In this document: positions 1 through 64,000 of the stretch, one piece after another | How positions within the stretch are numbered: position 1 is the stretch's first letter | How the letters are laid out: each line of letters starts with the position of its first letter | Source of the DNA: Pontiella desulfatans | Lineage (GTDB): Bacteria > Verrucomicrobiota > Kiritimatiellia > Kiritimatiellales > Pontiellaceae | Assembly (NCBI RefSeq): GCF_900890425.1 | Contig: NZ_CAAHFG010000003.1 | Span: 558,001-622,000, forward strand | Length of the DNA stretch: 64,000 bases | Reading direction: 5' to 3' | Made by a program: the position numbers and the translations under genes | The notes under the pieces: model-generated | Told to the model about the DNA's origin: nothing | What the model saw: the letters and a program-made list of their open reading frames with translations, nothing else | Databases searched by the model: none

Positions 1-613
1 CCTCACCCGCTCCAACCTCATGCGCGCCTACGACAAAGGGAACGCCTACACCCCGATCTTCGAATCCGAAAAGGTCGCCGTGCTCGGCGGCGGAAACGTG
101 GCGATGGATGCCGCACGCACCGCCGTGCGCCTCGGCGCCAAGGAAGTGCACCTCATCTACCGCCGCACCGAGGTCGAAATGCCCGCCCGCGTCGAGGAGG
201 TGCACCACGCCAAGGAGGAGGGCATCGTTTTCCACATGCTCGAAAACGCCCAGCGCATCCTCTCCGACGAGCGCGGCTGGGTGGCCGGCATCGAATGCCT
301 CAAATATGAGCTCGGCGAACCCGACGACTCCGGCCGCCGCCGCCCCGTCGAAATCCCGGGTAGCGAATTCGAGATCGATGTCGATACCGTCATCGTGGCC
401 ATCGGCAACGATTCCAATCCGCTCATCCGCCAAACCACCCCCGGCCTCGAAACCAACAAGTGGGGCAACATTGTGGTGGATGAAAACGGAAAATCCTCCC
501 TCGATAAAATCTATGCCGGCGGCGACATCGTGCTCGGCGCCGCCACCGTCATCCTCGCCATGGGCGAAGGCCGCCGCGCCGCCGCCGCCATCAACGAGAT
601 GCTCGCCGGGTAG
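1..613 (+). CDS. NADPH-dependent glutamate synthase beta chain-like flavoprotein (NfnB/SudA type), 3' part
   Basis: The frame is already open at the window edge and ends at a TAG at 611-613, so only the last ~204 residues are seen. The piece carries a second Rossmann nucleotide site (VLGGGNVAMDAAR) followed by YRRTEVEMPA, the signature of the GltD/NfnB/SudA group that binds NADPH. The C-terminal FAD-closing segment GGDIVLGAATVILAMGEG follows. These enzymes move electrons between NAD(P)H and ferredoxin or glutamate synthase in the cytoplasm. Whether it is the NADH-dependent ferredoxin:NADP oxidoreductase large subunit or a GltD cannot be decided without the N-terminal iron-sulfur part. It converges on the next gene, with 8 bp between stops. 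Confidence 0.85.
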   Translation, partial: LTRSNLMRAYDKGNAYTPIFESEKVAVLGGGNVAMDAARTAVRLGAKEVHLIYRRTEVEMPARVEEVHHAKEEGIVFHMLENAQRILSDERGWVAGIECLKYELGEPDDSGRRRPVEIPGSEFEIDVDTVIVAIGNDSNPLIRQTTPGLETNKWGNIVVDENGKSSLDKIYAGGDIVLGAATVILAMGEGRRAAAAINEMLAG

Positions 614-621
614 GGCCGTCG

Positions 622-1575
622 CTACGCGTTGGCTTCGCCTTTCTTTTTTTCAACCTGTTCCTTGCTGAAGTGGATTGTCTTGAAGCCTGCGACTTCGAGC
701 GGGTGGCCTTCGTCCATTGCTTCGGCGGACAGGCGGTTGAACATGGCCGGTTCGTATGCGGGATCTATTTCGAGTGCCCGGTCAAACTTGGCCAGTGCCT
801 CCGCCTTGCGGCCAAGGTAGGCGAGGCATAGCCCCATGTTGCCGTGCGTGGGGGCGTTGAGGTCGTGCAGGGCGGCCGCCGCTTGGAAGCCTGCGAGCGC
901 CTTCTCCCACTGTTGCTCCTCCTCCATGAGCGCGAAGGCTTTGTTGAATGCCGCTTCTGATTCAAGGTAGGCATTGAGCCCGATCCCATTATTCTCCTGG
1001 ATCACCTGTGCCGTATGTTCGAGGGATTCTTTGGCGGAACGGTAGTATTCTTCCCCTGGGTCACCGTATTCCACGACCTTGCGGTGGGCGCGCACCATGT
1101 CCCCGATTGAGTAAAGCTTCCGGTACGCTTCGGCCATGTTGAAATAGGCTTCGGGGAAATAGGGCAGGATTTCGACGGCTTTCTTGAGCCATTCAACGGT
1201 TTCGGCCGGATTGTTGTTCATGGCGTGCAAGGTCCCCATTCCGTAGCAGACATCGTGGTTGCGCGGATGTTCCGAGGCCAACTGTTCCATGGCCTCCATC
1301 GCTCCGTTCAGGTCTCCATTCTGCTGGAGTTGGAATGCGGAATCGACGGCATCTTGGACTTCGGGATTGATTTCGGCGATGAAGTGCCCGTCCGGCAGTG
1401 TGCCCGCATTCCAGCGTTCGGCCTGATGACGCAGGACCTCGGCATAGTGCGGGCAACCCTCGCAGTGGGTGCCGCGTATTTCCGCGCAGCAGCGAGAGCA
1501 GATGGGGGTGTTTTCCTGGAGCCGGCATTCGCGCCTGGGCTTGCCTTTGCTGCAGATTGGGCATTTATTCTTCAT
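622..1575 (-). CDS. TPR protein with N-terminal cysteine cluster
   Basis: 317 residues. The first ~45 residues hold nine cysteines in CxxC-like pairs (CPIC, CSRCC, CEGC) that look like a zinc-binding knuckle and resemble SEC-C or zinc-ribbon leaders. The rest is helical tetratricopeptide repeat: clear TPR consensus appears near residues 105-165 (AVEILPYFPEAYFNMAEAYR) and 240-290 (ALAKFDRALEIDPAYEPAMF). No signal peptide or membrane span is seen, so it is probably a cytoplasmic scaffold or chaperone-like protein. The specific partner is unknown. It is transcribed alone on the minus strand. Confidence 0.75.
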   Translation of the reverse strand: MKNKCPICSKGKPRRECRLQENTPICSRCCAEIRGTHCEGCPHYAEVLRHQAERWNAGTLPDGHFIAEINPEVQDAVDSAFQLQQNGDLNGAMEAMEQLASEHPRNHDVCYGMGTLHAMNNNPAETVEWLKKAVEILPYFPEAYFNMAEAYRKLYSIGDMVRAHRKVVEYGDPGEEYYRSAKESLEHTAQVIQENNGIGLNAYLESEAAFNKAFALMEEEQQWEKALAGFQAAAALHDLNAPTHGNMGLCLAYLGRKAEALAKFDRALEIDPAYEPAMFNRLSAEAMDEGHPLEVAGFKTIHFSKEQVEKKKGEANA

Positions 1576-1748
1576 ATAGGATACCTCGGTGATGTGGATA
1601 AATAGTTTGGATTGCTAGCCTTTTTGTTCCGTGCGAATGGATAGCAGGACTTAAAGGTGTAGGCGGATGACAACATAGAGTCACTGGTTTTTCAATCTTT
1701 GGGTCATGCCGACCGGGAACTTTCGTGTCTGCCCTCCCTGGGCTGGAG

Positions 1749-1786
1749 GTCACGGAACTGTCCACGGTCGTGGACAGTTCCGTGAC
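1749..1786. repeat. Near-perfect 38-bp palindrome upstream of pntA
   Basis: Two 18-bp arms (1749-1766 and 1769-1786, core GGAACTGTCCACG) are exact reverse complements separated by only GT. It sits in the 304-bp gap between the TPR gene and pntA, just before the putative pntA promoter. The loop is too tight for an ordinary RNA hairpin, so a DNA role (operator, cruciform) or a repeat element is more natural. The rest of the gap holds one perfect DnaA-box match at 1593-1601 and the promoter below. Confidence 0.8.
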
Positions 1787-1809
1787 GGTCTGCATTTTCC
1801 TTCGAATCC

Positions 1810-1838
1810 TTGACGGCGATTTTGGAATGGTGTAATAG
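1810..1838 (+). promoter_or_regulatory. Putative sigma-70 promoter for pntA-pntAB-pntB
   Basis: TTGACG at 1810-1815 and TAATAG at 1833-1838 are separated by 17 bp, and the -10 lies ~40 bp before the pntA start. It begins 24 bp after the long palindrome, which could be an operator. Confidence 0.5.
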
Positions 1839-1879
1839 CTGATAAGCTTTCTTACACTAATCCGTTGCGAGGTGCGCCG

Positions 1880-3022
1880 ATGCTTGTTGCTGTTCCGAAA
1901 GAAATCCTGCCGGGTGAAAACCGGGTGGCTCTGATTCCCGCATCCATTTCGGCGCTCACCCAGGCGGGATTCGAGGTGCTGGTCGAGAGCGGGGCGGGGG
2001 CCGGTGCGTTCATTGCCGACCAGGCCTATCAAGATGCCGGTGCTGGAATTGCCGGCGGTGCGGAGGAGCTTTATCAGGCCGCCGACATCGTTTTCAAGGT
2101 GCGTCCGCCCGAGCCGGGTGAAGTGGATCGGATGAAGGAGGGGATTACCCTCGTCTGCCTGATGGATGCCTTCTTCCGTATGGACCTGATGCAGCAGCTG
2201 GCTTCCAAACAGATCAGTGGCTTCGGGCTGGAGTTTGTTCCGCGCATCACGCGGGCGCAAAGCATGGATGTGCTGAGTTCGATGGCGGCCATCGGCGGCT
2301 ACCGCGCGGTGATCGAAGCGGCGGGGCTGCTTCCGAAATATTTCCCGATGCTGATGACGTCCGCCGGTACGATCACCCCGGCCAAGGTGTTCGTGATTGG
2401 TGCCGGGGTGGCGGGGCTGATGGCGATTGCCACGGCCAAAAGGCTGGGGGCCGTGGTTGAGGCCTACGATACGCGCCCGGCGGTCCGGGAGCAGGTCGAG
2501 AGTGTCGGGGCCCGGTTTGTCGAGTTCGAGCTCGAAACGGCGGATGCCGAAGACCAAGGCGGTTATGCCAAGGCGCAGTCGGACGATTTCTATAAAAAGC
2601 AGCAGGAGCAGATGAAAGCCAAGGTGGCAACGGTGGATGTGGTCGTCACCACGGCGGCGATCCCCGGCAAGAAGGCGCCGGTGTTGATTACCGACGAAAT
2701 GCTGCAGGCGATGCGGCCTGGATCGGTGATCATCGACCTGGCCGCCGAACGTGGCGGAAACACCGAAGGGGCGGTTGCGGGCGAGGTGGTGGACAGGCAT
2801 GGCGTCAAGATTGTCGGCTACACCGACTATCCATCGCGGTCATCGGTTCATGCCTCGCAGCTCTTTTCAAAGAATATTTGCACCTTCCTGCTGAACATGG
2901 TGAAGGAGGGGCGGTTTGAAATCGATCTTGGGGATGAGATTGTGACGGGTTCGCTGCTGGTGCATGGCGGGCAGGTGGTCCACGAAATGATCAAACCTCT
3001 GCTGGGGCAGGAAGGAGCGTAG
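1880..3022 (+). CDS. pntA: NAD(P) transhydrogenase subunit alpha part 1 (NAD-binding dI)
   Basis: 380 residues when started at the ATG at 1880, which has GAGGT six bases upstream; an in-frame TTG at 1865 lacks this. It begins MLVAVPKEILPGENRVALIP, typical of the alanine dehydrogenase/transhydrogenase family. The Rossmann site VIGAGVAGLMAIATAKRLGA lies near residue 173 and the QSDDFYKKQ insertion typical of PntAA follows. This soluble domain binds NADH and donates hydride to NADP bound by PntB, coupled to proton flow through the membrane. It is the first gene of a three-gene operon split as in Rhodospirillum rather than fused as in E. coli. Confidence 0.93.
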   Translation: MLVAVPKEILPGENRVALIPASISALTQAGFEVLVESGAGAGAFIADQAYQDAGAGIAGGAEELYQAADIVFKVRPPEPGEVDRMKEGITLVCLMDAFFRMDLMQQLASKQISGFGLEFVPRITRAQSMDVLSSMAAIGGYRAVIEAAGLLPKYFPMLMTSAGTITPAKVFVIGAGVAGLMAIATAKRLGAVVEAYDTRPAVREQVESVGARFVEFELETADAEDQGGYAKAQSDDFYKKQQEQMKAKVATVDVVVTTAAIPGKKAPVLITDEMLQAMRPGSVIIDLAAERGGNTEGAVAGEVVDRHGVKIVGYTDYPSRSSVHASQLFSKNICTFLLNMVKEGRFEIDLGDEIVTGSLLVHGGQVVHEMIKPLLGQEGA

Positions 3023-3024
3023 CC

Positions 3025-3315
3025 ATGGAAGCATTGATCGGTGCATTAACTATTTTTGTTCTGGCGGTCTTTGTTGGCTACGAGGTGATTACGAAGGTGC
3101 CGCCCACGTTGCATACGCCGCTCATGAGTGGATCGAACGCGATTTCCGGCATCACGATCATTGGCGCAATCCTGTGCTGCATCGGTTCCGGCATGGACGG
3201 GATCCTTGCGAACGTCCTTGGCTTTTTGGCCGTGGTTCTCGCCATGGTCAACATTGTCGGCGGCTTCATGGTCACGGATCGCATGCTCCACATGTTCAAG
3301 AAGAAAAAGGACTAG
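3025..3315 (+). CDS. pntAB: NAD(P) transhydrogenase subunit alpha part 2 (membrane dII)
   Basis: 96 residues with three or four hydrophobic segments (LTIFVLAVFVGYEVI; ISGITIIGAILCCIG; VLGFLAVVLAMVNIVGGFMV) and the conserved PPTLHTPLMSGSNAISG loop that defines PntAB. It starts 2 bp after pntA and ends 3 bp before pntB, so the three are translated from one message. It supplies part of the proton channel of the transhydrogenase. Confidence 0.93.
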   Translation: MEALIGALTIFVLAVFVGYEVITKVPPTLHTPLMSGSNAISGITIIGAILCCIGSGMDGILANVLGFLAVVLAMVNIVGGFMVTDRMLHMFKKKKD

Positions 3316-3318
3316 GCC

Positions 3319-4698
3319 ATGGATCAGCTCATCAATCTTGCCTATCTCGTTGCGGCCATTCTTTTTATTCTGGGGTTGAAGGGCCTCGGTTCGCCAAGAA
3401 GCGCGGTGAGGGGGAACCTGACCGGGGCGGTCGGGATGTTCATTGCCATTGTGGCCACGCTCTCGGCGAAAGGGTTGAATTTTGGCTGGATCATTGCCGG
3501 GATGGTGGTGGGCGGCGGAATCGGGGCCTACATGGCGCGGACGGTTAAAATGACGGCGATGCCGGAGATGGTTGGGCTGTTGAACGGTTTCGGGGGCGGG
3601 GCCTCCCTGCTGGTGGCGCTCGCCCAATTCACGATTACCCCCGCTTCCGAGCAAACGGCGGCCTGGCTGGTGGCGTTGTCGCTCAGCGCGCTGATCGGGT
3701 CGGTTACGCTGACGGGCAGCATGGTGGCCTGGGCCAAGCTGCAGGGGTATGCCGACAAGGCGATGCGGTTGCCCAACCAAAACCTCCTGCGTGTGGCCTT
3801 GGGGCTGGGCGTGGTTGTGCTGGCGGGACTGTTTGTCTGGCAGGGCTGGGGGCTCCTTCTCCTGCTGCTTGTGGTGGTTGCCCTGGCGCTCGGCATCCTG
3901 CTGGTTCTGGCCATCGGCGGGGCCGATATGCCCGTGGTGATCGCGTTGCTCAATTCCTATTCGGGATTGGCGGCGGCCGCCACCGGTTTCGTGCTGATGA
4001 ACAACGGGCTCATCATCAGCGGTTCGCTGGTCGGTGCTTCGGGCATCATCCTCAGCCAGATCATGTGCAAGGCGATGAACCGATCGCTCGGGGCCGTGCT
4101 CTTCGGCGGCGCGATGGTGAGCGAGGAGCAGATGGCCTCCATCCCCGGCACGGAATTCTATGAGGGCAAGGTCAAGAGTTGCGGCGCGGAAGAGGTGGCC
4201 ATGCTCCTTGAAAATGCGCAGCGGGTGGTCATTGCCCCGGGCTATGGCTTGGCCGTTGCCCAGGCGCAGCATGTCACCCAGGAGCTCGCCTCGCTACTGG
4301 AAAAACGCGGCACCGACGTCAAGTATGCCATCCATCCGGTGGCCGGCCGGATGCCCGGCCACATGAACGTCCTGCTGGCCGAGGCCGAGGTGCCCTACGA
4401 CAAGCTGATCGAGATGGACCATATCAACCCCGAATTTTCCCAGACCGACGTCACCATCGTGCTGGGCGCCAACGATGTTACCAATCCGGCCGCTCGCGAC
4501 GATGCCGGCAGCCCGATCTTCGGCATGCCGATCCTGGAGGTCGACAAGTCGCGCACGGTGATCGTGGTCAAGCGCAGCCTCAGCCCCGGTTTTGCGGGCA
4601 TTCCGAACCAACTGTTCATCAACGACAATTCGCTCATGCTCTTCGGCGATGCCAAGGCCGTCCTGCAGGATCTCGTTCGGGCCGTGATGGAGTTATGA
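3319..4698 (+). CDS. pntB: NAD(P) transhydrogenase subunit beta
   Basis: 459 residues, the usual length. The N-terminal half is eight or so membrane segments; the C-terminal ~180 residues are the NADP-binding dIII domain with IAPGYGLAVAQAQH, HPVAGRMPGHMNVLLAEA and VLGANDVTNPAARDD. The DIII domain of this family receives hydride from PntA and makes NADPH while protons move across the inner membrane. It closes the pnt operon. The 167 bp after it contain no obvious terminator. Confidence 0.95.
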   Translation: MDQLINLAYLVAAILFILGLKGLGSPRSAVRGNLTGAVGMFIAIVATLSAKGLNFGWIIAGMVVGGGIGAYMARTVKMTAMPEMVGLLNGFGGGASLLVALAQFTITPASEQTAAWLVALSLSALIGSVTLTGSMVAWAKLQGYADKAMRLPNQNLLRVALGLGVVVLAGLFVWQGWGLLLLLLVVVALALGILLVLAIGGADMPVVIALLNSYSGLAAAATGFVLMNNGLIISGSLVGASGIILSQIMCKAMNRSLGAVLFGGAMVSEEQMASIPGTEFYEGKVKSCGAEEVAMLLENAQRVVIAPGYGLAVAQAQHVTQELASLLEKRGTDVKYAIHPVAGRMPGHMNVLLAEAEVPYDKLIEMDHINPEFSQTDVTIVLGANDVTNPAARDDAGSPIFGMPILEVDKSRTVIVVKRSLSPGFAGIPNQLFINDNSLMLFGDAKAVLQDLVRAVMEL

Positions 4699-4865
4699 CC
4701 ACCGTTTCGCGGGGCGCCGGTGGGAACGCAATGAGTGGGTAATTCTTTTGAACGAAATGCGGCGACCGCTCTCCAATATTGGGAATATGTTAGCGAGCAG
4801 GCTTCCAATTTTCTGAAACGCTGGTATTTTTTACTACTTCAAACAACAGAAACAAAGGACACAAA

Positions 4866-5711
4866 ATGACGACAACGCATAGCCTTATCAACCAGCTGAT
4901 CCAATTGCAGGAACTGGTTGTGGCCAATATGCAGAAAAAAGTATCGCAGCCGAATGCCCGGCTCGAAGAATTGACCAAATCGATTACATCGCTGAGCGCG
5001 GATTTGCCGCAGCAGATCAAGTCGCACTTCAACCGCCTGTTGCAGAAGCATCCCGAAGCCATCGTGCCGGTGGCCAATGAACTATGCACCGGCTGCGGCA
5101 TGGGGCTGACCAAGAGCATGGTGCAGGCCGTCCACAAGGCCGAAGGGCTCAGCCGCTGTCCGAACTGCGCGCGCTTCCTCTACTACCCGGACCAGCTGAT
5201 TGCCCGCGAACGCGTCAGCCGTTCCTATGGCGAAGCCAAGAAAACCGGCATTGGCCGGTTCACGGCGCCGGAACTGATGATGGTGGATCTGAAGGGGGCC
5301 ACCGGCGAAGAGGTGCTCGGCGAAATCTGTGCACGCATGGAGCAGGAGGGGTTTGTTGAAGACAAGGACCACCTGCTGGACCTGGCCCTGCAGCGCGAGG
5401 CCATCATCAGCACGGCGGTCGATAACGGGTTGGCCTTCCCGCATGTGCGCGGCGTTGAGGGCGGTGGTTTATCCATGGTCGTCGGCATCCATAAGAAGGG
5501 GGTCAAGTTCGGTGGCCCGGGGCGTACCCTAACCCGCATCTTTTTCTTCGTGGTGATCCCGACGGCCACCAGCGCGTTCTACCTTCGGTTGATTTCCGGC
5601 CTCTCCAAAACCTTCCGCGACAAGGAAGTCAGCGAATCGCTGTTGGCTTGCTCCAGCGAGGACGAACTCTGGAAGGCGCTCATCAAGGCGACCAGGAAAT
5701 CGTTCAAATAG
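4866..5711 (+). CDS. C4 zinc-ribbon protein fused to a PTS EIIA (PtsN-type) domain
   Basis: 281 residues. Residues ~1-60 are helical and probably coiled; a zinc ribbon follows with C74-x2-C77 and C98-x2-C101 (CTGC, CPNC), like the C4-type zinc-ribbon proteins with a coiled-coil N-terminus. Residues ~125-281 are an EIIA domain of the mannitol/nitrogen type, with the phospho-acceptor motif FPHVRG at H183. The family's known role is to receive phosphate from HPr and regulate transport or metabolism. No EI, HPr or EIIB gene is in the window, so a regulatory role is inferred. A second EIIA domain is fused to the permease two genes downstream, which suggests the two respond to one phospho-relay. 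Confidence 0.75.
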   Translation: MTTTHSLINQLIQLQELVVANMQKKVSQPNARLEELTKSITSLSADLPQQIKSHFNRLLQKHPEAIVPVANELCTGCGMGLTKSMVQAVHKAEGLSRCPNCARFLYYPDQLIARERVSRSYGEAKKTGIGRFTAPELMMVDLKGATGEEVLGEICARMEQEGFVEDKDHLLDLALQREAIISTAVDNGLAFPHVRGVEGGGLSMVVGIHKKGVKFGGPGRTLTRIFFFVVIPTATSAFYLRLISGLSKTFRDKEVSESLLACSSEDELWKALIKATRKSFK

Positions 5712-5796
5712 CATCTCAAACAGAAGGACGCCAAGGGCGCAAGGAACGAAAGGGGACGCCTTCGAGATCTTTGCGCTCTTTCGTTGAATTCCCGAC

Positions 5797-6834
5797 ATGG
5801 TTTCGATCTACGACACAGAGGCGATGGATGCGGTTCGGCGCCGGAACACGGTGCAGCCGCACCGGATGAAGCTGTTCCGCAACGCCCTGTTCAAGAAGGC
5901 CTGCGGCTGGGGCGAGGCGCTGGCCACGCTCCCGGAACGTGCCCAGGCCGATTTCGACCAAAGCATCGGGTTTGAATGCCTGGAAATGGCCGAGCGCCAC
6001 GACTCGAAGATCGACGGCGCCAGCAAGCTGATTTTCAAGACCCCGGATCAACACCTGGTCGAAAGCGTGGTGTTGCGTCCCAAGACCGGGCGGACTTCCA
6101 TTTGTATTTCCTCCCAGGTGGGTTGCGCCTGCTACTGCAGCTTTTGCGCAACCGGAAAGATGGGCTTCACTCGAAACCTGACCGCCGCCGAAATCCTCGA
6201 CCAAGTCACCCAGGCCAACCGCATGGTGAAACCGGAGGGGCGGACGATCCGCAACGTGGTCTTCATGGGAATGGGCGAACCGATGCTGAACCTCGAACAC
6301 GTATTCGGGGCGGTTTCGTTCCTGAAGGCGGGGCCGTTCCATAACCTTTCCGGGGCGCGCATCACCGTTTCGACCGTCGGGATTCCGCACGCCATGGATC
6401 GCTTCACGCAGGAGTTTCCGGATGTGAAGCTGGCGCTCAGCCTGCACAGTGCGCGGCAGGAGGTGCGCGAAAAGCTGATGCCCCAGGCGCGGAAATATCC
6501 CCTCGATCAATTGCGCGAAACCCTGGTGGCCGCCTCGGCGCGCGGCAAGGTGATGATCGAATACCTGATGCTGGCCGGGGTGAACGATCGGGAAGAGGAT
6601 CTGAAGGCGCTCGAAGGCTACCTGCGGGGCATCCCCGTGCACATCAACATCATCCCTTTCAACGAATATGCCGGCAGCAACCTGCGCGGCACGCCGCCGC
6701 CGGAGCGCAAGCAATTCGCAAACCGCTTGAAGGAGGCCGGGTTTGACACCACCCTCCGCTATTCCCTAGGCTCCGACATCGCCGCCGCCTGCGGCCAGCT
6801 GGTTCAGCATAAACGAAAGGAAGCGTTCGCATGA
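5797..6834 (+). CDS. rlmN: Dual-specificity RNA methyltransferase RlmN
   Basis: 345 residues. The radical-SAM cluster CACYCSFCATGKMGF (C-x3-C-x2-C) lies near residue 110, followed by GMGEPMLN and the LALSLHSA strand typical of RlmN. It methylates C2 of A2503 in 23S rRNA and of A37 in some tRNAs, using a 4Fe-4S cluster and a Cys pair. The stop overlaps the ATG of the next gene (ATGA). The 85-bp gap upstream contains a GC-rich repeat-like stretch at 5722-5790 with matching purine- and pyrimidine-rich halves. Confidence 0.95.
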   Translation: MVSIYDTEAMDAVRRRNTVQPHRMKLFRNALFKKACGWGEALATLPERAQADFDQSIGFECLEMAERHDSKIDGASKLIFKTPDQHLVESVVLRPKTGRTSICISSQVGCACYCSFCATGKMGFTRNLTAAEILDQVTQANRMVKPEGRTIRNVVFMGMGEPMLNLEHVFGAVSFLKAGPFHNLSGARITVSTVGIPHAMDRFTQEFPDVKLALSLHSARQEVREKLMPQARKYPLDQLRETLVAASARGKVMIEYLMLAGVNDREEDLKALEGYLRGIPVHINIIPFNEYAGSNLRGTPPPERKQFANRLKEAGFDTTLRYSLGSDIAAACGQLVQHKRKEAFA

Positions 6835-8666
6835 GCAAGAAGGGTCTGGGATTCATCGATGTCTTCTGCATCGCATCCGGTGCGATGATCAGCTCAGGAA
6901 TCTTCGTGCTGCCGGGGTTGGCCTTTTCGCACATCGGCCCCGCGATGATTCTTTCGTACTTCATTGCCGGAATACTCGCGTTGATCGGGGTGCTGAGCGT
7001 AATCGAGCTTGCAACCGCAATGCCAAAGGCCGGGGGCGACTACTATTTCCTCACCCGCAGCCTGGGCCCGTTGGTGGGCACGGTGTCGGGCCTGTTGAGC
7101 TGGTTCGCGCTATCGCTGAAGACCGCGTTCGCCATATTCGGTCTGGGGGAGGTGGTCTATCTGCTGAGCGGCGGAAAGGTGCCGTTGTTCCTTACCGCGG
7201 CACCGGTGACCCTCCTGTTTGCCATTCTCAATATCCGGGGGGCCGAGGCCGCCGCAAAATTCGAAGTGGTCCTGGTTGGGCTGCTGTTCCTGCTGCTCGG
7301 CGGCTATTTTGTGCTCGGCGCACCGAACATGGAGCTTTCGCATTTCACGCCGTTCGTGGCTGAGGGCGGTAGCTTTAAGTCGATTCTTTCAACGGCCGGT
7401 TTTGTGTTTGTTTCGTTCGGCGGCTTGCTCAAGACCGCAACGATTGCCGAGGAAGTCCGGAATCCCCGCCGCAACATTCCCGCAGGATTCATTGCGGCAA
7501 CCATCGCCATCACCCTGCTGTATGCGGTGCTGCTGATCGTCACCGTCGGCGTGCTTCCGGGAGAGCGGCTGGCCGCTTCCTTCACCCCCATCGCCGATTC
7601 CGCCCGGTTGCTGGCGGGCGGGTGGGGCTTCGGTGCCATCACGGTGGCGGCGGTGCTCGCATTCATCACGACGGCCAATGCCGGCATCATGTCGGCCTCG
7701 CGCTACCCGCTGGCCCTTGGGCGCGACAAGCTCCTTCCTCCCTTCGTGGCCAAGGTGAACAAGAACGGCGAGCCGGTGGTGGCCATTGTGCTGACCTCGA
7801 CCATCATTCTCGCATCGCTGCTGCTCGATATCGAAAAACTCGTGAAGGCGGCCTCGGCCGTTGTGATCAGTTCCTACATTCTCTCCGCCATTGCCGTGCT
7901 GGTGATGCGCCGCAGCCGGCTAACCAACTACCGCCCAACCTTCCGTGTTCCGCTCAGCCCCTGGCTCCCCATGTTCGGGGTTGCCTGCTTCTCGCTCCTC
8001 ATCATCGATATGGGCATGGCCGCCATCGAGATCAGCCTGGGCTTTGCTGCGTTCGGCGTGCTCATCTATTTCTTCTACGGCCGAAAACGCGCCAACATGG
8101 AATATGCCTTGCTGCACATTGTCGAAAGCCTCACCAATAAGAACCTCACCGCCGACTCGCTGGAAAAGGAGCTCTACGATGTGCTGCATCAGCGCGATGA
8201 AGTCGTTCACGATGAGTTTGACGAAGTCCTCAAAACCGCCCTGGCCATCGACTTGGCTCCCGGGGTGGGGCAGGAGGAGCTGCTCGATGTGGTTTCCGGC
8301 GCGCTGGAGGAAGAGCTGGCCCATTCCGCCGCCGATATCCGCGCACGCTTCATTGAGCGCGAGGAGCAAGGCAGTTGCGTACTAACGCCTTTTGTCGCCA
8401 TTCCCCACATCATTTGCGACGGCGAGAAGCTCTTCAAGATCATGCTCGTGCGCAGCCGCGAGGGGATCGGGTTCGAGGCCGATACATCGGTGAAGGCCTT
8501 TTTCGTGATTGCCGGCAGCCGCGATATGCGCCACCTGCACCTCAAGGCGCTCGCCGCCATTGCCCACCTGGTCCAGCATCCCGAATTCGAAAAACGCTGG
8601 AGCACCGCCAAGAACGAAAAGCAGCTCAAGGACATCCTCCTCCTCGGTGAACGCATCCGGATGTAG
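6831..8666 (+). CDS. APC-type amino acid permease with C-terminal PTS EIIA domain
   Basis: 611 residues. Residues ~1-420 are about twelve membrane segments of the amino acid-polyamine-organocation superfamily (start SGAMISSGIFVLPGLAF, the consensus helix-1 substrate loop). Residues ~450-611 form a cytoplasmic domain resembling PTS EIIA of the fructose/nitrogen type, with the candidate phospho-histidine H526 in FVAIPHIIC. Permease-EIIA fusions are known in some bacteria; phosphorylation would gate uptake, which is inference here. It is translationally coupled to rlmN by a 4-bp overlap. The substrate is unknown. Confidence 0.85.
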   Translation: MSKKGLGFIDVFCIASGAMISSGIFVLPGLAFSHIGPAMILSYFIAGILALIGVLSVIELATAMPKAGGDYYFLTRSLGPLVGTVSGLLSWFALSLKTAFAIFGLGEVVYLLSGGKVPLFLTAAPVTLLFAILNIRGAEAAAKFEVVLVGLLFLLLGGYFVLGAPNMELSHFTPFVAEGGSFKSILSTAGFVFVSFGGLLKTATIAEEVRNPRRNIPAGFIAATIAITLLYAVLLIVTVGVLPGERLAASFTPIADSARLLAGGWGFGAITVAAVLAFITTANAGIMSASRYPLALGRDKLLPPFVAKVNKNGEPVVAIVLTSTIILASLLLDIEKLVKAASAVVISSYILSAIAVLVMRRSRLTNYRPTFRVPLSPWLPMFGVACFSLLIIDMGMAAIEISLGFAAFGVLIYFFYGRKRANMEYALLHIVESLTNKNLTADSLEKELYDVLHQRDEVVHDEFDEVLKTALAIDLAPGVGQEELLDVVSGALEEELAHSAADIRARFIEREEQGSCVLTPFVAIPHIICDGEKLFKIMLVRSREGIGFEADTSVKAFFVIAGSRDMRHLHLKALAAIAHLVQHPEFEKRWSTAKNEKQLKDILLLGERIRM

Positions 8667-8731
8667 GAGGGGCGGGCGCTTCCGCCGAAAGCGCCGCCCG
8701 TACGCCCTCGCCCTGAAGCGTTGCGCGGAAC

Positions 8732-8761
8732 TTGACGCGCGGGCGGGGATTCAGGTAGCTT
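8732..8761 (+). promoter_or_regulatory. Possible lepA promoter
   Basis: TTGACG at 8732-8737 and TAGCTT at 8756-8761 with an 18-bp spacer, about 50 bp before the lepA ATG. The -10 is weak, so this is tentative. Confidence 0.35.
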
Positions 8762-8812
8762 GTGCGCTCGTTTTTTGTGGGACGATTGTGCCCGGAACCT
8801 TTTTGTAAGTTT

Positions 8813-10618
8813 ATGAACGATCTTAGTTTAGTCCGAAATTTCTCGATTATTGCCCATATCGACCATGGTAAGTCGACGCTGGCCGACCGTATGATGGAAC
8901 TGACCCATACGGTTGAAGACCGCAAGATGAAGGAGCAGCTGCTCGACTCGATGGATCTCGAGCGCGAGCGCGGCATCACCATCAAGGCGCACCCGGTGAC
9001 GATGAAATACAAGGCGAAGGATGGCAACATCTATACCTTCAACCTGATCGACACTCCCGGCCACGTGGACTTTTCCTATGAGGTTTCCCGCTCGCTGCAG
9101 GCGTGCGAGGGCGCGATCCTGGTGGTGGATGCCGCCCAGGGGGTCGAGGCGCAGACAGTTTCCAACACCTATCTGGCCAACGACAACGGCCTCGACATTA
9201 TCCCGGTGCTCAACAAGATCGAGATGCCGAATGCGGACGTCGACGAGGTTTCCCAGCAGATCGAGGATATTCTGGCGATCGAGGCGACCGACGCGTTGCA
9301 GATCAGCGCCAAGAAGGGCATCGGCATCGAAGCCGTGCTGGAGGCGGTCGTTGAACGTTTCAAGCCGCCGGAGCCGGCCAAGGACCAGTTTACCCGCGCC
9401 CTGGTCTTCGATTCCAAATACGACGCCTTCCGCGGCGTGGTGGTCTATATGCGCCTCTTTTCCGGCGCGCTGAAGGCGGGCGACAAAGTCCGCGTGATGA
9501 GCACCGGGGAAGACTACGAAATCAAGGAAGTCGGTATTTTCACGCCCGAAATGAACAAATGCAAGATTCTGGAGGAGGGCTCCGTTGGCTACGTGATCGC
9601 CAACATCAAGGATGCCTCCGAAATCCAGATCGGCGACACGCTCACCCTTGCCAAGCTGCCGGCGCCGGACGCGTTGCCGGGCTTTAAGGAAATCCACCCG
9701 ATGGTCTTCTCGGGCATCTATCCGGTGGAGACGTCCGACTATGAAAAACTTGGCGCGAGCATGGACAAGCTGCGGCTCAACGATGCCTCGTTTTCCTACC
9801 AGGCCGAGTCGTCCATCGCGCTCGGTTTCGGCTTCCGCTGCGGCTTCCTTGGGTTGCTGCACATGGAAATCATCATGGAGCGCCTGCGCCGCGAGTTTAA
9901 TTTGGACATCATTTCCTCCTATCCGAACGTGGAATACCGCGTGGTGCTCAAGAACGGCGACGTTCAGGAGGTCGATAACCCGATGTATCTGCCCGATCCC
10001 ACCATGATCGAGCACATCGAGGAGCCGATGATCAATGCCACCATCATCTGCCCGACCGATTATCTGGGCGATATGATGGCGCTGATCATGGATCGCCGCG
10101 GCTCCATCGTGAAAACCGATTCGATCGACGGCCACCGCGTAATGCTCACCTGCCACATGCCGCTCAACGAGGTGCTGATCGATTTCTACGACAAGCTCAA
10201 GACCCTCAGCCGCGGATATGCCTCGATGGACTACGAATACGCGAACTACCAGCCGTCCGAGCTGGTGCGGATGGACGTCATGATCCATGGCGAGGTGGTG
10301 GATGCCTTCTCAAGCATCGTGCACCGCTCCAAGGCCGAGTTCCGCGGGCGGCAAATGTGCAAGTCGTTGCTCGACGTCATTCCGCGCCAGGCCTTCGCGG
10401 TTGCGCTGCAGGCGGCGGTGAACGGCAAGATCATTGCCCGCGAAACGATCCGCGCCTACCGCAAGGACGTGACGGCCAAGTGCTACGGCGGCGATATTTC
10501 CCGTAAGCGCAAGCTGCTCGAGCGCCAGAAGGAAGGTAAGAAGAAGCTCAAGGCCATTGGCAAGGTGAACATTCCGCAGGAAGCGTTCATTGCTGTTTTA
10601 AAAACGAATAACCAGTAG
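8813..10618 (+). CDS. lepA: Elongation factor 4 (back-translocating GTPase LepA)
   Basis: 601 residues, the standard length, from the ATG at 8813; an upstream in-frame start would add a non-homologous leader. The G1 loop AHIDHGKSTLADRM, the G2/G3 motifs RGITIK and DTPGHVDF, and G4 NKIEMP are intact. The C-terminus ends with the LepA-specific basic block (CYGGDISRKRKLLERQKEGK). EF4 acts on stalled or mistranslocated ribosomes and back-translocates tRNAs, using GTP. lepA followed by lepB, as here, is a common arrangement. Confidence 0.97.
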   Translation: MNDLSLVRNFSIIAHIDHGKSTLADRMMELTHTVEDRKMKEQLLDSMDLERERGITIKAHPVTMKYKAKDGNIYTFNLIDTPGHVDFSYEVSRSLQACEGAILVVDAAQGVEAQTVSNTYLANDNGLDIIPVLNKIEMPNADVDEVSQQIEDILAIEATDALQISAKKGIGIEAVLEAVVERFKPPEPAKDQFTRALVFDSKYDAFRGVVVYMRLFSGALKAGDKVRVMSTGEDYEIKEVGIFTPEMNKCKILEEGSVGYVIANIKDASEIQIGDTLTLAKLPAPDALPGFKEIHPMVFSGIYPVETSDYEKLGASMDKLRLNDASFSYQAESSIALGFGFRCGFLGLLHMEIIMERLRREFNLDIISSYPNVEYRVVLKNGDVQEVDNPMYLPDPTMIEHIEEPMINATIICPTDYLGDMMALIMDRRGSIVKTDSIDGHRVMLTCHMPLNEVLIDFYDKLKTLSRGYASMDYEYANYQPSELVRMDVMIHGEVVDAFSSIVHRSKAEFRGRQMCKSLLDVIPRQAFAVALQAAVNGKIIARETIRAYRKDVTAKCYGGDISRKRKLLERQKEGKKKLKAIGKVNIPQEAFIAVLKTNNQ

Positions 10619-10627
10619 AGGTTTTTT

Positions 10628-10697
10628 AACCACAAAGGCACGAAGTGCACGAAGAACAAGCTTGGAGTTCTTAGTGCCATAAGCGTAGCGGGTGGTT
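10628..10697. repeat. Palindromic intergenic repeat between lepA and lepB
   Basis: Nested complementary pieces: AACCAC with GTGGTT at the rims, GGCAC with GTGCC, and AAGAAC with GTTCTT around a short loop. The left half reads CCACAAAGGCACGAAGTGCA, a string that resembles a widespread repeat class and the element at the 3' end of rnpA. It probably forms an imperfect hairpin in the lepA-lepB message. Confidence 0.5.
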
Positions 10698-10712
10698 GAA
10701 AATGGAGAATCC

Positions 10713-11975
10713 ATGATCAGTTTGCTGAAAAGACGAAAGCTGCGGAAGCAGCTGAAGGAATACCTGCACATGGCGCGGCATGCGCGGCACATGCGCGAGG
10801 ATATTGCCGATCCCCGCGACATCGCGGCGCTGGTCGATGCCGAAGCGGTGGTGCGCCAGATCCGCGAAGAGGGCGGGGGCGACCATATCGAGCAGGCCGT
10901 CGCCACGCTGGAGGCCGCCGCCGACAAGGTGTATCCGAACAAGAACCGCACCGGCATCCGCGAAAACGTCGAGGTCGTTATTGTGGCGCTCGGCGCGGCC
11001 ATGGCCATCCGGGCCTTCTTTTTTCAGCCGTTCAAGATTCCGACCGGTTCGATGCAACCGACGCTCAACGGCATTCAATCCACCTGGCAGGCCGACTCGA
11101 GCTGGAATGAAAAGCAGCCGCTCAAGTTTTTCAACTGGCTGCTGACGGGCGAGTCCTACAAGGTGATCCGCGCCAAGGCCTCCGGCCAGCTGACCTACGG
11201 GGCGGGGGGGCGCGACAACAGCGTCGTCTATATCGGCGGCGTTGAGCACAAGATTCCCCAATTCATGAACGATTTGGCGCAGATCGACCGCAACAAGGTC
11301 TACAAAAAGGGCGAGATGCTCATTCCCGGCCCGGGCGAAAGCGGAATCCCGGTACAGGCCGAAGGACGGATCGAGGCCATCCAGGTTGACCAGAACGGCG
11401 ACTATGTGCTCCTGATCGGGAATATGCCCCATGTGGTTCCGGCCCACCTGCTCCAGCCCAACACGCTCAAATACTACAACAAGGGCGACGTCATCCTGGC
11501 CGGCAAGGTGATTGCCGGCGACCATATCCTGGTCAATAAGATGAAATACAACTTCATGAGCCCCGAGCGTGGCGACATTTCGGTGTTCGATACCCGCAAC
11601 ATCAACGATCCCGGGGTGCGCAAGGATACGTTCTATATCAAGCGCATGGTTGGCCTGGCCGGTGAAAAAATCCAGATCCAGAACAACCGCATCGTTGCCG
11701 ACGGCGAAGTGGTGCGCGAACCACCGATGTTCGAGACCATCGCGACCGATCCCATCTACAGCGGCGGGCACGCCAACGCCCCCGGTTCCCGGCTGGCAAC
11801 CCAAGACGACTACATTCAGCTGGCAGACGATGAATACCTGATGATGGGCGACAATACGAAGCCGATGATGAGCCTGGATGGGCGCTTTTTCGGCGGTGTT
11901 CCGCGCAATGATTTCCAGGGGCCGGCCATTTTTGTCTACTGGCCGTTCCGCGAGCATTGGGGCATCGTGCGCTAA
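10713..11975 (+). CDS. lepB: Signal peptidase I
   Basis: 420 residues from the ATG at 10713, which has GGAG five bases upstream. A cytoplasmic helical leader (~80 residues) precedes one membrane span (VEVVIVALGAAMAIRAFFF). The catalytic serine is in IPTGSMQPTL and the general-base lysine region is FYIKRMVGLAGEKI; the C-terminal box is MMGDNTKPMMSLDGRFFGG. The long insert between serine and lysine boxes (~150 residues) makes it larger than E. coli LepB and fits PVC-type enzymes. It cleaves Sec signal peptides on the periplasmic side of the inner membrane. Confidence 0.92.
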   Translation: MISLLKRRKLRKQLKEYLHMARHARHMREDIADPRDIAALVDAEAVVRQIREEGGGDHIEQAVATLEAAADKVYPNKNRTGIRENVEVVIVALGAAMAIRAFFFQPFKIPTGSMQPTLNGIQSTWQADSSWNEKQPLKFFNWLLTGESYKVIRAKASGQLTYGAGGRDNSVVYIGGVEHKIPQFMNDLAQIDRNKVYKKGEMLIPGPGESGIPVQAEGRIEAIQVDQNGDYVLLIGNMPHVVPAHLLQPNTLKYYNKGDVILAGKVIAGDHILVNKMKYNFMSPERGDISVFDTRNINDPGVRKDTFYIKRMVGLAGEKIQIQNNRIVADGEVVREPPMFETIATDPIYSGGHANAPGSRLATQDDYIQLADDEYLMMGDNTKPMMSLDGRFFGGVPRNDFQGPAIFVYWPFREHWGIVR

Positions 11976-12000
11976 GTGGTAAAAATGAAGGATTTGCGGG

Positions 12001-12028
12001 TTGACTTCGGAACCGCCCTCGCTATTAT
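12001..12028 (+). promoter_or_regulatory. rpsT promoter with overlapping DnaA-box match
   Basis: TTGACT at 12001-12006 and TATTAT at 12023-12028 with a 16-bp spacer, ~57 bp before the rpsT ATG. A perfect DnaA box, TTATCCACA, spans 12025-12033 and overlaps the -10. A single 9-mer match is expected by chance about once in a window this size, so binding is only a possibility. Confidence 0.55.
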
Positions 12029-12084
12029 CCACACCTTTCTTTACAGGAAAACCGAACGAATTTGTTAAAACGGAGTAATTTAAT

Positions 12085-12348
12085 ATGCCGAATCTGAAAA
12101 GCGCCAAAAAGAGAATGCGCCAGAACGTGGTGCGCCACGACCGCAACCTGCAGGTGCGCACACGTGTCAAGAGTGCCCGTCGCAGCATGATGGAAGCACT
12201 GGAAGCCAAAGACGCCGAAGCCGGTGCAGTTGCATTGCGCACCTACAGCTCGGTTCTCGACAAGGCTGCCAAGGTGGGTGTCATCAAGAAAAACACCGCC
12301 ATCCGCCGCAAGACCAATGCGGCCAACGGCCTGCGCAAGATTGCCTAG
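12085..12348 (+). CDS. rpsT: 30S ribosomal protein S20
   Basis: 87 residues, starting MPNLKSAKKRMRQNVVRHDR, rich in lysine and arginine, the right length for S20. It binds 16S rRNA and stabilises the body of the small subunit. GGAG lies 12 bp before the ATG. It has its own promoter and a terminator right after it, so it is a single-gene unit. Confidence 0.96.
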   Translation: MPNLKSAKKRMRQNVVRHDRNLQVRTRVKSARRSMMEALEAKDAEAGAVALRTYSSVLDKAAKVGVIKKNTAIRRKTNAANGLRKIA

Positions 12349-12370
12349 TTAACCAACCTGGCAACCTACG

Positions 12371-12399
12371 AAAAAACCCGCCTTTGAGCGGGTTTTTTT
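12371..12399 (+). terminator. Rho-independent terminator of rpsT
   Basis: AAAAAACCCGC (12371-12381) pairs with GCGGGTTTTTT (12388-12398) around a 6-nt loop, with a T run closing it. The A tract on the other side could also serve transcription coming from cysI. Confidence 0.9.
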
Positions 12400-12408
12400 G
12401 TGCATGTC

Positions 12409-12508
12409 TATTGCGTATTGCGTACTACGTATTTCGTGTTGCTATTTCTTCTGCCGGCGAGATCCATCCCTCGCAATACGCAATACGCAATACGCAATAC
12501 GCAATACG
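12409..12508. repeat. Convergent 7-bp repeat array A, abutting the cysI stop
   Basis: Five degenerate heptamers of the form TATTNCG (12409-12442) face five perfect CGCAATA units (12472-12506) across a 29-bp spacer, so the two sides are reverse complements and can fold as one long stem. The right side ends one base before the cysI stop codon. Related arrays lie at 14245-14304, 24366-24441 and 32777-32797. Confidence 0.8.
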
Positions 12509-12509
12509 T

Positions 12510-14231
12510 TTAGATCCCGCTGGAGATGAAACCTTCGGGGTTCTTGTGGAAGTCGCGTCCGTCGTAGACGGCGGGAACGACATCGGTGCGCACAAGGTAG
12601 TCGCCGAAGCCTTCGCCTGTTTCGCGCTCCTTGGCGTATTGCTCGATGAGCGGCTCCAGGGTGGCCAGGATTTCCTCTTCGCCGATGTTTTCGCGGTAGA
12701 GCTTGTTCAGGCGGGTTCCTTTGCCGTCGCCGCCGAGCATCAGGTTATATTTGCCCGGTGCCTTGCCAACGAACGCGATCTCCGCCAGGAAGGGGCGGGC
12801 GCAGCCGTTCGGGCAGCCGGTCATCCGGACCACGATGGGCTGGTCGGAAAGGCCGTTCTTGTCGACGATGGCTTCGAGCTTGGTAATAAGGTCCGGCAGG
12901 TAGCGCTCGGCCTCGGCCATTGCCAGCGTGCAGGTCGGGAACGCGACGCAGGCCATGCTGTTTTGGCGCAGGACGCTCACCTTGCGCAGCAAGCCGTGCT
13001 CCTTGGCCAGCTTTTCAATCGTGTCCTTTTTGCCCTTGGCCACCTGCGCCACGATCAGGTTTTGCGTGGCGGTCATGCGGAAGTCGCCGCCATGCAGGTC
13101 GGCGATCTTCAGCAGGCCGGTCAGCATCTGCGGTTGGCCTTCGGCATCGGTGATGCGGCCTTGCTCGATATACAGCGTCAGGTTCCAGGTGCCATCGGCG
13201 TTTTCCGTCCAGCCATAGCGGTCGGAGTGCATGGTGAATTCGTAGGGCTTGGCGTTCTCGAACGTAACGCCGGATCGCTCCTCGACATGCTTCTTGAATT
13301 CCTCCACGCCCATGTCGTCGATGGTGTATTTCAATCGGGCGTGTTTGCGGTTGGTGCGGTCGCCAAAGTCGCGTTGGGTGGTCACGATGCCCTCGGCCAC
13401 CTTGCAAATGTCGGCCGGCTTCACGAAGCCAAAGTTTTTGGCGATCTGTGGATAGGTATCGGTCTCGCCGTGGGTGTTGCCCATGCCACCGCCGGCCAGC
13501 ACGTCGTAGCCCAGTAGCTTGCCATCTTCGACGATGGCGACAAAGCTGAGGTCGTTGCCGTTGACGTCCACGTCGTTGTGCGGGGGAACCGCGACCGCAA
13601 TCTTAAATTTGCGGGGGAGGTAGGTGTCGCCGTAGATGGGTTCGACCTCCTCCTCGAAATTGGCGATCTTTTCCTGGTCGAGCCAGATTTCGTGGTAGGC
13701 CGCCGTCTTCGGCATCAGGTGTTTGCTGATGGCGACGGCATCTGCATAGACCTGCTGGTGCAGGGCGGATTCGACGGGGTTGGTGTTGCAGAGCACGTTG
13801 CGGTTCACATCGCCGCAGGCGGCAATGGAGTCGATCATGGCCTTGTTGATGCCTTGGATCAGCGGCTTAACGTTGTGCTTGAGAATACCGTGGTATTGAA
13901 AGGTTTGGCGCGTGGTGAGGCGGAGTCCGCCGCCGGTCAGCTCACGGGCGATGGCATCGATGGCTTTCCACTGTTCGGCGGTGATGACGCCGCCCGGCAC
14001 GCGGGCGCGGAGCATGAAGCTATAAAGGGGCTCCAGTTTCTGGTGACGGCGCTCGTCGCGCAGGTCGCGGTCGTCCTGCTGGTAGAAGCCGTGGAACTTG
14101 GTCAGCTGGGTGTCGTCCGCCGGCAACGCGCCGGTGGTGCGATCCCGCAAGCCCTCTTCGATGGTTCCGCGCAGATGGCGGCTACGCGCCTTGATGTGTT
14201 CGACTTCGGTCAGTTGATAATCGTCGTTCAT
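12510..14231 (-). CDS. cysI: Assimilatory sulfite reductase hemoprotein (beta) subunit
   Basis: 573 residues starting at ATG 14229-14231, with GGAG upstream; an in-frame extension further upstream is made of repeat sequence and is rejected. The siroheme and 4Fe-4S ligands appear as CVAFPTC and TGCPNGCARP in the C-terminal half, and the LTTRQTFQYHG motif in the N-terminal repeat. With CysJ it reduces sulfite to sulfide with electrons from NADPH in the cytoplasm. It lies downstream of cysJ on the same strand; the gap between them carries repeat array B. Confidence 0.95.
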   Translation of the reverse strand: MNDDYQLTEVEHIKARSRHLRGTIEEGLRDRTTGALPADDTQLTKFHGFYQQDDRDLRDERRHQKLEPLYSFMLRARVPGGVITAEQWKAIDAIARELTGGGLRLTTRQTFQYHGILKHNVKPLIQGINKAMIDSIAACGDVNRNVLCNTNPVESALHQQVYADAVAISKHLMPKTAAYHEIWLDQEKIANFEEEVEPIYGDTYLPRKFKIAVAVPPHNDVDVNGNDLSFVAIVEDGKLLGYDVLAGGGMGNTHGETDTYPQIAKNFGFVKPADICKVAEGIVTTQRDFGDRTNRKHARLKYTIDDMGVEEFKKHVEERSGVTFENAKPYEFTMHSDRYGWTENADGTWNLTLYIEQGRITDAEGQPQMLTGLLKIADLHGGDFRMTATQNLIVAQVAKGKKDTIEKLAKEHGLLRKVSVLRQNSMACVAFPTCTLAMAEAERYLPDLITKLEAIVDKNGLSDQPIVVRMTGCPNGCARPFLAEIAFVGKAPGKYNLMLGGDGKGTRLNKLYRENIGEEEILATLEPLIEQYAKERETGEGFGDYLVRTDVVPAVYDGRDFHKNPEGFISSGI

Positions 14232-14244
14232 GGAATTTTCTCCG

Positions 14245-14304
14245 TAATTCGTATTTCGTACTTCGTATTGCTTCAGGAGTGCCAATACGCAGTACGTAAT
14301 ACGT
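14245..14304. repeat. Convergent 7-bp repeat array B between cysJ and cysI
   Basis: TAATTCG-TATTTCG-TACTTCG-TATTGC (14245-14271) faces CAATACG-CAGTACG-TAATACG (14283-14303) over an 11-bp loop. It fills most of the intercistronic gap and lies just upstream of the cysI ribosome binding site, so it could form an RNA stem that sets relative cysJ and cysI levels. Confidence 0.75.
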
Positions 14305-14314
14305 AGAACTTATG

Positions 14315-16123
14315 TTAATAAACATCCTTTTGGTAGCGCCCGTCCTTGCGGAGCTGGACGAGGTAGACTTCGGCTTCTTCCGTGCTGTAGCCGCCTTTTT
14401 CAACGACGACCTCGAGCAGCGCCTGGTGAACGTCGCGCGCCATGCGGCTTTCGTCGCCGCAGACGTAGATGTGCGCACCGCGCTGGATCCAGTTCCAAAT
14501 CTCGTTGGCCTGCTCGGCAATGCGGTGCTGGACGTAGACCTTGTTTTCCTGGTCGCGCGAGAAGGCGAGGTCGATCCGGGTGAGCACGCCGTCTTCGAGG
14601 AATTCCTGCCATTCGGTCTGGTAGAGGAAATCCTCGGTGAAGTGCGGGTTGCCGAAGAAGAGCCAGTTGTCGCCGGGGGCTTCCTGGGCGGCGCGCTCCT
14701 GCACAAAGGCGCGGAACGGGGCAATGCCGGTGCCGGGGCCAATCATGATGATGGGTTTGGAGCCGTCTTCCGGTAGGCGGAAGTTGTCGTTCGATTCAAC
14801 ATAGACCAGCACATCCTCGCCTTCCTTGAGGCGGTGGCCGAGATAGCCGGATGCGCCGCCGAGGTGGTAGTGGCCATGGGCTTCGTATTCCACCACGCCG
14901 AGCGTCAGGTGCACTTCCTCCTCCACTTCGGCCTGGCTGGAGGCGATGGAGTAGAGGCGCGGTGTGAGCTTGCGCAGCAAGGCAACAAAGGCTTCGGGGT
15001 CGGCGGTGCCCGGATACTCGCGAACCACGTCGATGATCTGGCGTGTTTCCACATATTCCCGGAGCGTTTCGGTTTCCTCCGCCGTTTTCTGCAACTCTTC
15101 GTTTCCGATTAAATCGGCGTAGTCGGTAACAAAGGCGGGATGCAGCAGGGTCAGCTCGAAGGTTTCGGTCAGGGCTTCCTTGACCGGCCGGGGCTCGTCG
15201 TGGACGTGTACCGTCGCGGCTGGATCCATTTCGAGCAGGGTTAGCAGGTCATCGACCAGCTCTTCGTCGTTCTTGAACCAGACCCCGAGGGAGTCGCCGG
15301 GCAGATAGTCGAGGCCGGAGCCTTCGAGATCGATTTCGATGTGGCGGATATCCTTTTCAGAATTGCGGCCGGTAATCTTCTGGCAGGCCAGCAGGCGGGT
15401 TTTCAGCGGCTTCTTGCGGCTGTAGTGTACGCTCGGGGCCGGGGCGCCAAAGCCACCGAGGGCGGGCGCCGCAACCGGGGCGGTGCCTTCGGGGATGATT
15501 TCCTTCATGGCTTCGACCGCTTTCGGAATCCAAGCTTCGGCGCCATCGTCGAAATCGACGTCGAGATCGACGCGGTCGAGGATGCGCTTGCCGCCCAGCT
15601 CTTCGAGGCGCTCGTCGAAATCCCTGCCGGTTTTGCAGTAGAATTCATAGCTGCTGTCGCCCAGGGCCAGAACGCAGTATTGGAAATCGTCGAGCTTCGG
15701 GGCCTTGGTGGCATGGAGATATTCCACCAGGCTCTGCGCATCGTCCGGCGGTTCGCCTTCGCCCTGTGTGCTGATGATGACGGCCACGTGCTTGAGTTTC
15801 TTGAGGTTCTTCTCCTTGAACTTGCCCATGGAAACGAGCTCGGTGGCGAGTCCGGCCTCCTGGGCCGCCTCGTTGAGCTCTTCCGCCACGGAGCGGCAGT
15901 GGCCGGTTTGGGAGCCGTAGAGAATGGTCAGTACGTGGGCGGAGGCTGCGCCGGAGCCACCGGCGGGAAGCGCTTGCCCGCCGCCCTGGGCGCTGAGTCC
16001 GGTGAAGTAGCCGCCAACCCAGGCGAGCTGCGCCGGGGTCAGGGCCTGCGAGAGCTGGTTGAGCTGGCCGAGGAGTTGGGCATCTAGCCCGCCGGTTGCT
16101 CCATGATTAGGTTGTGTTGACAT
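14315..16123 (-). CDS. cysJ: Sulfite reductase [NADPH] flavoprotein (alpha) subunit
   Basis: 602 residues, typical length. An N-terminal leader (~60 residues) is followed by a flavodoxin domain (LTILYGSQTGHCRSVAEEL, residues ~65-210), then the FAD-binding domain (PRLYSIASSQ) and the NADPH-binding part (MIGPGTGIAPFRAF, YVCGDESRMARDV), ending ERYQKDVY-like (DGRYQKDVY). It passes electrons NADPH to FAD to FMN to CysI. The gene starts at ATG 16121-16123 and a candidate promoter lies ~90 bp upstream. Confidence 0.95.
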   Translation of the reverse strand: MSTQPNHGATGGLDAQLLGQLNQLSQALTPAQLAWVGGYFTGLSAQGGGQALPAGGSGAASAHVLTILYGSQTGHCRSVAEELNEAAQEAGLATELVSMGKFKEKNLKKLKHVAVIISTQGEGEPPDDAQSLVEYLHATKAPKLDDFQYCVLALGDSSYEFYCKTGRDFDERLEELGGKRILDRVDLDVDFDDGAEAWIPKAVEAMKEIIPEGTAPVAAPALGGFGAPAPSVHYSRKKPLKTRLLACQKITGRNSEKDIRHIEIDLEGSGLDYLPGDSLGVWFKNDEELVDDLLTLLEMDPAATVHVHDEPRPVKEALTETFELTLLHPAFVTDYADLIGNEELQKTAEETETLREYVETRQIIDVVREYPGTADPEAFVALLRKLTPRLYSIASSQAEVEEEVHLTLGVVEYEAHGHYHLGGASGYLGHRLKEGEDVLVYVESNDNFRLPEDGSKPIIMIGPGTGIAPFRAFVQERAAQEAPGDNWLFFGNPHFTEDFLYQTEWQEFLEDGVLTRIDLAFSRDQENKVYVQHRIAEQANEIWNWIQRGAHIYVCGDESRMARDVHQALLEVVVEKGGYSTEEAEVYLVQLRKDGRYQKDVY

Positions 16124-16212
16124 TTTCCCTCAAATCCTTGTTTCTATACCCTTGATCCGGGCGATTCAGGTTTTGCCCGGTTTTCCGTTGGTTTTTGAAA
16201 TTGACGGTGCGG

Positions 16213-16240
16213 ATAATACCCTGAAAGATGATCGGATCAA
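16213..16240 (-). promoter_or_regulatory. Putative cysJ-cysI promoter
   Basis: Read on the minus strand: TTGATC (complement of 16235-16240), a 16-bp spacer, TATTAT (complement of 16213-16218). It lies ~90 bp before the cysJ start in the divergent gap with mqnD. Confidence 0.45.
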
Positions 16241-16302
16241 TCATAAATTTACTAAACTGTACGTGATATACATGATTTATACCTGAGTGAAATGGTAAGG
16301 AA

Positions 16303-17106
16303 ATGAACGGAACCCCCATAACCATTGGCTATTCGCCCTGTCCGAACGACACCTTCATCTTTTGCCAATTGGCGAAGGAGCCGGACATTGAAACGCATTT
16401 GCATGATGTTGAAACCCTCAACCAATGGGCTTTCGAGGGAAAATTCGATGTGACGAAGCTCTCGTTCCATGCCTGGCTGCTGGTGCAGGATGAGTATGAA
16501 CTCCTCAACGTCGGCGCCGCGCTAGGGCGAGGTTGCGGGCCTTTGGTGATTGCTCGAAAAGGAGCGGAAGCGTTCGGGGGCGGGGCTGAAGCACACTTGC
16601 GCAAGTGTGCTTGCGTGGCTGTTCCCGGGGAATACACCACCGCCCATCTGTTGCTGCGTCTTTGGATGCCCGAAATCCAGAACCGCATCTTCATGCCGTT
16701 CAACCAGATCATGGGGGCCGTGGAGTCGGGCGAAGCCGACGCCGGGGTCATCATTCACGAAGGACGTTTTGTTTACAAGGAGCGCGGGTTCGAGTGCGTC
16801 CAGGACTTGGGCGAGTGGTGGGAGGAGACCACCGGGTTGCCCATCCCGCTCGGATGCATTGCCGCCAGGAAAGGGCTCGCGGCGGAAATCGAGCCGCGCC
16901 TGCGGAGGTCGATCCATGCGGCCTTCGAAGATCCGGGATCCACCCGGGACTATGTTCGCCAACATGCCCAGGAACTGGCCGAGGATGTGACCAGCGAGCA
17001 CATTAAAACCTACGTCAACGACTTCACCCTCGATCTCGGCGACGAAGGCCGCACGGCGATTCGTGTGTTGCAACAGAGGGCGAGAGATGCTGGGGTGATC
17101 CAATGA
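16303..17106 (+). CDS. mqnD: 1,4-dihydroxy-6-naphthoate synthase
   Basis: 267 residues starting ITIGYSPCPNDTFIF after a short leader, the family signature; the PGEYTTAHLLLRL segment follows near residue 110. MqnD converts cyclic dehypoxanthine futalosine to 1,4-dihydroxy-6-naphthoate in the futalosine route to menaquinone. Between the two conserved blocks is an in-frame stretch (GGGAEAHLRKCA) encoded by a perfect 24-bp palindrome, which looks inserted. It overlaps the next gene by ATGA and leads the menaquinone operon. Confidence 0.93.
   Translation: MNGTPITIGYSPCPNDTFIFCQLAKEPDIETHLHDVETLNQWAFEGKFDVTKLSFHAWLLVQDEYELLNVGAALGRGCGPLVIARKGAEAFGGGAEAHLRKCACVAVPGEYTTAHLLLRLWMPEIQNRIFMPFNQIMGAVESGEADAGVIIHEGRFVYKERGFECVQDLGEWWEETTGLPIPLGCIAARKGLAAEIEPRLRRSIHAAFEDPGSTRDYVRQHAQELAEDVTSEHIKTYVNDFTLDLGDEGRTAIRVLQQRARDAGVIQ
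16589..16612. repeat. Perfect 24-bp palindrome inside mqnD
   Basis: AAGCACACTTGC at 16589-16600 is followed at once by its exact complement to 16612. A degenerate copy of the same core (CACACTTGCGCAGGTGT) lies in non-coding DNA near 50,712, which suggests a dispersed palindromic element that has entered a coding sequence in frame. Confidence 0.7.
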
Positions 17107-18500
17107 TTGGCGTGTTGTTCGCAACAGAAATGGAAGCCCGACCATTCCTCGACCGGGGGGTGCCGGAAGGCGTCGTTGTTGAAATTTCGGAGGAAATGGG
17201 ACTTGAGGCCGCGCGTATTGCCACGGAAAAGCTGGTGAAGGAGCATGGGTGCAAGACGATCATCAATGCCGGCGTGTGCGGTGCTCTCAACAATCGGCTG
17301 GAGCGGGGCGCGGTCTATCGGGTTTCGATGGTCAGCATGGAGGAGTTGAAGGCCGCCGTGAACGTAGGCGTGGGCATTGGCTTGAAGCGTTTGGTTAGTG
17401 TTCAGGAACCGGTCTTCGAGCCGAAACGCAAGCGCGAGCTCTCTAAATATGGCGAGTTGGTCGATATGGAAGGCTATGCCGTGGCCCGTGTTTGCGAGGA
17501 GCATTCGGTGCCGTGCATCCTGATCAAGGGCGTCACCGACTTCGGCGACGGGAATGGGAAAGAGGATATCCAAAAGCATATTTCCCCGGTTTCGGAAACC
17601 GTGGCGGAGGCCGTTTTCCAGGTGGTGAATGGAACTTCCGGAGCAACCGCAGCAGGGCCAGGCGAAGCCACGATGCTGAAAAAGCTGCACTCCTTCACCA
17701 AGGTCGAGCACACGATCTTTAGCCTGCCTCTCTTGTTTGCGGGGGCGTGGATCGGGGCGGGTGGGGGGATGCCGGCCGTCAAATCGTTGCTACTGATCGC
17801 ATTGGTGGGCCTCGGGGCCCGCACCTTTGGCATGGCGGTCAACCGCATCCTCGATAAGAACATCGATGCCAGGAATCCGCGCACGGAAAACCGCGAACTG
17901 GCGACGGGTGCGCTTTCGATGGCGCAAGGGTATGCGGTGGCGATTGTTGGATTGGCAATCTACTTCGTCGGCTGCGCGCTCCTCGGGCCCACCGTGCTTG
18001 GGCTCTCGTGGTTTCCATTGATTCCGTTGACGCTCTATTCATTGCTGAAGCGCTTTACTCCACTGTGCCACTATGGCATCGGGGTGGCCCTCGGCATGGC
18101 GCCGCTCGGGGCATTCGTGGCCATAACCAATTCGCTGGCCTTCCCTCCGGTTTTGTGGTTGCTGGTGCTGTTCACCTTTTGCTGGATTAGCGGATTCGAT
18201 GTGATCTATGCCCTGATGGATATCGAATTCGACCGCGCGAACGGCGTGCGCAGTATTCCTGCGGCTCTCGGTTCCGTTGGGGCGCAGATGGTGGCGGCCG
18301 TTACGCACCTGGTTTCGTTCGCGGCGCTGGTGCTGATTTGGATGGGCACGGATTCGGTTCTCTCAACCATTGCCCTGCTGGTTTCCGCCGGAGCATTCGG
18401 TGCGGCCTACTTGCAAAACATCCCGGTTCCCGTTAGATTTTTCCCAATCTCCGCCATCGCCGGCATCGCCGGCGCACTGGTGGTGCTGTTCGGCGGGTAG
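17103..18500 (+). CDS. mqnB/mqnP: Futalosine hydrolase fused to 1,4-dihydroxy-6-naphthoate prenyltransferase
   Basis: 465 residues in one uninterrupted frame. Residues ~1-185 are a nucleoside phosphorylase-like hydrolase (GVLFATEMEARPFL; VDMEGYAVARVCEEHSVPC; KGVTDFGDGNG), matching MqnB, which releases hypoxanthine from futalosine. Residues ~190-465 are a UbiA-type membrane prenyltransferase with the two aspartate motifs NRILDKNIDARN (~246) and DVIYALMDIEFD (~365), matching MqnP, which prenylates the naphthoate. An internal ATG begins the MLKKLHSFTK segment, so a separate prenyltransferase could also be made. The two are usually separate genes. The N-terminal ATG overlaps mqnD. Confidence 0.88.
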   Translation: MIGVLFATEMEARPFLDRGVPEGVVVEISEEMGLEAARIATEKLVKEHGCKTIINAGVCGALNNRLERGAVYRVSMVSMEELKAAVNVGVGIGLKRLVSVQEPVFEPKRKRELSKYGELVDMEGYAVARVCEEHSVPCILIKGVTDFGDGNGKEDIQKHISPVSETVAEAVFQVVNGTSGATAAGPGEATMLKKLHSFTKVEHTIFSLPLLFAGAWIGAGGGMPAVKSLLLIALVGLGARTFGMAVNRILDKNIDARNPRTENRELATGALSMAQGYAVAIVGLAIYFVGCALLGPTVLGLSWFPLIPLTLYSLLKRFTPLCHYGIGVALGMAPLGAFVAITNSLAFPPVLWLLVLFTFCWISGFDVIYALMDIEFDRANGVRSIPAALGSVGAQMVAAVTHLVSFAALVLIWMGTDSVLSTIALLVSAGAFGAAYLQNIPVPVRFFPISAIAGIAGALVVLFGG

Positions 18501-18504
18501 GTTT

Positions 18505-19358
18505 GCAACGAATGCATGGAAAGCAACGAATGACTTTCTAGAATGAAAACTTGGCTCAATAACTCAACTGTGATTTATCCAGAATTGTCTTACTCGATTG
18601 TCGGTGCGGCAATGGTTGTGCACAATTCGCTGAAGCCGGGGTGGGATGAAAGGGATTACCATAGAGCCATGGTTGCGGTTCTGGAAAGCCGTGGACATGT
18701 TGTAAAGAGCCATGATCGAAAGGATCTCGTCTATAGAGGCGGAGTAGTGGATGGCTTTGAGTTGGATTTGCTTGTCGATGGTCTAGTTATTCTGGAATTA
18801 AAGCACCTTAAGGAAGGTTTTCATCCATCGCATTATACCCAAATCATAAACTATCTTAAACGCTGGGATAAACGTTTGGGGCTGCTAATCAATTATGGTC
18901 AGGAAAAGCTCAGGTATCAGCGAATCCCATTCTCCTGTTCCGAGGCGACTGTCGATTATGTTGGAGAGTGGGTTAAGCTTCCGGTCGAGGTTCGTGATTT
19001 GATCCGGGGGGCGGTTAACACGATAAACTCCCTGGTCGGTTGTGGATATGGAGCAGGGATTTATAAAAAGCTTCTGATGGCGGAGCCGGGCTTTCTTGGC
19101 GTGAAAGCCATAAACACTTGTCTGGCTCCAACCTTCAGTGAACAGTGCTTTGAGGAACGGGAAGTTGATGCAATATCTGTTGGTGAAGATTTGATAGTCC
19201 GGGTTTCGGCCTCTTCGTCTGCAACGGATTTGAGCTATCTTAAGACCTATATGAAGCATGCCGGTGCAAAGAATGGAATGCTTGTGAATTTAAACCATCA
19301 TGAAATGCAGTTGAGAGGAGTCCGGTAATGGATTCGTTGCTTTCCATTCATTCGTTGC
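18505..19358. mobile_element. GxxExxY cassette bounded by 28-bp inverted repeats
   Basis: The left repeat at 18505-18532 and the right repeat at 19331-19358 match in inverted orientation at 26 of 28 positions. Each contains two direct copies of GCAACGAAT. They enclose only the GxxExxY gene. The left repeat starts 4 bp after the mqnB-mqnP stop and the right repeat ends 13 bp before the ubiX ATG, right at its ribosome binding site. In RNA the repeats would pair into a long stem around the gene. No transposase is present, so the mode of movement is unknown; calling it mobile is inference from structure. Confidence 0.6.
18543..19328 (+). CDS. GxxExxY protein (PD-(D/E)XK-like)
   Basis: 261 residues. 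The N-terminal ~125 match the GxxExxY family (IVGAAMVVHNSLKPGWDERDY; VVDGFELDLLVDGLVILELKHL), whose D...ExK arrangement suggests a nuclease fold; the canonical GxxExxY is here GWDERDY. The usual protein is ~125 residues, so the C-terminal half (~135 residues, no recognised domain) is an addition. Codon and base use are visibly more AT-rich than the flanking menaquinone genes. The start has no clear ribosome binding site. The function of the family is not known; copies are often found in inserted sequences. Confidence 0.8.
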   Translation: MKTWLNNSTVIYPELSYSIVGAAMVVHNSLKPGWDERDYHRAMVAVLESRGHVVKSHDRKDLVYRGGVVDGFELDLLVDGLVILELKHLKEGFHPSHYTQIINYLKRWDKRLGLLINYGQEKLRYQRIPFSCSEATVDYVGEWVKLPVEVRDLIRGAVNTINSLVGCGYGAGIYKKLLMAEPGFLGVKAINTCLAPTFSEQCFEEREVDAISVGEDLIVRVSASSSATDLSYLKTYMKHAGAKNGMLVNLNHHEMQLRGVR

Positions 19359-19371
19359 GGAGAGGTTTGAC

Positions 19372-19932
19372 ATGAATTTGGTTGTGGCCATGACGGGCGC
19401 GTCCGGCGCGCTGGCGACGAAGCTGCTGATTGAAAAATCGCAGTGGCCGGTGACGCTGGTCGCCAGCAAGATGGGGCGCGTGGTCTATGAGCAGGAGGTG
19501 GGCCCCTTTGCGGAACTCGAAGCCTTGGCATCCGAGGTTTGGAAGGATGCCGACCTGACCGCAACGATTGCATCGGGTTCGGTGCCGACCGTGGGGATGG
19601 TTGTTATGCCGTGTTCGGCCAATACGCTGGGCAAGGTTGCGGCGGGCATTGCCGATTCGCTGGTGACGCGCGCGGCCCACTGCCAGCTCAAGGAGGGGCG
19701 CAGGGTGGTGCTGTGCATCCGCGAGGCGCCCTGGACCCTGCTCAATGCCCAAAACGCCGTGAGCATTGCCGCCGCCGGCGGAACCATCATGCCGATGTCG
19801 CCGCCCTACTATATGTCGAAGGGGCGCGACCCGAACGCGGTGTCGATGGCCGAAATGCTGGGGTATTATTGCGACCACGTTCTTGCGCTGTTCGGGCAGG
19901 AATCGCCCAAGACCTGGGAGGATATCCGATGA
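19372..19932 (+). CDS. ubiX: Flavin prenyltransferase UbiX
   Basis: 186 residues. MTGASGALATKLL at the N-terminus is the FMN-binding GASG loop; the PCSANTLGKVAAGIADSLVTRAA and REAPWTLLNAQN segments are typical. UbiX attaches a dimethylallyl group to FMN, making prenyl-FMN for a UbiD-type decarboxylase; in this cluster that would be the decarboxylation step of menaquinone synthesis (MqnM/MqnL), though the decarboxylase gene itself is not in the window. GGAGAGG precedes the start, just after the right cassette repeat. It overlaps ubiE by ATGA. Confidence 0.92.
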   Translation: MNLVVAMTGASGALATKLLIEKSQWPVTLVASKMGRVVYEQEVGPFAELEALASEVWKDADLTATIASGSVPTVGMVVMPCSANTLGKVAAGIADSLVTRAAHCQLKEGRRVVLCIREAPWTLLNAQNAVSIAAAGGTIMPMSPPYYMSKGRDPNAVSMAEMLGYYCDHVLALFGQESPKTWEDIR

Positions 19933-20642
19933 ACTCCCCCGAGCGGGATACGCTGATCTCCGCCCAGGAAAACCGCGATATGTTCGACCGCATTGCGAAC
20001 AACTACGATGTGGCGAACCGGGCGATCTCGATGGGCATGGACAAGGTGTGGCGCCGGAAAACCATCGAATTGCTGCGGCCGTTCCGCGGCGGGCGCTATC
20101 TGGATATCGGTACGGGAACCGGCGATCTGGTTTTTGAGATCCTGGATCAATCGGCCAATGTGATCATCGACGGGATCGACCCTTCGGAGCAAATGCTGGC
20201 CATTGCCAAAGACAAGGCCGAAAAGCGCGGGACTGGGGACGCGGTCTCGTTTTTTACGGCGGATGCCCTGGATCTTCCCATGGAGGGCGGAACCTACGAC
20301 GGCATCGTGTCGGGCTTCTGTTTTCGCAATATTGAATGTCGCCAGAAAGCGCTGGGCGAAATGCTGCGTGTTTTGAAGCCGGGCGGCATGCTGGTGGTGT
20401 TGGAGGCGACCTATCCGGATAATCCCCTTGTGCGCCTGGGCTACCGCATGTATACGCCTTTTGTGCCGCTCATTGGTAAAATGCTTGGCGGCGGAACGGC
20501 GTATAAATACCTGATGGATTCGATTGAGGATTTCCCTAAACCCAGCACGGTGACCGACATGTTCGGTGCGGCCGGGTTTTCAAAAGTACAATGCAAGCCG
20601 CTGACGTTCGGGACGGTGTGCATTTTTTCGGGTAAGAAGTAG
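19929..20642 (+). CDS. ubiE: Demethylmenaquinone methyltransferase
   Basis: 237 residues starting at ATG 19929, which overlaps the ubiX stop. The class I methyltransferase motif YLDIGTGTGDLVFEIL, the FDRIANNYDVANRAISMG leader and VSGFCFRNIECRQKALGEM, RVLKPGGMLVVLE follow the UbiE/MenG order. It adds the last methyl group to demethylmenaquinone using S-adenosylmethionine. The menaquinone context argues for MenG activity rather than ubiquinone synthesis. Confidence 0.94.
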   Translation: MNSPERDTLISAQENRDMFDRIANNYDVANRAISMGMDKVWRRKTIELLRPFRGGRYLDIGTGTGDLVFEILDQSANVIIDGIDPSEQMLAIAKDKAEKRGTGDAVSFFTADALDLPMEGGTYDGIVSGFCFRNIECRQKALGEMLRVLKPGGMLVVLEATYPDNPLVRLGYRMYTPFVPLIGKMLGGGTAYKYLMDSIEDFPKPSTVTDMFGAAGFSKVQCKPLTFGTVCIFSGKK

Positions 20643-20648
20643 GGGCGG

Positions 20649-21386
20649 ATGAAGGAAGAATTAATTTTTGCGGGAGCTCCCTACAGCAACTCGGCGCCTT
20701 TGGTGGATAAGCTGACCGAGATCGATCCGCGGGTTCGGGTGGTCAACGACCATCCCTCCTGCCTGGTGCGCGACCTTAACGCGGGCCGCGCGGATGTGGC
20801 ACTGATTCCCGTGGCGCACCTGTTCGCCCACCCGGAGCTGACGATGCTCGAAGGGCTGGGCGTTGCCGCCGATGGGCCGGTGAAGAGCGTGTTGCTCAAA
20901 TGCAGCAAGAAGATGGGGCAGATCAAAACCGTTGCGCGCGATCCGGCCTCGGCCACCTCTAATGCCTTGGCCGAGTTGTTGCTCACCAAATATTTCCGGC
21001 AGAAGATCGAAATGCTCGATTTCCAGGCGGTGGAGCAGCCCGACGCCGCCGTGGTGATCGGCGACCGTGCGCTCTGCGCCGCCCCGGCCCCCGCAGGCGA
21101 TATCGATCTCGCCGAGGCCTGGCAGAAGTGGACCAAGCTACCCTTTGTTTTTGCGGTCTGGGCCGTGCGGAGGGATTTTCCCGAAATCGAGACCGTCACC
21201 CAGATCGCCCACAAGGCCTATGCCGCCGGCTTCCGCGCCACCGAGGAGATTGCCGAACGCTATGCCCGCAAACTCGGTGGATCGCAGGATTTCTGGGCCG
21301 ATTACCTCGACCATTCCATCCACTACAAACTCGATGCAAGGGATATGGAAGGCCTGGAGCGATTTAAGGCACTGCTTGGGGCCTAG
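20649..21386 (+). CDS. mqnA: Chorismate dehydratase
   Basis: 245 residues of the MqnA/MqnD periplasmic-binding-like fold (APYSNSAPLVDKL; ALIPVAHLFAHPEL; SVLLKCSKKMGQIKTVARDPASATSNALAELLL). MqnA removes water from chorismate to give 3-enolpyruvyl-benzoate, the first step of the futalosine route. It follows ubiE by 6 bp and ends the operon. mqnE, mqnC and the UbiD-type decarboxylase are not in the window. Confidence 0.92.
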   Translation: MKEELIFAGAPYSNSAPLVDKLTEIDPRVRVVNDHPSCLVRDLNAGRADVALIPVAHLFAHPELTMLEGLGVAADGPVKSVLLKCSKKMGQIKTVARDPASATSNALAELLLTKYFRQKIEMLDFQAVEQPDAAVVIGDRALCAAPAPAGDIDLAEAWQKWTKLPFVFAVWAVRRDFPEIETVTQIAHKAYAAGFRATEEIAERYARKLGGSQDFWADYLDHSIHYKLDARDMEGLERFKALLGA

Positions 21387-21445
21387 CAGAACTTCCCAGG
21401 GAGGGTTGGTTTTCTGGAAGAAACTGCGAGGCGAAGGGGATGGTG

Positions 21446-21504
21446 TGCCGGCATTCGGGTGACATGGCGTTTTTTTTCGATGTCGCTGGTCTTGTCACCC
21501 GGCA
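21446..21504. repeat. Hairpin after mqnA
   Basis: CGGGTGACA (21456-21464) pairs with TGTCACCCG (21493-21501), extended by GCCGG/CCGGC-like bases at the rims. The loop contains eight T's and a second small complement. It could act as the mqn operon terminator but the T run lies inside the loop, so it may instead be another palindromic repeat. Confidence 0.45.
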
Positions 21505-21573
21505 ATCCAAGCATCCCGCAATTCATTCACAATCGGTAAGATTGCGAGGCACGCAAAATCGATGTAATTGGAT

Positions 21574-21601
21574 TTGACAACCGGCGATATGTTGGTAGTT
21601 T
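21574..21601 (+). promoter_or_regulatory. rpmH promoter
   Basis: Consensus -35 TTGACA at 21574-21579 and TAGTTT at 21596-21601, spacer 16 bp, 35 bp before the rpmH ATG. It would drive rpmH-rnpA-yidD-yidC. Confidence 0.65.
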
Positions 21602-21635
21602 AGCCTGCTTTTTAGAACACAAAGGGAATTTAGAG

Positions 21636-21773
21636 ATGAAACGCACATACAATCCTTCGAAGATCAAGCGCGCCCGCAAGTGCGGATTCCGCAAGCGTAT
21701 GGCAACTGCCGATGGCCGCGCCATCCTGAAGCGCCGCCGCCAGAAAGGCCGCAAGCGCCTTACCGCAGTTTAA
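21636..21773 (+). CDS. rpmH: 50S ribosomal protein L34
   Basis: 45 residues, starting [20 protein letters not shown] and ending KRLTAV. Length and the strongly basic sequence are diagnostic. It precedes rnpA as in nearly all bacteria. Unlike the classical order, no dnaA is found upstream; the upstream neighbour is mqnA. Confidence 0.97.
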
Positions 21774-21784
21774 TTGGAACCCAC

Positions 21785-22282
21785 ATGCCGAAGCCCCACG
21801 AGAGGGAGTCGGACTGCTCCATCGACTCAAGCCCGCCGAAAAGCGGGCTTGATCGTTGTTTATCCAAACAGCAACGCCTCACCCGCTCCTCGCTCTTCTC
21901 GGAAACTTTTTCCCAGAACCGGAAATGGGTTGGGCGTTTTATGGTTCTGTGGCTGCGTAGCGGCGAAGGTGCCGCGCTCCGGTTGGGCGTGGTGACCAGC
22001 AAGAAAGTCCACCTGCGGGCCAACAAGCGCAATCTTGCGCGACGCCGCCTGCGCGAAGCCTACCGGAACCTTCGCCCCTATTTCTCCGGCGATTTCGACA
22101 TCATACTGGTCGGACGCCGCAGCATACTCGGCGCCGAGTGGAGGGAGGTCGTCCGCGAAATGCTGAAACTGGCGCAAAAAGCCGGATTGATCACCGACGA
22201 AAACCTGAACAACGCCGAGCTGGAATTTTTTCACCACGAAGGCGCAACGCACCCGAAGGGCATTCAAAACAAGCCTTCGTGA
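21785..22282 (+). CDS. rnpA: Ribonuclease P protein component
   Basis: 165 residues from ATG 21785, 11 bp after rpmH. The core LTRSSLFSETFS, LRLGVVTSKKVHLRANKRN and the RNR-type ARRRLREAYRN helix are intact. It binds the RNase P RNA and helps process tRNA 5' ends. The N-terminal ~35 residues are not conserved and the DNA there holds a GCCCGC/GCGGGC hairpin. The last ~18 residues (HHEGATHPKGIQ) are encoded by a palindromic repeat rather than by family sequence, so the tail appears to be acquired. Confidence 0.92.
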   Translation: MPKPHERESDCSIDSSPPKSGLDRCLSKQQRLTRSSLFSETFSQNRKWVGRFMVLWLRSGEGAALRLGVVTSKKVHLRANKRNLARRRLREAYRNLRPYFSGDFDIILVGRRSILGAEWREVVREMLKLAQKAGLITDENLNNAELEFFHHEGATHPKGIQNKPS

Positions 22283-22300
22283 ACGTCGAGGCTTCGTGGT
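22233..22300. repeat. Palindromic repeat spanning the rnpA 3' end
   Basis: ACCACGAAG at 22233-22241 and its exact complement CTTCGTGGT at 22292-22300 close the element, with CCTTCG/CGAAGG inside. The rnpA stop lies within it. The left side resembles the lepA-lepB element at 10628. Confidence 0.6.
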
Positions 22301-22311
22301 AAGAAACTTTG

Positions 22312-22545
22312 ATGAGAAACCCCGCCGTCAGCGTGTTGATCGTGTTGGTCAAAGGCTACCAGAATATCGTCAGCCCTTGGCTCGGGCAACGCTGCCGCTT
22401 CCATCCCACCTGCTCGCAGTATTGCATTGAAGCCCTGAGGCAACATGGTATGGTTTTCGGTCTTTGGCTTGCGGCGAAAAGAATTTGCAAATGCCATCCG
22501 TTCCATCCGGGCGGGTTCGACCCGGTGCCGAAACCCAAGAAATGA
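22312..22545 (+). CDS. yidD: Membrane protein insertion efficiency factor YidD
   Basis: 77 residues: MRNPAVSVLIVLVKGYQ, then LGQRCRFHPTCSQYCIEAL and GGFDPVP, the complete YidD signature with its three conserved cysteines. It is a membrane-attached factor that helps YidC insertion. The ATG at 22312 is preferred to the TTG just before it. Confidence 0.94.
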   Translation: MRNPAVSVLIVLVKGYQNIVSPWLGQRCRFHPTCSQYCIEALRQHGMVFGLWLAAKRICKCHPFHPGGFDPVPKPKK

Positions 22546-22566
22546 TTTTCCGAGAAGAGAGATGCT

Positions 22567-24309
22567 ATGAATAAAAAAGATTTAGTACCCGTTATCCTGT
22601 TGGCCCTGTTGATCCCGGTTTGGATGTTCATCGACCGCACCTTCATTGCGCCGAAATATCCTGCCAAGACCCCGGTTCCAGCCGAGCAGGTGGTTGAGGC
22701 GACCCCGGTGACCACCAACGCCGCCGCATCGGCAGACGTGGTACGGCCGGAAGCTGCTCCCGTTGTGGCCGAAGTCGAAGAACCTGCCACCGAAGAAATC
22801 ATCGAGACCCTGGAAAACGGGAAAGTCACACTGGAGCTCAGCTCCTGGGGCGGCGGCATCAAATCGGCCACCCTTCAGGATTATCCCGAGCTGAACGAGA
22901 AGGATAGTGCCCCGGTTGAAATCGGATTCGACAAAGCCGCTCTGGCCTATGAAGGATTGGCTGGCATCGGCGCCAACGAAGCCCTCGCCATCCGGAAGGC
23001 AGGGGACGGCCGGTCGGTTACCTTTTCAAAAACCCTGGATTCCGGCCTGGTCTACCAGCGCACGGTCTCCTTCACCAACGACTATGTTCTGACCATCAGC
23101 GACCGCTTCACGAACCCCGGGGCCAATGCCGCCACGCTCGACGACGCCCGCATCCTGACCGGGCGCATGGAAAACCCGGCCGACATGAAAGCCATGAAAG
23201 GCGTCAGCATTCTCGGTGTCGATTCCTTCACCCCGGCCGGCGGTGTCAACTATTGGGGCAAGAAGCTCCATAAGCTGCACGACAAGAACGGCCCCGTTTC
23301 GATCGATCTCGTCCCCGAGGAAATGAGCGGGGTCGAAGTCGATTGGGTTTCCACCAAAAACAAGTTTTTTGTCCAGATCCTGCGCCCCGAAGAGCCGGTG
23401 GCAACGATGGCGATCCTTTCCTCCCGCGATCCATCCCAAAAGGGGGTAGTTCCGGAGGACATCGCCTCTGCCCTGGTATTCAAGCAACAGGTCATTGGCG
23501 CGGGGGAAAGCGTTGCCAACAACTACACCTATTTCATCGGCCCCAAGAACTATTCCGTCCTGAAGGATTCCGGCTACAGCATGGAAAAGGTGATGGAGTT
23601 CGAGACCACCGGCGCCTTTTCCTTCATGAACTGGCTGATGGAACCGGCGCGCCGCTTCCTGCTCTGGACGCTGAACAAATTCTTTGCCGTTATCCCGAAC
23701 TATGGCGTGGCCATCATCTTGCTAACCCTGCTGATCCGCATCCTCTTCTGGCCGCTGACGCACAAGAGCACCGAAAGCATGAAGCGCATGCAGGAGATCC
23801 AGCCCGAAATCAAGGCGCTGCAGGCGAAATACAAGAAAGACCCGCAGCGTATGCAGCAGGAGACCATGAAGCTCTACAAGGAGAAGAAGGTCAACCCCAT
23901 GGGCGGGTGCATTCCCATGTTCGTCCAGATTCCGGTCTTCATTGCACTGTTCACCGTTTTGCGCAACGCCATCGAGCTGCGCTATGCCGGCTTCCTCTGG
24001 ATCGCCGACCTCAGCCAGCCGGAAAACCTGTTTGCCGGAAGCATCCCATTCGTCGGATCACTCAACATCCTGCCCTTGCTGATGTCCGTCTCGATGATCT
24101 GGCAACAAAAGCTCTCCTCTCCAGGCACCGCCGCAACGCCGGAACAGCAGCAGCAACAGAAGATGATGATGTTCATGATGCCGATCATGATGCTGTTCTT
24201 CTTCTACAGCATGCCGTCGGGCCTCGTGCTCTACTGGACGACCAGCAACCTGCTCATGATTGCCCAGACCGGCTTCCGCAACCTGCGGAAGAAGACCGTG
24301 AAGGCGTAG
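22567..24309 (+). CDS. yidC: Membrane protein insertase YidC
   Basis: 580 residues. An N-terminal span (VPVILLALLIPVWMFI), a large periplasmic domain (~60-330), then five membrane segments with the conserved RILFWPLTHKSTESMKRMQEIQPE hydrophilic groove and MGGCIPMFVQIPVF. It inserts and folds inner-membrane proteins alone or with Sec. It closes the rpmH-rnpA-yidD-yidC unit and is followed by a terminator. Confidence 0.96.
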   Translation: MNKKDLVPVILLALLIPVWMFIDRTFIAPKYPAKTPVPAEQVVEATPVTTNAAASADVVRPEAAPVVAEVEEPATEEIIETLENGKVTLELSSWGGGIKSATLQDYPELNEKDSAPVEIGFDKAALAYEGLAGIGANEALAIRKAGDGRSVTFSKTLDSGLVYQRTVSFTNDYVLTISDRFTNPGANAATLDDARILTGRMENPADMKAMKGVSILGVDSFTPAGGVNYWGKKLHKLHDKNGPVSIDLVPEEMSGVEVDWVSTKNKFFVQILRPEEPVATMAILSSRDPSQKGVVPEDIASALVFKQQVIGAGESVANNYTYFIGPKNYSVLKDSGYSMEKVMEFETTGAFSFMNWLMEPARRFLLWTLNKFFAVIPNYGVAIILLTLLIRILFWPLTHKSTESMKRMQEIQPEIKALQAKYKKDPQRMQQETMKLYKEKKVNPMGGCIPMFVQIPVFIALFTVLRNAIELRYAGFLWIADLSQPENLFAGSIPFVGSLNILPLLMSVSMIWQQKLSSPGTAATPEQQQQQKMMMFMMPIMMLFFFYSMPSGLVLYWTTSNLLMIAQTGFRNLRKKTVKA

Positions 24310-24330
24310 GAACAAAGGGTTAAATCCAGA

Positions 24331-24362
24331 AAAACGCGGTTCAGCAATGGCTCGCGTTTTTT
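24331..24362 (+). terminator. Terminator after yidC
   Basis: AAAACGCG (24331-24338) pairs with CGCGTTTT (24353-24360), followed by two more T's. It lies 21 bp after the yidC stop. Confidence 0.7.
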
Positions 24363-24365
24363 GTG

Positions 24366-24441
24366 AATGCGTATTGCGTATTGCGAGGATTTCTCGCGAT
24401 CAGATAGGCTATTGCAATACGAAATACGTAGTACGTAGTAC
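24366..24441. repeat. Convergent 7-bp repeat array C, abutting the rpoN stop
   Basis: AATGCG-TATTGCG-TATTGCG on the left faces CAATACG-AAATACG-TAGTACG-TAGTAC on the right. As with array A, the right side ends next to a minus-strand stop codon, and the whole array lies between two convergent genes. Confidence 0.75.
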
Positions 24442-24442
24442 T

Positions 24443-25861
24443 TTAATGTTGCTTCCGCAAATGCGACGGCAGGATGCGAAGCTGGTCGCGGTATTTGGCG
24501 ACCGTGCGTCGGGCAATCTGGATCCCTTGCTCCTCCAGCAACTTGACGAGCTTGGCATCGGAATAGGGCTTTTTCTTGTCCTCTTCGCGCACAATGACGC
24601 CCAGTGCCGCCTTGACGCTTTCGTTGGAGATGGCTTCCCCGCTGGACGTCATCACGCCGGGCTTGAAGAAATATTTCATGCTCAGCAGGCCTCGCGGCGT
24701 CTGCATGTATTTTCCGGCCGTGGCACGGCTGATGGTGGTTTCGTGGACTTCCAGCAATTCGGCAACCGTTTTCATGTTGAGCGGCTTCAGGCGGGAAACT
24801 CCGTGATCAAAATAGTCGCGCTGGATACGGACGATTTCCACCGCAATGCGGTAGATGGTATCCATCCGCTGGTCGATGCTTTGAATGAACTGCTTCGACT
24901 TGGCAATCTTTTCGCGGATGTAGGTCTTAACCTCCTTGGAGGTCTTGGGATCCTTGAGCATCTGCAAATATTTCTGGCTGATGAAGAGCCGCGGATAAGG
25001 CTTCTTGTTTTGGGTGATGACGTATTCGCCATCCTTTTTCTCGACGATGATCTCGGGCGTTACATATTCAATGCGCTCTTCGGAAAAGTTCCGCCCGGGC
25101 TTGGGATCGAGCTTGCTGATCGCCTTTGCGAGTTCCTTGACCCGATCCACGGTCAGCCCCATGGCTCGGGCTATGTCTTCGTATTTGTGGCGGCCGACCA
25201 AGTCGAGATGCAGGTCGATCATCTGGTATTCCTGCGAGTTCTCGCGCCCCTTCCGCTTCAACTGAAGCAACAGGCATTCACGTAGATCGCGGGCTCCCAC
25301 ACCGGCCGGGTCGAAGTCGTGGATCGTATCCAGGATCTTATCGAGGGTTTCCGCCGGGAAGTTGGGCAATGCCAGAAGATCTTCGACATCGAGTTGGAGA
25401 TAGCCATCGTCATCGATGTTGCCGATCACGATCTCGGCAATCTTCTTTTCATAGTCGTTCAACCCGGAAAGCGAGAGCTGGTCGAGCAATTGGTCGTGCA
25501 GGGATGATGCCTCCGACAAGGAATCCATCATGTACTGGTATTTTTCCTCGGCGTCTGCGCCGCCGGAAATCTGGCCCCGGTCCTGGAAGCTGTCGAACTC
25601 TTCGCCGAGCGCGGCGAGTTTTTCGAATTCGTTATCGAACTCGTCTCGATCAACATCCTTGGTGCCCTGTTCGATCTCGATCTGGGCATCGGCCATTTCC
25701 TCCGTGGCCTCAAGGGTCGGGTTTTCAGATAGCTCCTGCTTGATCATCTGTTGAAGATCGAGAAGCGGCATTTGCAGGATTTCCAACGATTGGAAGAGAT
25801 GCGGAGCAAGAACCTGCTGCATCTTCATTTCCTGGCTTAAAACTAGTCCGGGGTGTGCCAT
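24443..25861 (-). CDS. rpoN: RNA polymerase sigma-54 factor
   Basis: 472 residues from ATG 25859-25861 (a TTG nine bases upstream is also in frame). Region I is glutamine- and leucine-rich (QQVLAPHLFQSLEILQMPLL); the middle binds core polymerase; the C-terminus has the RpoN box ARRTVAKYRDQL. Sigma-54 directs transcription from -24/-12 promoters that need AAA+ activators. No activator or clear -24/-12 promoter was found in the window. Convergent to yidC. Confidence 0.94.
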   Translation of the reverse strand: MAHPGLVLSQEMKMQQVLAPHLFQSLEILQMPLLDLQQMIKQELSENPTLEATEEMADAQIEIEQGTKDVDRDEFDNEFEKLAALGEEFDSFQDRGQISGGADAEEKYQYMMDSLSEASSLHDQLLDQLSLSGLNDYEKKIAEIVIGNIDDDGYLQLDVEDLLALPNFPAETLDKILDTIHDFDPAGVGARDLRECLLLQLKRKGRENSQEYQMIDLHLDLVGRHKYEDIARAMGLTVDRVKELAKAISKLDPKPGRNFSEERIEYVTPEIIVEKKDGEYVITQNKKPYPRLFISQKYLQMLKDPKTSKEVKTYIREKIAKSKQFIQSIDQRMDTIYRIAVEIVRIQRDYFDHGVSRLKPLNMKTVAELLEVHETTISRATAGKYMQTPRGLLSMKYFFKPGVMTSSGEAISNESVKAALGVIVREEDKKKPYSDAKLVKLLEEQGIQIARRTVAKYRDQLRILPSHLRKQH

Positions 25862-26184
25862 GCCAAGCAATGTACCGATTCGCTTGCATATCTCAAGCCA
25901 AGGTTTAGAAAAGAAAATGGAGACGGCCGTGGCATTCGGTTCATTGCAGTAGCCGGTTATGGTGTGGCGCTATGCAAATGTTCAGTGCGATCCGGGGGTT
26001 CCGCGCGAGTTGAATCAATGGCGGGACTCATTCCCCTCCCTTTGGGGCGTATCTGTACTTTCAGCGAAGCGGTTATTGAAAAGATACCCGTTCCTATGCG
26101 GCGGGGGTGCGTCATTGCGCCTGGGGCATGCGGACCGATCACGTTAGGGCCGCGTTCGGGCCGGTTGGGGAGCCCCCCCCCATT
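25862..26184. other. Intergenic region rpoN-rph
   Basis: 437 bp separate the divergently read rpoN and rph starts. No reading frame here looks like a protein. The right part, 26185-26228, is the long palindrome listed next; the left part shows no RNA or repeat that I recognise. Confidence 0.5.
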
Positions 26185-26228
26185 GCCCGGACGGAAAAAC
26201 TGACGGCCGTCAGTTTTTCCGTCCGGGC
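26185..26228. repeat. Perfect 44-bp palindrome upstream of rph
   Basis: Two 22-bp arms (26185-26206 and 26207-26228) are exact complements with no spacer; the centre reads TGACGGCCGTCA. It lies 70 bp before the rph start. Its design matches the palindrome before pntA, although the sequence differs apart from ACGGAA near the arm. Confidence 0.85.
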
Positions 26229-26298
26229 GGGGCGAAGCCGGTTCCCGGGACTGTTTCCCGTTGCAATGGGTGCACATCTTCGCCATCCTGCGCGGACT

Positions 26299-27081
26299 AT
26301 GAAAAAAGAAATCAATCTAAGTGGGGGCATCGATCTGGATGCCGTGGTGGAAAATTCGGGGAAACGTATTGATGGTCGCGCGGCCGATGAGCTGCGCCGG
26401 GTCAGGTTTACGAAGGATTTCATAACGTCGGCCAAGGGATCGGTTTTGGTCGAAATGGGCAATACGCGCGTCATCTGCAACGCCAGTGTGGATGAAAACG
26501 TTCCGGGTTGGATGCGCTACCAGAATGTGCCCGGCGGATGGGTGACGGCGGAATACAGCATGTTGCCGGCTGCCACGCAGGATCGTACGCAGCGCGAGGC
26601 TTCCAAGGGCAAGATTGGCGGGCGCACCATGGAAATCCAGCGTCTGATCGGGCGTTCCCTGCGCGCTGTGGTCGATCTCCAGAAACTCGGCCGCCGCCAG
26701 ATTTTTCTCGATTGCGATGTCATTCAGGCCGATGGCGGCACCCGTACCGCTTCCATCACCGGGGCCTACGTTGCCCTCAAGCTCGCGGTTGCGCAACTGC
26801 TGAAAGAGGGGAAGATCAAGGAAGATCCGGTGGTTGAGGGCCTGGCCGCCATCAGTTGCGGCATTAATAAGGCAGTGCCGATTCTCGACCTTTGCTACCT
26901 CGAAGATTCCGCCGCCGAGGTGGATGCCAACTTCGTCATGACCGAGTCCGGGAAAATCATCGAGGTGCAGGGCACCGCCGAAGGTGCTCCTTTCAGCAAG
27001 GATGAGCTCATGCAAATGATGACCCTCGCTGAAAAGGGGATCGGCGAGCTCATCGAGATGCAAAAGGCGGTGCTTGGCTGA
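26299..27081 (+). CDS. rph: Ribonuclease PH
   Basis: 260 residues from ATG 26299. The core begins [15 protein letters not shown] and includes [30 protein letters not shown], and [17 protein letters not shown], all RNase PH signatures. It trims 3' ends of tRNA precursors phosphorolytically. The N-terminus has ~20 extra residues before the usual start (a methionine-rich choice is not available later). It stands alone. Confidence 0.95.
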
Positions 27082-27157
27082 TTTTAAGGCTGTTGGATTT
27101 ACAGGGGGCGTTGGATTGGGGTAGGAAAGACACAATTAAACGAAACGAGGTAGTTCG

Positions 27158-27658
27158 ATGAAAATTTTAGTCGCCTATTCAAGCAAGACCGGCAATACGA
27201 GAAAACTGGCCGAGGCCATTCACCTGGTCTTGCCGGATGCCGATTTGTGTCCCATGGCTTCCGCGCCCAATCCGGCCCAGTACGATCTCATCTTCATGGG
27301 ATGCTGGATCGATAAGGGCACGGCAGACCTGGAAGCCCAGGCCTTCATGGCCAAGATCCATGACAAACCGGTGGCTTTGTTTTTCTCCCTCGGGGCCTAT
27401 CCGGATTCCGCGCACGCCGCCGAATGCCAGGAGACGGTATCCGGACTGTTGGCGTCCTGCTCGGTTGTGGATCGTTTCATGTGCCAGGGCGCCATTGATC
27501 CCGAGTTGATCGAGTGGATGAAGGCGCTCCCGAAAGACCATGGCTACGGCCCCACCGACTCGCGCAAAAAGCTTTGGAAGGATGCCGAAACCCATCCGGA
27601 CAAAGACGATCTCAAAGCCGTGTCCAATTGGGCCACCGGCGTCCTCGCCGCGGTTTAG
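27158..27658 (+). CDS. Flavodoxin family protein
   Basis: 166 residues. MKILVAYSSKTGNTRKLAEAI carries the phosphate-binding T/S-x-T-G-N-T loop for FMN, followed by a flavodoxin-fold YDLIFMGCWIDKGTADLEA. It probably transfers electrons at low potential, partner unknown. Length and the GCWIDKGTA loop also resemble the small flavodoxins found with bilirubin-reductase genes, but no such gene is nearby. It has a ribosome binding site (GAGG) before the ATG. Downstream, 27690-27712 carries a small GTAGTCCCGCC/GGCGG hairpin repeat. Confidence 0.85.
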   Translation: MKILVAYSSKTGNTRKLAEAIHLVLPDADLCPMASAPNPAQYDLIFMGCWIDKGTADLEAQAFMAKIHDKPVALFFSLGAYPDSAHAAECQETVSGLLASCSVVDRFMCQGAIDPELIEWMKALPKDHGYGPTDSRKKLWKDAETHPDKDDLKAVSNWATGVLAAV

Positions 27659-27736
27659 AAAAGGTGCGTAGTTCCGCCATTAAAAGGTATGTAGTCCCGC
27701 CTTTAGGCGGTTCCGAGGACTAGAACGCTTCACTAA

Positions 27737-29719
27737 CCCGTCTTTCGCTATTCGCGGGTAAAAGTGCCTTGTTTATTCCATTTCTGTTCATAGGTCTGCA
27801 CTACATTTCTTTTTCAGCTCTTCAAGCCGAGGGGGCGGCTGGTCCGGTAGCGTCAGGTTGAGCTGGTGCAGGAGAAGCTGGAGATCCTTTTCGGGCTGGG
27901 TGTAGCGCGGCAGGATCAGGTTGCGGCCGTCGGTGGTGGGCAGGTGCACGTCGATCATCTGCATGGCTTTGAACTTTTCGAGGATGGCGCGGGGCGTGAG
28001 CCCGGGGGCCTTTACCTTGGCCCGCTGCTTGAGCGTGACCTGCAGGCAGTAGGAGAGGAAGCTGACGAAGATATGCGATTCGATGCGGACGTCTTTCTGG
28101 TGGTAGACGGGCCGGATGTTGAGGTCGTGTTTGAGTTCCTTGAAGGCCTGCTCGACTTCGGTGAGCACGATGTATTGTTTCCACAGCTCTTCGGGGTTGC
28201 CGGCGGTGAGGTTGGTGCGTAGCAGGTAGGTTCCCTCGCCGCGCCGGGCCTTTCGTAGTTTCTGCCGGTTGAGGCGGAAGGCGAAGGTGTCGGAAGTGAC
28301 GGGTTGTCGGGGTTCGGGGAGCTGGATATCGATTAGTCCCCATGCTTTTCCGGCGTCCTGCCTGGCGGCACCGAGCTTGAGCAGCAGCGCGTCGCGTTTG
28401 AGGTTTTTCATGCCCCGGATCTGGTGCAGCCGGTTCCAGAGCTTCTTGAGTTTGCGCCGCCGCATGGATTGCTCCTTATCGCGCCGTCCGCCGCTGCGGG
28501 TGAGCACGTAGAGGTCTTCGCCGGCGCGGGCGAGCTTGACTTCGATTTGTTCCTGCACTTTTTTCCACGGCTCGGCGAAGAGCTGGTCCTCAAGTTTGGT
28601 GAGCCGTCCGCGCGGGGTGCCGACGAGGTAGCTCGCGCCTTCAGCGCGCATCTGTTCGAGGGCGTCTTCGGTGGGGATGCCGCGGTCCATGATCCACAGC
28701 CGGTTCATCCTGCCGTACTGCTTTTCGATTTTGCGGAGGAAGTCCGGCAGCGTGGTTTTGTCGGAGGTGTTGCCGGGCATGACTTCGTAAGCGACCGGGA
28801 AGCCTTCGGGGGTGACGATCAGCGCGATGACGACCTGTACACAGTCAGATCGTTTGTCGCGGCTGTAGCCGAAGCGCTTGAGCCCGTCGGCATCCTCCGG
28901 CGGGTCGCATTCGAAGTAGGTGCTGGTGAGGTCGTAGAGCAACACGTCGTACGAGGCGCCGAAGAGATCCGCCCACCGTTGCTTCAGGGAGGAGAACAGG
29001 CCGGCCTTATGTTCGCAGAGCTTGTCGAGGCAGCGGTAGAGCGTGTCCTTGGCAGCCACCGAATCGTCCTCGCCGAGCAGGTCGGCCATGGCGCTGTTTC
29101 GGAACCAGTCGCGGTGCAGCCGCCATTCGCTGCCCGGATCGAGCAGGCGGTAGGCGACAAGGGTTTTAAGCACGTTGATCCATCCGGTACCTTTGCGACT
29201 GTCCGGCAGGCGCGGTCCCCAGAACGAATCGAGTTCCAGCTGGTTCCAGAGTTCCATGGCCAGCCAGCAGCCGCCCCACTGGCGGGGATGGCGCAGGGTC
29301 ATTTGACTGAGCCGGATCTGGACGGGGTTGGCCACCTCCGGCGGGGGCATCCGGTCGTCGGGGAACAGGCTCATCTGCTTGACGCAGTCATGCGACTCGT
29401 CCAGCACATCCAGGGCCGAACACCACTGCGCCTGCTGGCTGTCATTGAGTTCGCCCAGATAGAGCAACTGACGTTGATGTACGCCCCGGCGCGTGCGGAC
29501 ACTTTCCACCACACTCCAGTAGCGATGTTCCTTACCGTCCTTCAACCGCTTGTGGCATCTCAAGTACATGCCCTTATTTTTCCATAGAAAACAAAGTCGT
29601 CAACGGGCAAGGTCTGCACTACAGCCCGTTTTGGAACACGCACCCCGGTAAATAAAGGGCAAAACGGCGTACGCACCCTCTAAATTAGTCGTTTTCAGGG
29701 TCGAATAGCGAAAGACGGG
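27737..29719. mobile_element. IS1634-type insertion sequence with intact ends
   Basis: The terminal 18 bp (CCCGTCTTTCGCTATTCG, 27737-27754) recur inverted at 29702-29719. The bases just outside are CTAA on both sides (27733-27736 and 29720-29723), consistent with a short target duplication. A further direct repeat, AGGTCTGCACTACA, occurs inside both ends. It contains one intact transposase, so it may be recently active. Confidence 0.88.
27788..29569 (-). CDS. IS1634 family transposase
   Basis: 593 residues. Catalytic residues of the DDE domain can be placed: LLYDLTSTYFE (first D), LWIMDRGIPTED (second D) and IVLTEVEQAFKELKHDL (E). The MPGNTSDKTTLPDFL segment is typical of IS1634/IS4-type enzymes. 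It cuts and joins the ends of the surrounding element. The frame is complete, from ATG 29567-29569. Confidence 0.93.
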   Translation of the reverse strand: MYLRCHKRLKDGKEHRYWSVVESVRTRRGVHQRQLLYLGELNDSQQAQWCSALDVLDESHDCVKQMSLFPDDRMPPPEVANPVQIRLSQMTLRHPRQWGGCWLAMELWNQLELDSFWGPRLPDSRKGTGWINVLKTLVAYRLLDPGSEWRLHRDWFRNSAMADLLGEDDSVAAKDTLYRCLDKLCEHKAGLFSSLKQRWADLFGASYDVLLYDLTSTYFECDPPEDADGLKRFGYSRDKRSDCVQVVIALIVTPEGFPVAYEVMPGNTSDKTTLPDFLRKIEKQYGRMNRLWIMDRGIPTEDALEQMRAEGASYLVGTPRGRLTKLEDQLFAEPWKKVQEQIEVKLARAGEDLYVLTRSGGRRDKEQSMRRRKLKKLWNRLHQIRGMKNLKRDALLLKLGAARQDAGKAWGLIDIQLPEPRQPVTSDTFAFRLNRQKLRKARRGEGTYLLRTNLTAGNPEELWKQYIVLTEVEQAFKELKHDLNIRPVYHQKDVRIESHIFVSFLSYCLQVTLKQRAKVKAPGLTPRAILEKFKAMQMIDVHLPTTDGRNLILPRYTQPEKDLQLLLHQLNLTLPDQPPPRLEELKKKCSADL

Positions 29720-29870
29720 CTAATGAAATGCCGACTCCGTTTTGTAGGGCTGGAATAGGCAACGCCTTTCCGACCTCGGCGCGATGCGAAGAAAGGTGGG
29801 CCGAAGCAGCCCCACGCATGCGACCATTCGCTCCCTGCAATTATTGACGGTATCACATTCGTTTGCCCCT

Positions 29871-30461
29871 CTAGCTTTCGTCCTGATCATCGCGGTTGAA
29901 CTTGTCTTTCAGCCTTTGCTTCACGTCTTCCCACGGGATCAGTTTTTCCTTTTTCTCCTCATCCGTCATTGCGGCGATTTCGGCAACTCTTCGATCCAGT
30001 TCTTTCTTTTGTTCCTGTATGGATTCCTCCTCGAAACCGTGCCAGGTCATTTCCCATAGGCAGTGGGCCAGGATGTCTTCGTCGGAATAGTGTTCTGCTG
30101 TTGCTGCGTCGATTTCCATTCCCAACCATTCGTTCCATGGACTGAGTGAAAGGGCATAGGAGGTCTCGCGGTTGGCAAAGGTGCCTTCTGACGCTTGATT
30201 CATGTACTGGAAGTCGTCCTGTTCCTTGTTAAGGGTTCCATCTTTCCCGCTCACTTCAACAAAGGGCTCATCGTCCAGCCCTTCGCGGAAGGTCTGTTGC
30301 ACGATAATCCGCATGCGGGTTTCCTCCGGTGCAACGAGGCGTAGCGAATTGAATGCCGCCTCGTATTCCGGCAATTGGTTGGCTTGATCCGGGTACAGTT
30401 TGGCGAGTCGGTTGGAGAGTGCCGCCCAATCGATTCGATGGAAAAGGTCGTACAACGTCAT
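29871..30461 (-). CDS. Uncharacterised acidic protein
   Basis: 196 residues, acidic, no signal peptide or membrane span. Starts MTLYDLFHRIDWAALSNRLA; the middle has a tryptophan-rich WNEWLGMEIDA and the C-terminus is a charged helix (ESIQEQKKELDRRVAEIAA). It may belong to a widespread family of unknown function (DUF6557-like), but I am not sure. It stands alone, 150 bp from the IS end. Confidence 0.6.
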   Translation of the reverse strand: MTLYDLFHRIDWAALSNRLAKLYPDQANQLPEYEAAFNSLRLVAPEETRMRIIVQQTFREGLDDEPFVEVSGKDGTLNKEQDDFQYMNQASEGTFANRETSYALSLSPWNEWLGMEIDAATAEHYSDEDILAHCLWEMTWHGFEEESIQEQKKELDRRVAEIAAMTDEEKKEKLIPWEDVKQRLKDKFNRDDQDES

Positions 30462-30655
30462 GGTAGTTCCTGGGGATGGGATTCTAAATGGGAATCAAAA
30501 CGATGTGCTCGTACAGCGAGGCCTGCAACCAGCTTTCCTAGCAGCTGGGTTGGATTGGCGCCTTGAAATTCGTCGAGTTGGGCTGAATACAGTGCAGGCA
30601 TTATCTACCGTCCAATTCTCTGTTTTGGTTAAGTGAGGAGCCTGGCATGCGTATT

Positions 30656-32764
30656 CTACCTCTTCTTCGCTGGGCGGCCTTCGTCTTTGGCGCTCTTCTG
30701 GCGGTCGGCGGAGGGGAGGTCGATGTCCATCAGGTCGCCCTGGGTGCTGAGGAGCAGAAGCCGCAGCTGGTCTTCGATGTGGATGGCGTAGGGCAGAACC
30801 CTCATTTGCAGAAGGACCTGCACTTGGTTGCGGGTAAGGTTGATGCCTTTGTATTCCATGGGCAGGACAAAGGAGCATCCCTCTTTCCATCCGGAACAAC
30901 CATAGGCGGTCTTTCCTCGGATAACTTTTTTCCCGCATAGTGGGCAACTGCCCAGTTGATCCATGTCCAGTTTGGTTGATGTGCCGTTTTCAATCAGCCC
31001 GCGCGTATAGCCGACGATGCCGTCCATGAAGTCGGAAGCCTCTCCTTCGCCGCGCTCGATCTTCTTGAGCTGCTCTTCCCATTCGCCGGTCATTTCGGGC
31101 GACTTCAGGAGCGGGTCTTGGATGAGGGCAATCAGGCAGCGCCCCATGTCGGTGGCGCGGATCTGCTTTTTCTCGCGGCGGATATAGTTGCGGCGCAGCA
31201 GGGTCTCGATGATGGCGGCGCGGGTGGCGGGCGTCCCGATGCCGCGCTCCTTGAGGGCTTCGCGCAAGGAGTCGTCTTCAACCCATTTCCCGGCGGCTTC
31301 CATGGCCCCGAGCAGGGAGTTTTCGGTGAAGGCCTGGGGGGGCTTTGTCTTGCCTTCGCGGGTGGAGGGTTCGTGGTTTCCACTTTCGCCCTTCTTGAAT
31401 TCCGGCAGGGTCTGGTCGTCGTCTTCGCCCTCGTCATCGGGCTTTTTCTTTTTCTTCTTTTTGGGGAAGAGCACCGTCCAGCCGGGTTCGACGACGACGG
31501 TGCCCTTGGCCTGGAACTTCACCTCGGCACTCTCGCCACCGACGGTGGTGATCTTCTTGAGGCAGATGGGATAGAAGGCGGCGATGAATTGGGTGGTGAT
31601 GGCGTTGTAGACCATCTGTTCGTTGGGGCCGATCGATCCGGGAATGATGCCGGTGGGGATGATGGCGTGGTGGTCGGTCACTTTCTTGTCGTCGACGATG
31701 CGTTTGGTGAAGGGCAGTTTGGCCAGGTTCAATGGCGCGATCTGTTCGGCGCGCATGGATTTGAGTTTTTCGAGGATGCCGGGGATGCGCGGCTTCATGT
31801 CGGCGCTGAGATAGCGCGAGTCCGTTCGCGGGTAGGTGACGAGTTTGGATTCGTAGAGGTTTTGCGTGGCGGCCAGCGTGTCGGCGGCGGAGAGGCCGTG
31901 GCTTTTGTTGATCTCGCGCTGGAGCGTGGTGAGGTCGAACAGTTGCGGGGGTTGCTCCTTCTTCTGTTTGCCGCTGACGCCGGTGATGCCGAAGGGCTGG
32001 CCGGTGATTTTATCGAGCAGCTCCTGGGCCTTTTCGGGTTTTTCGAAGCGGTCGCCGGTATATTTGAAAACGGTTTCGCGGTAGCGGGTGGTCAGCTCCC
32101 AGAAGGGCTTGGGGCGGAACTTCATGATTTCGTCGTCGCGCTGGACAATCATGGCGAGAACGGGGGTCTGCACGCGGCCGATGCTCCAGAGCACGCGGTC
32201 GTCGCCGGAGGCGAGCCGTCCGTGCCGGACGGTAAAGAAGCGCGTGGCGTTGAGGCCGACGATCCAGTCCGACTCGGAACGGCACTTGGCTGCGGCGTAG
32301 AGCGGGTCGTAGTCGTGCCCGTCCTTGAGGTCCTTGAAGGCTTCCTGGATGGCGTCGGGCGTGAGCGAACTCAGCCAAAGGCGCTTGATCGGTTTGTCCT
32401 CGCACGCGCTCAGGGCGAGGATATAGCGGAAGATCAGCTCGCCCTCGCGTCCGGCGTCCGTGGCGCATACGATTTCCTCGGCCTCCTGGCAGAGCTTCTT
32501 GATGGTGGCGAACTGTTCGGCCACGCCGGGGTTCTCGATCAGCTTGAGCTGGAAGGCGTCCGGAATGAAGGGGAGGGAGTCGAGCCGCCATTTGCGCAGC
32601 TCGGGATCGTATTCGCCGGGGTCGAGCAGGGTGACCAAATGGCCGAACGCCCAGGTGATTGCACAGCCGCGCCCTTCGATGTAGCCGTTTTTCTTCTCGG
32701 TGATCTTCAGGACGCCAGCGATGTCGCGCGCAACCGATGGTTTTTCTGTGATGACGACTTTCAT
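30656..32764 (-). CDS. topB: DNA topoisomerase III
   Basis: 702 residues from ATG 32762-32764. The toprim domain starts MKVVITEKPSVARDIAGVL with acidic DAGREGELIFRYI; the nicking tyrosine is in KLVTYPRTDSRYLS. The C-terminus has a four-cysteine zinc-binding tail (CPLCGKKVIRGKTAYGCSGW). A run of seven lysines lies in the middle region. It decatenates single-stranded DNA intermediates in replication and recombination. The 5' region contains three heptamers (array D). Confidence 0.93.
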   Translation of the reverse strand: MKVVITEKPSVARDIAGVLKITEKKNGYIEGRGCAITWAFGHLVTLLDPGEYDPELRKWRLDSLPFIPDAFQLKLIENPGVAEQFATIKKLCQEAEEIVCATDAGREGELIFRYILALSACEDKPIKRLWLSSLTPDAIQEAFKDLKDGHDYDPLYAAAKCRSESDWIVGLNATRFFTVRHGRLASGDDRVLWSIGRVQTPVLAMIVQRDDEIMKFRPKPFWELTTRYRETVFKYTGDRFEKPEKAQELLDKITGQPFGITGVSGKQKKEQPPQLFDLTTLQREINKSHGLSAADTLAATQNLYESKLVTYPRTDSRYLSADMKPRIPGILEKLKSMRAEQIAPLNLAKLPFTKRIVDDKKVTDHHAIIPTGIIPGSIGPNEQMVYNAITTQFIAAFYPICLKKITTVGGESAEVKFQAKGTVVVEPGWTVLFPKKKKKKKPDDEGEDDDQTLPEFKKGESGNHEPSTREGKTKPPQAFTENSLLGAMEAAGKWVEDDSLREALKERGIGTPATRAAIIETLLRRNYIRREKKQIRATDMGRCLIALIQDPLLKSPEMTGEWEEQLKKIERGEGEASDFMDGIVGYTRGLIENGTSTKLDMDQLGSCPLCGKKVIRGKTAYGCSGWKEGCSFVLPMEYKGINLTRNQVQVLLQMRVLPYAIHIEDQLRLLLLSTQGDLMDIDLPSADRQKSAKDEGRPAKKR

Positions 32765-32776
32765 AGGGCGGAAACG

Positions 32777-32797
32777 TAATTCGTAATGCGTAATTGG
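32777..32797. repeat. Heptamer repeat D upstream of topB
   Basis: TAATTCG-TAATGCG-TAATTGG, three units of the same 7-bp family as arrays A to C, but with no facing arm. It sits in the topB leader, 12 bp before its start codon. Confidence 0.5.
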
Positions 32798-32857
32798 ATT
32801 TGAATGCGACATATTGTACATTGGTCGGGTTCTGTTCAATCAATTATGGAGATGGGT

Positions 32858-34348
32858 ATGGTTCGGGTCGTGTTTAAGTTGGGGGTTCTGGGGATGTTGC
32901 TGGCGCTGGCGCCGGTATGCGCGGCCAACGAGATTGTGGTACTGGGCCAGCAACCGGTGGCCGAGTTCAGGTTGCCCGATGGCTCCGTGCTGAAGAATGC
33001 GTTTGTTTGGAAGCGCAACTTCGAGGGCATCATGATCGTCCACGACGATGGACAGTTTTTCATGAACTTCAAAACCCTGCCCGACGACTGGAAGGCCGCT
33101 TATCTCGGGGAAGATGCCGTGGAGGAGGAAAAGGTGCCGGTGCCGGTGACGGTCTCGACGGACGACCGCTACCGGGCGGCCGCCGTGCTTGCGCGGGTGC
33201 CGGGCCTGAGCGAAGATGCGCAGACCTGGTTGCTTCGCGAGGGTTCGGACGAGGAAACCAAGCAGCTGGGCTTGTCGTTGGCCGTTTTCCAATGCCTCCT
33301 TTCGAACGAGCGCGAAATGGCCAACCGCTTCTATCTGATCACGGAGGAGCTGGGCTATAAGATCGATGCGCTCAAGCTCGACAAGATTTTCAACAAGTGC
33401 CCGGAATGCGATGGCAAGAAGGAGTATGAGCAGGATTGCCCCTCTTGCGAAGGCACGGGCGAGTGCGTCGAGTGCGCAGGCACGGGGTTGGTGAAGGCCG
33501 GGCTGGGGAAATCGAACCAGGAATGCAAGGCCTGCGAAAAAACCGGGGACTGCCCGCAGTGCGAAGGCAAGAAGCGCCTCGTGCTGCCCTGTGCGAACTG
33601 CCGCGGGCGCGGCGTGTTGCTTGATCAGCGCTATTGCGAAGTCAACCGCTACCATCTCGTCCGCACCATCAGCATGTTGGTCGATGGTGAAATCCTGGCG
33701 GTCACCCGTGATGAATCCAGCGGGGTTCCCAAGGTGGTGGCCGGCTTGCCCGGGCTGAAGGAAGAGGCACTGGGTTTCTATCTGTCGGAGCAATACAACG
33801 GCTCCATGGATACCAACATCCTGGCGGCCTGCGTCATGCAGACGTTGCTCAAGGACAGGCTTCCGGATGCCGACCGCTTCAACCTGATGCTCGAGGTCCG
33901 GTTCCCGAAAAACAAGGTGATGAAGATCGGCGACTACATCAAGGTCTGCAAGACCTGCAAGGCCAGTGGGCAGATCGAGGAGGATTGCCCAACCTGCTCC
34001 AAGGAGAAGCAAAAGGGTAAATGCCCGGAATGCACTTCGAAAACGCAGGCCCCGGCTCCAACGAAAGGCGGCGGCTCCAAAAAGAGCGCGGCCAAGACCC
34101 AGCAATCCACCTTCGACGAAGATTGCGAGGTGTGTGGCGGAACCGGCATCTGCCCCGGCTGCGAAGGCGCGGGCAAGGTTCTTGTTCGATGCGAAGAGTG
34201 CAAGGGCAGGGGGCGCCTGTTCGAAAACCTCCGCGCCGAGGTCAAGCTGGAGCTGCTGGTCAACTCACTCAACGACTACCATGTCGCCTGGCTCAAGCAC
34301 CAGGAAGAGGCCCGGAACGCCCCGCCGGCGGAGCCCGCCGCCGAATAA
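32858..34348 (+). CDS. Exported protein with DnaJ-like CxxCxGxG repeats
   Basis: 496 residues from ATG 32858, with GGAG six bases upstream. A signal peptide (GVLGMLLALAPVCAA) precedes the mature part. The sequence holds many CxxC motifs of the DnaJ zinc-centre form: CPECDGKK, CPSCEGTG, CVECAGTG, CPQCEGKK, CANCRGRG, and a second cluster CPTCSKE, CPECTSK, CEVCGGTG, CPGCEGAG, CEECKGRG, separated by ~130 residues. The two clusters would bind zinc outside the cytoplasm, which is unusual for this motif. No J domain is present. Function unknown. Confidence 0.7.
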   Translation: MVRVVFKLGVLGMLLALAPVCAANEIVVLGQQPVAEFRLPDGSVLKNAFVWKRNFEGIMIVHDDGQFFMNFKTLPDDWKAAYLGEDAVEEEKVPVPVTVSTDDRYRAAAVLARVPGLSEDAQTWLLREGSDEETKQLGLSLAVFQCLLSNEREMANRFYLITEELGYKIDALKLDKIFNKCPECDGKKEYEQDCPSCEGTGECVECAGTGLVKAGLGKSNQECKACEKTGDCPQCEGKKRLVLPCANCRGRGVLLDQRYCEVNRYHLVRTISMLVDGEILAVTRDESSGVPKVVAGLPGLKEEALGFYLSEQYNGSMDTNILAACVMQTLLKDRLPDADRFNLMLEVRFPKNKVMKIGDYIKVCKTCKASGQIEEDCPTCSKEKQKGKCPECTSKTQAPAPTKGGGSKKSAAKTQQSTFDEDCEVCGGTGICPGCEGAGKVLVRCEECKGRGRLFENLRAEVKLELLVNSLNDYHVAWLKHQEEARNAPPAEPAAE

Positions 34349-34360
34349 AGCCGTAACGAC

Positions 34361-34732
34361 TTAGTCGGGCGCCATCAGCTTGCGCATGCGGTTGAGGCTG
34401 CCGGCGTTCACCACGTTGGTGTAGCCCGCGTTTGCCAGAGCTTCCTTCGCCGCGCCCGAGCGCGCCCCGCTGTGGCAATAGACAATGATGCTCTTCGACT
34501 TGTCAGTTATGCGCTGGTCGATGGCGCGGGCAACGATGTCGTAGGGAATGTTGATGGCCCCTTCGATGTGGCCCGAGCCGAACTCGCCCGGGGTGCGGGT
34601 ATCGATCACCAGTGCGCCGTTCTTGACCAAGGTCGGGATGTCGGCATCCTTGTCCACGCCGCCACCAAAAAGAAGGTTTGCAAGCAACACCATCACCACC
34701 AGCGCCATTCCATATTTTGCCACGGTTTTCAT
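34361..34732 (-). CDS. Rhodanese-like domain protein, membrane-anchored or exported
   Basis: 123 residues from ATG 34730-34732. An N-terminal hydrophobic segment (GMALVVMVLLANLLFGG) leads into one rhodanese domain with VIDTRTPGEFGSGHIEGAINIP and active-site loop YCHSGARSG. Cysteine is present, so it can carry a persulfide. It overlaps the upstream PQQ gene by 4 bp (ATGA), so they are translated together. Confidence 0.85.
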   Translation of the reverse strand: MKTVAKYGMALVVMVLLANLLFGGGVDKDADIPTLVKNGALVIDTRTPGEFGSGHIEGAINIPYDIVARAIDQRITDKSKSIIVYCHSGARSGAAKEALANAGYTNVVNAGSLNRMRKLMAPD

Positions 34733-35976
34733 TTTGTGTTCCTCGCGCAAATTAGTTTGTTGGGCAACCGGATGTATAGCGCGTCATCGACTGCAACGAT
34801 GGAGGCCGCCGAATTATCCGCGCCCATCATGAACTGTTCAAGCAGCTTGGGCTTCCTGCCGGCGGCATAGACGAATACCTCGCCGTTGAGGTTGAGCATA
34901 TAGACCTTGCCGTCCGCCACCAGTGGCGAGGCGAAAAAGCCTTTGTCGCTCGGGATCTTTTCCTGCCACTCTTCCCGTCCGTTCTGGGCGTTGATGCAGG
35001 TCAGGTAGCGCTTCACGCCATCGAGCACATAGAGCAGACCGTCGCCATAGGCCGGGGTGCAGACGTCCGGCACATAGCCTTCGTAGTCCCACCGCTTGCC
35101 GCCGCCGGGTTTGAGCGCAACCAAGGTGCGGCCGCGAGGGTAGGCCGTCACGGTTAGGTCGTCGGCCTGCACCGGGCTGGAAATGATGCGCCAATTGGTC
35201 TTGCGGTTGCCTTTTGCCACATCGAACTCCCACTGCACCTTGCCGTTCTTGGGGTCGTGGCTGGTCACCAGATCGGCGCCGGTCAGGATAATCCCTTGCT
35301 TGCCGAGGACCGGCGTGATGTAGGAATCAAGCGATTCCTTCGTGGCCGGGGTGGGACGGTCGGCTTCCCAAAGGGTCTTTCCGGTTAGAAGATCAATGGC
35401 CAGCAAGGTGGTGCCGTTTTTTGCAGTAGGATCGTTCTTTCCCGCAAGGTAGAGCAGGGGAAGGTACAGCGTGCCGCTGTGCAGCAGGGGGCTCGAGCTG
35501 AAGCCGAACTTGGTGGCCAGTCTGCCGTATTCCTTTTCCAGTTCCTTTTCCCAGAGTTGTTTGCCATCGAGCGTGAACGCAACCAGCGTCCCTTGCCCAT
35601 AGAGAAAGCAGACGGTTTTGCCGTCGGTTACGGCCGAGGGGTGCGCCGCATTGCCGCCCCGCGGCATTTCGCGTCCCTGGCCGACCTTTTTTTTCCAGGC
35701 TATCCTGCCAGACTTGCGGTCGATGCAGACGGCGTGGAGCTGGTTGTCGTCGCTCGTGGTTAAAAAGATCCGGTCCCCGGTGATGACCGGTGTCGATTGC
35801 CCGGTGCCCGGCAAGTCGCAGGTCCATGCCACGTTTTCACCGCTTTCAACCGACCACGATGCCGGCAGGTTCTTGGCGGAGCATGTCCCGTTCAGTTCCG
35901 GCCCGCGCCACTGCATCCAGTCGCCTCCGAGTGCCGCCATTGCTGTTGCGAGCAGTATCAGTACAGTCTGTTTCAT
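34729..35976 (-). CDS. PQQ-type beta-propeller protein (BamB-like), exported
   Basis: 415 residues from ATG 35974-35976 with GGAG five bases upstream. A signal peptide (TVLILLATAMAALG) is followed by WMQWRGPELNGTC, the typical opening of PQQ-like propellers in PVC bacteria, and by repeated W/G blades (AVCIDRKSGRIAWKKKVGQG; TLLAIDLLTGKTLWEADRPT). No PQQ ligand set can be assigned, so it is a structural or substrate-binding propeller. It is coupled to the rhodanese gene. Confidence 0.85.
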   Translation of the reverse strand: MKQTVLILLATAMAALGGDWMQWRGPELNGTCSAKNLPASWSVESGENVAWTCDLPGTGQSTPVITGDRIFLTTSDDNQLHAVCIDRKSGRIAWKKKVGQGREMPRGGNAAHPSAVTDGKTVCFLYGQGTLVAFTLDGKQLWEKELEKEYGRLATKFGFSSSPLLHSGTLYLPLLYLAGKNDPTAKNGTTLLAIDLLTGKTLWEADRPTPATKESLDSYITPVLGKQGIILTGADLVTSHDPKNGKVQWEFDVAKGNRKTNWRIISSPVQADDLTVTAYPRGRTLVALKPGGGKRWDYEGYVPDVCTPAYGDGLLYVLDGVKRYLTCINAQNGREEWQEKIPSDKGFFASPLVADGKVYMLNLNGEVFVYAAGRKPKLLEQFMMGADNSAASIVAVDDALYIRLPNKLICARNTK

Positions 35977-36077
35977 ATCATCTCCATTTAAGCGCAACAT
36001 AGTTGATTCTCCGCCTTCGCAAAAGAAGGATTGAATGAAATAGCTTTTTATTGTACCTCTTTAAGTGAGGTGAAGCC

Positions 36078-36281
36078 ATGTTGAAAGCAGTTGAGGCAAC
36101 AATTGAAACAGATGGGCATGTGCGCTTGCTTGAGCAGGTGCATCTGACGCATCCGTGCCGCGCCATCGTAACCATTGTCGATGCACCTGATGTTCCGGAA
36201 AGCGCATTGCTTGCCGAACAAGCTTTGGCGGAGGATTGGAACCGCTCTGAGGAGGACAAGGCATGGTCGCACCTTCAGTAG
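36078..36281 (+). CDS. Antitoxin of a PemK/MazF pair
   Basis: 67 residues (MLKAVEATIETDGHVRLLEQ ... EDWNRSEEDKAWSHLQ), matching small antitoxins encoded before PemK toxins. The N-terminal ~45 residues look like an AbrB/SpoVT-type fold, the C-terminal acidic tail would cover the toxin. The last 19 bp overlap the toxin gene. Confidence 0.75.
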   Translation: MLKAVEATIETDGHVRLLEQVHLTHPCRAIVTIVDAPDVPESALLAEQALAEDWNRSEEDKAWSHLQ

Positions 36282-36604
36282 GCTCGATTGTCCTCGTCAA
36301 CTTCCCGTTTTCAGATCTTTCGTCCAGTAAGTTGCGTCCTGCCGTCGTGCTTGCTGGAGTCGGCAGGGACGATTGGGTGCTATGCCAAATTACCAGTAAT
36401 CCATATTCCGATCCGAACGCGGTTGAAATTACCGATTCGGATTTCACGAGAGGTTCCCTTTTGCGAACTAGCTTTGCACGCCCCGGAAAACTATTCTCCG
36501 CAAACACATCAATCATGGTTCGCGAAGCAGGGAACTTGGTTCCGGCCAAACTCGATGCGGTCGTCGATGGCGTCATTGCCCTGCTCCGGCCAGATGCTTC
36601 ATGA
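36263..36604 (+). CDS. PemK/MazF family toxin
   Basis: 113 residues with GSIVLVNFPFSDLSSSKLRPAVVL, QITSNPYSDPNAVEI and a conserved FARPGKLF segment. MazF-type toxins are mRNA interferases. The pair is followed without a gap by a nuclease-fold gene. Confidence 0.88.
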   Translation: MVAPSVGSIVLVNFPFSDLSSSKLRPAVVLAGVGRDDWVLCQITSNPYSDPNAVEITDSDFTRGSLLRTSFARPGKLFSANTSIMVREAGNLVPAKLDAVVDGVIALLRPDAS

Positions 36605-37530
36605 ACTGTATTGATGGGGGACACATGTATAAACTTAATGTTGACGACAAAGCGCTTGTAAAGCTTGCGCCAACGAGTTTTGGCTCCCGCAACCTGCTGG
36701 AGCGATACGATATTCAAGAATGGATCGAGAAGACGCCCGCGATCCTAGGTGAGGATTTGCTGATAATCGGCAAGGAACTTCAACTCCAATCAGGGAGCCG
36801 TCTCGATCTTCTGGCAATTGATAGAAATGCGCGACTTGTCATTGTTGAGCTGAAACGCGATGACTCTGGAAAGGAAGTAGATTGGCAGGCGATCAAATAT
36901 ACATCTTATTGTTCCAACTTCTTGGTCGAAGAGGTTGTCGGGAATTATGCCGTCTATCTAAATTCAGATGAGGAAGATGCTCGATCCCGAATCGATGAGT
37001 TCATCGATGTTGAGTTGGAACTCCTAAATAATAGCCAACGCATCATTCTTGTTTCAAAAGAATATCACTCGGATGTCATCTCTGCCGTATTATGGCTTCG
37101 GGATTATGGCGTTGATATCGAGTGCTTGCGTCTGACGCCGTTTGTTGATGACAAGGGGGATTTGTTTATTCAGCCGGACAAAATCATCCCTCTTCCAGAA
37201 GCCAAGGATTACATACTTAAGAAAGAGCGGAAACGGATAGAGATCAAGAAAGCCCAGAGCCCTTTTGAAAAAGGTGATGTAATTGAATCTGTTAATGTAT
37301 TGATTTCAATCGGTACATATCGATTAGAGAGGTACGACAGTCATTCCATTAGCGTTTACAACTGCGATGCCGAGCGTTGCGAAATGGCAAAACCTGTGCT
37401 CCGGATGATTAACGATGAGAAAAGGTTGAGGGTAAGCTTAACCAATTCAAGCGGGCGTTCGAAAAATACTAGGTCTTTAGGGAAAGAGATCATCGCGGAG
37501 TTGAAGGCACAGGGCAAAGCCTGTTCTTAA
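36601..37530 (+). CDS. PD-(D/E)XK nuclease-fold protein (NucS/DUF91-like)
   Basis: 309 residues from ATG 36601, which overlaps the toxin stop (ATGA); an alternative ATG at 36625 follows GGGGGA. Residues ~65-95 contain QSGSRLDLLAID and VIVELKRD, the D...ExK site of the nuclease fold. The N-terminal region resembles NucS/DUF91. The C-terminal half is not recognised. Its overlap with the toxin suggests a three-gene unit. More AT-rich than its neighbours. Confidence 0.7.
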   Translation: MNCIDGGHMYKLNVDDKALVKLAPTSFGSRNLLERYDIQEWIEKTPAILGEDLLIIGKELQLQSGSRLDLLAIDRNARLVIVELKRDDSGKEVDWQAIKYTSYCSNFLVEEVVGNYAVYLNSDEEDARSRIDEFIDVELELLNNSQRIILVSKEYHSDVISAVLWLRDYGVDIECLRLTPFVDDKGDLFIQPDKIIPLPEAKDYILKKERKRIEIKKAQSPFEKGDVIESVNVLISIGTYRLERYDSHSISVYNCDAERCEMAKPVLRMINDEKRLRVSLTNSSGRSKNTRSLGKEIIAELKAQGKACS

Positions 37531-37566
37531 ACGGAAGTTGGTTGGCTTCTTCGGGGAGAAGAAACC

Positions 37567-39312
37567 TTAGATGGGTTTCAGGGTTAGCTCTTTTACAAGG
37601 CCCTTGGCCGATTCGAACCGGATTTTCCTGTCTCCCCAGACAAGCGTCACTTCCGAGCCCTTCGCCGTGAATTCGATGCTCGCCTCCGGATGGCGGGATT
37701 TCCAGACGTTGGCCAAGGCAATCGCGCGCTCGAGGCCGTCGCCGCGCTGGAAGTTCCAGACTTCGTCGGGCTGGGCCGCGCGGGGGCCGTCGTAGATCGA
37801 CTCGTTCGTCAGGTCTTGCATCGTCTGGACCAGTTCGTCGTCCGAAAGCTCCTTGGTCGCCGCGATGATGACCGGATTCCGCTCCAGCCCGGCTTTCAGG
37901 AAGGGTTTCCAATGCGTGGAGGAAAGATCGCGGCTGGCATAGAAGGCGAGGTCGGCAATCGTGTGGCTTTCGCGCAGGCTGGAGAGGTGGTCGATAATCT
38001 CATCGCGGGAGCTACCGGGCTGGATCTCGATCGGCCCGGGGCCCCCGAAGGTTTTTTCCCCAACCTCGGGCAGTTCCGGTTCAAGATGCACGAAATCGAC
38101 CAGTCCCTCAATGACCGACATCTTGCGTTCCATGTCGCGTGTGCAGTCGATTTTCTCCGCAAGCCCACGCATGTTTTCCTCGTCGAAGTGGGAAATGGGA
38201 TTGTTTTTCAGGTAGTCGCCCAGCTTGTTGATCTGGATGCGGCCCTCGATCGGGTCGGTATAGAAATCATATTCATCGATCTGGTCGAGCAGCTTGTCGC
38301 GCGTGGCGTTGTCCGAAACCTTGTAGGGGCTGCCGTGCTCGTAGGCGAATGCGCGCTCGATCGGCAGATACTGCTCCTTGCCATGCCGCAGGTATTTAAT
38401 CTGGAAACACTTCTGGAATTCGGAGCGCTCGCGCAGGAAATTGGCGAGGATTTCGAAGGTGATCTCCGTCGTGGTGAAGGCGTCGAGCTTGCTTCGGAAA
38501 ACCTCGAAGCTGTCCGGGGCAATGGTGGCTTCCGGATAGACCGTATGGATAAAGCCGGTATTGTTTGCCACAATCGTCACTTGCTCGTTACGCAGCGCCC
38601 GCTGGGCCTTGCCGGTGAGGTCGGTGCCGTTGAACCACATGTTCTTCGTCACCAGCCGTCGGTTGTTGGTCAGCACGCCATCGTTCACGTTGATGAAATT
38701 CTGGGAATGCAACGGCGTTGCGATCAGGAAAATATCCTCCAGCGGGATCTCGCAAATAATGAACAGGGCCGCCGCATACAGCGTCGAGAGCGAGACGCAC
38801 TCGCCCGCGCCCACGCGATAGTTTTCCTTGAATTTGAAGGCATCCATCGCCTCCAGCGTTTCCGTTTTCCAGAAAGGGATGATGCTGGAGTTGTATTTAT
38901 CCAGGCCGAAATGCTTGCGGATATCCAGCGAGAAATAGTGCTTGTCCCCCTGGTAGCCGAACAAGGCGTTCGACTGGCTGATCATCCCCTCGTCCATGTA
39001 CGGCTTGAACCGCTCGATTTCCGACTCCTTGGTCGTCAAGCCCCACGTGTCGAGGTCGAGGTTGAACTCATAGTTATCGATGATGAACTGCTTCAGCCGC
39101 TGGATCTTCTTATACGGCTTCATCGTGTCCAGCTTGGCAAACCATTCGTGTTCTTTCCACTCCCAGATGCGCGGCGACATGATGTTGGCCAGCACCAGGC
39201 TGTAGAGCAGCTCCGGAAACACAAAGATCTCCATGTCCGAGAGGGAAATGGCGGATGAATATTTTTCGAGATCTTCGGAAGGGATTTCAGGTATTTGGTT
39301 CATGCGCGCCAT
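37567..39312 (-). CDS. Large transglutaminase-like protein
   Basis: 581 residues from ATG 39310-39312 (a second ATG lies three codons later). Near residues 150-210 is GAGECVSLSTLYAAALFI followed by IPLEDIFLIATPLHSQNFIN, the cysteine and histidine of a transglutaminase/papain-like triad, with VNDG as a possible acidic partner. No signal peptide. The C-terminal ~150 residues are unrecognised. It may be a cysteine hydrolase or an inactive relative; I cannot say which substrate. Confidence 0.5.
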   Translation of the reverse strand: MARMNQIPEIPSEDLEKYSSAISLSDMEIFVFPELLYSLVLANIMSPRIWEWKEHEWFAKLDTMKPYKKIQRLKQFIIDNYEFNLDLDTWGLTTKESEIERFKPYMDEGMISQSNALFGYQGDKHYFSLDIRKHFGLDKYNSSIIPFWKTETLEAMDAFKFKENYRVGAGECVSLSTLYAAALFIICEIPLEDIFLIATPLHSQNFINVNDGVLTNNRRLVTKNMWFNGTDLTGKAQRALRNEQVTIVANNTGFIHTVYPEATIAPDSFEVFRSKLDAFTTTEITFEILANFLRERSEFQKCFQIKYLRHGKEQYLPIERAFAYEHGSPYKVSDNATRDKLLDQIDEYDFYTDPIEGRIQINKLGDYLKNNPISHFDEENMRGLAEKIDCTRDMERKMSVIEGLVDFVHLEPELPEVGEKTFGGPGPIEIQPGSSRDEIIDHLSSLRESHTIADLAFYASRDLSSTHWKPFLKAGLERNPVIIAATKELSDDELVQTMQDLTNESIYDGPRAAQPDEVWNFQRGDGLERAIALANVWKSRHPEASIEFTAKGSEVTLVWGDRKIRFESAKGLVKELTLKPI

Positions 39313-39430
39313 TGTAGAGTCACGATGCCCATTTAAAAGAAAAACGTAGTGAGTTTTTTGCATGGCAGGCGTTGACGGCCCCCATCCGCCGTGATACGTT
39401 CTGCCCTCAATTTTCCGGAAATTGAAATGT

Positions 39431-39507
39431 CGGGGCGTGGCTCAGCCTGGTAGAGCGCTACACTGGGGGTGTAGAGGCCGCTGGTTCAAATCCAGTCGCC
39501 CCGACCA
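39431..39507 (+). tRNA. tRNA-Pro (GGG)
   Basis: 77 nt. Acceptor stem CGGGGCG pairs with CGCCCCG (39497-39503), discriminator A, encoded CCA at 39505-39507. D arm GCTC/GAGC, anticodon stem CTACA/TGTAG with loop CTGGGGG giving anticodon GGG, T arm CTGG/CCAG with loop TTCAAAT. Confidence 0.95.
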
Positions 39508-39516
39508 TTTATTTTT

Positions 39517-39550
39517 ACGGCGAACTCCTTCGGGAATCGCCGTTTTTTTA
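39517..39550 (+). terminator. Terminator after tRNA-Pro
   Basis: ACGGCGA (39517-39523) pairs with TCGCCGT (39537-39543) and runs into seven T's. Confidence 0.8.
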
Positions 39551-39992
39551 TGTCCTCAAAACACCCGTTCATAACCGTAACTGCTTGAGGTGGTTGCGTG
39601 AACGATTTGAGGTGCTGTACGCCGAATTGCCGCTCCCGTATCATTCTCCCAACCCCGAATTCACGATTTTGTAGTCCGATTTCTCCTGAGATTCTCCGTT
39701 CGCTCTCCGTTCTCCACAAAGTTAAACCCCAGTTACATCCGACTCGGTTACCTTACGATATGGCAAAGCGAACTCTTTCTTCGTGCTAATTTCCCCCTCA
39801 ACCCCAGTATCATCCAGCAAGGTGCACCGGCCATGTCTTAAGGCGAACTTTTTATCTCTGCATGTGACGGTATGGCACAGTTTGCTCTCCGCGACCTCTG
39901 AAGGTAAACCCCGGTTCATCCTGATCGGGTATCAGGGAGTCCAGTTCCTCGCGGAGCTGCTGAAGTTCGTTGGCAGGATCAGGCATCAGTAC
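39551..39992. other. Repeat-containing non-coding stretch at the left of the mobile island
   Basis: No convincing gene. Two imperfect internal copies are visible: AAACCCC-GTT-CATCC strings at 39725 and 39907 (a third near 39798), and ACG-TATGGCA-AG...CTCT strings at 39755-39776 and 39867-39888. It may be degenerated coding or recombined DNA. Confidence 0.4.
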
Positions 39993-40904
39993 CTACAGTT
40001 CCAGAACCTGCTTCAGCTTATCTATGGATTGCTTGTGTTTTTGGGCGTCCATGTTGTGGATGTTTCTAAGCTTCCATTGAAGCGCGGGCAAGCGCTCAAG
40101 GTGCTCAATGGGTATGCGATTCCATTCTGGTTTGCCTGTTTTGATCGAAAGTAGAAACAGCCTTTCATTTTCTGACAGACTCTCTTTCAGCTCACGAACA
40201 AGGCGGGTTCGTGTTTTCGCTAATGTCTCGATGCTTATTGGCTCACGGGCCATGCCTGCAAACTGCGAGGCATACAGGTTTTCGAGAGGTTGGTTATTGG
40301 GGGTGAGCAGCTCCGCCATAGGCCGCGGGTGTCCCGCGAGATATATTGTGCAGGCCGTGCGGATTTCATCGCTAAGTCCGAACCGCTCGAACATCAGATG
40401 GACATCAAACAGGTCTCGGGGATGCTGTCGGTCTAGTGCCGCTGCGATTTTTCCGCCATAAAGATCGGCGATAGACAGAACCCGGCACTCCAGAAAAAGT
40501 TCGAACAGATCCTGGGCATCAGGGCAGAGCAGGCGTGTTTCCTCTGGATGCACAGCCCCTCTGAAAACGAAATTCGGCTCTACTTTAATGGTGGCTGCCG
40601 GAGAGTTAACGACCAGTCGCCCGGTCACCCCGGCCACAGGCTGATGGGTGACGGAACATTCCGGCAGTATCGATTGTATTTTACCCGAAAGTGACTCAAG
40701 TGTCTTCGAGATCTCTTGAAGAGCTTCATGGCGTGGGATCAATGGAAGAAAGGCCAAATCAATATCAACGGAAAGCCGGGGCAGGTTCTGCACAAAAAGG
40801 TTCATGGCTGTCCCGCCCTTCAGGGCAAAGCTGTCGTATTCTTGGATCAAAGGTAAAACGCTGAGCAGCAGCTTCACTTGGTTTGAATAAGCGGGATTAA
40901 ACAT
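39993..40904 (-). CDS. AbiEii/AbiGii family nucleotidyltransferase toxin
   Basis: 303 residues. The nucleotidyltransferase site appears as FALKGGTAMNLF and LSVDIDLAF, then the LYGGKIAAALDRQHPRDLFD block typical of AbiEii. These toxins modify tRNA and act in type IV toxin-antitoxin and phage defence systems. The start overlaps the end of the AbiEi gene by 8 bp. Confidence 0.88.
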   Translation of the reverse strand: MFNPAYSNQVKLLLSVLPLIQEYDSFALKGGTAMNLFVQNLPRLSVDIDLAFLPLIPRHEALQEISKTLESLSGKIQSILPECSVTHQPVAGVTGRLVVNSPAATIKVEPNFVFRGAVHPEETRLLCPDAQDLFELFLECRVLSIADLYGGKIAAALDRQHPRDLFDVHLMFERFGLSDEIRTACTIYLAGHPRPMAELLTPNNQPLENLYASQFAGMAREPISIETLAKTRTRLVRELKESLSENERLFLLSIKTGKPEWNRIPIEHLERLPALQWKLRNIHNMDAQKHKQSIDKLKQVLEL

Positions 40905-41595
40905 CAGACACCCCTTCCGGGCGGGGAACGGTGATCAAGAATTCCTGATCCAGTTTGCCTCCCTTGTAGACCACCCGCTTTCCACTTCCCAAATCCACTT
41001 TCTCCATATCCATGTATTTAAACCATGGATGACCGCAATCCCGAGCCATCCATAAAAAAAGGCGTTTGACCCGAACGGACTTACATGTCTGCAAAAGTTC
41101 CTGGCTCTCCTTGGGGCGAAGTGTGCTCAGCCCCTCAAATACAGTTCGGGCATGATCAAAATCAGAATTGTCTTTTATGCCATGGATCATTTCGAAAGCA
41201 GCCAGCTCCGGTGGGGACATTTCTATTTCAAAACTCTTATGCGGCACGGAACTCATCTGGAGGTTTTCCGCATTGCTGAAAAGGGATGCCGTGCGGTGTT
41301 GGATCTGAACGCCCCAATCCGTCTCGCGGAACCATGCGGGAAGCGGTTTAGCGCTCCCGCTGAATAGCTGGATGGATTGATCTGCATCCAAAGAAAGAAA
41401 ATGCCCCATACCCTTGAGGCGGAGGGAACTCAACCCCCCAACATGAACTTTCAATCCAAGCTGGGACTGCAACGCATATAATCCACCCTGCCAATCGACA
41501 TCGTCACCGTATCGTATATAGGCACCTTGTCCGATGCGTTCAAACCATCCCGATGAAACATACCTTCGTGCAAGGTTGTTTGATACTCCATGCAC
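40897..41595 (-). CDS. AbiEi family antitoxin, 5' end probably truncated
   Basis: 232 residues from GTG 41593-41595. The winged-helix part reads GVSNNLARRYVSSGWFERIG, followed by GLSSLRLKGMGHFL, and the C-terminal AbiEi domain. Homologues begin ~25 residues earlier with a proline/LTSNWL block. Here the frame stays open upstream and encodes exactly LTSNWLT before the GTG, but no ATG, GTG or TTG is present before a stop at 41632-41634. The frame therefore looks cut at a junction with the neighbouring vWA gene. It may still be translated from GTG or CTG. Confidence 0.65.
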   Translation of the reverse strand: MHGVSNNLARRYVSSGWFERIGQGAYIRYGDDVDWQGGLYALQSQLGLKVHVGGLSSLRLKGMGHFLSLDADQSIQLFSGSAKPLPAWFRETDWGVQIQHRTASLFSNAENLQMSSVPHKSFEIEMSPPELAAFEMIHGIKDNSDFDHARTVFEGLSTLRPKESQELLQTCKSVRVKRLFLWMARDCGHPWFKYMDMEKVDLGSGKRVVYKGGKLDQEFLITVPRPEGVSDV

Positions 41596-41605
41596 TGTCA
41601 GCCAG

Positions 41606-42178
41606 TTAGAAGTTAACCGAGAGGGTCGCCGTTACGAGCGCGTATTGGATATAGTTCGCCAAATCGACCGTGTTCTTGGCTTCGAGAACCCCGACTTCCG
41701 GATGGTTGGTGAACTTTTCCAGTTGCTTGCGGTCGTATTCATCCCCAATACCGATCGACAGGCGGACGGCTTTCGCTCCCCACACTTCGCGATCCAGTTG
41801 CTCGATGGCGTCGTCGTAGGCCTTGCCGTCCGTGTTGTCGCCGTCGGACAAAAGCACCATGACGGGCGGAAAACCCTTTCGCGGCATCTTGTCCATAGTG
41901 ACCGATTCGGCCAGCATTTTGACCGCGGCACCGGTTGACGTCATGGTCTGGGCCGTCAGATCTTCCCACGACAGTTGTTCCGGATCAACAGGGTCCGGTC
42001 CGATGTGCCAGCGCGCGCCATCCGAAAAAGCGATGACCCTGACTTTAAATTTAACCTCAGGATGTTGTTTGGCCACGGTCTTGAGTTCGCCAAAGGCTTC
42101 TCTCACCGCTTGATTAAGGGTCGCCATCCGTAAGCCGTCCATCGACCATGATTCATCGGGCATCAAATAGATGTCCAA
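41606..42178 (-). CDS. vWA-domain protein (TerY/YegL-like), possibly 5' truncated
   Basis: 190 residues from TTG 42176-42178. The metal site reads DESWSMDG (DxSxS), with TSTGAAVKML and LSDGDNTDGKAY for the other ligands, matching stand-alone vWA proteins. Homologues start slightly upstream with NRDLDIYL, and these residues are encoded in frame upstream of the TTG, reaching to the cut end of the recombinase gene. It ends VTATLSVNF. Confidence 0.65.
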   Translation of the reverse strand: MDIYLMPDESWSMDGLRMATLNQAVREAFGELKTVAKQHPEVKFKVRVIAFSDGARWHIGPDPVDPEQLSWEDLTAQTMTSTGAAVKMLAESVTMDKMPRKGFPPVMVLLSDGDNTDGKAYDDAIEQLDREVWGAKAVRLSIGIGDEYDRKQLEKFTNHPEVGVLEAKNTVDLANYIQYALVTATLSVNF

Positions 42179-42207
42179 ATCCCTGTTAACTAATTCCAGT
42201 TCAGATG

Positions 42208-43188
42208 TTACCCTTTGCCGGATTTCTTTTTAGTGCCGGTATGAACGAAAGCGGTTCCGCAGGCTTTGCACGTAAGCAGTCCTTTCAGCAAGGCGTCATG
42301 GCTGTTGCGGTTACGGTTTCCTTTGGTGAGATCATTGCCGGAGAGAATTGTGTTTGCCCGGTCGAAGATGTCCGAATTCACGATTCCTTCATGCTGACCT
42401 TCAAAGATCTCATCCTTCAGCGTTACCTTTCCGATGTAGATCAGGTTTTTAAGCAGATTATGCAATGTGCTGACCGTAAAATCCGACCCGCCTGTCACCT
42501 TGCCTTCCCGCGTAATCCATCGTTTGTTTTTCCAACCGCGATTGCGGAGTTCAAGAGCCACCGTCTTGACGGAGCGTTGTTTGATATACATCGAAAAGAT
42601 TTCACGAACCCGGATTGCTTCCAGTTCATCGATCTCCAGCGCCCGGCCTTCGGGTTTAATGTTGTAGCCCAGCACCGGTCGTCCGCCGAGAAACTGGCCG
42701 TTCTTACGTGCGGCATGCATGCGTTCGGTCACCCGTTCGCAGATCAGCTCCCTTTCGAATTCTGAAAACCCCATGATAATCTGGATCATCAAACGGCCCA
42801 TCGGGGTGCTTGTGTTGATGTTCTGCGTCACACTGACGAGAGAAACTCCATGTGCCTCGAAGAAGGTCATAAGCTCCAGAAACTGCGAGAGACTGCGTGA
42901 GATGCGGTCAAGGCGGTTGACGATCACGATCCTGACCTTATCTTCAAGGATAAGCTGTTTAAGCCGCTTAATCCCTGGACGCTCCATTGTAGCCCCGCTG
43001 ATGTTGTTATCCATGAGCTCCTCGTCCAGGGCATACCAACCTGCATGTTGCTGAGATTCAATGTAGCTGCGTGCTGAGGCGCATTGCACGGAGATGGAGT
43101 TAATCTTCTGCTCAAGCTTTGCATCTGTGGATTTTCTGGCATAGATCACGACCGGAATCCGGGTGGAATCTGTCTGTGGAGCAACCAT
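42208..43188 (-). CDS. Serine recombinase, truncated in the zinc ribbon
   Basis: 326 residues. The resolvase domain has YARKSTD with nucleophile S20 and the YxxxNI/FEREL motifs; the recombinase domain follows (GGRPVLGYNIKPEGR). The zinc ribbon starts LLTCKACGTAFVHTG and stops after KKKSGKG, whereas full proteins continue for ~200 residues. Such enzymes insert and excise mobile elements. The C-terminal DNA-binding and coiled-coil parts are missing, so activity is doubtful. It overlaps the DUF2924 stop by one base (TAATG). Confidence 0.8.
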   Translation of the reverse strand: MVAPQTDSTRIPVVIYARKSTDAKLEQKINSISVQCASARSYIESQQHAGWYALDEELMDNNISGATMERPGIKRLKQLILEDKVRIVIVNRLDRISRSLSQFLELMTFFEAHGVSLVSVTQNINTSTPMGRLMIQIIMGFSEFERELICERVTERMHAARKNGQFLGGRPVLGYNIKPEGRALEIDELEAIRVREIFSMYIKQRSVKTVALELRNRGWKNKRWITREGKVTGGSDFTVSTLHNLLKNLIYIGKVTLKDEIFEGQHEGIVNSDIFDRANTILSGNDLTKGNRNRNSHDALLKGLLTCKACGTAFVHTGTKKKSGKG

Positions 43189-43673
43189 TATTTTGCTCCT
43201 TTCTTCAGGCCGAAAAACAGCTTTCCGTTCCAGCGGGTACCGGTAATGGCCCGTGCAGTTGCCGACAACGACCTGTAGACCTCACCGTTCCATTCAAAAC
43301 CGTTTTCCAATACCAGTACCTGGATGGTTTCACCCTGATAATCCCGGTGAAGAACAGATCCGGGCAGTAGTACCGATTCCGGTTGGTAGGCGATGTTGAC
43401 TGTTCCTTCCGGATTGCCGGATGCCTGAATTGGCGGGTTCATTTTCGGGAAGCGCTCTTTGACATCCCGATCATCTGCGATGGCCAATGCCTTATTTCGG
43501 GCCAGATCACTGATGTCACCCTGGGCATTCCTCTGAATAGCCCAAAGGATTTTTTTGATGAGATGAGTACGGTTCCGTGTTTTGGGCGTGTAGCCGTAAT
43601 GGTTCGCATATTGCCCCCGCAGCGTTCGCATCGGGAGTGTGTTGAGCACCTTTTCATGTTCTTCGATATTCAT
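43188..43673 (-). CDS. DUF2924 protein
   Basis: 161 residues with LRGQYANHYGYTPKTRNRTHLIKKI and the C-terminal GTRWNGKLFFGLK, the DUF2924 signature. Members almost always sit next to large serine recombinases, as here, and are thought to assist them. Coupled to the recombinase. Confidence 0.85.
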   Translation of the reverse strand: MNIEEHEKVLNTLPMRTLRGQYANHYGYTPKTRNRTHLIKKILWAIQRNAQGDISDLARNKALAIADDRDVKERFPKMNPPIQASGNPEGTVNIAYQPESVLLPGSVLHRDYQGETIQVLVLENGFEWNGEVYRSLSATARAITGTRWNGKLFFGLKKGAK

Positions 43674-43727
43674 AGTTTTCTCCGTTTGTAATGGTGCTGT
43701 GTGTTAGTCCATTCGTTCAGGCGAACC

Positions 43728-43847
43728 TCAAGTCTTCTCTACCCCTGTTGGACATTTTTCTTCGGTTAAACGCCGAAGAAGGACGTTAACCAGGATTTCG
43801 GCACTAGTTTCCAGTGGCTTAGGAAGGGGGGATTCATTCGGGGTCAT
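43728..43847 (-). CDS. Small ORF upstream of DUF2924
   Basis: 39 residues from ATG 43845-43847 (MTPNESPLPKPLETSAEILV), with AGGA eight bases upstream. It overlaps the end of the previous gene by 14 bp. No family recognised. Confidence 0.45.
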   Translation of the reverse strand: MTPNESPLPKPLETSAEILVNVLLRRLTEEKCPTGVEKT

Positions 43848-44259
43848 GATTTGTTTTCCTGGCTGAGGCGGTATGTTCTGCGAGTGAGACGATCCATGAG
43901 TGCAGCTCTTCGAGTCCCTGCTTGTTATGCCGGAACAGCCGGATCGGGAACTCGGGGTTTTGATCTGAGTACTTGAAGACCTTGGTTGTGATCTGTCCAA
44001 GATAGCGATCTGTCAGGGAGACCGTTGCGACTGCTTTGCATCCATACTTAATATTTCGCTCGATATTGCGGAGTACATTGCGCGGAGATGCTTCGGCCTC
44101 AATAGAGGCCACGAACCGGGTTGCATGGTGCAGTACCAGGATGTCCGCATTACACTGTTCGAAAAATACCGACCAGTCCTCGTTCTTAAACATCTGCCCG
44201 ATGGCAAGCTTTGCTTCAATATGGCGCTGGGTTTCATGGCCTCTACGTGCGTTTTCCAT
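43834..44259 (-). CDS. Uncharacterised protein with PD-(D/E)XK-like core
   Basis: 141 residues. NADILVLHHATRFVASIEAEAS followed by NIKYGCKAVATVSL resembles the nuclease-like C-terminal domain found after winged-helix parts of mobile-element ATPases. Its start overlaps the end of the gene fragment below in another frame. Confidence 0.55.
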   Translation of the reverse strand: MENARRGHETQRHIEAKLAIGQMFKNEDWSVFFEQCNADILVLHHATRFVASIEAEASPRNVLRNIERNIKYGCKAVATVSLTDRYLGQITTKVFKYSDQNPEFPIRLFRHNKQGLEELHSWIVSLAEHTASARKTNHDPE

Positions 44260-44646
44260 TGAGTATACCTTTCCCTTTGTTTGTTAGTTTCAATGTTAAT
44301 TTCGGCCTCCCGCCTTTTGGGGATGCGAGATGGATGGGTTCGATCCAATCGAGCTCAATAAGTTTGTTTTTCACTCTGGTGCCGCGGCCGGCTGACAGAC
44401 CTGACTTTCTATAAAGGGCAGAGGCGCCCAGATCCGGGTTGTCCCGGCAGCATTCAAGCAGCAGGTAGTATTCATTCAGAATGGTCGGGACTTCGGGAGT
44501 TACTGCGGTTTCTTCTGAGGTGGTTTCGCTTTCAGCGCATACATCCTCTGGCTCCTCGGAAGGCGTATCGGTTTCTCCGAGGAGTTCCCGGAAATCGATC
44601 TTCTTTTCGTCGGAAGTCGGTGGCAGCCTCCACGTCGAAAAAGGGG
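44243..44646 (-). pseudogene. C-terminal fragment of a winged-helix protein (mobile-element ATPase tail)
   Basis: An open frame of ~134 codons, ending at 44243-44245, with no start codon after the stop at 44647-44649. It encodes VPTILNEYYLLLECCRD, SALYRKSGLSAGRGTRVKNK and GGRPKLTLKLTNKGKGIL, a winged-helix tail like that on HerA/TraG-type ATPases. The N-terminal ATPase part is missing, so it is a 5'-truncated remnant at the island edge. Confidence 0.55.
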
Positions 44647-44650
44647 CTTA

Positions 44651-44887
44651 GTTGCCGCGACCGGTCGTTTTGTTCTTACGATTGATGGACAGGAGCAGGT
44701 TTTCGGAATACAGCATACGGGAAGCCGCAATGCTCCGGTTCCGGTTAACGCCGGCCGGGTTGTTTTTAAAACTGCGGGGCTTAAGTCCTTTTCACTTCAG
44801 CCAATTGATGATGGCAAATGGAACGGCCTTGCTTTTCAGCGTATTCGTATGACAAAAGTAAAACAAACTTCAACCAACGAGGAATAA
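44651..44887 (+). pseudogene. C-terminal fragment of a carbohydrate-active or secreted protein
   Basis: An open frame on the plus strand ending TAA 44885-44887: GRFVLTIDGQEQVFGIQ, VPVNAGRVVFKTAGLKSF, SLQPIDDGKWNGLAFQRI. The beta-rich form resembles the C-terminal domain of alpha-L-fucosidase or similar glycoside hydrolases. It has no 5' part; that side is cut at ~44,650. It lies just upstream of a UroD-like gene. Confidence 0.5.
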
Positions 44888-44889
44888 CC

Positions 44890-46182
44890 ATGCTGCACGA
44901 TCCCAGTCATTACACACCGATCGAAACCGAAGAAAGCATTGCGGTTTCGTCGTCGGATCGCGATATCCTGCGCGGTCTGGCCGAGCAGAAAGCAAAAATC
45001 GGACAAGAGGCCACGCAGCAGGAAAATGCCCGGCTCTGGACCGCGCTGAATGATCTGAAGCCAGAGCGGCCGATGGTCTGGATTAATGAGATTTGCTGGA
45101 ATGAGATGGAGGTTCATGACGAGCTTGCATTGCAGTGCGAAGGACGCTGGGCCCGGGAACAGGAAGTGGGGCTTCGGAAGGAGCTGTATCAGTGGAATCA
45201 TTTGCGCGCCGATATGGTGGTTAATCCATGGATCGAATGTCCGAAGGCGGTGCACAGTACGGATTTCGGCATTGTTGAGGATACGGATATTACCCAGACC
45301 GATTCATCCAACGAAGTGGTCTCCCGTCATTTTAATGTGCAGATTGAGCAACTGGCCGATATTGAAAAAATTCAAATGCCGAAGGTGGTTCACCACGAGG
45401 GGCAGACCGCCATGCGCGAGCAGGTCTTTAATGATGTGTTCGGGGATATCATGCCGGTGAAGGTTACAGGCCAAAGCCATATCTGGTTTACGCCCTGGGA
45501 TTTTCTGATTCGCTGGACGGGCATCGAGAATGCGATGATCGGGCTGTACGATGATCCTGATCTGTACCATGCCATTGTTGAGCGTCTTGTGGAGGCCTGG
45601 ATGGTTGAGCTGGATCAGTTTGAAGCACTCAATGTCTTGGAACTGGATAATACGAATGAACGGGTTGGTTCAGGCGGGTATGGCTATACCTCTGAACTTC
45701 CGCTTCCGGACCAGGCACCGTCGCGCATTACGGCAAAGGATATGTGGGGCTGTTCGAACGCCCAGATTTTTTCCGAGGTTTCTCCGGATATGCATTGGGA
45801 GTTTGCCATTGAGCACGATATGCGATGGATGAAGCGGTGGGGGCTGAACTATTATGGATGCTGCGAACCGCTGCATAATAAAACCGAGATCTTAAAAAAG
45901 ATTCCCAACCTGCGAAAGGTATCCACCAGTTGCTGGTGTGATGTTGAAAAAGTGATCGAAGGGCTGGGGCAGGAGATGGTCTACAGCATCAAGCCGAGCC
46001 CCGCGATCCTGGCGGAGGATAACTGGCATCCGGAGCGGGCCCGGGCTGAAATCCGGCGCGTGCTGGATATCGGGCAGGGGGCTCCGATGGAATTTATCAT
46101 GAAAGATATTTCCACCGTGCGTTACCGTCCTGAACGGCTGTCGGACTGGGCCGCGATTGCGATGGATGAGGTTCAGCGATAA
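44890..46182 (+). CDS. UroD/MtaA-like protein
   Basis: 430 residues from ATG 44890, with AGGAA upstream. The C-terminal part has the UroD fold pattern: LELDNTNERVGSGG, GLNYYGCCEPLHNKTEILKKI, TSCWCDVEKVIEGL. Family members either decarboxylate uroporphyrinogen or transfer methyl groups from corrinoids. The lack of the haem-type active-site motifs favours a methyltransferase-like role, which is inference. A second UroD-like gene lies 1 kb downstream on the other strand. Confidence 0.75.
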   Translation: MLHDPSHYTPIETEESIAVSSSDRDILRGLAEQKAKIGQEATQQENARLWTALNDLKPERPMVWINEICWNEMEVHDELALQCEGRWAREQEVGLRKELYQWNHLRADMVVNPWIECPKAVHSTDFGIVEDTDITQTDSSNEVVSRHFNVQIEQLADIEKIQMPKVVHHEGQTAMREQVFNDVFGDIMPVKVTGQSHIWFTPWDFLIRWTGIENAMIGLYDDPDLYHAIVERLVEAWMVELDQFEALNVLELDNTNERVGSGGYGYTSELPLPDQAPSRITAKDMWGCSNAQIFSEVSPDMHWEFAIEHDMRWMKRWGLNYYGCCEPLHNKTEILKKIPNLRKVSTSCWCDVEKVIEGLGQEMVYSIKPSPAILAEDNWHPERARAEIRRVLDIGQGAPMEFIMKDISTVRYRPERLSDWAAIAMDEVQR

Positions 46183-46218
46183 GTCGGAATCAACAGGTTT
46201 ATGCTGCAGATCCGGCGA

Positions 46219-47214
46219 TTATTTTTCTCTGGTAAAATTATCGAAATAATAGGTCAGGTCTGCTTTCTGCACTCGGGTGGTTTTGAAAATTTCTTTCCAT
46301 GCGGCGGCTATGCTTCTGCTCGGAGCAGGGAGATCGTGCCGGATCAGTTTATGCAGTTTCGGCAGAGCATGAAACGGGACGGCGGCATACATGTGATGTT
46401 CGATGTGGTAGTTCATATTCCAATACCAGAACCGGTTGAACGCACTCATTTTTACCGTGCGGCATGAACGCCTGAAATCGGCCACATTATCCTGCAGTCC
46501 GGCATGCTGGGTGCCTCCGCACAGGAAGGTAAGCCATCCGCAGTAAAACGGCAGGACTACAATCGGAATCAGGATCCATTGGTTGAGCATCAGAAAGGCA
46601 ATCGTCAGCGCAATATGCCCGAACAGAATCAGGCGGGCCCAGTTGAACAGTTGCTTTTGTTTGGTTGCTGACTGGTCAAACAGGCGTTTGTACCAATCGG
46701 TATGCAGGTTTCCGCCGGCCAGCAGGAGGGTATCTTTCAGTTTGCTGAATATACCCGAGGGCGAGAGCGTAAACGCCGCAATAACATCCACCCATGAATA
46801 GTGCTGCGGAAGGACCACTTCCTGATCCACTTGATCGTGCAGGGTATGCTGGTGATGCTGGATGTGGCTTTGTCTGAACCAGACCGGATTGGTCCAGGTT
46901 ATAAAGCTGAAGAGATAAAAGAAAAACTCGTTGAAGGCTTTCGTTTTAAAGGGGGTCCCGTGCGAGAGTTCATGAATGGCGGCGCCCGGCGAAAGAAACG
47001 AGATGAATGAACCGTGCAGGAAGAAGGCCGCCAGGGTGGCCCACCAGGGATAGTGATGGAACGAGTGGAAGCAGAGCCATCCAGTGGCGCATACGATCGC
47101 CAGCTGGGAACCGGCCTGCAGGAAACCCGGCAGGTCACTTCGTTTCATGAGCGCCTTCATCTCGCTCTTGTCCACCTCGGTTCGATACCATTTAATGCGT
47201 GTTTGCTCAGTCAT
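46219..47214 (-). CDS. Fatty acid desaturase family protein
   Basis: 331 residues from ATG 47212-47214, GGAGG nine bases upstream. Four or more membrane spans and three histidine boxes: HELSH, HIQHH and HIEHH. These bind a di-iron centre and use oxygen to desaturate or hydroxylate lipid chains. The gene is downstream of the UroD-like gene 47228-48262 and 13 bp from it, probably the same transcript. Confidence 0.88.
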   Translation of the reverse strand: MTEQTRIKWYRTEVDKSEMKALMKRSDLPGFLQAGSQLAIVCATGWLCFHSFHHYPWWATLAAFFLHGSFISFLSPGAAIHELSHGTPFKTKAFNEFFFYLFSFITWTNPVWFRQSHIQHHQHTLHDQVDQEVVLPQHYSWVDVIAAFTLSPSGIFSKLKDTLLLAGGNLHTDWYKRLFDQSATKQKQLFNWARLILFGHIALTIAFLMLNQWILIPIVVLPFYCGWLTFLCGGTQHAGLQDNVADFRRSCRTVKMSAFNRFWYWNMNYHIEHHMYAAVPFHALPKLHKLIRHDLPAPSRSIAAAWKEIFKTTRVQKADLTYYFDNFTREK

Positions 47215-47227
47215 GGGGCCGGGCCTC

Positions 47228-48262
47228 CTAAGTTGCGCTTCCATATTTTACGGTTTCATCGAGCAGGGCTTCCAGGCTTGGAATGGGGCAGTCGGCATTG
47301 ATTCCGTTGCCGGCGGTGATCATCAGTCGGCCCTCGGGGCGGGCGTATGTATCGATCAGGAAGCGCACTTCTTCCCGGACTTCTTCCGTGGTGCCCCACG
47401 GGATGGTTTGCTGGACATCGAAACCGGCCCAGATGCACAGGTCTTTTCCAAACTGATCCGCAATATTTTTTTCCTCCATGGTGTATTTCTGAATCGGATG
47501 CAGGACATCCACACCGGCTTCAATCAGCTTGGGAATAATTTTTTCAATGTTGCCGCAGGAGTGCAGCCAGAAATGCATCCCGAGTTCGTGCGCTTTTCCG
47601 ATGACGCGTTTGTAATAGGGGGCAAAAAATTCATCGAATAAATCGGGGTTGAAGAAGGTGTTGGCCTGGGTTCCCAGATCATCGGAAACAAACACCCCGT
47701 CCAGGTTGAGTTCGTTTTTGGCCCGCTCCAGCATACGGCAGTAAAAGTCGGCGAGTTTGTCGAACAGTTCATGAACTTCGTCCGGATATTCATAAAAATC
47801 CATCAGGGAGTTGGTCATGCCGCGCAGTGACCAGAACCGCTCAAAGAAAAAATACCACCAATAGCCCAGTCGGTAACGTCCGTCACTTTCCGGATTTTCG
47901 GGGAACAGGTTTTCATAGTCGGGGTTGGGGAAGTTGGTCAGAACGCCTTCGAGCTGGGCATCCCAGTCCTCAATGGCAACAATTTCATCGATTCCGTGTG
48001 TTTCGCCTTCGCGTGGGTTTTTAAAGTTTACCCAGCGGTATTCCGGATCATCGGCCGGGGCATCAAAGACGGTCGGAATGTTGAAGGGGATGGCCTGGGC
48101 ATCCATGGGATAGCGGTCCAGCAGGTCGAGTACTTCATTCTGCTGGGCGCCGAATTCTTCCGGGTGCACCCAGAACTGAACCAGGTTCGGTACACGGGTC
48201 TGCGTGGCCTTTCCTTCAATGACGGCTATTACTTCTTCTCTGGATAAGGGATCTGTTTTCAT
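47228..48262 (-). CDS. UroD/MtaA-like protein
   Basis: 344 residues. HFWLHSCGNIEKIIPKLI and GVDVLHPIQKYTMEEKN are the C-terminal family motifs; the N-terminus reads EEVIAVIEGKATQTRVPN. Distinct from the 430-residue protein at 44890 in length and sequence, so not a recent duplicate. It is read away from the AraC gene 87 bp upstream, which may control it. Confidence 0.82.
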   Translation of the reverse strand: MKTDPLSREEVIAVIEGKATQTRVPNLVQFWVHPEEFGAQQNEVLDLLDRYPMDAQAIPFNIPTVFDAPADDPEYRWVNFKNPREGETHGIDEIVAIEDWDAQLEGVLTNFPNPDYENLFPENPESDGRYRLGYWWYFFFERFWSLRGMTNSLMDFYEYPDEVHELFDKLADFYCRMLERAKNELNLDGVFVSDDLGTQANTFFNPDLFDEFFAPYYKRVIGKAHELGMHFWLHSCGNIEKIIPKLIEAGVDVLHPIQKYTMEEKNIADQFGKDLCIWAGFDVQQTIPWGTTEEVREEVRFLIDTYARPEGRLMITAGNGINADCPIPSLEALLDETVKYGSAT

Positions 48263-48349
48263 CGTTACCTCGCTTTAAAATGATGGACGTTAATTTATCC
48301 GGGTATGCGGCGCTTTACAATATCTGCAAACGGCATTAGATTATCCTAA

Positions 48350-49216
48350 ATGAAGATTTACGATATAATATCGGATTTTAAGTGGGGTCAGGTTGTCTAT
48401 AAAGAATTCGGGCAGTTTGGGCCGCGTTTGCAGGAATTGGTGCAGCTGGTCTATGTTTTTAAGGGCCATGCCCGCATCAGCGTAGATGGGCATATCAACG
48501 ATCTTCCGGCTGGATATGCGACGTTGCTGCTTCCGGGCAGGACTGAATTTTTCAGCTTTTCAACCACGGAACCAACACACCACGGCTGGTGTGAGGCGAG
48601 GGCCGTGCATTTAGATGAAGCTGCGTTCGATGCGCTTGAGGCCCTGCCGTTCCGGGTGGCGATGAGTGACCGGATGCGGATGCTGGACGGAATGCTTATC
48701 GATCTGGATAAAGACCGCGCGGCACAGTCGTGCAACCTGCAGCAATCTCTGGCGCAGTGCATCTTTCAGGAATTCCTCTATTGCGCGGGCTATCAACCCG
48801 GGGAACAGGGGAACGTTCAGGAGCATCCGGCTGTTCGCAAGGCTATTGCGTTTATGGAGGTGAACTATTCCTCCGAATTGGATCTGGAGCAGGTGGCTGC
48901 AGGCTGCGGAGTGGGCGGGGCGCATTTAATCCGCCTGTTTAAAGAGTTCAGGGGAACCACTCCGGTTCGATATCTCTGGAAGGTTCGCTCCGAAGCGGCG
49001 GCGGCTTTACTGGAACGCACTGGGTTGAGTGCTGCGGAAATCGCGTATAAAACCGGATTTGCCAATCCGGCCCACTTTTCCCGGGTCTTCAAAAATCATT
49101 ATCAGGTCCCGCCGGTTCGCTACCGCTCGCAATGCTGGAAGGCCAAAGAACCATCCAGCCGGACCGACCAGAGTCCTGTCCCGATCGAAAGTTTTATGTC
49201 AGAATTCAAGGGCTGA
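48350..49216 (+). CDS. AraC family transcriptional regulator
   Basis: 288 residues. The N-terminal ~170 are a cupin-like sensor (RISVDGHINDLPAGYATLLLPG). The C-terminal ~100 hold two helix-turn-helix motifs (LEQVAAGCGVGGAHLIRLFKEF and AEIAYKTGFANPAHFSRVFKNHY). AraC proteins bind sugars or related ligands and control nearby genes; the divergent UroD-desaturase operon is the likely target. Confidence 0.92.
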   Translation: MKIYDIISDFKWGQVVYKEFGQFGPRLQELVQLVYVFKGHARISVDGHINDLPAGYATLLLPGRTEFFSFSTTEPTHHGWCEARAVHLDEAAFDALEALPFRVAMSDRMRMLDGMLIDLDKDRAAQSCNLQQSLAQCIFQEFLYCAGYQPGEQGNVQEHPAVRKAIAFMEVNYSSELDLEQVAAGCGVGGAHLIRLFKEFRGTTPVRYLWKVRSEAAAALLERTGLSAAEIAYKTGFANPAHFSRVFKNHYQVPPVRYRSQCWKAKEPSSRTDQSPVPIESFMSEFKG

Positions 49217-49264
49217 CCCGAATGGCGTGAAAATCGGCTTGTGCCTGCGGCGTAGCCGCTCCGG

Positions 49265-49315
49265 AGTGCGGAGACGGGGTCTCCGCTTTAAAAGCGGCAT
49301 CAACGATGCCGCACT
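49265..49315. repeat. Cloverleaf-like multi-hairpin repeat
   Basis: AGTGC/GCACT (49265-49269, 49311-49315) close three hairpins: GGAGAC-GGG-GTCTCC, GCTTT-A-AAAGC and GGCAT-CAACG-ATGCC. A fourth small GCGGC/GCCGC hairpin precedes it at 49257. It sits ~50 bp after the AraC stop. Confidence 0.65.
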
Positions 49316-49347
49316 TGTATGTTTCTCCAACCAACTCAAAACAGGTA

Positions 49348-49402
49348 GGGAAAAAGGATTTTGAGAATGAATTTCTATAACGTCGGAGAAATCCTTTTTC
49401 CC
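49348..49402. terminator. Inverted repeat, possible bidirectional terminator
   Basis: GGGAAAAAGGATT (49348-49360) pairs with AATCCTTTTTCCC (49390-49402). T runs exist on both strands inside the stem. Could end the AraC transcript, or mark the left side of the IS110 element. Confidence 0.4.
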
Positions 49403-49429
49403 GTGAAAGGGGTTGTGCAATCCTCGTAG

Positions 49430-49606
49430 AGGAGTGCCTCCCCCGGCCGGCCAGCCGGGAGAGGTTCCCGTCCGGTGAGATCGTGCCGCACTGGTTCGCC
49501 TTTGGCGAACGTTCTGGAGCCCGGATCCGCCGGATGGTTGCCATATTGAACTCGAACTGTTGCATGAGCCGTACGAGCGAGCTCGCATTAGCAAGTAGGA
49601 GCAAAT
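49430..49606 (+). ncRNA. Candidate IS110 bridge RNA region
   Basis: The 180 bp upstream of the IS110 transposase are GC-rich and strongly structured: CCCGGC/GCCGGG framed by CCTC/GAGG near 49440-49468, and GTTCGCC-TTT-GGCGAAC at 49495-49511. In the IS110 family (the IS110 subgroup) the bridge RNA that directs target and donor choice is encoded in exactly this position. Length and structure fit; the target- and donor-binding loops are not resolved, so this is a candidate. Confidence 0.45.
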
Positions 49607-50521
49607 ATGAACAAGGAAAAAGTATACTGTGGCGTCGATGTTTCCAAGAAGCATCTGGATGCCTTCAACGGAAAAACAGCGCGTCGCTTCGACAACACCT
49701 GCGAGGGTGCCACGGCGCTGATGAACTGGGCGGGCAGCGCCCACTATGTCTTCGAGTCCACGGGCGGCTACGAACGCATGGCCGCCTGGATGGTGATGGC
49801 CGCCAGCGGCACCGCGAGCATCGTGAACCCGTCGCGCGTCCGGCACTTCGCGCTGGGCATGGGGCAGATCGCCAAGACCGATCCGATCGACGCGCGGATG
49901 ATCCGCGACTTCGCGTCGCACACCGACCCCAAGCCCTCCGAGAAGCCTTCGGCGACGCAGCGCAGGCTCACCGCCCTCGTTGATCGAAGGGTGCACCTGA
50001 GCGACATGCATACGGCCGAGAAGAACCGCTTGGGAACTGCCGACGAGCCGGAGATGGTCAGACTGATCAAGCAGCATCTCAAGTGGCTTGAAAAGCAGCT
50101 CGAGAAAATCGAAGCGAAAATCAAAGATACCCTTGCCGAAGACGCAACCATGACGCAGAAGGCCAAGTGTATCCAGTCCATCAAAGGCCTGGGCATCGTC
50201 AATGCGGTGACCCTGCTCGCCCACCTCCCTGAGATCGGCACGCTTTCGCGCAGGGAAATCGCGTCGCTGGCGGGACTCGCCCCCTTCAACCGGGACAGCG
50301 GGGGCAAGTCCGGCAGGCGGCATGTCTGTGGCGGGCGCCGAAGGTTGCGTTCCTGCCTGTACATGGCTGCCATGAATGCCAGGACATACAACCCAGTTCT
50401 TCGCGAGTTCTACCAGCGTCTGGTAAATGAAAACCACCGCCCAAAAATGGTCGCGCTTACGGCGGTCATGAGAAAGTTGCTCATCGCTGCTAACTCCGCC
50501 GTGAAAAATGCTGAAATTTAG
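49607..50521 (+). CDS. IS110 family transposase
   Basis: 304 residues. The RuvC-like DEDD part has YCGVDVSKKHLDAF, FESTGGYE and KTDPIDARMIRDFA; the C-terminal serine region has LAGLAPFNRDSGGKSGRRHV. The enzyme uses a DEDD site plus serine to cut DNA, guided by a bridge RNA. The element has no terminal inverted repeats, typical of the family, so its ends are not set here. Confidence 0.93.
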   Translation: MNKEKVYCGVDVSKKHLDAFNGKTARRFDNTCEGATALMNWAGSAHYVFESTGGYERMAAWMVMAASGTASIVNPSRVRHFALGMGQIAKTDPIDARMIRDFASHTDPKPSEKPSATQRRLTALVDRRVHLSDMHTAEKNRLGTADEPEMVRLIKQHLKWLEKQLEKIEAKIKDTLAEDATMTQKAKCIQSIKGLGIVNAVTLLAHLPEIGTLSRREIASLAGLAPFNRDSGGKSGRRHVCGGRRRLRSCLYMAAMNARTYNPVLREFYQRLVNENHRPKMVALTAVMRKLLIAANSAVKNAEI

Positions 50522-51122
50522 GTTGCTGTTAAGCACTGTTGCTCCAGAGCGCGTCGCGCACCTTTTTTCTACATTCGTTGTAACGACGCGTAGGATGAGT
50601 GGAATAAAATTATCCTGTCCTTCAATACTCCTTATATGCGTGCGCAAAGGATCATTCGCGTCTATTGGCGTTCATTCGCGGTTAGTTCATTGCCGTTTTT
50701 CGGGTTTCGGCACACTTGCGCAGGTGTTGACGGGTGCGTAAACGAATCCTCTGGCCGAGCGAGTATAAACTGTAGCGAAAACCGGGTCTGAGAGCGGGTT
50801 TTTAAAACGGAGATCCGAAATGTTTCAGTTTCGCAACGCATCCTTATGTTTCGCGCAACATAACTGTCCAGCCGAGGCGACCAGTCGCGGAAGGTTTTTT
50901 GTTGGAATGCAAAATATTGCAAACACAAATGAAAAAAATGATTTTTAAGGATTGATAGGTGGGGAGCTGTGTCGTATATGTATAGATATTCAGCCGGAAG
51001 AAGGGTTGGATGGGTGGTCGGATGCCTGCTTTCGGGGGCGTTTTTGGCCAAGACGGAAGTTAATTGAATTTCCCGGGTTGTCTCAAATCGGGATTAAATA
51101 ACTCAGCAGGAGGAAAGGAAAG
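50522..51122. other. Non-coding region after IS110
   Basis: 601 bp without a convincing gene. It holds a degenerate copy of the mqnD palindrome (CACACTTGCGCAGGTGT near 50,712), a dispersed-repeat-like TTCGCG/CATTCGCGG stretch at ~50,660-50,690, and a run of A-rich DNA near 50,930. The right end leads into the ribosome binding site of the next gene. It probably includes the right end of the IS110 element. Confidence 0.45.
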
Positions 51123-53528
51123 ATGAGAGTGATGTGGAGAATGAAAAGATACGGATTCATCGTTGCACTTGCATTGTTTGGCAGCACCGGTGCAATGGCA
51201 GACACTTATTTGGCCGAATGGGCCAGTTATGGCTCTGACCCCGGAGGGGATCCTTCCGTCCAGTTGTCGGATGGCACAACCCCGACCGGCAACACGCTGG
51301 ATGTTGTGGCCACCAGTGGCGGGGCGAACGAGCAGTTCAATATCAGTCAGGCCGCGGACGGCAGCCGGTATACGCGGGCCAGGATAGACCTTCGCAACTC
51401 GGGTTCTCTGTTTGGGCAGGGATACAGCTTTAACGAAATTGATGGCGGCGGCTATCAGTGGCTGGTAGGCAGCGGAACCTTTTCGACCAACCAGACTCAA
51501 GGATCTTCAGCCGCTATGTGCTCCTCTGGAAGTCCTAAAACGTCCGGCACTCCAGGGAATGGATGGACCGCCAATGATGGAACCGGTGCGGAGGAGATCA
51601 ACTGGTGCATGTCCGGCGAAGAGGGTGGCACAGACCTGGGAAGTGCCGGCGTGATTGCCTGGGGCTTGATCTGGACCGACGTGAATGCAAATGACGCAAT
51701 GGATCCCGGCGATATCGTTTCTGTGAAATATGTGGTCGGAGCCGACACGTTTGCCGAAATAGACACGGTGGCCGAGCTGGAAGCGGCTATTGTCTCAACC
51801 GCTCCGTTGGCCCCGCTCGATGTGACGGCGCTCCCCCTGCCGGGAGAAGTCGAACTGAACTGGGCCGCTTCGGATCCGACACCCGATTTTTATACGGTGT
51901 ATCGTTCGGAAGAAAGCGGCACCAATTATGCACAGGTTGCGACGGGCCTGACCGCGAATACCTATACCGATACCAGCGTGAGCAACGGCTCCGAATATTA
52001 TTATGTGGTGACCGTTACGGCCGGCGGCGTGGAATCGAGCTACAGTTCGGAAGTTTCCGCCCTGCCGTCGGACGTGCCGCTGGGGCTTGGTGCTGGAAGT
52101 ACGTGGAAGGTCAGCCTGGGCTGGACGCCCATGACCGACCCGGCCCTGGACTTTTATACGGTCTACCGTTCGGAAGAAAGCGGCAGCAACTACACGGAAA
52201 TTGCCACCTCAATCACCACGAATGTATATGAGGATACAGCCGTGTCGATCGGCACCACCTATTATTATGTGGTGACCTACACCGATACCGACTCCGTCGA
52301 GTCCGGGTACAGTGCGGAGGCCGGCGCCAAGCCCGTGAACCTCCCGCCGACCGGCTTTACCGCAACGGGGCAGGAAGGTGCGGTCGCTCTGGACTGGGAC
52401 GACACCACCAATCCGGCGTTTGAATCCTACAAGGTTTACCGATCCACCGAGAGCGGCACCAACTACACGGAGATTGCAACCGTAGGCGTGAGTGAGTATA
52501 CCGACAGCTCTGCGGTGGCCGGAACCCCCTACTATTATGTGGTGACGGAAGTGGATGGCGGAAGTGAAACAGGCTTCAGTGCGGAACGGCTGGGCCAGGC
52601 AACGGCTTCAGAGTTTGTGCTGCTGGATATCAACACCCAGCGTGATAACGGATCTGGTGTGCCTATCCCCGTGCTCAGTACGCTCGGCGGCATTGAAGTT
52701 TCAACGCAGACCTATTTGCAGGATCCCCTGGACAACACTGGCCGCATGGATCGCTACTACCTGCGCTTCGATGCAAGCAATAAACGATATAACGGGCATT
52801 ACCTCCATGCCGGTTCGGGTGGACTGGGCTATACCGGAAGCGATGTGCTCAGCACGAATGATACAGCGGTTAATAATGTGAGTTTCAGAGCTTCAGGCGA
52901 TGTGTTCAATGTGCCGACCAACACGGTTTTGTGGTATGCCTACACCGCAGAACAAGCCGATTCGAGCGGAAATGATACGGCCTTTAATGACATGGCCTTT
53001 GCCGTTATCCTGCAGGACCTCAACGGCAACAATGTCGCAGATGCCGGTGACACGATGGAAGTGCTGGGCATTGTTTACTCACAGGGTGACGCAACCGTCT
53101 TCGGTAAAACGGCTGACGAGATGACTGCGCTCCTGAACCTGGACGCGACACCGTTCGAAGCATACCTTGCCGGATTCGGCCTGAGCGGTACCGATCTCGA
53201 TGCGGATGCCGATCCGGATGGTGATGGACTGAAGAACCTGGGCGAGTATGCCTTTGGCGGGAATCCGAATGACGGCGGTACCGGCGATGTGGGTGTGCAG
53301 CCTGCTCTCACCGATGCGGGCGGTATGAAATATATCTACGAAATCGTGGATGATCCTACGGTACTGCATCAGGTAGAGACCGAGACGGATCTTGTTGTGG
53401 GCGGTGGTTCCCTCACGGTGACGCTCGATGGTTCCGGTGCGGGACGCACGGGTTACAACGCCTACACCAACAGTGTCGACACAGTCACCGAAAACAAAGG
53501 CTTCCTCTGGGTGGAAATTTCCCAGTAG
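51123..53528 (+). CDS. Secreted protein with three fibronectin III domains
   Basis: 801 residues. A signal peptide (GFIVALALFGSTGAMA) is followed by an N-terminal ~200-residue beta region, then three FnIII domains (residues ~228-495), each with the FYTVYRSEESGTNY-like strand and YYYVVT. Near residue 690 is a calcium-binding DxDxDG motif (DLDADADPDGDGLKNLGEYA), typical of thrombospondin-3-like or dockerin-like repeats. No PEP-CTERM tail. It could be a cell-surface adhesin or carbohydrate-binding scaffold. AGGAGG precedes the ATG. Confidence 0.75.
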   Translation: MRVMWRMKRYGFIVALALFGSTGAMADTYLAEWASYGSDPGGDPSVQLSDGTTPTGNTLDVVATSGGANEQFNISQAADGSRYTRARIDLRNSGSLFGQGYSFNEIDGGGYQWLVGSGTFSTNQTQGSSAAMCSSGSPKTSGTPGNGWTANDGTGAEEINWCMSGEEGGTDLGSAGVIAWGLIWTDVNANDAMDPGDIVSVKYVVGADTFAEIDTVAELEAAIVSTAPLAPLDVTALPLPGEVELNWAASDPTPDFYTVYRSEESGTNYAQVATGLTANTYTDTSVSNGSEYYYVVTVTAGGVESSYSSEVSALPSDVPLGLGAGSTWKVSLGWTPMTDPALDFYTVYRSEESGSNYTEIATSITTNVYEDTAVSIGTTYYYVVTYTDTDSVESGYSAEAGAKPVNLPPTGFTATGQEGAVALDWDDTTNPAFESYKVYRSTESGTNYTEIATVGVSEYTDSSAVAGTPYYYVVTEVDGGSETGFSAERLGQATASEFVLLDINTQRDNGSGVPIPVLSTLGGIEVSTQTYLQDPLDNTGRMDRYYLRFDASNKRYNGHYLHAGSGGLGYTGSDVLSTNDTAVNNVSFRASGDVFNVPTNTVLWYAYTAEQADSSGNDTAFNDMAFAVILQDLNGNNVADAGDTMEVLGIVYSQGDATVFGKTADEMTALLNLDATPFEAYLAGFGLSGTDLDADADPDGDGLKNLGEYAFGGNPNDGGTGDVGVQPALTDAGGMKYIYEIVDDPTVLHQVETETDLVVGGGSLTVTLDGSGAGRTGYNAYTNSVDTVTENKGFLWVEISQ

Positions 53529-53548
53529 GCAGGGCGAATACGAAGTGT

Positions 53549-53580
53549 TGCAAATGCCCCGCCTCGTCGGGGCATTTGCA
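53549..53580 (+). terminator. Hairpin terminator after the FnIII gene
   Basis: A perfect 12-bp stem, TGCAAATGCCCC (53549-53560) with GGGGCATTTGCA (53569-53580), loop GCCTCGTC. The T tail is weak. Confidence 0.75.
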
Positions 53581-53645
53581 TAAAAACAACAGGTTGAACT
53601 CCATTCACTAGGTGTTGAATTGAAAAACGGAAAAAAAAAAAGTTT

Positions 53646-54944
53646 TTGGCGCGCCATGCCAAGTCGAGCGCTGCGCTGGTCAGCTTAGGCATCCATGCGG
53701 TGCTCATAGTGGTGGCCCTCTCTTTTGTGGCGGTTACCGTCATCCAGAAGGACGAAACCAAGTTTGAGGCCAAGCAGGTCAAACGCCCGAGGATGCAACT
53801 GAAAAGGCTGCAGGTACCGGTCAAGATAAAGAAGAGTCGACCCAAGCCGAAGCTGCGCAAGCGGATCGTGGTCCAGCCGAAGCTGAATCAAACCATGCCC
53901 GATATCAAGATGCCGGAGATTACCGGAGTTAAGGGCGGTATTGGATCGGCCGGCGGAATGGGGCTGCAGGGGGCCGGCGGAATCGGATTCACCATGCCGG
54001 AGCTGAACCTGTTCGGTGCCAAAAGCCGGGGTGAAAAGGTGTTCATCATTCTGGATACGACTTCTTATATCATGGCTGACGAACTCGGCGGCATACCGGC
54101 CTACACGCTGATCAAGGATGAGATTACAAAAATTGTCAGCCAGCTGCCCTCGGTGGCGCTGTTCAATGTTGCGGTTTTTGACGGGGGGGTGGTTCCGCTG
54201 TTTCCCTCGCTGGCACCCGCCACTCCCGATAATATTCAGGCTTGCCGGACCTGGCTGGAGCCGCTCAATACGGTCAGCCAGGGGATGGGCGACAAGCAGT
54301 ACGGCACGAAGACGCTCGGTGAACCCGGGGATATGCATCGCCTAAGCGACATGGAATTTGTGGTTGAGCCGCTGGAAAAAGCAGGGGGCTGGCTGGGGTC
54401 CGTTCTCTGCGGGATTCACCAGCAGGCGGATACCGTCTATGTGCTGACCTGCATGCATGGCCGGATTTACAAGCAGCTTGAAGCGGCGCAGTGGAAGGAG
54501 TCGGAGCGACGCAAGTATAACGAAGCCATGGTCAAAGCAACGGAACTGCTGAAGAAAGAGAACGAAGAACGCCGCAAGCGGGGTGAAGCCCCCCGCGTCC
54601 TGGGCGGAACCGGTCTGGTGAAGGAATATTTCCCGAATGTCAAGGGGCCGCCGGTCGGGGAGCGCTATACCTACACTCCGGATGACCTCACCAAAGTGCT
54701 GCAGACGGGCCAGCGCCAATGGGCACAGAATGCGGTGCCGGTGAAAAGCGGGCTGAGCCGTTCGAAAAATAAAAATAAAAATAAATTTTCGCTCAATGTT
54801 ATCCAGTTTACTTCCAAGGAGAACAAAGACGGTCCGGGATGCAGCCATTTCAGGGAACTGGCCAAGAAGAATAACGGAACCTACCGTATGATGGGCGGGC
54901 TGGATGCGATTGAGAGCTATATAAAGAACAATGTGGAAGAATAG
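53646..54944 (+). CDS. Membrane-anchored vWA-like protein with uncertain start
   Basis: 432 residues from TTG 53646; the frame is open from 53619 (ATT). A run of eleven A's at 53631-53641 lies just upstream and another frame supplies a TTG-KNGKKKK leader that would join this frame after a one-base slip. The N-terminal span (LGIHAVLIVVALSFVAVTVI) is preceded by basic residues and followed by a proline/lysine linker, as in TonB or tail-anchored proteins. Residues ~130-220 (VFIILDTTSYIMA, IKDEITKIVSQLPS) resemble a vWA domain but the metal site is degenerate. Function unknown. Confidence 0.6.
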   Translation: MARHAKSSAALVSLGIHAVLIVVALSFVAVTVIQKDETKFEAKQVKRPRMQLKRLQVPVKIKKSRPKPKLRKRIVVQPKLNQTMPDIKMPEITGVKGGIGSAGGMGLQGAGGIGFTMPELNLFGAKSRGEKVFIILDTTSYIMADELGGIPAYTLIKDEITKIVSQLPSVALFNVAVFDGGVVPLFPSLAPATPDNIQACRTWLEPLNTVSQGMGDKQYGTKTLGEPGDMHRLSDMEFVVEPLEKAGGWLGSVLCGIHQQADTVYVLTCMHGRIYKQLEAAQWKESERRKYNEAMVKATELLKKENEERRKRGEAPRVLGGTGLVKEYFPNVKGPPVGERYTYTPDDLTKVLQTGQRQWAQNAVPVKSGLSRSKNKNKNKFSLNVIQFTSKENKDGPGCSHFRELAKKNNGTYRMMGGLDAIESYIKNNVEE

Positions 54945-54987
54945 ATTTTAACCGGAAATTCCTATGGGAACCGGGCAGGGAAAGACT

Positions 54988-56097
54988 ATGAAAAAAATTA
55001 AAGTAGGCGTGGTGGGGCTGCATTATGGACGGCAGATCATTGATCATCAGATTCTTACCGGGGCCGGGAGCTCCTTCTTTGAGCTAACGGCGGTCTGCCA
55101 GCGCAATCCCGAGGCGTGTGATGCGGTGGCTGCGGAATATGGTGTGAAAGCCTGTTCCTCGCTGGACGACATGCTGACGGACGATGAAATCGGTGTCATC
55201 ATTCTGATGACCGGTCCCAACGGCCGGGCCGACCAGCTGCGGAAAATTATCCGTGCCGGCAAGGATTGCATGACCACCAAGCCGTTTGAAATCGATCCCG
55301 ACGAAGCTGCCGACGTGCTGGCCGAGGCGCGCCGGTTGGGACGCTTTATCTATCTGAACTCGCCCTGTGCCGCTGATTCAGAGGATTTCCGGATTATTAA
55401 TGAGTGGCGCGCAAAGTATGACCTGGGCCGTCCGGTCGGCGGTCATCATGAATGCTGGTATAAGGTGGTTGAAGAGGCCGATGGCAGTTGGTATGACGAT
55501 CCGGCGCAATGCCCGGTCGCCCCGGTGCTTCGGTTGGGGATTTACGGCGTGAATGACATGCTGCGGATCTTCGGTGAGCCTGAGGAGATCCAGGCCATGC
55601 AGACGCGCCTCTTTACGGGACGCCCGACGCCCGATTATGCCCGCATGTGCATCAAGTTCAAGAATGGCGCCATGGTGGATACTCTCGATGGATGGGTGGC
55701 ATCACCGGAACGCCAGTCGACCTCGATGATTCTCTATTTTGAGCGGGGCACGATTTACCGCAACCCGACCATGATGCCGTGCGATCCGGTGCGCGCCAAC
55801 CTGCTGGACCACACCTGGCTCTGCCTCAGCAAAGGCGATGATACCGACGGAATGCCGATCGAGAAGGTAGCGGTTCCCAATACGGAACTGAGTCAGGCTT
55901 ACCAGTGGGAGGTGCTGTATAACGCAGTGACCACGCGGCAACGGCCGGAGGGCGAGACACCGGATTCGGTAATTGTCAATTCGCTGCGGGTCATGGCGGC
56001 CATGCAGGAGGCCGCGGAAACCGGCTGCCTGGTAAAGCTCTCCCATGCCGTGAAGCGCACCGGAAGGATCAACCCCGCCGAACCGGTTTTGGCTTAA
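54988..56097 (+). CDS. Gfo/Idh/MocA family oxidoreductase
   Basis: 369 residues from ATG 54988 with AGGGA upstream. Rossmann start KIKVGVVGLHYGRQIIDHQI, then TKPFEIDPDEAADVLAEA, the family dinucleotide and TKP motif. These enzymes oxidise or reduce sugars, inositols or bile pigments with NAD(P). First gene of a carbohydrate operon; another member lies downstream. Confidence 0.88.
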   Translation: MKKIKVGVVGLHYGRQIIDHQILTGAGSSFFELTAVCQRNPEACDAVAAEYGVKACSSLDDMLTDDEIGVIILMTGPNGRADQLRKIIRAGKDCMTTKPFEIDPDEAADVLAEARRLGRFIYLNSPCAADSEDFRIINEWRAKYDLGRPVGGHHECWYKVVEEADGSWYDDPAQCPVAPVLRLGIYGVNDMLRIFGEPEEIQAMQTRLFTGRPTPDYARMCIKFKNGAMVDTLDGWVASPERQSTSMILYFERGTIYRNPTMMPCDPVRANLLDHTWLCLSKGDDTDGMPIEKVAVPNTELSQAYQWEVLYNAVTTRQRPEGETPDSVIVNSLRVMAAMQEAAETGCLVKLSHAVKRTGRINPAEPVLA

Positions 56098-56118
56098 CGG
56101 TATCAGGAGGGTAATCCT

Positions 56119-58215
56119 TTGAATGACCAACGTTTTGAAGACCGTTCGAAGTCGATCGACGAGCGGGTGGAATCCCTTGTATCCGGGATGACACTGAATG
56201 AAAAGATCGACCAGACCCTGCATGCGGCGCCGGCCGTACCCCGGCTGGGCATTCCGGCATACAACTGGTGGAACGAGTGCCTGCATGGTGTGGCGCGCGC
56301 CGGGCGGGCCACCGTCTTTCCGCAGGCCATCGGCCTGGCCGCCACCTTTCATGACGAACTGGTGCACCGCATTGCCGTGGCCATTTCCGACGAGGCGAGG
56401 GCGAAGCACCATCAGGCGCTGAAGCTTGGAAACCACGGTCAATATTTCGGGCTGACCTACTGGACGCCGAATATCAATATTTTCCGTGATCCGCGCTGGG
56501 GTCGCGGACAGGAAACCTATGGTGAATGTCCATTTCTGACATCGCGGATGGGGGTGGCCTTCTGCAAGGGGCTGCAGGGCGATGATCCTGATTATCTGAA
56601 ACTGGTGGCCACCCCGAAACACTATGCGGTGCACAGCGGCCCTGAATCAGAGCGCCATGTGTTCAATGCGGAGGTGAGCCCGCGCGACCTGCGCGAAACC
56701 TATCTGGCTGCGTTCAAGGCCTGCGTTCAGGAGGCCGGCGCGTATTCCGTGATGGGCGCATACAACCGGGTTGATGGGGAACCGTGCTGCGGCAGCAAGA
56801 CCCTGCTGCAGGATATTCTGCGCGATGAATGGGGCTTCGACGGCTTTGTGGTTTCCGACTGCTGGGCCATCCGCGATTTTCATCAGACTCACGGCGTCTC
56901 CGGCTCGCATGCCGAGTCGGATGCACTGGCCATCCGCAACGGCTGCGACCTCAACGTAGGCGAGGAGCGCTCCAACCTGATGCAGGCGCTGGATGAGGGG
57001 CTGATTACGGAAGAAGAGATTGACGCGGCTGTTAAACGGCTCTTTAAGGCCCGCTTTAAACTCGGCATGTTTGATCCGGAACAGGCGGTGCCGTATGCCG
57101 CCATTCCGCCGGAGGTGGTGCATTCCCGCGAACATGTTGAACTGAGTCTGCAGGCGGCGCGCGAATCGATGGTGCTGCTGAAAAACAACGGGATCCTGCC
57201 GCTGCGCAAGGATCTGCCGAAAATGGCGCTGGTCGGCCCGAATGCCATGAGCATTGATGCGCTGCTGGGCAACTATACCGGGTATGCGCCGAACATGGTT
57301 ACGGTGGTCGAGGGGATGATGGATGCGGTTTCGGCCGGCACCCAGGTCTTTGTGGCAAATGGCTGCGACCTGTGCAGCGATGCCCCCGTGGCGGCTGCCG
57401 AACTCGAGTGGGGCTACCTGGAGCCGAACGATGTGGTGGTGGCGGTTCTCGGAAATACGTCCGAAACCGAAGGCGAAGAGCCCGATGTAGCGGCCTCCGA
57501 CGGCGGTGGCGACCGGACCACGATTGATCTCCCGGGCCGTCAGCTGGATCTGCTCAAGCATCTCAAAAGCGTTGCGCCGGAAACCCCGCTGATCCTTGTG
57601 GTGCTGAGCGGCAGTGCGGTGGACCTGACCTGGGCACAGGAACATTGCGATGCGGTCCTGTATGGCTGGTATCCCGGCGAGCAGGGCGGGCGTGCTGCAG
57701 CCGATGTGCTGTTCGGCGACTATAATCCGGCCGGGCGCCTGCCGGTGACGGTGGTGAAGTCGCTCGAGCAGCTGCCGGACTTCCGGGACTATGCTATGAA
57801 GGGACGCACCTATCGTTTCATGGAGCAGGAGCCGCTGTACCGTTTCGGCTATGGCCTGAGCTATACCCGGTTTACGTATGAGAACCTCAGGGCCGGCGGA
57901 TTTGATCCGGTGTCGGTTTCGGTGGACGTTACCAATATCGGCGAGCGCGACGGTGATGAAGTGATTCAGCTGTACGTCAAGGATGTCGAGGCGTCGGTGC
58001 CGGTGGCGCTGCGCCAGTTAAAAGCCTTCCGCCGGATTCATCTGGAAGCGGGGGAGACCCAAACCGTATCGTTCGAGCTGACGTCTTCTGCTTTCGAGGT
58101 GTATGATGACGAAGGGAAGCCGTTTGTGGAAGCCGGTGCATTTGAAATCAGTGTGGGCGGCGGCCTGCCGGAAGATGAAACTTCCGGTGCGATCTCTGTT
58201 TTGATCAAGGTATAA
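56119..58215 (+). CDS. Glycoside hydrolase family 3 (beta-xylosidase/beta-glucosidase)
   Basis: 698 residues, started at TTG 56119, which has AGGAGG at the right spacing; the frame has no nearby ATG. N-terminal GH3 barrel with PAYNWWNECLHGVARAG and the nucleophile in GFVVSDCWAIRDF; C-terminal alpha/beta sandwich and an FnIII-like domain (VSVDVTNIGERDGDEVIQLYV). The NWWNEClHG sequence fits xylosidase-type GH3. It releases terminal sugars from oligosaccharides. No signal peptide, so it probably acts inside the cell on imported sugars. Confidence 0.9.
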   Translation: MNDQRFEDRSKSIDERVESLVSGMTLNEKIDQTLHAAPAVPRLGIPAYNWWNECLHGVARAGRATVFPQAIGLAATFHDELVHRIAVAISDEARAKHHQALKLGNHGQYFGLTYWTPNINIFRDPRWGRGQETYGECPFLTSRMGVAFCKGLQGDDPDYLKLVATPKHYAVHSGPESERHVFNAEVSPRDLRETYLAAFKACVQEAGAYSVMGAYNRVDGEPCCGSKTLLQDILRDEWGFDGFVVSDCWAIRDFHQTHGVSGSHAESDALAIRNGCDLNVGEERSNLMQALDEGLITEEEIDAAVKRLFKARFKLGMFDPEQAVPYAAIPPEVVHSREHVELSLQAARESMVLLKNNGILPLRKDLPKMALVGPNAMSIDALLGNYTGYAPNMVTVVEGMMDAVSAGTQVFVANGCDLCSDAPVAAAELEWGYLEPNDVVVAVLGNTSETEGEEPDVAASDGGGDRTTIDLPGRQLDLLKHLKSVAPETPLILVVLSGSAVDLTWAQEHCDAVLYGWYPGEQGGRAAADVLFGDYNPAGRLPVTVVKSLEQLPDFRDYAMKGRTYRFMEQEPLYRFGYGLSYTRFTYENLRAGGFDPVSVSVDVTNIGERDGDEVIQLYVKDVEASVPVALRQLKAFRRIHLEAGETQTVSFELTSSAFEVYDDEGKPFVEAGAFEISVGGGLPEDETSGAISVLIKV

Positions 58216-58226
58216 AAGGAATTTTG

Positions 58227-60560
58227 ATGAGTAAGCGATTTTTAAACTATGTGTGCGCGCTGGGTGTGCTGGCTCTGGCCGGGCCGGTCTCAGCGGAAAT
58301 CAAGGTAAAGATGCTCGACGCGGTTCCGGAAGGGGCGGCGGTGGAGCGGGCCGGGATCGTGCTGGAGAACCCGACGGCCGCTGCGGTTCTGATGCCGGAT
58401 GGCGTGGCGTTGGTCGGCGGGATCGATAACGGGCGGCTGCAGGATCGAGCCGTATTGGTGCAGGATGACGGGACCACTGAGCTCCCTGCTTTCCCGCACG
58501 GGATCAGCGAGGCCGGTGCCGCGTTGTTTGACGGCCGGCTCTTTGTTGTTGGCGGTGTTGAAAACCTGGAGAGCATGGCGGTTTCGAAAGCAATGTATTC
58601 CCTCAACCTCTCCAATCCGTCCGAGGGATGGCAGCCACATCCGGACCTGCCCGGTGCGGCACGGATTTCACCGACCTTGATTGCGTCTGACGGTCGGTTG
58701 CATGTCTTCGGCGGCTGGACGGCGGATGGACCGGGCCAAAGGGTACTGAATGACAACTGGGGCTATCGCCTCAAACCGGTCGACGGCACCACTCATCGGG
58801 GATGGCAGGCTCTGGCTCCCATGCCGGACGCACTGGCTCAATCCGCCGTATTTCAGTCGGGTCAGATCCATGTTGCGCTGGCCGGCGGTTTCAGTGCACC
58901 GGATATCGCGTCGGACCGGGTCCTGCTCTACAACACCGTGACCGACACGTGGGTATTGGACGGCGTGCTGCCGCAAGCGGTCGGCGGCGGCCTGATGGTC
59001 GGGCAGGATACGCAGCCCCTGCTGATCGGCCCGGATGGTTCCGCCATGGAGCTTACATTGAGTCGTACGGTCAAAACGCTCGGATTCATGGACTATGCGA
59101 CCATGGGCATTTACTTCGCATTCATGGCCGGGATCGGTATCTACTTTGCGCGCAAGCAGAATAACAGCGATGAGTTTGCCCTGGGCAACCGCAATGTAAA
59201 ATGGTGGGCTGCCGGGGTCAGCATGTTTGCCACCGGTGCCAGCTCCATCAGTTTCATGGCCATTCCGGCGCAGGTCTTCCGCTCGAACCTGGTGTGGTTT
59301 ACCCCGGTTATATTCATTATTCCACTCACGCTTCTGCAGGCCTATATCATTTATCCCCTGCTGCGCCGTCTCAACCTGACCTCAACGTATGAGTATCTTG
59401 AGCATCGCTTCCACCCTTCGCTCCGCTATGTGGCCAGTGCGCAGATGATTATCTTTCAGTTGATCGGGCGCATGAGTGTGGTGATGTTGCTGCCGTCGCT
59501 GGCCATTTCGGCGGTTACCGGGCTGCCTGTGCTGACCAGCGTGCTGGTGATGGGCGTACTGACCACCATTTATACCGCCTTTGGTGGTTTTGAGGCCGTG
59601 ATCTGGACCGACTTTTCACAAGGGGTTCTCATGTTGGTGGGCGGAGCGCTGATGATCCTGCTCGCCATTAACGGGTTGCCGGGTGGAATGGCGGAATTTA
59701 TTGAGGTCGGGAAAACCTATAATAAATTTGATTACATCATCTGGAACTCAGATTTAACCATGCCGGTTTTCTGGGTTTTCGGCCTGCAGCTGGTGTTGCA
59801 GAACCTGGCGTGTGCCTCTGACCAGCCGGTTGTGCAGCGCGTCTATGCCACCCCCCTGAAGGATATGCGCAAGCTGGCCGGCATGTTCGCCTTTTGCGCG
59901 ATCGCGATCTCCGTTCTGGCCTGTTTTTCCGGGCTTGCGATTTTTGCCTACTTTCACACCCATCCGCAACTGCTCGATGCCGGTATGAGTAATGACCAGA
60001 TTGTTCCGCTTTACGTTGTGCAGCGTCTTCCGACCGGGTTGGCCGGGCTGATTATCGCCGCGCTTTTTGCCGCCTCCATGTCGACGCTTTCGAGCAGTAT
60101 GAACAGCGTTGCCACCGTGACCTGCGAGGATTTTTACCGAAAATTCTTCAAGGGTGCCGACGATAAATCACGCTTACGTTTCATGAAAATCTCGTCGCTG
60201 GTGGTCGGGGCACTCGGTACGGGAGCCGCCGCCTACATGGCCTCCATGAATCTCAGTTCCATGTTTGAAACCTGGAATGTGCTTATCGGTCTTGTGGGGG
60301 GGGGATTCATCGGCATCTATATTCTGGGCATGTTTACCAAGCGAACCAATGCGATAGGTGCGGTGAGCGGTGCCCTGGTCAGTATTGTCGTGACGCTGCT
60401 GGTTAAAATGTTTTCCCCGCTCCATTATATGTTTTATATGCCCGTTGCCGTTATCAGCTGCATGAGTGTCGGTTATCTGGTCAGTGTCGTCACGGGCGGA
60501 CATCGTAAAGCGCTGGCCGGATTGACGGTTTTCGATATGCGGAAAGGACTTGAGGAGTAA
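58227..60560 (+). CDS. Kelch-domain/sodium:solute symporter fusion
   Basis: 777 residues. A signal-like N-terminus (NYVCALGVLALAGPVSA) precedes a kelch-type propeller (residues ~45-275, e.g. GRLFVVGGVENL, GRLHVFGGWTADG), then ~12 spans of the SSS sodium symporter family (DYATMGIYFAFMAGIGIYFARK; GAPDQPVVQRVY-like ASDQPVVQRVYATP). Kelch-symporter fusions of this kind are known in a few bacteria, often with sialic-acid or sugar loci. The propeller would lie outside the membrane and may bind or isomerise the substrate before uptake. Confidence 0.85.
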   Translation: MSKRFLNYVCALGVLALAGPVSAEIKVKMLDAVPEGAAVERAGIVLENPTAAAVLMPDGVALVGGIDNGRLQDRAVLVQDDGTTELPAFPHGISEAGAALFDGRLFVVGGVENLESMAVSKAMYSLNLSNPSEGWQPHPDLPGAARISPTLIASDGRLHVFGGWTADGPGQRVLNDNWGYRLKPVDGTTHRGWQALAPMPDALAQSAVFQSGQIHVALAGGFSAPDIASDRVLLYNTVTDTWVLDGVLPQAVGGGLMVGQDTQPLLIGPDGSAMELTLSRTVKTLGFMDYATMGIYFAFMAGIGIYFARKQNNSDEFALGNRNVKWWAAGVSMFATGASSISFMAIPAQVFRSNLVWFTPVIFIIPLTLLQAYIIYPLLRRLNLTSTYEYLEHRFHPSLRYVASAQMIIFQLIGRMSVVMLLPSLAISAVTGLPVLTSVLVMGVLTTIYTAFGGFEAVIWTDFSQGVLMLVGGALMILLAINGLPGGMAEFIEVGKTYNKFDYIIWNSDLTMPVFWVFGLQLVLQNLACASDQPVVQRVYATPLKDMRKLAGMFAFCAIAISVLACFSGLAIFAYFHTHPQLLDAGMSNDQIVPLYVVQRLPTGLAGLIIAALFAASMSTLSSSMNSVATVTCEDFYRKFFKGADDKSRLRFMKISSLVVGALGTGAAAYMASMNLSSMFETWNVLIGLVGGGFIGIYILGMFTKRTNAIGAVSGALVSIVVTLLVKMFSPLHYMFYMPVAVISCMSVGYLVSVVTGGHRKALAGLTVFDMRKGLEE

Positions 60561-60564
60561 ACCC

Positions 60565-61530
60565 ATGACCGAGGTAGAAGTAAAATTCGGAGTCGGCCTT
60601 TTCGGAACCGCCGGGCATCAGATCCAGCATGATCTGAACAACCATCCGTTGGCGGAGATCCGGGCGCTGTGCGGCTTTGCACCCGAACAGGTGCCGGAGC
60701 ATCTGAACGATGTCTCCAGGGTTGAGTCGCTCGATGAGCTGCTGGACGATGCCGCTATTCAGCTCATCTCCTTCTGTTCCCCATTCAAGGATGAACAGGG
60801 AGAACAGATTATACGGGCCCTGGAGGCGGGGAAGCATGTGTATGCCGAAAAGCCCTGCTGCCTGTCCGAAGCGGTACTTGACCGGATCATTGAAACGGTC
60901 CGGCGCACCGGCCGGCGCTTTCATGAAATGGATTCGGTTTCACTGGCTCAGCCCTACTGCACCCTGCGCGACGTCGTGCAATCCGGGGCTATCGGGGAGG
61001 TGATTCAGCTCTACGGTCAGAAATCTTATCCGTGGGCCGCCTGGCGACCGAAGGATGAGCGCATCGATGGCGGGCTCGCCCGCCAGGTGGGGGTATACCA
61101 CACCCGCTTTGCCGAGCATGTGGCGGGACTGAAAATCGAATCCCTGGACATCCGTGAAACGACGCTCGGCAATGATCAGCCGGAGAGCGACTGCCGCCGG
61201 GCGGTGTCGATGCAGATGACGTTTGAAAATGGTGCGGTCGGCAGTGCGGTAGCCAACTATTGCTGTCCGGAGCCGCCCGGCTGGAGCCGATGGGGCTATG
61301 AAACCCTGCGCATCTTCGGGGAAAAAGGATTTGTGGAAAGCATCGATGGCGGCCGTATCGGCACGCTGGCCGTAAACGGGCAGGAGCCGCAGGTGCTCGA
61401 TTTTTCCGCGCCGGGCCGGGACATGCTGGAGCTGTTCCTCGAAGAGATTGCCCATGATGAAGACCGGGTTCCGTTTTCGCTGGAGTCGGAACTGAATCCC
61501 ACCCGCTGGGTGTTACGGGCTAAAGCGTAA
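60565..61530 (+). CDS. Gfo/Idh/MocA family oxidoreductase
   Basis: 321 residues from ATG 60565. KFGVGLFGTAGHQIQHDLNN is the nucleotide-binding start, then ALEAGKHVYAEKPCCLSEAV with the EKP motif. It differs from the first oxidoreductase in this operon, so the two probably act on different substrates or in sequence. Shine-Dalgarno GAGGAG lies before it. Confidence 0.87.
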   Translation: MTEVEVKFGVGLFGTAGHQIQHDLNNHPLAEIRALCGFAPEQVPEHLNDVSRVESLDELLDDAAIQLISFCSPFKDEQGEQIIRALEAGKHVYAEKPCCLSEAVLDRIIETVRRTGRRFHEMDSVSLAQPYCTLRDVVQSGAIGEVIQLYGQKSYPWAAWRPKDERIDGGLARQVGVYHTRFAEHVAGLKIESLDIRETTLGNDQPESDCRRAVSMQMTFENGAVGSAVANYCCPEPPGWSRWGYETLRIFGEKGFVESIDGGRIGTLAVNGQEPQVLDFSAPGRDMLELFLEEIAHDEDRVPFSLESELNPTRWVLRAKA

Positions 61531-61552
61531 TTTTTTCAAACCGGAGACCAAT

Positions 61553-62602
61553 ATGGCGGTTTTTGAGCAGATTGAATTTTATAATATTTCGGAGCTGGAG
61601 CCGATGGCGTCCGGGGGATACCGCCTGCAGCGGCTGCCTGCCGAGGTGCACAACGGGCTGGGCATTCCGGCCTATCGTCGCGGTCGCCGGCTGGCCCGGC
61701 GCCTGTCCGGCGCGGAACTGCGTTTTGTGGTGGACAATCCCTTTGTCAGCCTCACGCTCATGGCTTTGGATGAAGATACGCATGTGCTCGTCTACCGCGG
61801 CGACTATGCGGTTGCCCGCCACGAACTGAAAGCGGGGGTGGCTACTACACTGCAACTCGAGGATCCGCCGTTTTTTGCCGCCGTCGAGCCGGAAAGCCTC
61901 AGGTGCGGGCGCTTTGCGCCGCAGGTCTGGCGCGTGCTGTTTCATCAGGATGCGCAGGCCGCTTTTCTGGGATGCGAAACCTTCGGTGCTTCTATTCGTC
62001 CTCCGCAACGGGATGAGGTTCCGGCGCTGCGCTGGCTCGCGTATGGATCATCGATCACCTACGGGGCCGATGCGCTGCATGCAACCAATGCCTATGTCCA
62101 GCAGGCGGCCCGCCGGCTGGGTGTCGATGTGCTGAACCTGGGCCTGCCGGGATCGTGTCTTGTGGAGCCGGTCATGATCGACTACCTGGCCGGACGGGAC
62201 GATGCGGATCTGATCACCTGTGAACTGGGCGTGAATATGGCGGCCTGGTTCGGGCCGGAAGAATTTGAAGAACGCGTTCGAAACCTGCTGACCACGTTGG
62301 CGGATCGTGATCCGGAGCGGCCGGTGGCCGCCCTGAACATCTATCCCAACCGGTACGATGTGTTCCTGGATCGATCCGATACCGAGACGGTCCGCACTCC
62401 CGAGTTTAATCGTATTGTTCCGCAGGTCGTAAAGGCGCTCGCCCGTCCCAACCTGCACTTTATCGATGGTCGCCAGGTGCTTTCCGATTTCGACGGAATG
62501 TCCGCCGACCTGCTGCATCCGGCCGATGAAGGCCATATCCGCATGGGTGAAAACCTGGCGGAATTACTGAAGCCCTATCTTTCGAGGAAACATGATGCCT
62601 GA
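61553..62602 (+). CDS. SGNH/GDSL hydrolase (probable carbohydrate esterase)
   Basis: 349 residues. The serine block is YGSSITYG and the catalytic histidine block DLLHPADEGHIRMG, with an N-terminal beta domain (~1-160) as in CE2-like or related esterases. It would remove acetyl or other ester groups from plant or algal polysaccharide. No signal peptide. Last 11 bp overlap the GH43 gene. Confidence 0.82.
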   Translation: MAVFEQIEFYNISELEPMASGGYRLQRLPAEVHNGLGIPAYRRGRRLARRLSGAELRFVVDNPFVSLTLMALDEDTHVLVYRGDYAVARHELKAGVATTLQLEDPPFFAAVEPESLRCGRFAPQVWRVLFHQDAQAAFLGCETFGASIRPPQRDEVPALRWLAYGSSITYGADALHATNAYVQQAARRLGVDVLNLGLPGSCLVEPVMIDYLAGRDDADLITCELGVNMAAWFGPEEFEERVRNLLTTLADRDPERPVAALNIYPNRYDVFLDRSDTETVRTPEFNRIVPQVVKALARPNLHFIDGRQVLSDFDGMSADLLHPADEGHIRMGENLAELLKPYLSRKHDA

Positions 62603-64000
62603 ACTTATCAATCCGGTCCTGACCGGTTTTAATCCCGATCCGTCGATTGTTGCGGTGGGGGAGGACTACTATATTGCCACCTCCACCTTTGAATGGTTTC
62701 CCGGTGTACAGATTCACCATTCAAAAGACCTGGTTCACTGGCGGCTGTTGACCCGCGTGCTGGATCGGGTAAGCCAGCTGGACCTGCGCGGGTGTCAGCA
62801 TTCCGGCGGGGTATGGGCCCCGTGCCTGACCTATGCGGACGATCAGTTCTGGCTGGTTTACACCAATGTCCGCAGCCACGGCGGTCCGGTTACCGATTCA
62901 CCGCATTTTCTGGTGACGGCGCCGGATATTGAAGGCCCCTGGTCGGAGCCGGTAGTGCTGGGCGCCAACGGGTTTGATCCCTCGCTGTTTCACGATAAGG
63001 GCGGGAAAAAATATCTGGTGAACATGCAGATGGGGTCGGTCGGAGCCGTTGGTGTGGAGGAGCGCTTTGACGGCATCACGATTCAGGAATATTGCCATGA
63101 CAGAAAAAAGCTTGTGGGTGAGCGGATAAAAATCTGGGAAGGAACGGAGCTGGGCGTCACCGAAGGTCCGCATATCTACCGGAAGGACGGATGGTATTAC
63201 CTGCTGACGGCAGAGGGCGGCACCGCTTTCAACCATGCGGTCAGTGTAGCGCGCTCACGCAATCTGACCGGTCCCTATGAAGCGGATCCCGACGGGCCGA
63301 TGCTGACCTCGGCCAATCGTCCCGACCTGAACCTGAAGTCGGCGGGACACGGCGATCTGTTCCAGTCCCCGGACGGCAGCTGGTTTACCGTACACCTCTG
63401 CCACCGTCCGTTGCAGAAGCGCGGCGTTCCGGAGACCGCCTGGGATCAGGATAAAGTGGCGATCCTCGGGCGCGAAACCGGTATTCAGCGTGTGGCGTGG
63501 CCCGACGGTGAATTCCCGCGCCTGGCGGATGGAGGGAATGCCCCGTCCGATATTGTGCCTGCGCCGGAAGGGCCCCTGTATCCGTGGGAGGATGCCTTGC
63601 GCGACGACTTTAACGGCCCGGTCCTCAATCCCCATTTCCAGACCCTGCGCGAACCGGCCGACGAAAGCTGGCTGTCGCTCTCGCGTTGTCCGGGGTCGCT
63701 CAGCCTGAAGGGCCGCAACTCGCTCTTCTCCCGGTTTGATCAATCGCTGGTCGCCCGCCGTCTGCAGCACTTCCGTGCCGAGGCGGAAACGGGCCTGGTT
63801 TTTTCGCCGACGTCACCGAAGCAGGAGGCCGGTCTGATCGCGTACTATGACCGCAATAACTATCACTATCTGCGGATGGCCGGCGATGGTAAAGGCGGCT
63901 GTCGAGTCGGGGTGGTCTCCTCAGACTTCAGTCCGGGGATGGAGCGCCCGCTGATTACGGTGCAAAATGTGTGCGACCTGAAGCCGGGTGCAAAGATATA
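62592..64000 (+). CDS. Glycoside hydrolase family 43 (beta-xylosidase/arabinofuranosidase), 5' part
   Basis: The frame starts at ATG 62592 (or 62595) and runs past the window end; ~469 residues are visible. The three GH43 acidic residues appear in order: NPDPSIVAVGEDYY (base), FDPSLFHDKGGKKY (pKa modulator), GVTEGPHIYRKDGWYYL (acid). A C-terminal beta-sandwich starts near residue 330. It removes xylose or arabinose from oligosaccharides. No signal peptide. Overlap with the SGNH gene shows one operon. Confidence 0.92.
   Translation, partial: MMPELINPVLTGFNPDPSIVAVGEDYYIATSTFEWFPGVQIHHSKDLVHWRLLTRVLDRVSQLDLRGCQHSGGVWAPCLTYADDQFWLVYTNVRSHGGPVTDSPHFLVTAPDIEGPWSEPVVLGANGFDPSLFHDKGGKKYLVNMQMGSVGAVGVEERFDGITIQEYCHDRKKLVGERIKIWEGTELGVTEGPHIYRKDGWYYLLTAEGGTAFNHAVSVARSRNLTGPYEADPDGPMLTSANRPDLNLKSAGHGDLFQSPDGSWFTVHLCHRPLQKRGVPETAWDQDKVAILGRETGIQRVAWPDGEFPRLADGGNAPSDIVPAPEGPLYPWEDALRDDFNGPVLNPHFQTLREPADESWLSLSRCPGSLSLKGRNSLFSRFDQSLVARRLQHFRAEAETGLVFSPTSPKQEAGLIAYYDRNNYHYLRMAGDGKGGCRVGVVSSDFSPGMERPLITVQNVCDLKPGAKI

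Follow-up and report, generated by a model that had tools for sequence, protein, structure and literature searches.

The locus analysed here lies in the vitamin K2 (menaquinone) operon of Pontiella desulfatans, where a compact arm-gene-arm unit separates the upstream mqnB-mqnP fusion gene (17103..18500, + strand) from ubiX (19372..19932, + strand). The unit contains a single gene (18543..19328, + strand), coding for a 261-aa GxxExxY protein of the PD-(D/E)XK type that matches both TIGR04256 and PDDEXK_3. The gene nearly fills the space between the arms: its start codon is 11 nt past the left arm and its stop codon 3 nt ahead of the right one. The left arm (18505..18531, + strand), a member of a dispersed repeat family, is composed of three 9-nt registers, GCAACGAAT-GCATGGAAA-GCAACGAAT, the outer two being identical. 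The right arm (19332..19358, - strand) is an inverted copy that reads GCAACGAAT-GAATGGAAA-GCAACGAAT on its own strand, so that the common plan of the pair is GCAACGAAT-N9-GCAACGAAT. The two arms are 27 nt each, with 26 of the 27 positions paired, and are 800 nt apart.

A sequence-only reading of this DNA had described arms matching at 26 of 28 positions, each with a doubled sequence. Both statements hold: one further base gives 26/28, and GCAACGAAT occurs twice in each arm. The claim that the insertion cost the neighbouring genes neither a stop codon nor a ribosome binding site is also borne out, as the stop codon of mqnB-mqnP (..18500) is intact and ubiX retains its own ribosome binding site (GGAGAGG) after the right arm and its ATG at 19372. 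The same reading suggested a self-contained unit without a transposase, and the clean insertion at a gene junction and the absence of a classical transposase from the unit agree with this.

The window, that is, the entire 64,000-nt stretch analysed, holds no arm copies beyond these two, and shuffles of it are expected to yield 0.00. The inverted-repeat score of the arms is 24.5, whereas the best inverted repeats around 575 random stretches of the window (360 or 780 nt) have a maximum of 15 and a 99th percentile of 13. An origin of the arms by chance is ruled out by both comparisons.

A tandem of two GxxExxY domains

The protein matches, strongly in residues 14-128, the TIGR04256 family (E = 5.9e-35, 120.1 bits, cut-off 35) and Pfam PDDEXK_3 (PF13366; E = 6.8e-32, 110.7 bits, cut-off 22). 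Since both scores are above the curated cut-offs and the G33-E36-Y39 motif and residues D75, E85 and K87 are all present, we assign the protein to the GxxExxY/PDDEXK_3 family. That the protein combines two such domains in tandem had escaped the sequence-only reading. The N-terminal domain (aa 14-128; 18582..18926, + strand) has an intact PD-(D/E)XK site; a comparison of 18 homologues, the most distant at 20% identity, shows no change at E36 and D75 and few at E85 and K87. The C-terminal domain (aa 139-261; 18957..19325, + strand) is degenerate, with neither the motif Glu nor the E-x-K pair, and still matches TIGR04256, as do all 11 C-terminal halves tested. Profile-profile alignment of the C-terminal half with the N-terminal domain gives an E-value of 3.5e-7. 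Judged by its residues and profiles, the protein is a combination of one live and one apparently dead nuclease domain, the second half being a diverged copy of the first. While the match of both halves is what would be expected of a TIGR04256/PF13366 member, the live-plus-dead tandem arrangement sets the protein apart.

The AlphaFold model (mean pLDDT 91.9, pTM 0.85) displays the same order of structural elements twice. The solved folds nearest to the N-terminal domain are PD-(D/E)XK nucleases, namely Cas4-like 4ic1 (Z-score 11.4) and Hjc 1gef (Z-score 8.2); most other matches of the fold search fall into a range that may reflect just a common arrangement. No solved structure related by sequence to the tandem protein was found. 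Two other assignments were considered and rejected. The protein has no PADLOC match, which would have marked it as a component of a defence system. Neither does it seem to derive from phages or plasmids: no relative was found in phages or viral contigs, and plasmid matches span the N-terminal domain only.

Junction states and dispersed hairpins

Comparison of the operon among relatives, a check proposed in the sequence-only reading, revealed both empty and occupied alleles. The mqnP-ubiX junction is clean in G003, G007, G018 and others, where the stop codon abuts the start codon or overlaps with it, and holds the gene element in P. desulfatans itself (G000) as well as in G001, G009, G014 and G020. 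In G004 the element is a fused single-domain form, in which the two domains are joined in-frame and the catalytic residues and both arms are retained, and in G016 and G024 it has decayed. In other genomes the same junction carries short hairpins from one of two other arm families (G005, G012 and G021; G006, G008 and G017). Short hairpins also occupy a second junction, mqnD-mqnB, in G001, G004 and G016; in P. desulfatans this junction is empty. Such varied states imply either repeated insertion at gene junctions or one old insertion followed by replacement.

The host genes mqnB-mqnP and ubiX are conserved. The tandem gene persists beside ubiX across species and yet diverges much faster: its identity to the closest relatives is 50-58%, compared with 85-89% for the ubiX genes of these relatives. 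Its GC content is 46%, as against 59-63%. The persistence could be explained by a domesticated pair with a role for the host, in which the protein would act as a structure-specific (Holliday-junction-like) nuclease or binder and the hairpins, spread long ago, as landmark, processing or regulatory sites. The presence of Hjc and Cas4 nucleases among the fold neighbours fits this explanation, as does the gene or its remnant holding its place beside ubiX in about eight species. However, the fast divergence, the patchy presence and the other hairpin families at the junction look selfish rather than essential, and we consider domestication unlikely.

Unlike the window, the whole genome (8.66 Mb in 6 contigs) has further arms, about 30 copies in all, a feature not covered by the sequence-only reading. 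A pattern search found 29 matches at ≤3 mismatches and none with the reversed control; all genome-wide arm counts given here are pattern searches of this kind. Many dispersed arms form inverted pairs with a 12-18-nt loop, i.e. short hairpins without a gene, and other copies retain just one 9-mer on one side. The hairpins show a weak flank preference, and in 32 distinct hairpins no target-site duplication was recognised by eye. In their middle 9-mers, dispersed arms show greater similarity to the gene arm found in the same genome than to gene arms from other genomes (permutation p = 0.0014). Arm numbers are modest in Kiritimatiellota (~30 arms), while one KSB1 genome has 232 (control 0). In two P. 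desulfatans hairpins (L056, G000:C1:104000; L070, C1:3921605) the right arm is split by a 44-nt GC-rich sequence, GTTGCCGCTTCGCTGCC...CTTCGTG, which resembles another dispersed repeat.

These data do not sustain the idea that the arms serve solely to bracket the gene, in the manner of an rRNA intervening sequence; they constitute a dispersed hairpin family. The sequence-only reading had held that arms found elsewhere with no GxxExxY gene would speak against a mobile unit. Taken literally, such arms are there, but they have the appearance of miniature versions of this element. As short inverted repeats that are non-autonomous and have a gene-bearing relative, they resemble MITEs. They appear to differ from MITEs in that the gene-bearing parent encodes a PD-(D/E)XK protein, not a DDE transposase, and in that no target-site duplication was recognised by eye.

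Coupling of the gene to its arms and a proposed mobile system

We collected 28 tandem homologues (20-58% identity) from Kiritimatiellota (relatives of Pontiella), Verrucomicrobia, candidate division KSB1 and Chloroflexi/Anaerolineales. Inverted arms closely bracket the gene in 26 of them (scores 17-31; three cases were read directly), and one more, L221, is a weak case with a score of 13.5. The only homologue without recognisable arms is L090 (G016:C55:127107-127871), in which the catalytic E and K are now Q and S; in this copy the arms and the active site have decayed together. The arm sequences differ by protein subfamily (GCAACGAAT.., CCAGCGAAT..TACGAAT, CCAACGAATGACAAAAAGCAACGAAT, GCAACGGAT.., AGCAAAATGATT.., GGCAGAAT.., CCAACGGAT..) and share a common plan of short repeated units.

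The GGCAGAAT hairpins seen at the mqnP-ubiX junction in three genomes prompted a search for further GGCAGAAT arms, and in G012 and G021 pairs of them ~0.8 kb apart were found to enclose a further tandem GxxExxY gene. We had guessed wrongly that, in G021 and G012, it is the AGCAAAAT-type homologues that bear GGCAGAAT arms; these arms flank another tandem gene. A AGCAAAAT arm pair, also ~0.8 kb apart, encloses a 266-aa tandem gene in G005:C83. P. desulfatans itself has a second, distant tandem gene (L013, G000:C5:391336-392052) with arms of its own, AAGCAAAATCATTTAATGCAAAATG, and ~29 dispersed copies of them. An arm pair is nevertheless not a simple marker of the gene: in KSB1, ordinary genes lie within a pair 1.4 kb apart.

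Across 40 genomes, for three types, every genome with the gene subfamily has its arm, while among the others the arm occurs in 8/32, 11/36 and 6/36. The respective Fisher p-values (1.7e-4, 2.3e-3 and 1.5e-2) should be read with the relatedness of the genomes in mind, which makes them non-independent, and the two arms of the gene itself are part of the arm counts. Some genomes have arms and no detected gene (30 GCAACGAAT arms in G021 and 24 of another type in G030); the gene may have been lost, missed in draft assemblies or may not be needed for persistence of the arms. Overall, the gene is coupled to its arms, and the arm type follows the protein subfamily, which points to recognition of the arms by the protein.

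A relation of this sort is known from RAYTs, whose transposase gene is single-copy, invariably lies between inverted REPs and evolves in concert with them (PMC2817692, PMC3116915). The likeness is considerable: a single-copy gene between inverted repeats, hairpins of matching sequence dispersed elsewhere (here, too, the repeats are scattered as inverted doublets), a repeat type that tracks the gene type, repeats enriched where the gene is present, and fast evolution of the gene (PMC2817692, PMC3116915). Again as in RAYTs, the gene unit is single-copy per subfamily and can hold one locus through speciation while hairpins spread. The differences are that the arms here are built of 9-nt registers, that the gene both starts and ends a few bases from them and that it encodes a tandem PD-(D/E)XK protein and not an HUH Y1 transposase. 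The Y1_Tnp loci of the genome have no arm, and as no Y1 enzyme is associated with the arms, the system does not count among the RAYT systems, despite its RAYT-like behaviour.

Alternatively, the hairpins might be moved by some other transposase, the GxxExxY gene being cargo caught between two copies. The genome does encode other transposases, including 19 Y1_Tnp matches, and hairpins are present in genomes without a detected cognate gene. However, GCAACGAAT does not occur even once within 1.5 kb of any of the 19 Y1_Tnp loci, and we therefore rejected a RAYT as the mobiliser in P. desulfatans. Moreover, the same protein family lies between differing, subfamily-matched arms in at least four phyla, and its active-site residues are conserved down to ~20% identity, unlike those of passive cargo. 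Taken together, a cargo role appears unlikely.

The explanation we favour, and consider probable, is that the unit represents, in its gene-bearing form, a mobile hairpin-repeat system whose protein would recognise and cut its arms and thereby spread the hairpins. The PD-(D/E)XK nuclease is the likely mobiliser. REPIN-RAYT serves as the model here: the arm sequence, probably in the form of a DNA hairpin or cruciform, is most likely recognised by the protein encoded between the arms, which would cut at that place. Copying or movement to new places would then mostly concern short hairpins and less often the complete gene unit, and the moved copies would often survive at gene junctions. The binding and cutting of the arms, the mobilising chemistry and the way of copying are inferred. 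Related genes with their own arms in at least four phyla suggest a previously undescribed gene-repeat partnership that works like REPIN-RAYT with an unrelated enzyme. In the literature found, only RAYT and MITE work was relevant and nothing linked the GxxExxY family to repeats; subscription journals were mostly outside this coverage, and a prior description is possible.

If correct, this explanation would provide a role for GxxExxY, a widespread family of unknown role, and account for a whole set of hairpin repeats dispersed in phyla that have been little studied. It would also add a second, independent example of the relation seen in REPIN-RAYT, making the persistence of gene-repeat pairs testable on an unrelated enzyme. 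The arms would serve as ready-made substrates, and the dead second domain offers a built-in hypothesis for their recognition.

Single-domain GxxExxY and four-helix-bundle genes

Inverted arms are not confined to the tandem genes. Among single-domain GxxExxY genes of P. desulfatans and its relatives (L002-L012, L099-L113), 17 of 19 lie between inverted repeats scoring above the 95th percentile of the null (11.0-11.5); for those on plasmids of other phyla this is the case in 3 of 7. The arms of single-domain genes mostly consist of approximately three 8-9-nt units, e.g. CGCAAAGA or CACAGAGGA. A wider proposition is that the dispersed hairpins have no other encoded mobiliser than a GxxExxY PD-(D/E)XK nuclease, which would take the place of an HUH, DDE, serine or tyrosine enzyme. 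This class of mobile element would be present in several phyla and have many arm-specific subfamilies, and the single-domain genes would be further members. We regard the case for and against this proposition as evenly balanced.

Several intact genes of the four-helix-bundle family (PF05635, the 23S IVS protein) in the P. desulfatans genome (L284-L287 and L289) are likewise located between inverted arms, in this case of heptamer repeats such as GTATTGC or GAAATTG. They bear on the comparison, made in the sequence-only reading, of the unit with 23S rRNA intervening sequences. Carried further, it would make the unit their counterpart in an mRNA, with arms that pair, a stem trimmed by RNase III and a protein that is a passenger or helper. 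Part of this proposal stands: the predicted fold of the 886-nt transcript pairs the arms fully, and the four-helix-bundle genes are bracketed too. The Coxiella IVS, whose 28-bp terminal stem is cut by RNase III, similarly has a small gene between complementary arms of ~28 bp and leaves the host transcript unharmed (PMC4990558). Other features speak against it. The tandem unit is located between mqnP and ubiX, in an mRNA operon and not in an rRNA gene, and all tandem copies with identified neighbours adjoin protein genes; an mRNA cut at the stem would split the operon. The protein has another fold, and the arms are an independent repeat family, dispersed and found mainly without the gene. Cleavage by RNase III would not call for arm sequences that follow the protein subfamily, as these do. 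We therefore give the RNA analogue little credence as an account of the unit.

A broader, tentative idea is that several families of small genes travel between inverted arrays of short units. On a Sphingomonas parapaucimobilis plasmid (NZ_CP155749.1, L299), a single-domain GxxExxY gene with inverted arms lies between fabD and fabG, once again within a core operon.
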